DNA of 18,613 bases, from positions 1 through 18,613 of the forward strand of contig JAUWXV010000049.1 in NCBI GenBank assembly GCA_030616165.1, given 5' to 3'. Within the stretch, counting starts at the first letter, position 1. The number at the start of each line of letters is the position of its first letter. Below the pieces are notes generated by a model. It was not told the DNA's origin, ran no database searches, and saw only the letters and a program-made list of their open reading frames with translations. Below are positions 1-18,613 of the stretch, one piece after another. The position numbers were made by a program, and so were the translations under genes. The stretch comes from a bacterium. GTDB lineage: Bacteria; SM23-31; JAUVVT01.

Positions 1-966
1 GGAGATTTTAACTGTTCGACCATGCCCAGCAAAAAACATAAAAACATCTGCAAAATAATCTGATCCACCAACTGTTGTCATAGCATCCCACTCAATCTTT
101 TGAAACTTTTTGGTCCATATTGTTATCAGCGACCAATTAAAATTGAAAAAATGACCTATCAAAAAGTACATAATATAACCAACAATGCAAACGCTAATTA
201 CCACAAAAACATCTCTTACTTTAAAGGAGCTCATTTTGTATACTATAACCACCACAACACCTGCAAATGCTGCAATAATGTTAGACACTGAAAATGTCAT
301 TAACAGCGCGACAAAAAACACTGGCATAAAAACAATTAGATACCGAGGTCTTCTTCTTGTCGCTAACATTCCAAACCAAAAGACTGAAAGAATAGCCATT
401 AAATTTCCGGAATCATACGAATTTCCTGTAATACCCATAGCGCGGCATACAAAACCAACATGATACAAAAGCAGCTTGCCATCCTGTCTTAGCAGGCTTT
501 GATAACCCAAATATAAATCTCTTCCATTCGCAATAATATCAGTATTTAATAAGATAAAGTCTAATATACAGGACGCTGAGACAATTACTGAGACAACAAA
601 TAGCATTCGCACCAACACATTTTCATCCACATCAAGAAACATGTAAATTATAAAAGGAATCAGTGCCATCTGCGAAAAGTAAACTATTGATTCTACTTCC
701 CCACCCAACAACAATTCAGTCACTATCCAATAAATATATACCAGTAAATTTACTAACAAAATTCGATACAACGTTCTGCCGCCAACAATTTGATTTTTTC
801 CCCTAATCATTCCCATTAAAGATACAGATATCCCAAAGATTGTAACGCCATAATACAATAATTGCGTCGACACCCTTCCCCCCGCAAGCAGAGCTATCAA
901 GCCCCGGTTTATGCTAAGAAATAACACAGTGAGCGGCAAGACATTGACGGCGTTGGAAGATTTCAT
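1..966 (-). CDS. Wzy-like O-antigen/polysaccharide polymerase, 3' end cut by the window edge
   Basis: An open frame starts at ATG 966 and runs without a stop for 322 codons to base 1, so the C-terminus lies outside the window. The translation is strongly hydrophobic with repeated membrane-length segments, for example LLVNLLVYIYWIVTELLL near residues 69-86, VVSVIVSASCILDFILL near 123-139, and YLIVFMPVFFVALLMTF near 207-223. Short polar loops lie between them. The motif GNSYDSGNLMAIL near residue 180 resembles the conserved loop of O-antigen ligase/polymerase (Wzy/WaaL) proteins. In a locus with a Wzx flippase, the best role is polymerising undecaprenyl-linked repeat units at the periplasmic face of the inner membrane. 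Wzy proteins diverge strongly, so the call rests on topology and context. A stop closes the frame about 12 codons upstream of the ATG, and no strong ribosome binding site is visible. It could instead be another multi-pass glycan protein. Confidence 0.72.
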   Translation of the reverse strand, partial: MKSSNAVNVLPLTVLFLSINRGLIALLAGGRVSTQLLYYGVTIFGISVSLMGMIRGKNQIVGGRTLYRILLVNLLVYIYWIVTELLLGGEVESIVYFSQMALIPFIIYMFLDVDENVLVRMLFVVSVIVSASCILDFILLNTDIIANGRDLYLGYQSLLRQDGKLLLYHVGFVCRAMGITGNSYDSGNLMAILSVFWFGMLATRRRPRYLIVFMPVFFVALLMTFSVSNIIAAFAGVVVVIVYKMSSFKVRDVFVVISVCIVGYIMYFLIGHFFNFNWSLITIWTKKFQKIEWDAMTTVGGSDYFADVFMFFAGHGRTVKIS

Positions 967-1078
967 GAGAAAAAATATAACTTCATTTTTATTAATATCG
1001 AACTACTAAAAGAAAATTTATGTAAAACCAAAGGAATGGTCATTAGAGTTGTTTTTATTTTTCAGCCACAACGATAAA

Positions 1079-2053
1079 TCATTTTTTCGAAAGATTTTTT
1101 TGACAAAGACAGCGTAATCTTTGTCGTAAAATAATTCCACCTTTCATTTCATGAAGCCAAACATAAAAAAACAACGGCATATATGTCATCAAATACAATA
1201 CAAAATACTTCATACTTATGAATACACAAAAACGCATAGCCTCCCGTGCTTGCCTTCTTTCCCCTCGTAACATATATTCTGTCGACTGCACAGACGCAAC
1301 TCCGGCACGAAATAATCGAATCTCATCTTGATATCTTTCTTCAAATTTTAGGATTTGTTTAGATAATTTATTTAATATATATAGTTTTTCATCTTTGAAT
1401 TTATGAAAATTTTTCGCTGAACTCATGTTGGAATGTAAGCGGTATACAGCTAATGGCTCCTTCTGATAGCCTGCCTGTGTCTTGTAAAGCAGTCTTAAGA
1501 AAAAATCATACTCCTCGCAAAGATCAAGTTCTTTATCGAACCAATGACCCATATCATCCAATAATGTTTTTTTGATTACCACGGTTTGCAAATTCACGGG
1601 ATAGTGAACTAAAAAAGTACGGAAAACTGAACCTTCTGGCATTTTTGCCCGCATAGAACGCAGCAAACGCTGTTTTTTATCTTGCAGGACATAAGTGTTT
1701 GAATAAAGGAATCCGTGCTCTGGATGGGTATGAAAATAACGTAGCTGGGTTTCAAGTTTATGGGGCAGCCACATATCGTCATGATCAATGAAAGCAATAT
1801 ATTTTCCGTGAGAAAGTTTTATCGCTTCATTTCTAGAAAATCCAAGTCCTTTATTGTCTTGATATTTATATACAATCGGATAGCCTTGCTTTATATAATG
1901 CTCAATAATTAATTCTGTGGAATCAGAAGAACCGTCATTAATAATAACCAATTCCCAATCCTTATACGTCTGATTAACAATGCTATCTAATGTCTCTTTT
2001 AAATATTTCTCGGAATTGTAACAACATAGATTAATACTAACCTTGTGGTTCAT
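1079..2053 (-). CDS. GT2 family glycosyltransferase
   Basis: This 324-residue protein has a GT-A fold family 2 catalytic domain. It opens with VSINLCCYNSEKYL, then INDGSSDST (D40, nucleotide binding), GLGFSRNEAI near residue 69, and the metal-binding DHDD at 90-93. An acidic EEYDFF near 180-185 is a candidate for the catalytic base. A hydrophobic stretch near 278-302 followed by a basic tail suggests membrane association on the cytoplasmic side. It probably adds one sugar from a nucleotide-sugar donor to the lipid-linked repeat unit; donor and acceptor cannot be read from the sequence. Its ATG lies 17 bases inside the end of the preceding aminotransferase gene, implying translational coupling. 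Length and motifs are complete. Confidence 0.92.
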   Translation of the reverse strand: MNHKVSINLCCYNSEKYLKETLDSIVNQTYKDWELVIINDGSSDSTELIIEHYIKQGYPIVYKYQDNKGLGFSRNEAIKLSHGKYIAFIDHDDMWLPHKLETQLRYFHTHPEHGFLYSNTYVLQDKKQRLLRSMRAKMPEGSVFRTFLVHYPVNLQTVVIKKTLLDDMGHWFDKELDLCEEYDFFLRLLYKTQAGYQKEPLAVYRLHSNMSSAKNFHKFKDEKLYILNKLSKQILKFEERYQDEIRLFRAGVASVQSTEYMLRGERRQAREAMRFCVFISMKYFVLYLMTYMPLFFYVWLHEMKGGIILRQRLRCLCQKNLSKK

Positions 2054-3179
2054 TAACTGTAACCTTTTTTGAAAATTCAGTCATTGATTTAATTACCAAG
2101 TCAACATCGTCATCAGACATATCATAATATAAAGGTAAGGTTAAAATTTCATTACACACTTTTTCTGTTACAGGAAGTGGTTTATTATATTTTTGAAAAT
2201 ACGGCTGTATATGATTAGCTATATAATGAATCCCACTACCTACCCCTTTTTCTTTTAAAAAATCCATTGCTTCATCCCTCTTGTCTCCGAGTATGCGAAC
2301 AATGTAAGAAAAAGGTGCTACCCGATTAAGGGCCCATTCTAGTAATTGCACTCCCTCTAAATTTCTTAGTTGCTCATTGTAACGCTTAATAATACTTCTT
2401 TTTCTTTCAATAAACAAATCAAGTTTTGCAAATTGAGCCAGACCTATCGCGGCATTAAAATTACTCATGTGATAGCGGTACCCCTGGGTGGTAACATCGT
2501 AAAACCAGCTTCGCTTTCGCTGTCCTTTATATCTATGCCAAGCATCTTTATCAATTCCTAACAGCCGTTTTTTACGAATTTCCTCAGCCCTATCAGAATT
2601 GGAAAGAACTACCGCCCCTCCTTCTCCACAAGTAATATTCTTAATCGGATCAAAACTAAAGCAAGTTATATCTCCAAAACTACCAATCTTTTTCCCTTTA
2701 TATGAAGAGCCAAAAGCATGGGCGGCATCCTCAATAACAAAAATTTTATGTTTTCTGCCAATATCCAATAAGGCATCCATATCGCAAGCATTGCCACAAT
2801 AATGAACGGGCATAATTGCTTTAGTTTTTGAAGTTATTCTTTGTTTTGCATCTTCAATATCAATATTTAAAGTTTTAGGATTAATCTCACAAAACACAGG
2901 ACTGGCTTTAAGTGCAGTAATTACTTGTATACTCGCACAAAAAGTAAGTGATGGAACAATTACTTCATCTCCTTCTTTAATGCCAACAGCATCTAAGGCA
3001 AGGTGTAATGCGCTAGTCCCAGTATTGACAGCAATCACATGTTCCGCGTTCAAATATTCTTTAATTTTATTCTCAAATTCATAAACTGTTGCACCCAGTC
3101 CAAGCCAGCCGGTATCAAAAACTTTTTTGATTTCTTTTAATTCTTCCTCCCCTATTGAAGGACGTGATGTTGGCAGCAT
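2037..3179 (-). CDS. DegT/DnrJ/EryC1 PLP-dependent sugar aminotransferase
   Basis: This 380-residue protein of the DegT family transfers an amino group, usually from glutamate, to a keto-sugar nucleotide. Visible family motifs are the start PSIGEEELKEI, GTSALHLAL at 54-62, the cofactor-contacting EDAAHAFG at 150-157, and the catalytic lysine K180 in SFDPIKNITCGEGG. The 380-residue length is usual for the family. The start is well supported: ATG 3179 is preceded by GGAAGG seven bases away. It overlaps the downstream GT2 gene. The likely role is an NDP-amino-sugar for the repeat unit, such as a 4-amino-4-deoxy sugar. It is not in the class V family that makes 2-aminoethylphosphonate, so it is not the obvious phosphonate transaminase. 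A PseC role in pseudaminate synthesis is possible, but the gene is far from pseF and pseI. Confidence 0.93.
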   Translation of the reverse strand: MLPTSRPSIGEEELKEIKKVFDTGWLGLGATVYEFENKIKEYLNAEHVIAVNTGTSALHLALDAVGIKEGDEVIVPSLTFCASIQVITALKASPVFCEINPKTLNIDIEDAKQRITSKTKAIMPVHYCGNACDMDALLDIGRKHKIFVIEDAAHAFGSSYKGKKIGSFGDITCFSFDPIKNITCGEGGAVVLSNSDRAEEIRKKRLLGIDKDAWHRYKGQRKRSWFYDVTTQGYRYHMSNFNAAIGLAQFAKLDLFIERKRSIIKRYNEQLRNLEGVQLLEWALNRVAPFSYIVRILGDKRDEAMDFLKEKGVGSGIHYIANHIQPYFQKYNKPLPVTEKVCNEILTLPLYYDMSDDDVDLVIKSMTEFSKKVTVNEPQG

Positions 3180-3204
3180 AATAATACCTTCCGTTAAAAA
3201 CGAA

Positions 3205-3414
3205 TTAAGAAAAAGACTGATAGGTTAAACAGCTTTTATACTGTTGCCTTTCCTCTTCATGCGATGGATTCTCATAAACATCAATCATTCTTTCATAATG
3301 ATGCGCGACACCGCCGCTGCTTCTACCTGTCCAATTATGGAACGAGACCGTCGAATTTTTTCTGTAAACATTTCTGACATAAACAATATTTTCAAAAACA
3401 GTTAAGTGAAAAAT
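3205..3414 (-). pseudogene. Possible remnant of a decayed gene (70-codon open frame without a normal start)
   Basis: The gap between the radical SAM gene and the aminotransferase contains a minus-strand frame open from 3414 to a TAA at 3205. The residues look coding-like, including NSTVSFHNWTGRSSGG and AHHYERMIDVYENPSHEEE. This frame overlaps the last codons of the radical SAM gene out of frame. It has no ATG until 3288, which would leave only 27 residues, and no evident ribosome binding site. Its base composition looks less AT-rich than its neighbours. I do not recognise the family. It may be the 3' end of a disrupted gene, or chance. Confidence 0.25.
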
Positions 3415-4874
3415 CTAAACAGCTTTGCAGGGAAACCGATTGGATCATTCAAAAGCTTACTAAAACCATCTATTATCAACATGTAGGGACATTTCCTATA
3501 TTTAGATTTTAATAGATACCTACGTCCTTGTTTTAAGACTCTTTTTAAATCGTCGCCATTCCAATCCTCGGTAGCAATACAAAAGCTGCGAATAAATAGA
3601 TCATCAAAATTGAATTCGGGATTAATATATTCATTCTTAACGCAGATATTATAAATCTCTGTGCCCGGATAAGGGGTCGCTACTGATATATGCGGAGTAT
3701 AACATCCACATTCAGCAGCAAAATGGAAAGATTGCCACATATCTTCAATTTTTTCGCCAGGCATACCAATTACCAAAAACATTCCATAATCTAATTTTAT
3801 TTTTTTGCAATATTCAGTTAATTTTTTAATCTTGGATAACTTCAAGGGTTTTCTTATAATATTATCAAGAACATGTTGGGCACCACTCTCTACTGGAAAA
3901 TTTAATTTTATGCACCCTGATTGCTTTATAAGATCTAATATATTTTCAGTTAGAGACCAAGCCCCAACGCCGTTTGGTGTATCCCAAACAAAATCAAACT
4001 TTTCTTCTATCATACGAGAAAATAATTCTGTTGCGCGTTGTGGGTTGGCGGTAACATTATCATCTTCAAACATTATTTCTTCAACACCATACCGATTTTT
4101 CAATAATCTCATTTCTTCCAAAACATTATCAATTGATCTTAATCTGTATCTGTTTCCCCAGACTTTATGCGCACTACAAAAAGTACATTTAGCAGGACAT
4201 CCCCTCGATGTTATAATCGGGCTATATCTATTCTTATGCCGTGTACCATGTGAGGCTTCAAGACCGAAATATCTATCAAGTTTCATAAGGTGATATGCAG
4301 GAAAAGGTATTGAATCTAAATCGCTTATCCATTTTTCTTTATTGTTTATAAAAATATTTCCTTTGGATTTCCAACCTAAACCATCAACAGAAGTAATATC
4401 TTTTTCTTGGATAAGCTTGCAAAGCAAATCTTTAAACGAAGCTTCTGCTTCACCAAGCAGCAAAAAATCACAACAAGGATCCCTCAAAACTTCTTCGTGG
4501 CAAGCGGTTGCATGTGCGCCACCAGCCACAGTGATGCAATTTGCTTTAGTTTTTTTAATTAATGAAAATATATGATGGTATATTTTGTGTTGCCTGCTAA
4601 ATTGACAGTTAATTCCAATCATGTCAGGGTTATATTCCGATATTTTTTCTTGAATTTCACTGTCCGAGAGACCAACACGGACAATATCTTTATTGACCTC
4701 TTCTTCATGACCCCATCCAAGCATAAGAGAATCTAAAATTTTAATTTCTATACCCATCTTCTCAATAATTGCCGCTAAATACCCTAAGCCCATTGGGGGT
4801 AATGGATTTATATCTCTATGCGATTTGAAAGTAAAAGCAGGGGACACTATTAACAAAATCTTTTTAATCTTCAT
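3402..4874 (-). CDS. B12-binding-domain radical SAM protein
   Basis: This 490-residue protein has the two-domain build of cobalamin-type radical SAM enzymes. Residues 1-160 look like a Rossmann-type B12-binding domain, with PLPPMGLGYLAA near 24, ITVAGGAHATACHEEVL near 114, and FLLLGEAEASF near 137. The radical SAM core follows, with the CX3CX2C cluster motif at C226, C230 and C233 (SRGCPAKCTFCS). Further core segments are IMFEDDNVTANP, FPVESGAQ and FLVIGMPGE. Such enzymes bind a 4Fe-4S cluster and SAM, and many methylate unactivated carbon or phosphorus; others do different radical chemistry. Because the operon makes HEP and a CMP-activating domain, the analogy is Fom3, which methylates cytidylyl-HEP in fosfomycin synthesis. 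That link is inference from context, and the substrate could equally be a sugar or lipid. The start is the ATG at 4874, 84 bases after the previous gene, with a weak AGAAGAAG site. Confidence 0.9.
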   Translation of the reverse strand: MKIKKILLIVSPAFTFKSHRDINPLPPMGLGYLAAIIEKMGIEIKILDSLMLGWGHEEEVNKDIVRVGLSDSEIQEKISEYNPDMIGINCQFSRQHKIYHHIFSLIKKTKANCITVAGGAHATACHEEVLRDPCCDFLLLGEAEASFKDLLCKLIQEKDITSVDGLGWKSKGNIFINNKEKWISDLDSIPFPAYHLMKLDRYFGLEASHGTRHKNRYSPIITSRGCPAKCTFCSAHKVWGNRYRLRSIDNVLEEMRLLKNRYGVEEIMFEDDNVTANPQRATELFSRMIEEKFDFVWDTPNGVGAWSLTENILDLIKQSGCIKLNFPVESGAQHVLDNIIRKPLKLSKIKKLTEYCKKIKLDYGMFLVIGMPGEKIEDMWQSFHFAAECGCYTPHISVATPYPGTEIYNICVKNEYINPEFNFDDLFIRSFCIATEDWNGDDLKRVLKQGRRYLLKSKYRKCPYMLIIDGFSKLLNDPIGFPAKLFRFFT

Positions 4875-4958
4875 AAAAATCTTCTTCTACATAATACTCC
4901 CCAAAAACCGGGATATCCGTTTTGCCAGCCTGGTCCAATATTTAATCCATTTTCATGC

Positions 4959-7118
4959 TTAATAATTTCTATCTATATTTATCGAAAAAAACTCTTTAAG
5001 CATATCTTCCCCGTACATTGGATATGTATTAGGATCTCTAAATAAAGGATACGACTTTATATTCTGTTCAACTGCAGCAATCAGCGGTATCATTGGTATT
5101 ATTGAAGATGATATCTGTTGTTCATCACAAAAATACTTTAGCCATTTGACGACATATTTTATAGCTCCATATTCATTCAAATAGCTGTCGAAAGATTCAT
5201 TCCTTAAATAACTGCTTTGCCACTTCATGATTAGCGGGTTAAATATCAGAGTTGCTAAATCAAAAAAAGGAGAACCGTCTTTTTCTAAATGTTCAAAATC
5301 AATCAAACCAACCCTTCCGTCTGCAAAAAACAAAACATTATCAAAATCGTAATCTCCATGCACTGAACAAGTTAAAATATCTATTTCAGACATAATTCGC
5401 GTTTTGTCTTTTAGCTCTAAAATATTTCGCCTTATTTCATCAGAAATATTCCGCTGACATTTAAAATATTTATTTACGACCTCATTTACGATATTTTTCA
5501 TATTGGATTTACCATTTGAAGTACTCTGTTGAAATTCCACAAGCGTATTTATTGCCTGTTTAATTTTCCCATCTATCTTTTTTAAGAAAACTTTTTCCTC
5601 AGCGAATCCAATGCTTTTTCTAAAGAATCGATTGTTTATGCCAATTCTATCAAAACCTTTATTTATAATATAATGTGATGTAAGTTTAATATTTTTTGCA
5701 CCTAAGAAAGTAGTAACAAATATTTCTAAGCCATCTACAGTTTCAGAAAATATAAATTTAGGTATTCGAAAATTTAAGTTTTTGTTCATTAACATCTTGT
5801 CAGAAAGCCACTTCATATTTTCCGTTTCAGTTCGCAATCCAGATATTTTAACCTCGCGAGCAATTTTACAAAAATACAAAGGGTAATTATTATAGTCGTA
5901 TATGATCATATTGGTAGAATTGCGATTTTTATAACGATTGTTGGAAATAACAAAATTAACGTTGTCACTCCTCTTAAGAACATTTACTTTTATAAGCGAG
6001 TTTTGTATTCTTGGAATTAATTCATTTTGATTATTTTTTGCGCAAATTGCAAACAAACTCGGAGTAACATGCTGAGTAATAGACTTAGGTATAAGTGACT
6101 TTACAATTTTATGTAAAATTCTTGGAAACACACCATCTATCTGGACTTCATTTTTAAATAAGCTTGCCATACCTAAAGGGAAAGCTTTTTTTATTTTTAT
6201 GTAATGTGGGAACACTCCATATATTGAACAACTTTCAAAACCGCTTTTTTTTAGAATATTAACCAGTTGCTTTGGAGAATAAATATAGGTTCGATATCCA
6301 CCTTTTCCCACAATTCTGCTTATTTTATCTGCAAAGAAACGTGGCAGAAAAGTAACAAACCTGACATTATTATGATCATCAGGATGTCCTATAAAATATT
6401 GAATACCATATCTATTTTCCATAGCAATGTATAGAGAGCCTTCCGGCTTTAAAACCCGGTGCAGTTCTTTTAAAACATCAATTTGCATTTCTTCAGGGGT
6501 CTTAGGATATACATGTTTTCCGTTTCTTTTACCCTTCCAATGCTTTTCAAGTATTACATCCTCCTCCAATCCAACCCATTCCAAGACTCCATTTAAAATA
6601 ACAAGATCAAAAAAATTATCCGAAAATGGAAGAGATTTTATGAAAGCGGCAAAAGTATGAATATTCTCAAAGCCCATTTGTTTTGCGCGAATTTTTAAAA
6701 ATTCGAGGGTTTCCACGGTCTTATCTACAGCATATACTTCACGATGAAATTGTGCCGCTGGGATTGTTAATCCCCCCCACATACATCCCGCATCTAATAT
6801 CCTGGAATTTTCAGTGGTAGGCCATAAAAACTGACTATCTGCTCTGTAAAAGGGAACAAAATGGTCTGCATACTCTGGAATGATCTCTTTTGCACTATTA
6901 AGCCAGTCACCTGATTCCTCAGCTCTGCGATTTAAATGTTTCATCTTTTCCCGGCTTACATTACACCAGTAATCATCTTTCTGACGAAAATCAGGAATGC
7001 CACGTCTAACTGGATATGTTCTATTGCATTTCGAACATGCCAGCTTATTATCATCTTCATTTAATGTTGCGCGACAGTGTGGGCATACTATTAATTGAAT
7101 TAAACAAGAATTAATCAT
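4959..7118 (-). CDS. Three-domain fusion: zinc ribbon, SAM methyltransferase and APH/choline-kinase-like phosphotransferase
   Basis: This 719-residue protein has three parts. A Trm112-like zinc ribbon uses C12, C15, C28 and C31 and is followed by YPVRRGIPDF. A class I methyltransferase has motif I LDAGCMWGG at 108-116, VDKT near 131, the late motif FFDLVILNGVLEWV near 169-182 and LKELHRVLKPEGSLY near 216-230. A C-terminal aminoglycoside phosphotransferase/choline kinase-like domain has a candidate ATP lysine K418 (YFCKIA), the catalytic loop HGDYDFDN at 587-594, and IDFEH with metal-binding D607. The pairing recalls WbdD, which phosphorylates and methylates the end of some O-polysaccharides, though domain types and order differ. 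It may therefore cap or modify a sugar or the phosphonate group; this is inference. It starts in an ATGA overlap with the CDP-alcohol phosphotransferase gene, so the two are probably co-translated. Confidence 0.88.
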   Translation of the reverse strand: MINSCLIQLIVCPHCRATLNEDDNKLACSKCNRTYPVRRGIPDFRQKDDYWCNVSREKMKHLNRRAEESGDWLNSAKEIIPEYADHFVPFYRADSQFLWPTTENSRILDAGCMWGGLTIPAAQFHREVYAVDKTVETLEFLKIRAKQMGFENIHTFAAFIKSLPFSDNFFDLVILNGVLEWVGLEEDVILEKHWKGKRNGKHVYPKTPEEMQIDVLKELHRVLKPEGSLYIAMENRYGIQYFIGHPDDHNNVRFVTFLPRFFADKISRIVGKGGYRTYIYSPKQLVNILKKSGFESCSIYGVFPHYIKIKKAFPLGMASLFKNEVQIDGVFPRILHKIVKSLIPKSITQHVTPSLFAICAKNNQNELIPRIQNSLIKVNVLKRSDNVNFVISNNRYKNRNSTNMIIYDYNNYPLYFCKIAREVKISGLRTETENMKWLSDKMLMNKNLNFRIPKFIFSETVDGLEIFVTTFLGAKNIKLTSHYIINKGFDRIGINNRFFRKSIGFAEEKVFLKKIDGKIKQAINTLVEFQQSTSNGKSNMKNIVNEVVNKYFKCQRNISDEIRRNILELKDKTRIMSEIDILTCSVHGDYDFDNVLFFADGRVGLIDFEHLEKDGSPFFDLATLIFNPLIMKWQSSYLRNESFDSYLNEYGAIKYVVKWLKYFCDEQQISSSIIPMIPLIAAVEQNIKSYPLFRDPNTYPMYGEDMLKEFFSINIDRNY

Positions 7119-7981
7119 TTATCATTTTTAAGAGAATTCTTAATGTTGTACATAGCAGCATCAAGGGATTTCTCAACCCAACCTTTTTTAATAATATAGT
7201 AACCTCCTATAAATAGTAGGAACCCTTTGATAACAAACGCAATAAAGATAATCCAGGTAACCGAAACAATTGTAAACATCTCAATCAGAATTAAAAGACA
7301 TATAAAATCAACACTTCTTGCCCGAGGGTCCAAAAACGAAGAAAGATATTTAGAATACTTCTCATATTTTCCCAGAATACCAGACTTAACATTCTCATGT
7401 GTTTTACCAGATGTACCAATATTAGTACCTTTTTGTATCTCATTGGAGATAAAACCCTTCTTTGAAATTTCTTCAAAAAGCATTGTTCGAGAAAAAGGCT
7501 TCAGCCTTGTTGCGTAGAAAAACGGGATTAAGGGAATTAAATAAAAGAAAGCGGAATTACCTGTCTTAAAAGCAACGTAAAACCCTAATCCCATCTGGAA
7601 ACCTAAATCATTTAACACGGCTCCATAAACATCCAGAACATGTCCGGTAATAGATGTCTGCCCCGTTATTCTTGCTAGGTGACCGTCACTCCAATCTAGA
7701 ATACCCTTGGTGAAAAATATCAGAATAGCAATAATATGAGTTATATTTGAGGGAATTGCCAGCAAGACACAGCCAAGTATCCCTACTAAACCATAGATAA
7801 TTGTTATTGTATTCGGTTTTATTTTCGTCTTTAATAAGAAATGAACAAGCCAGGTGCTAGCCTCCATATAAAATCTAGCCTTTAAGAAAGTATAGGGATT
7901 TCTCCTCCAATCATTTAAATAGGGAAATTTCTTACTATGATAATCGTATTGATATTTTCTGAGTTCACTTATTTTTTGCAT
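7115..7981 (-). CDS. CDP-alcohol phosphatidyltransferase family membrane protein (atypical active site)
   Basis: This 288-residue protein has several membrane segments, for example near 58-95, 124-155 and 223-262. It carries the CDP-alcohol phosphotransferase signature: D96-W-S-D99-G100-H-L-A103-R104, eight residues, G113, then D117. The family transfers a phospho-alcohol from a CMP-linked donor to a second alcohol and releases CMP in the membrane. The canonical fourth aspartate, four residues after D117, is Ala121 here; the next aspartate is D125. That residue usually acts as the general base, so catalysis may differ. Next to a cytidylyltransferase-PEP mutase fusion, the natural donor is CMP-HEP (or a derivative) and the product a phosphonolipid or phosphonate-bearing lipid-linked sugar; this is inferred. 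The stop overlaps the downstream ATG by four bases. The start at 7981 has no strong ribosome binding site. Confidence 0.9.
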   Translation of the reverse strand: MQKISELRKYQYDYHSKKFPYLNDWRRNPYTFLKARFYMEASTWLVHFLLKTKIKPNTITIIYGLVGILGCVLLAIPSNITHIIAILIFFTKGILDWSDGHLARITGQTSITGHVLDVYGAVLNDLGFQMGLGFYVAFKTGNSAFFYLIPLIPFFYATRLKPFSRTMLFEEISKKGFISNEIQKGTNIGTSGKTHENVKSGILGKYEKYSKYLSSFLDPRARSVDFICLLILIEMFTIVSVTWIIFIAFVIKGFLLFIGGYYIIKKGWVEKSLDAAMYNIKNSLKNDK

Positions 7982-8015
7982 AGCCGACTTTTATATTTTA
8001 ATCTTTCATATAGAA

Positions 8016-9140
8016 TTACTCGAAAACTTGCTTCAATATTGCCTGATTAATCTTTACAGGGTTATTACCAAGCCTTTCTATATTTACATTGTGAATAATT
8101 CTATTAATGTCCGATCGTCTACATACCCCAAGCTTTTTGAAATCAGTTTCCAGGCCTACAGCAAACATTAATTGGTACCATTTTTTTGCAAAATCTTGAG
8201 ATGATTCGCAACCAAATAATTTTCTGATTTCAGCCATAACTTTCACTAAATACCTCTTACCCCTCGTTTCATTTAATGCAGCACTTTTCGGATTAGAATT
8301 AATAATAAAAAATTTACTAAGAGTAAGAGCAACAGCATGTCCATGGGGAATATGATGAAAAACAGTCAAAGGATAAGAAACAGCATGGGCAGCCGTTGTT
8401 TTGCTAATATTAATTGCCCTTCCTGCTAAATGCGCTGCTTCCGCTATTGCTCTACGTGAACTCTTCGTCCCTTTATTTACGGCAGTAACTAAATTGGTCA
8501 GGATTAATTTAATAGCCTTTTTAACATACCGCTTTGATTCTTTGGTAGAGTTAACACTCCAATAAGATTCAATTGCTTGAGATAATGCATCCATTCCGGA
8601 TATAGCAATTTGCTTCTTTGATAAAGATTTTGTCAAGTCTGCATCCACAATTGCTACATCTGGCAAGATATATTTATGGGCTATAGAGTATTTTTTATTT
8701 TTCTTATAAACAACTGCAAAATGGGTTGCCTCGCTTCCGCTGCCAGCAGTTGTTGGTATTGCAATTAAAGGTTTTGTTTTTTTAATGTCAGAACTTAATC
8801 TTACGAAATTCAATTTATCTATTTTATTTACACTAAAAAAATTTATTAATTTTGCCATGTCAATAACACTGCCGCCGCCAATAGCCATAACTACATCAAC
8901 CTTGTTTTTCTTGAATAAGTCTACTCCCAGTTTAACATCTGTAATTTTCGGATCGGAACTGAAATTATTAAAAACAGTTACGTTATAATCTGACAAAATA
9001 TTACCAAGAGACTCTTTTGCTTTGCTTTTACTATAGGATGTTTTTCCTGTAACTAAGAAAATATTCTCTCCAGCAAAGTTCTTAAGCACCTTTTTGCATT
9101 GACTAATCGTGCCAGCTCCTGTGTATTCTTTTTGCATCAT
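8016..9140 (-). CDS. Iron-type (group III) alcohol dehydrogenase, probable phosphonoacetaldehyde reductase (PhpC/FomC-like)
   Basis: This 374-residue Fe-ADH superfamily protein has a nucleotide-binding loop IGGGSVIDMAK near 87-97 and the conserved PTTAGSGSEATHFAV near 129-143. Metal-site residues D184, H252 (AAHAVSYPL) and H266 (PHG) are present. The second metal ligand of typical members, His four residues after the Asp, is Gln188 here (DALSQAIESYWSVNST). As I recall, DALxQAxESYWS also occurs in phosphonoacetaldehyde reductases, but this needs an alignment. The gene overlaps the phosphonopyruvate decarboxylase stop (ATGA), so its substrate is most likely phosphonoacetaldehyde, reduced with NAD(P)H to 2-hydroxyethylphosphonate. 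This step is FomC in fosfomycin and PhpC in phosphinothricin synthesis. It commits the pathway to HEP and away from aminoethylphosphonate. Confidence 0.88.
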   Translation of the reverse strand: MMQKEYTGAGTISQCKKVLKNFAGENIFLVTGKTSYSKSKAKESLGNILSDYNVTVFNNFSSDPKITDVKLGVDLFKKNKVDVVMAIGGGSVIDMAKLINFFSVNKIDKLNFVRLSSDIKKTKPLIAIPTTAGSGSEATHFAVVYKKNKKYSIAHKYILPDVAIVDADLTKSLSKKQIAISGMDALSQAIESYWSVNSTKESKRYVKKAIKLILTNLVTAVNKGTKSSRRAIAEAAHLAGRAINISKTTAAHAVSYPLTVFHHIPHGHAVALTLSKFFIINSNPKSAALNETRGKRYLVKVMAEIRKLFGCESSQDFAKKWYQLMFAVGLETDFKKLGVCRRSDINRIIHNVNIERLGNNPVKINQAILKQVFE

Positions 9141-10264
9141 TTAGATAAAAACTCCATAAAACTATCTTTGTTTTCTTTAAGCGATTTTGGCCTGCTTAAA
9201 TCAATTCTTGAACCACTCTTAACCTTAATTTCTAATAAGGCCGGACCCTCTGTTGTTCTTAAAATCTCTATTCTTTCGCTAATGTCACTAGCTGTGGATG
9301 CCTCTAAACATCTTTTATATCCACAAGCTTTTGCAATATTAACAAAAGATACCGAGAATCCAACAGTTGGTTGTCCACCGACTGAATCATGCGAACCGTT
9401 ATTAATGATGACATGCTTAAAATTGCTTGCCTTCTGTGAACCTATTATTGCCAATGAACCCATATGCATAATAACAGAACCATCACCGTCTAAACAAAAA
9501 ACTTGCCGTGATGGCTTTTCTAGAGCAATTGCTAACGCAATTTGTGAACAATGTCCCATAGATCCTACAACCAGAAAATCTTTATTATGCCCTTGTTCGA
9601 GTTGCTCCCGATATTCATAAAGTTCACGAGAAGCCTTACCTGTTGTTGAAACAACGATATCCCTGGAGTTTAATTTGTCTACAATCAATTTGATAGATTC
9701 TTCCCTTGTTAGCTCAAATGGCGTATCTTTTTTTTGTTCTGGATTATATTCCTTAAATGTGTTTTTTTTTACTACTAATGCAACCGGGGCATTTTTTTCA
9801 GAGGCTATTTTTATAAGGTAATCTAAACAGCCCTTAATCTCTGAATTTGTATCTGGCATAATACGATAAGGGATATCAAGTGTATCGAGAAGTTTTAATG
9901 TAACTTTTCCTTGTTTAACATGTTGGGGTGCATCCTTTATTTCAGGCTCTCCTCTCCAGCCAATTACAATCAGCATAGGTATAGCGTAGACACTTGGATC
10001 ACATAATGACAAAATAGGATTAACTATGTTTCCGAAGCCAGCGTTTTGCATGTAAACTAATGGTATCTTATTCGTAGCCAAGTGATACCCGGCTGCAAGC
10101 GCAATAGCATTGCCTTCATTAGCAGCAATAATATGTTTTTGCTCTGCCGCCCTATCGTCAACACAAGAACAAAATTCTTTGAGAAGTGAATCAGGAACTC
10201 CTGCAAAAAAATCAATGCCATTATCAGTTAAGGCACTGTAAAACTCTAAAGGCGGAATTCCCAT
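9137..10264 (-). CDS. ppd: Phosphonopyruvate decarboxylase
   Basis: This 375-residue thiamine diphosphate enzyme decarboxylates 3-phosphonopyruvate to phosphonoacetaldehyde, the irreversible step that pulls the unfavourable PEP mutase reaction forward. The N-terminal half has the family opening FAGVPDSLLKEFC near 20-32, the cofactor-activating glutamate E50 in AANEGNAIALAAGYHLAT, and QNAGFGNIVNPI near 73-84. The C-terminal half has the ThDP/Mg motif starting GDGS at 260-263 and ending with NN at 288-289, followed by SHDSVGGQPT. The family usually runs about 370-400 residues as one polypeptide, as here. Start ATG 10264 overlaps the pepM stop (TAATG) and has GGAGG seven bases upstream within pepM. 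This adjacency makes the assignment very secure. Confidence 0.97.
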   Translation of the reverse strand: MGIPPLEFYSALTDNGIDFFAGVPDSLLKEFCSCVDDRAAEQKHIIAANEGNAIALAAGYHLATNKIPLVYMQNAGFGNIVNPILSLCDPSVYAIPMLIVIGWRGEPEIKDAPQHVKQGKVTLKLLDTLDIPYRIMPDTNSEIKGCLDYLIKIASEKNAPVALVVKKNTFKEYNPEQKKDTPFELTREESIKLIVDKLNSRDIVVSTTGKASRELYEYREQLEQGHNKDFLVVGSMGHCSQIALAIALEKPSRQVFCLDGDGSVIMHMGSLAIIGSQKASNFKHVIINNGSHDSVGGQPTVGFSVSFVNIAKACGYKRCLEASTASDISERIEILRTTEGPALLEIKVKSGSRIDLSRPKSLKENKDSFMEFLSK

Positions 10265-11565
10265 TAGTAATCCTCCGGAATTAAGGTGAGAATTTCATTA
10301 ACAGGCATACAATATTGTTCAGATGCTTCTTTGCAGCGACCACGCTCAAGAATAGACTGGGCAGTTTTAACCATTGATGGATAAGCACAACGTATTAAAT
10401 GATTTCCGTAGATGACAATGTTTACGCCTAAGTTTTTAAATTCGTCTTCGGTAAAATGAGAAAAGGTAGAAGGCACAACCACTAAAGAGACTCTGTTTTC
10501 TAGTCCGTTATACTGCTGGCAAAATTGCTTTATCTCGCCCCCGTCTTTTTCCTTACTATGAATCATAATCCCGTCTGCCCCAGCATCAATATATGCCTTT
10601 GCCCTTTCCAAAGCATCTTCGATCCCTTTTTTCAAAATCAAACTTTCAATTCTAGCAATAATCATAAAATCTTCTGTTACTAAAGACTTTTTGCCTTCTC
10701 TAATTTTTTCGCAAAAATGCTCAATTGTATCCTGCTTTTGGGTGACATCTGTTCCAAACAAAGAATTGCGTTTAGCTCCAACTTTATCCTCAATAATAAC
10801 TGCTGATACTCCAAGCCGCTCTAGTGTCCTTACCCTAAACCGGAAGTGCTCAATGCTGCCACCGGTGTCACCATCCACAATCATAGGTTTTGTTGTCACT
10901 TCGAAAATCTCTTCTATGGTGCGGAATCTTAACGAAAAATCTACGGCTTCAGTATCAGGTTTTCCCATTGAAGTAGAAAGAGCTAAGCTACTTAGCCATA
11001 TACCCTCAAACTCTTTTACCTGCTCACCATCGGTCACTTTAGTCTTTTCAACAATAAGTCCGGTAATTCCATTGTGAGCTTCCAGAATTCTCACTATCGG
11101 TTTCACAGCAAGCAATCTTCTTAAAGTTTTTAACCTTTTATTTGGCGTAGTGCCCTTTTCCTCCAAAGCATTTATTAATTGTGTTGACGATACCCCTTCT
11201 GTGTATTTGGGTTCAACCAATTTCCCGCCCCATTCTTTTAAGGTATCTAATACGCGTTTGCGTGTTTCTTTCTGTACTCCTCTCCTCCAATCATCCCCAT
11301 GAACAACATAATCGGGTTTTATCTTCCGAAGATTTGGAACATAGTCTAAAGTCTCCTGAGGCACAACCTCAGAGACTCCTTTAATATTTTCAACAATCGA
11401 CTTTCTTTGAGTGTAAGGAATTAATGGCAAGCGTTTGTAACTAGCGATGGCTTCATCGGTCAATAGCCCTACTATCACATACCCTAATTTTTTCGCTTCT
11501 CCTATAATATTCAAATGTCCATGATGAAGCAAATCAGCACTCATACCTACATATACTTTTTTCAT
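10264..11565 (-). CDS. pepM: Bifunctional cytidylyltransferase-phosphoenolpyruvate phosphomutase (Fom1-like)
   Basis: This 433-residue protein joins two enzymes. Residues 1-140 form a TagD/RfaE-type nucleotidyltransferase, with HHGH at 14-17 (the HxGH motif), VHGDDWRRG near 88-96, and TEGVSST at 122-128. Residues about 150-433 are PEP mutase, with [16 protein letters not shown] at 189-204, VDGDTGG at 230-236, and the diagnostic EDKxxxKxNS at 259-268. ARIESL follows at 304-309 and [14 protein letters not shown] at 331-344. PEP mutase creates the C-P bond, making phosphonopyruvate from PEP. The N-terminal domain probably links CMP to the finished phosphonate, as shown for Fom1 with 2-hydroxyethylphosphonate. 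The start is firm: AGGAGG lies five bases before ATG 11565. It begins a coupled operon with the decarboxylase and reductase. Aminoethylphosphonate is a less likely substrate, as no matching transaminase is present. Confidence 0.97.
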
Positions 11566-11579
11566 TTATTCCTCCTAAC
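11560..11579 (-). promoter_or_regulatory. Strong Shine-Dalgarno of pepM
   Basis: On the minus strand AGGAGG is followed by AATAA and the ATG at 11565. It is among the clearest ribosome binding sites in the window and fixes the pepM start. The strength suggests efficient translation of the first enzyme of the phosphonate pathway. Confidence 0.75.
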
Positions 11580-11598
11580 CAAGCCACAATAACAAGAT

Positions 11599-13440
11599 TT
11601 ACAAAGCTTCCTGTAAAAAACATTCGTAATTCCGGTAAAAAAAACGCTTCAGGTACACATCTACAAAAGAGGCATCTTCTACATCTACGCCTTCTAAGAC
11701 GCCGGTTTTGAAAAAATCAGTCAATTGCGTCTTGAGTTCATCCGCAGACTCACTATAAACCACTCTCCGCTTGAGAAGATTGAGAGCATCCTCCGTTATT
11801 GAGCACGATTCCTGGTTGACCATGAGGAAAATTGGCCCGGCATATTGCGCTAACACTTGCAAGAGTGGAGTTGATGGGAAATCAAGGACAACAAATTTAG
11901 GATTATCAGATAAAGCTCTATCGATCGGAATGTCATCATAGGAAATATATTTACACCTCTTCATCTCAATATATCTTTGTAGTTCATGATGCGGCTTATG
12001 ATTCCTTAATCCTTTAATCACGGCCTTACCACCTGCACCTGAACCTAAAAAATCGACTATCTGCTTAACCGCTCCAAACTGCAAGTCTCCGCGCCATTTA
12101 ATATTGATTTGACTGTAAAAGGTTGTAATAACAACAGGTATAAAAAGTCCCTGTGAGTTCCTGGGCTTTCCAGCTCTCGAATTTCTTAGAATTGACTTCC
12201 CGTAGATAACATTTGATCCAACTTCTACACAGGTAGGGGACGTATCACCCATACCTTTTGTGACTTCTTTAATATTACTTTTTCCGAACGATAAAAAGTA
12301 ATCTGTATTCTTATAGTCTGTAATATAATGCTGAAAATGATCCGTATAGCTATAAAACCCGCCGTGCTGCCACACTGCAACCTTTCCACCATTCTCTTTC
12401 GTTTTCTTTATCAGAAAATATGAATGTAAATGAACAGGCGGCAAACTAAAAATTGTTAAATATCGCTTTCCTTTACCTAAACAGTTATCCCAAAACATAT
12501 TAATGTAATTCTTCATCCATTTCACATCGCTTAAATACTGAACAATAGTATCCTGAAAAAATTCAGCGAAATTAAACTCAAATTCATGTAAATCGCTTTT
12601 ATAGGGTTTAACAATATACTCATTATTATCAGAATACTTATATTTGAAGAAAACGTCAGCAATCAAAAATTTCAGCAATTTTCTCCATGAATGCAAGAAA
12701 GGTATTTGTCCGCCATGAAAAACCTGCGGAGACATCTTAGCAGAACATTTAAAAGGTTTACAGTAATTAATCACATTATCGTATGCGGGATTAATCAGAA
12801 TATAATCATAGTTTTTTTTGTTAAAGGACATCGTTTTCCAATAAACGAAATTTATCGAAAGTTTTAATAATGATTTTAAATTGTTTGTTTGACTATAGAA
12901 GATTGTTTTAGGCCTTACCTGACAATCCTGATGCTTAAGGATTTTGACTTTTACATTTTTGTTCTTGAAAAAGGCTTCAACTAAGTTGGTAAATGAAGTC
13001 ATGTTGATTAAGAGCCCCCCGTGATTTACACGTTTATTTCTCTGTATTAAAACAACCTCTTCGACAGAGCACTGATTCAGAAAGTCATTGCAAAATGAAA
13101 TGATTCTATACATAGCAGTCCAAAAGCATAGCCAGAAATACTCTAGAGGAAAAGAATCTTCAAATTCGTCAACCATCTTATTAGCCAATAGCAGTTGTTT
13201 CAGGAATTTTTGTGATTCTGCATAAATCCTCTTGGCAATAATAGAACATTTACTCACCTCGGTTACCCTGGGGATATAATACGAAGCCTCAAATTCTTGC
13301 AGCACAACCTGCATCATTGGAAGAAAACTGAGAGGAACCCACAAAGATTCCTTGGAAACAGCATGTCCGTAAGAATCTTTGAAATCCTTCAGATCATTTT
13401 CATCGATCAAGATACACGCCGTTTTACAATCAGATATCAT
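11599..13440 (-). CDS. Large surface-carbohydrate transferase, GT-B-like (LIC12162-family resemblance)
   Basis: This 613-residue soluble-looking protein has the general shape of TagF/LIC12162-type surface polysaccharide transferases. Its best landmark is VAVWQHGGFYSYTDHF around 354-369, a Gln-His-Gly-Gly loop as in GT-B-like transferases of this group. FLSFGKSN follows near 382-389. A second half has VVLDFPSTPLLQVLAQYAGPIFL near 517-539, resembling the donor-binding segment of GT-B folds. It probably transfers a sugar or phospho-group to the cytoplasmic glycan intermediate. Because it sits 33 bases upstream of pepM, it is one candidate for moving the CMP-activated phosphonate to a sugar, but sequence alone does not show this. 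The ATG at 13440 follows an in-frame TGA directly, so no longer start is possible. Its own ribosome binding site is weak, and a 19-codon frame overlaps the start. Confidence 0.72.
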   Translation of the reverse strand: MISDCKTACILIDENDLKDFKDSYGHAVSKESLWVPLSFLPMMQVVLQEFEASYYIPRVTEVSKCSIIAKRIYAESQKFLKQLLLANKMVDEFEDSFPLEYFWLCFWTAMYRIISFCNDFLNQCSVEEVVLIQRNKRVNHGGLLINMTSFTNLVEAFFKNKNVKVKILKHQDCQVRPKTIFYSQTNNLKSLLKLSINFVYWKTMSFNKKNYDYILINPAYDNVINYCKPFKCSAKMSPQVFHGGQIPFLHSWRKLLKFLIADVFFKYKYSDNNEYIVKPYKSDLHEFEFNFAEFFQDTIVQYLSDVKWMKNYINMFWDNCLGKGKRYLTIFSLPPVHLHSYFLIKKTKENGGKVAVWQHGGFYSYTDHFQHYITDYKNTDYFLSFGKSNIKEVTKGMGDTSPTCVEVGSNVIYGKSILRNSRAGKPRNSQGLFIPVVITTFYSQINIKWRGDLQFGAVKQIVDFLGSGAGGKAVIKGLRNHKPHHELQRYIEMKRCKYISYDDIPIDRALSDNPKFVVLDFPSTPLLQVLAQYAGPIFLMVNQESCSITEDALNLLKRRVVYSESADELKTQLTDFFKTGVLEGVDVEDASFVDVYLKRFFYRNYECFLQEAL

Positions 13441-13496
13441 TCAAACGGTATCCCCCCAGTATTTATGTCCATGAGGTGAATTAAAACAATATTCAT
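13437..13496 (-). other. 19-codon open frame overlapping the start of the 613-residue transferase gene
   Basis: ATG 13496 opens MNIVLIHLMDINTGGIPFE and stops at a TGA that overlaps the next gene's ATG (ATGA). AAAGG lies about ten bases upstream. It could be a leader peptide that couples translation, the displaced N-terminus of the next gene after a frameshift (NIVLIH resembles a first beta-strand), or chance. Confidence 0.25.
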
Positions 13497-13570
13497 ATTG
13501 AAGATACCTTTAAAACAACCACATGCCAAAGTTATTCTAATAATTTTCACTCATTTAACCGTTAATGCTT

Positions 13571-15064
13571 TTACGCAGGCGTTGTCTGTTTAAAGACCGT
13601 CATAATTGTTGATTGCAAAGCCTTATCCTCTTTTATTAATTTGCTGTAATATACTATACAACCAATGACACCGATTATTATGAGAAGTAGTGAAGAAGCC
13701 CCTAAGCACCACTTAGCTAACGCTATTACAATAATTACAGGTGTACACGACACGAGGCATTTCAAGAAAATGCCAAATATCTTTGATAATGGTATCCCCA
13801 CAAAGCGAATCATTAATAAACCAAACCCAAAAAGCGTTAAACCATTTAATAAAGAAAACAGGCCTAATGCTACATAAATATTATTTAACAACCCACCAGC
13901 CATAATTGATATGAAACTTATTATAGTAATTACAAAACGGAAAATAAGCATAACCTCTTGTTTTTCTAAGATATTAGCCAAATTTAAAGCCGGGCTCATT
14001 ATGAAGTTGATAAATATTTTAAAACTGAGAATCTGAGCATAAACTCCTGCCTCTGACCAATTTGCTCCAAAAACAAAAGCAAAAATGTTATCTCCGGCAA
14101 CAGCAAGCACCAAAAACGGCAACATGGACATCCAAATCATCTGCTTAAAAAGTTTTTCCACCAATAAAGCATTTGTACCTTCATGTTTTGCTTTTGCTCC
14201 TCTTTGATAAAATACTTCTCCTATTGAACTACCAATAAAAGTCGTCGGAATGCTTAATACGACAAGGCCTAATCCATAATGGCCAATAACTGTTTTGGAA
14301 AAATAAAACGCAAATAAAAATATTATAAGCGTGGTCGAAAAACGGCTAAATAAATCTGTCCAAAGATTATACATGGGGAATTTACGATACCGCTTGATTC
14401 CCTGAACTATATTATGCCATCGAATGCTGCCTTTAAACAATTGTCCACTTTCCTGCCATATTCTACTCCCAAGGACATAACTCATTGTCAACGAACCGGT
14501 TATGCTGCCTACGATTAAACTACCATGTGTTGCAAAACCAGAAAAACCAGCACCGATAAGGATTCCCTTATTTGCTACAGCATTTGAAATTCTCGATATA
14601 GCGATACGGCCAAATCGCTTATTGCGCACATTCCAAAAACGAAATGAAAGATACAGGCCGTGCGCGAATACGTTTATCGGAATCAACCAAAGATAGACAC
14701 CCAGCTCCGGTGCTTTCAGCCAACGCAAAAGGAACTCTGAACCAATCCAAAGAAGCGGTACTGTTAGCATGGTTATAAGCACCGTAAATACAAGACTAAC
14801 GCATAACATATTGGAAGCTACTGCATCTTTTTGGGGCAAAACTATTGAACTGCTGTAGCCTAGACCGGCAAATACAGCAATCGACATTACGATAGAAGCA
14901 AATAAACGAAACGAACCATAAGCATCAGGGAGATATAATCTGGTTATTATAGGCATTAAAATTATACCCAGAATCTGGGTACATAACGGCGCTGAAGCCA
15001 TTTTTAGCACGTCCTTTGCAAATGTATTTTTTTGTGATGGTAATTTCAATTTTGTATTTTCCAT
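13571..15064 (-). CDS. wzx: Wzx-type polysaccharide flippase (MATE/MOP superfamily)
   Basis: This 497-residue integral membrane protein has about 12-14 hydrophobic segments spread over its length. The N-terminal region VLKMASAPLCTQILGIILMPIITRLYLPDAYGSFRLFASI is typical of oligosaccharide flippases (polysaccharide_synt family), with the Leu-Pro-Asp-Ala-Tyr-Gly element near residues 44-49. The protein should move undecaprenyl-pyrophosphate-linked repeat units across the inner membrane, supplying the Wzy-like polymerase at the left edge. Length is normal for the family. The start at 15064 has AAGGTG about 11 bases upstream. The 143-base gap before it shows no convincing terminator, so the gene is probably cotranscribed with the methyltransferase upstream. 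Which repeat unit it carries cannot be inferred. Confidence 0.93.
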   Translation of the reverse strand: MENTKLKLPSQKNTFAKDVLKMASAPLCTQILGIILMPIITRLYLPDAYGSFRLFASIVMSIAVFAGLGYSSSIVLPQKDAVASNMLCVSLVFTVLITMLTVPLLWIGSEFLLRWLKAPELGVYLWLIPINVFAHGLYLSFRFWNVRNKRFGRIAISRISNAVANKGILIGAGFSGFATHGSLIVGSITGSLTMSYVLGSRIWQESGQLFKGSIRWHNIVQGIKRYRKFPMYNLWTDLFSRFSTTLIIFLFAFYFSKTVIGHYGLGLVVLSIPTTFIGSSIGEVFYQRGAKAKHEGTNALLVEKLFKQMIWMSMLPFLVLAVAGDNIFAFVFGANWSEAGVYAQILSFKIFINFIMSPALNLANILEKQEVMLIFRFVITIISFISIMAGGLLNNIYVALGLFSLLNGLTLFGFGLLMIRFVGIPLSKIFGIFLKCLVSCTPVIIVIALAKWCLGASSLLLIIIGVIGCIVYYSKLIKEDKALQSTIMTVFKQTTPA

Positions 15065-15208
15065 TACTGCTTTTTCACCTTATCCCTGATTCCACAAAAA
15101 AATATTCCATCGAGCGTGAAAAAATATAACATAAAGTCTGAGTTCACCTATATTTTGGAGCGGGGCGGAAACATGTCAGGAGGAATGATTTATTATGTGT
15201 TCTTTTTA

Positions 15209-16330
15209 TTATAAAGACAACTTGCCCGGCGACACGAAGAAGAGATTTTTTCTGGATGAATTGAGAAGTGTATCCGCCTCGAAATAATCAAACTTCCTGT
15301 CTTTAAAAAATTTCGGCAACTCATCCGGATGAAGCATTGTGTTTGGATCATAGCCGTCATATGTAGTCAATACTACTGCAGAATTTATTGACTCAGGGAA
15401 TCTTTTAAAGTTATCAACGTAATTTTTGACTATATTATTTGGCATTTCAACAAAAGACTGTGAGTTCATAAATATATCTACGGCGCTCTCAAATTTTTCA
15501 ATTTGCCACGGTGCGATACAAAAAATTTCAATATTGTCGTCTGCAGAAAATTTTATTGAATCCAGATGCTTTAGAGTTCTGAAGTCTAAAACCTCGGTTC
15601 CGTAAAACGCCTTTAGATATTGTGTTCCAACATAAAGATTAGGGGGAATGTCGAGATATAAAACTTTTCTAATATTTTTATAGTTTTCAAGCAAAAGGTG
15701 TATGTTAGCTCCGAATCCTCCCCCGATTTCAAATATCGATTTAGCCTCATTAAATTTGATACGCGAAGCAATATTGTCATGCTGTTCAAGAAGGTTTAAA
15801 TAATGAACAGATAAGTCCTGTCCGTCTATTTTGGCCTTTGCTAAACATTTACCCAAAAGTGAATAAGGTACATTATATTTTTTCAGAAGCTCTTTTGTTT
15901 TCTCTTTTAAATTAAGAATTTCTTGAGCATAAACTATACTCATATTTGCGTATAATTTAGTCCATCGCACCTGGGCTTCGAATATAACACTCAGCGGATA
16001 AGTATTCATCACCCACCGGGAGAGCCGTCCCTTAAAACCATGGTTATATGAGTTTCGAATATCTATAAACAAGTTGTCAGCATAGCTCAAACCAATAGCG
16101 TTTTTCGAGCCTCTAAAATCTCCTATGCCGCATCTTTTTATTTCATTCGCCGCATTTTTAGCTTTGGTAGCCCAGTAGGGGCCTGGGCGATAGAGAGGTG
16201 GCTGACCCTTTGAATCATTGAGCATGATGTCAAAAAGTTCAAAGTCATCTTTTAGCTCTATTTTTTGATTTGCCTCTGTTGAAAGTAAAACATTTTTTTG
16301 CGTATCCATATCGTCTCTTCTACTCATCAT
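15209..16330 (-). CDS. Putative sugar O-methyltransferase (NanM-like family)
   Basis: This 373-residue protein resembles the putative sugar O-methyltransferase family named after NanM. The SAM-binding motif I is FEIGGGFGAN at 200-209, followed by LYLDIPPNLYVGTQYLKAFYG near 225-244, which is characteristic of this family. The N-terminal 180 residues, including PLYRPGPYWATKAKNA near 45-60 and HGFKGRLSR near 97, would form the sugar-recognition part. It likely O-methylates one sugar of the surface glycan, either the nonulosonate or a neighbouring hexose. The annotated start at 16330 has only a weak ribosome binding site. A later ATG at 16309 follows AGAAGAGA and may be the true start, giving a protein seven residues shorter. 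There is a 60-base gap to the upstream gene. Confidence 0.82.
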   Translation of the reverse strand: MMSRRDDMDTQKNVLLSTEANQKIELKDDFELFDIMLNDSKGQPPLYRPGPYWATKAKNAANEIKRCGIGDFRGSKNAIGLSYADNLFIDIRNSYNHGFKGRLSRWVMNTYPLSVIFEAQVRWTKLYANMSIVYAQEILNLKEKTKELLKKYNVPYSLLGKCLAKAKIDGQDLSVHYLNLLEQHDNIASRIKFNEAKSIFEIGGGFGANIHLLLENYKNIRKVLYLDIPPNLYVGTQYLKAFYGTEVLDFRTLKHLDSIKFSADDNIEIFCIAPWQIEKFESAVDIFMNSQSFVEMPNNIVKNYVDNFKRFPESINSAVVLTTYDGYDPNTMLHPDELPKFFKDRKFDYFEADTLLNSSRKNLFFVSPGKLSL

Positions 16331-16390
16331 TCCATATCAGCAGGATAAATACATTCGCCCTTATTTTTACTATACGCACCGCAATATGCT

Positions 16391-17413
16391 TCATGTTTTT
16401 ACCTGATTTATAGATCGTATCTTATCCGGATTACCTGGCAATATTTTGTTCTCAACCTCCTGCCAGCTTATCTTTTCATAAATCGGACTCTCAAATCCGT
16501 CAGGAACAATATTGTATATTTTCACCCCCTGTGATTTCGCGTAATTGTTCAGAATTCGGTGCTTGTCCTTATTGGGGTCATTATCCATTCTTCTTGTATA
16601 AACTCCGCTATAAAAATCATCCTTTCCGAATAATCCATAGTATTCCAAAGTTGAACCCTCTTTTCTATTACGAACCTCAATGGCTCTTCTGGCTTCAATT
16701 TCTACTTTTTGTTTTCCCATATTCTTTGGAAATACAAAATTATCATAGAAATGGTACATATATATAGGCTCATACGTATAGCCGGCACCACACAAATAAA
16801 TTTCTTTGAATCCCATATACATCATAATCAAAATGGAAAAAAATACAGATCCACCTCCGGAAATACTTCGCCGCGTTAAATCAGCAATGATTTTGTATGG
16901 TACTTTCTCGTTTATGCGAAGATCCTTTTTTCCTTTAATAAAATACTTTGTTTTATCTTTAAAAAGATTATTAATTTCAATATATTTGTAATTATCACTA
17001 TGTAAAATTAATGTCGTTTGGTTTTCAAGTCGTTCGTCAACCTCTTTATAAAAAGTTATCATCCCCTCAAGCCCGAGTGGTCCCAAATGAGATTTCGGCC
17101 AATTAGGATTACTTGGATTCAAACTTTTGCTTGGCTCAGCATTCATATAAAAATTCAGATTTATCTTTCTGATATCTTTATGAAGAAAAATAAAACCTAC
17201 GCCAAAAACGAATTCATCTTTAAGTTTGGTTATATCGATTTGTTGAAGGGATGCGCCGGTCAATAACAAAAAAGCTCTTTTACCCAAATACAAATCGTTA
17301 AGAATAATATTTTTCCTAAGCCTTTTCCTACCCTCAAGATCAACAATATCTTTGCAGAAATAATATCCGGGTCTTAATAAATCTTTTATCTTATTTATAT
17401 GAGATTCTTTCAT
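16391..17413 (-). CDS. DUF115/MptE-like protein, candidate nonulosonate glycosyltransferase
   Basis: This is a protein of about 340 residues. Near the N-terminus, KRAFLLLTGASLQQID (45-60) places a TGASL loop after a beta-strand, as in the CMP-binding GxGxSL loops of GT42 sialyltransferases and DUF115 (Maf-type) proteins. The central SISGGGSVFFSILIMMYMGF (183-202), followed by KEIYLCGAGYTYE, matches the SGGSV...MGFKEIYLxG pattern of the DUF115/MptE-like fold. Motility-associated Maf proteins of this fold transfer pseudaminic or legionaminic acid, so placement directly after pseF suggests transfer of that sugar to the glycan. This function is inferred. I chose ATG 17413; a TTG at 17428 would add five residues, and neither has a clear ribosome binding site. 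Confidence 0.72.
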   Translation of the reverse strand: MKESHINKIKDLLRPGYYFCKDIVDLEGRKRLRKNIILNDLYLGKRAFLLLTGASLQQIDITKLKDEFVFGVGFIFLHKDIRKINLNFYMNAEPSKSLNPSNPNWPKSHLGPLGLEGMITFYKEVDERLENQTTLILHSDNYKYIEINNLFKDKTKYFIKGKKDLRINEKVPYKIIADLTRRSISGGGSVFFSILIMMYMGFKEIYLCGAGYTYEPIYMYHFYDNFVFPKNMGKQKVEIEARRAIEVRNRKEGSTLEYYGLFGKDDFYSGVYTRRMDNDPNKDKHRILNNYAKSQGVKIYNIVPDGFESPIYEKISWQEVENKILPGNPDKIRSINQVKT

Positions 17414-17530
17414 AAATTGTGCTTTCAAATTATAATTATTTTACTTACAATATTTTTTTTCGCTCTTTCGTTTCTTATCGACCTGTTAACATAACGATAA
17501 TGACTGTAAAAGTTGTTTATTGCGATAGAA

Positions 17531-18229
17531 TTACAACAACCCCCTGGTTTTGCAAACTTCAAATATTATCTCTGCCGTTTCCCAGTCTTCGATTGTATCA
17601 ATATCCTGCACCAGATGTCGTGGCAGAACCAGTGGAAGGGATTTTTCAGGCCAAATCTTTTTGCTTTCGAGAAACTTCTCGCTATCAAACCAATAAAATT
17701 GCCCCGCATCGCAATAAACATCCTCGAAGTCCTGTGACCTTTTAAGTTCGTTCTCGGGCCAAAGCATTTTAAGGTGACCGTCTTTTGCGATTGTAAGTCC
17801 CCTGAAAATACAGGACTCGAACGTTGTCACAGTAAACACAGATGACGCTCCGCTTTGGGATAATAACGAAAAGCCATCCTGTACCAATTTGCTCGTTACA
17901 AAAGGAGCTGCTGCATAAATACAACAGCAATATTTTACTTTCTCTCCATGATCATTTAGCCAGTTGATCGCATGTTCTAATACCGGAGCAGTTGGGGTGT
18001 TATCGTCTGAAAGTGATTCCGGCCGCATAAAGGGAACCTCGGCACCTGCTTTTATGGCGACATCGGCTATTTCTTCTGAGTCGGTGGAAACGAGCACCTT
18101 TGTGAAAAGACCGCTTTCAATCGCTGCTTTTATCGAGTAATGGATCACCGGGTTGCCGGCAAAGTCCTTGATATTTTTACCCGGTATACGCTTGCTCCCA
18201 CCACGGGCCGGAATAATTGCAACCTTCAA
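17531..18229 (-). CDS. pseF: Pseudaminic acid cytidylyltransferase (CMP-pseudaminate synthetase)
   Basis: This 232-residue protein activates a nine-carbon nonulosonic acid with CTP to make the CMP-sugar donor. It opens with MKVAIIPARGGSKRIPGKN, the CTP-binding signature of CMP-nonulosonate synthetases. PseF-type features rather than NeuA-type ones include CCIYAAAPF at 102-110, RSQDFEDVYCDAGQFYW near 164-180, and LPRHLVQDIDTIEDWE near 202-217. Metal ligands are likely D209 and D211. The start is a TTG at 18229, supported by GGAGG seven bases upstream and by the fit to the family N-terminus. A longer reading to 18352 would add unrelated residues and run into the preceding gene. The 35-base gap after the synthase gene and shared direction imply one operon. 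Confidence 0.93.
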   Translation of the reverse strand: MKVAIIPARGGSKRIPGKNIKDFAGNPVIHYSIKAAIESGLFTKVLVSTDSEEIADVAIKAGAEVPFMRPESLSDDNTPTAPVLEHAINWLNDHGEKVKYCCCIYAAAPFVTSKLVQDGFSLLSQSGASSVFTVTTFESCIFRGLTIAKDGHLKMLWPENELKRSQDFEDVYCDAGQFYWFDSEKFLESKKIWPEKSLPLVLPRHLVQDIDTIEDWETAEIIFEVCKTRGLL

Positions 18230-18246
18230 ACTATCGCCTCCATTCT
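18228..18246 (-). promoter_or_regulatory. Shine-Dalgarno deciding the pseF TTG start
   Basis: Minus-strand AATGGAGGCGATAG precedes TTG AAG GTT at 18229. GGAGG is seven bases from the TTG, the best ribosome binding site in the area. No ATG in this frame near it would give the conserved KVAIIPARGG terminus, so TTG is preferred over the upstream start at 18352. Confidence 0.7.
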
Positions 18247-18264
18247 TATATTCTGCCGTTCCAG

Positions 18265-18613
18265 TTATATTTGTTCCCAGACAAACGGCGTTCCTTTTTT
18301 TATATCTTCTTTTAACTCTCGACCTACAATAGCCTGCTTGTACTTGGGGCACAGAGAGCCTTGGGGGGCAGGCCGTAATACCTCAATCATATCTTCTGTT
18401 ATTTTCGTCCCTTTAGAAATATCTTTTGATGCACGCAGGCATCTTCGCTGAAGAATAACTGTTTCCTTCTCTTCCTCATATAAATTCTTGACGGATGAAC
18501 CGAGAGCTTTTTCCAATGACCTGATACCATCAACCATCTCTTTGAATCCTTTTGGATTCATCGAAAATGGATGGTCGGGACCTTTGCGGGTCTTATCATC
18601 TGTAAAATGCTTT
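18265..18613 (-). CDS. pseI: NeuB/PseI-family nonulosonic acid synthase, C-terminal part (5' end beyond the window)
   Basis: The frame is open from the right edge to a TAA at 18265, covering the last 115 residues. It begins KHFTDDKTRKGPDHPFS, the end of the NeuB barrel with its conserved KHFT and GPDH elements. RSLEKALGSSVK follows, then an SAF (antifreeze-like) domain with LRASKDISKGTKITEDM, VLRPAPQGSLCPKY and DIKKGTPFVWEQI. The enzyme condenses phosphoenolpyruvate with a six-carbon amino sugar. The KxGTPxxW ending and the PseF-like neighbour favour pseudaminic acid synthase. Sialic or legionaminic acid synthase cannot be excluded from this fragment. An ATG at 18561 is internal and not the start. 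Confidence 0.88.
   Translation of the reverse strand, partial: KHFTDDKTRKGPDHPFSMNPKGFKEMVDGIRSLEKALGSSVKNLYEEEKETVILQRRCLRASKDISKGTKITEDMIEVLRPAPQGSLCPKYKQAIVGRELKEDIKKGTPFVWEQI

Follow-up and report, generated by a model that had tools for sequence, protein, structure and literature searches.

The stretch of bacterial DNA analysed here (the window, 18,613 nucleotides) carries a set of genes on the minus strand (Table 1), and both contig ends are cut, such that further genes could lie beyond. A sequence-only reading had proposed three translationally coupled genes at positions 8016-11565, encoding a PEP mutase-cytidylyltransferase fusion (CyT-PepM), a phosphonopyruvate decarboxylase (Ppd) and a probable reductase (ADH), and profile searches bear this out. 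The open reading frames (433, 375 and 374 aa, respectively) are present on that strand, with a 1-bp overlap of the PepM stop and Ppd start (TAATG, with GGAGG upstream) and a 4-bp overlap (ATGA) between Ppd and ADH. The fusion scores 395 bits against the NCBIfam PEP_mutase model TIGR02320 (cut-off 319.6) and matches the Pfam CTP_transf_like model PF01467, Ppd scores 476 bits against TIGR03297 (cut-off 312.5), and ADH scores 142.5 bits against the Fe-ADH model PF00465. The PEP mutase motif, noted earlier as EDK...NS, lies at fusion residues 259-268 and follows the pattern EDKxxxxxNS. What the reading missed is the continuation of the same unit: a CDP-alcohol phosphotransferase gene starts 35 bp past the ADH gene and is itself overlapped by 4 bp (ATGA) by the gene for a 719-aa methyltransferase-kinase fusion.

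Glycan assembly genes flank the phosphonate module on both sides, in agreement with the glycan-locus setting first proposed, with the flippase upstream and the family 2 glycosyltransferase and possible polymerase downstream. The true start of PseF is probably downstream of 18265. The 613-aa protein, whose gene precedes that of the fusion by 33 bp, has a single weak match in 290 genomes, and its predicted structure (pLDDT 33) is unusable.

Table 1. Predicted genes of the window, in order of position
Positions	Strand	Assignment	Basis
1..966	(-)	Membrane protein, possible Wzy polymerase; runs off contig	Hydrophobic ORF, no profile match
1079..2053	(-)	Family 2 glycosyltransferase (GT2)	PF00535
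2037..3179	(-)	DegT/DnrJ/EryC1 sugar aminotransferase	PF01041, 401 bits
3402..4874	(-)	B12-binding radical SAM protein, possible methylase of phosphonate or glycan	PF02310 + PF04055
4959..7118	(-)	Trm112-like + methyltransferase + APH-like kinase fusion, 719 aa	PF03966, PF13847/PF08241, PF01636
7115..7981	(-)	CDP-alcohol phosphotransferase, candidate CMP-HEP:acceptor phosphonyl transferase	PF01066
8016..9140	(-)	Iron-type alcohol dehydrogenase (ADH), probable phosphonoacetaldehyde reductase	PF00465/PF25137
9137..10264	(-)	Phosphonopyruvate decarboxylase (Ppd, ThDP)	TIGR03297
10264..11565	(-)	Fom1-type fusion: N-terminal cytidylyltransferase (residues ~1-138) + C-terminal PEP mutase	PF01467 + PF13714/TIGR02320
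11599..13440	(-)	613-aa protein without assigned family	No Pfam/NCBIfam match
13571..15064	(-)	Wzx-type flippase	PF13440
15209..16330	(-)	Putative sugar O-methyltransferase	TIGR04371, 137 bits, over cut-off
17531..18352	(-)	Pseudaminic acid cytidylyltransferase PseF	TIGR03584, 309 bits, over cut-off, from residue 44
18265..18612	(-)	NeuB/PseI nonulosonic acid synthase, C-terminal end	PF03102, PF08666 SAF

The predicted route to CMP-HEP

The route from PEP through 2-hydroxyethylphosphonate (HEP) to CMP-HEP, also foreseen by the earlier reading, is a well-supported prediction. The CyT domain is 64% identical to the Fom1 CyTase (5x3d) across 133 aa, a dehydrogenase replaces the transaminase of AEP pathways (Pfam and NCBIfam profiles found no PhnW-type transaminase within the window), and the CyT residues are of the HEP type; together these argue for HEP rather than AEP as the product and for its activation with CMP. 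At CyT columns 7, 35, 39, 53, 75 and 127, loci with the ADH share G, L, A, Q, Y and S with Fom1, while transaminase (AEP) loci carry A, H, V, E, Q and I. The window has the former set at all six (G7, L35, A39, Q53, Y75, S127), a split that is confounded with phylogeny, as Clostridium supplies 5/6 of the transaminase loci and the remaining one (L038) shows residues of the HEP type. A third set (P, Y/F, L, K/E and F at columns 7, 35, 39, 53 and 75) occurs in three viral contigs with a methylphosphonate synthase homologue, as expected if these columns track substrate.

The ADH is probably a phosphonoacetaldehyde reductase, judging from its family and its position, both shared with the ADH at 66 further CyT-PepM loci; among the loci compared its best identity is 50%, to that of L099. 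Against this assignment, it scores only 180 bits against PsrA (TIGR03405, cut-off 423.7), and a relative could act on another aldehyde. In an alignment with the E. coli FucO sequence as a ruler, mentioned here without weight, the iron ligands D196, H263 and H277 are kept in the window's ADH and H200 is replaced by Gln, likewise in 41 aligned HEP-locus ADHs.

The same three functions are encoded in fosfomycin synthesis in Streptomyces, where Fom1, Fom2 and FomC convert PEP to CMP-HEP (PMC8158854), which supports the route predicted here. The two systems share the CyT-PepM fusion with the same domain order, a Ppd, an alcohol dehydrogenase and the predicted product CMP-HEP. This common chemistry, and a B12 radical SAM gene in both, could suggest that the cluster makes a diffusible phosphonate antibiotic. 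We consider that highly improbable, given that profile searches found no epoxidase, dioxygenase, peptide ligase or resistance gene in the window and that the genes are embedded in a Wzx-type glycan locus. Unlike the fosfomycin pathway, the window has no match to the Fom4 epoxidase, its B12 radical SAM protein is at most a candidate for Fom3, and its module keeps company with a CDP-alcohol phosphotransferase and surface-glycan genes.

CyT-PepM loci and their surface-glycan setting

The comparison of neighbourhoods around fused PepM homologues that the sequence-only reading had recommended was made across 82 loci from bacteria and DPANN archaea. Ppd is present in 81/82 and this ADH in 67/82, AEP transaminase occurs in 6/82, and the modules are usually set among surface-glycan genes. 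Since Rice et al. (2019, PMC6697681) had also found PF01467 fusions in 23.6% of PEP mutases, roughly one in four, the CyT-PepM/Ppd/ADH module is not new but of a widespread, recognised kind. The 82 neighbourhoods and the content of the locus itself likewise support the surface destination initially suggested for the phosphonate.

The Pnt pathways (Rice et al. 2019, PMC6697681) likewise combine the activation of a phosphonate by cytidylyl transfer with neighbouring glycan assembly genes, and here a candidate transferase also lies inside the surface-glycan/lipid locus. Those PntC enzymes that have been characterised are LicC-like and specific for AEP, in contrast to the PF01467 CyT and predicted HEP of the window. 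The HEP locus of Segatella copri (L020, NZ_CP085933.1) also brings together a CyT-PepM, Ppd, phosphonoacetaldehyde reductase, flippase, polymerase and glycosyltransferases, but its fusion is longer (669 aa) and its transferase is of the CDP-glycerol glycerophosphotransferase type, not PF01066. Clusters predicted to make phosphonolipids in Nostoc and Burkholderia (PMC5987646) resemble the window in their PEP mutase, Ppd, NTP transferase and CDP-alcohol phosphatidyltransferase; they differ in having an AEP transaminase, not a reductase, and as described do not lie in a glycan locus.

The adjacent CDP-alcohol phosphotransferase

The protein encoded next to the ADH matches PF01066 above the Pfam cut-off, has a membrane fold and carries the core motif DWSDGHLAR-x8-GHVLD, which follows the pattern D-x2-D-G-x2-A-R-x8/9-G-x3-D. 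Foldseek searches with its predicted structure gave AF2299 and PIPS as top matches, and CEPT1 and CHPT1 were also matched; the resemblance to AF2299, PIPS and CEPT1 lies in the core of the model. The fourth motif aspartate (x3-D) of CDP-alcohol phosphotransferases is the proposed general base. This residue is Ala in the window; it is kept in 32/41 PF01066 motif matches and absent in 9/41, a number in which one homologue, with Ser at this position, is counted twice. Acceptor chemistry may thus differ in a transferase lacking this last Asp, and classical catalysis is not assured. Loss of the residue was considered as a hallmark of phosphonate transferases and dropped, as other PF01066 proteins also lack it.

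That homologue is the sole close one among 386 genomes (45% identity) and belongs to an unrelated genome, G297, where it sits in an AEP operon, flanked by a B12 radical SAM gene on one side and an AEP transaminase on the other, with Ppd divergent. No close homologue was found in the other 76 genomes of G297's class, and plasmid and viral searches returned no relatives; two close members of the subfamily were found altogether. It is possible, if unlikely, that the enzyme serves ordinary phospholipid or inositol-lipid synthesis and that another gene attaches the phosphonate, for example the one for the 613-aa protein, which matches no Pfam or NCBIfam family and lies immediately upstream of the fusion. 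The transferase is, however, remote from the named PF01066 equivalogs (best 41 bits, cut-off 180 bits), its one close relative lies in an AEP operon, and a second PF01066-like match occurs elsewhere in the same genome (G000:C22). Our leading candidate for the transfer of HEP from CMP to a surface acceptor is the PF01066 transferase.

Other HEP loci usually use a transferase of the PF04464 or LicD family, and the PF01066 protein is predicted to replace these in the window. PF01066 never shares a CyT-PepM locus with PF04464/LicD (0/11 vs 44/82, P 9e-5; bacteria only, 0/4, P 0.02), a statistic confounded by the DPANN archaea; such mutual exclusion is expected of alternative transferases.

Given the adjacent phosphotransferase, a finished glycan and a lipid or lipid-linked acceptor are equally plausible. 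CEPT1 and CHPT1 of the Kennedy pathway use CDP-choline as donor for transfer to diacylglycerol, and by analogy the enzyme could move HEP from CMP-HEP to diacylglycerol to form a free phosphonolipid, the glycan genes being separate neighbours. The family and fold of the transferase are consistent with this, as are the overlapping or closely spaced genes from PepM through the transferase and the CDP-alcohol phosphatidyltransferases already assigned to the AEP-type clusters of Nostoc and Burkholderia that are predicted to make phosphonolipids (PMC5987646). Glycan assembly genes on both flanks speak against it, as does the usual use in other HEP loci of PF04464/LicD, which in known cases act on glycans; we hold a free phosphonolipid to be possible but doubtful.

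Proposed mechanism and possible methylation

In the mechanism we propose, and consider somewhat more probable than not, CMP-HEP would be made by the fusion, Ppd and ADH, and its HEP moved by the 7115-7981 transferase to a membrane acceptor. The PEP mutase domain would convert PEP to phosphonopyruvate, Ppd would decarboxylate this to phosphonoacetaldehyde, ADH would reduce the aldehyde to HEP, and the fusion's other domain, CyT, would couple HEP to CMP. The membrane CDP-alcohol phosphotransferase would then take the phosphonyl group of HEP from CMP-HEP and attach it to the acceptor at a hydroxyl (or phosphate). This acceptor is most likely the lipid-linked glycan repeat of the Wzx-type, nonulosonic-acid-containing surface polysaccharide, or else a membrane lipid. 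The sequence shows the enzyme families and their motifs, how the operon is built, CyT residues of the HEP type and the comparable neighbourhoods, whereas the reactions, the donor of the transferase and the acceptor are inferred.

The B12 radical SAM protein raises the question of methylation. Fom3 acts on CMP-HEP (PMC8158854), and a comparable C-methylation here would make the surface group 2-hydroxypropylphosphonate (or, with P-methylation, a phosphinate) rather than HEP. The best NCBIfam match of the protein is the Sden_1168 P-methyltransferase model NF038361, and phosphonate-linked homologues occur in G297 (238 bits) and adjoining the CyT-PepM of a nanoarchaeon (L102, 364 bits). Its score against NF038361 is nevertheless 281 bits, under the cut-off of 575 (PhpK, TIGR04479: 85 bits, cut-off 600), and the radical SAM gene is parted from the module by the 719-aa gene and an 85-bp gap. 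In a tree the protein falls among glycan-locus homologues, in a set of 18 sequences of which only 2/18 are phosphonate-linked, and its closest homologues lie in loci without PepM. No phosphonate-specific clade was found in the tree. A search for the Sden_1168 family in 369 genomes of Marinospirillum's class gave no match, with an equally silent control, and is uninformative. Methylation of CMP-HEP is accordingly judged quite improbable. Slightly less probable still is a broader conjecture: that a surface glycan or lipid bears methylated HEP (2-hydroxypropylphosphonate), installed by a CMP-HEP methylase together with a new subfamily of CDP-alcohol phosphotransferases that needs no catalytic Asp at the usual place, and that CyT pocket residues 7, 35, 39, 75 and 127 form a code separating pathways to HEP, AEP and methylphosphonate.

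On the current view, most phosphonate synthesis in bacteria ends on cell surfaces. The comparison of CyT residues offers a quick sequence-based predictor of HEP versus AEP. The published work compared here offers no proven enzyme for the transfer of a phosphonate from CMP onto an acceptor, and the window and G297 together point to one subfamily, assayable with a purified donor, that may carry out this step.

Locus organization and origin of the module

The window is one entire contig (18,613 bp) of a 3.7-Mb genome that is 90% complete and has few close relatives in the collection. Every gene that could be assigned is encoded on the minus strand. Read in the direction of transcription, the phosphonate module is preceded by the end of a NeuB/PseI synthase gene, PseF, an unassigned protein, a sugar O-methyltransferase, a Wzx flippase and a 613-aa protein. 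It is followed by a CDP-alcohol phosphotransferase (PF01066), a methyltransferase-kinase fusion, a B12 radical SAM protein, a DegT aminotransferase, a GT2 protein and a membrane protein truncated at the contig end. The three genes of the sequence-only reading (8016-11565) are real and lie where it placed them, with overlaps of 1 and 4 bp. The transcription unit probably extends beyond these three, because the CDP-alcohol phosphotransferase gene begins 35 bp past the alcohol dehydrogenase (ADH) gene and itself overlaps the following gene by 4 bp.

Features of the window and of the compared loci
Feature	Position	Strand	Remarks
613-aa protein	window 11599-13440	-	no family; nearly absent among 290 sampled genomes; 33-bp gap to the fusion gene downstream
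Cytidylyltransferase-PEP mutase (CyT-PepM) fusion	window 10264-11565	-	
Phosphonopyruvate decarboxylase (Ppd)	window 9137-10264	-	
Iron-type ADH	window 8016-9140	-	one metal-ligand His replaced by Gln, as in most (41) aligned HEP-locus dehydrogenases
CDP-alcohol phosphotransferase	window 7115-7981	-	
Methyltransferase-kinase fusion	window 4959-7118	-	unusual, 719 aa; Trm112-like zinc domain, methyltransferase, APH-like kinase; overlaps the phosphotransferase gene
Aminoethylphosphonate (AEP) operon of genome G297	L165:13091-19473		Ppd divergent
Nanoarchaeal locus	L102:4693-11293		
Methylphosphonate synthase homologue and fusion	L188:4602-7287		IMG/VR contig
Methylphosphonate synthase homologue and fusion	L189:932-3617		IMG/VR contig
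Methylphosphonate synthase homologue and fusion	L191:2921-5600		IMG/VR contig

A scan for the fusion, with one genome per species, yielded 509 confirmed candidates, from which the best 80 loci were taken; among the matches listed, the nearest relatives belong to Ca. Neomarinimicrobiota (67-80% identity). Against three loci of that phylum (L025, L026, L028), the window fusion is 73-83% identical per domain, the Ppd 51-53% and the ADH 32-36%, and the window Ppd and ADH are nearer to those from other phyla. Judged by these identities, the operon is a mosaic whose fusion, Ppd and ADH have not travelled as a single unit.

Hydroxyethylphosphonate versus aminoethylphosphonate

The window PEP mutase and Ppd both exceed curated profile cut-offs. 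The closest solved structure to the CyT domain is 5x3d (E 1e-54; 64% identity over 133 residues), which is entered under the name PEP phosphomutase and which we take to be the CyTase domain of Fom1. The comparison of neighborhoods around fused PepM homologues that the sequence-only reading had proposed was run on 82 loci, namely the best 80 of 509 plus the window, the Segatella copri 2-hydroxyethylphosphonate (HEP) locus L020 and locus L021, minus loci with an uncalled fusion. Ppd was found at 81 of these, an iron-type ADH at 67 and an AEP transaminase at 6, with ADH and transaminase together at none of the 82.

When ADH and transaminase loci were compared, six CyT columns read G7, L35, A39, Q53, Y75 and S127 in both the window and Fom1, and mostly A, H, V, E, Q and I at transaminase loci. 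A third type of pocket (P7, Y/F35, L39, K/E53, F75) is seen on three viral contigs where the fusion adjoins a gene for a methylphosphonate synthase homologue. This three-way split would fit a substrate code, as support and not proof, because a single lineage makes up most of each alternative class, and L038, labelled as a transaminase locus, nevertheless has HEP-type residues.

Compact HEP-type fusions also occur on 12 IMG/VR contigs; in most of these, the Ppd is split and the ADH is short. Phage-like contigs of 12-189 kb (L182-L187, L190, L192, L193) carry such modules among glycan genes, with the decarboxylase mostly split and an ADH of roughly 260 aa; in L184, the fusion neighbors phage-family versions of a dUTPase and a Holliday junction resolvase. 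On L188, L189 and L191, the methylphosphonate synthase homologue lies directly upstream of the fusion and keeps the NNGHFMHQ motif (3/3), the L188 protein matching 6b9s at E 2e-71. Two of the three have a split Ppd, and each has a B12-type radical SAM gene as well as an ADH-like gene. Should these contigs prove truly viral, they would represent phage-borne methylphosphonate synthesis; no paper on phage-linked HEP or methylphosphonate modules was found in the literature searched.

A candidate phosphonate transferase

The B12 radical SAM enzyme Fom3 methylates CMP-HEP on the way to fosfomycin (PMC8158854), and this precedent makes a B12 radical SAM gene within the window locus suggestive. The top profile for its product is the Sden_1168 P-methyltransferase family, at a score well under the cut-off, and in a tree of 44 homologues it did not group with phosphonate-linked ones. 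A related gene two genes upstream of the fusion in the nanoarchaeon L102 scores 364 bits to the Sden_1168 model.

The PF01066 protein is encoded directly downstream of the module. Its model, built from an 11-sequence alignment, is confident over core residues 40-150 (block pLDDT 76-91; overall mean 65.5) and matches AF2299 and PIPS, and more weakly human CEPT1/CHPT1. Among 386 genomes it has a single close homologue, in the unrelated G297 (48% identity in the search match, 45% in the alignment). One flank of that homologue is an AEP transaminase (TIGR03301, 417 bits; cut-off 361); its other flank holds a gene the size of a methyltransferase, together with a B12 radical SAM gene. Ppd lies about 3 kb away on the opposite strand, and the PEP mutase is >1 Mb from the operon, amid housekeeping genes (L197). 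These two neighborhoods give the same rare transferase two links to phosphonates, with AEP in G297 and HEP in the window.

Elsewhere, CyT-PepM loci encode PF04464 transferases (22 loci) or LicD (29 loci). PF01066 genes occur at 11 and never together with either family, a statistic limited by DPANN archaea supplying most PF01066 cases (bacteria only, 0/4, P 0.02). Because of this mutual exclusion, we read the three families as alternative enzymes for the same step. The fourth motif Asp is absent from both the window transferase and its G297 homologue, and from 9 of 41 collected motif matches, with the G297 homologue counted twice. The acceptor may be one for which a general base is unnecessary, for example a phosphate. 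In the nanoarchaeon of L102 and L198, a complete HEP module is accompanied by a PF01066 protein, two radical SAM genes and a second small cytidylyltransferase-like gene; several other DPANN genomes also have the HEP module.

According to Rice et al. 2019 (PMC6697681), fusion to a nucleotidyltransferase occurs in about 60% of PEP mutases, with PF01467 as the partner in 23.6%, and serves surface tailoring. Since such fusions, and CDP-alcohol phosphatidyltransferases in the phosphonolipid clusters of Nostoc and Burkholderia (PMC5987646), have already been described, the window locus is a further case of a recognized type. It offers a testable candidate enzyme for the unproven phosphonate transfer step.
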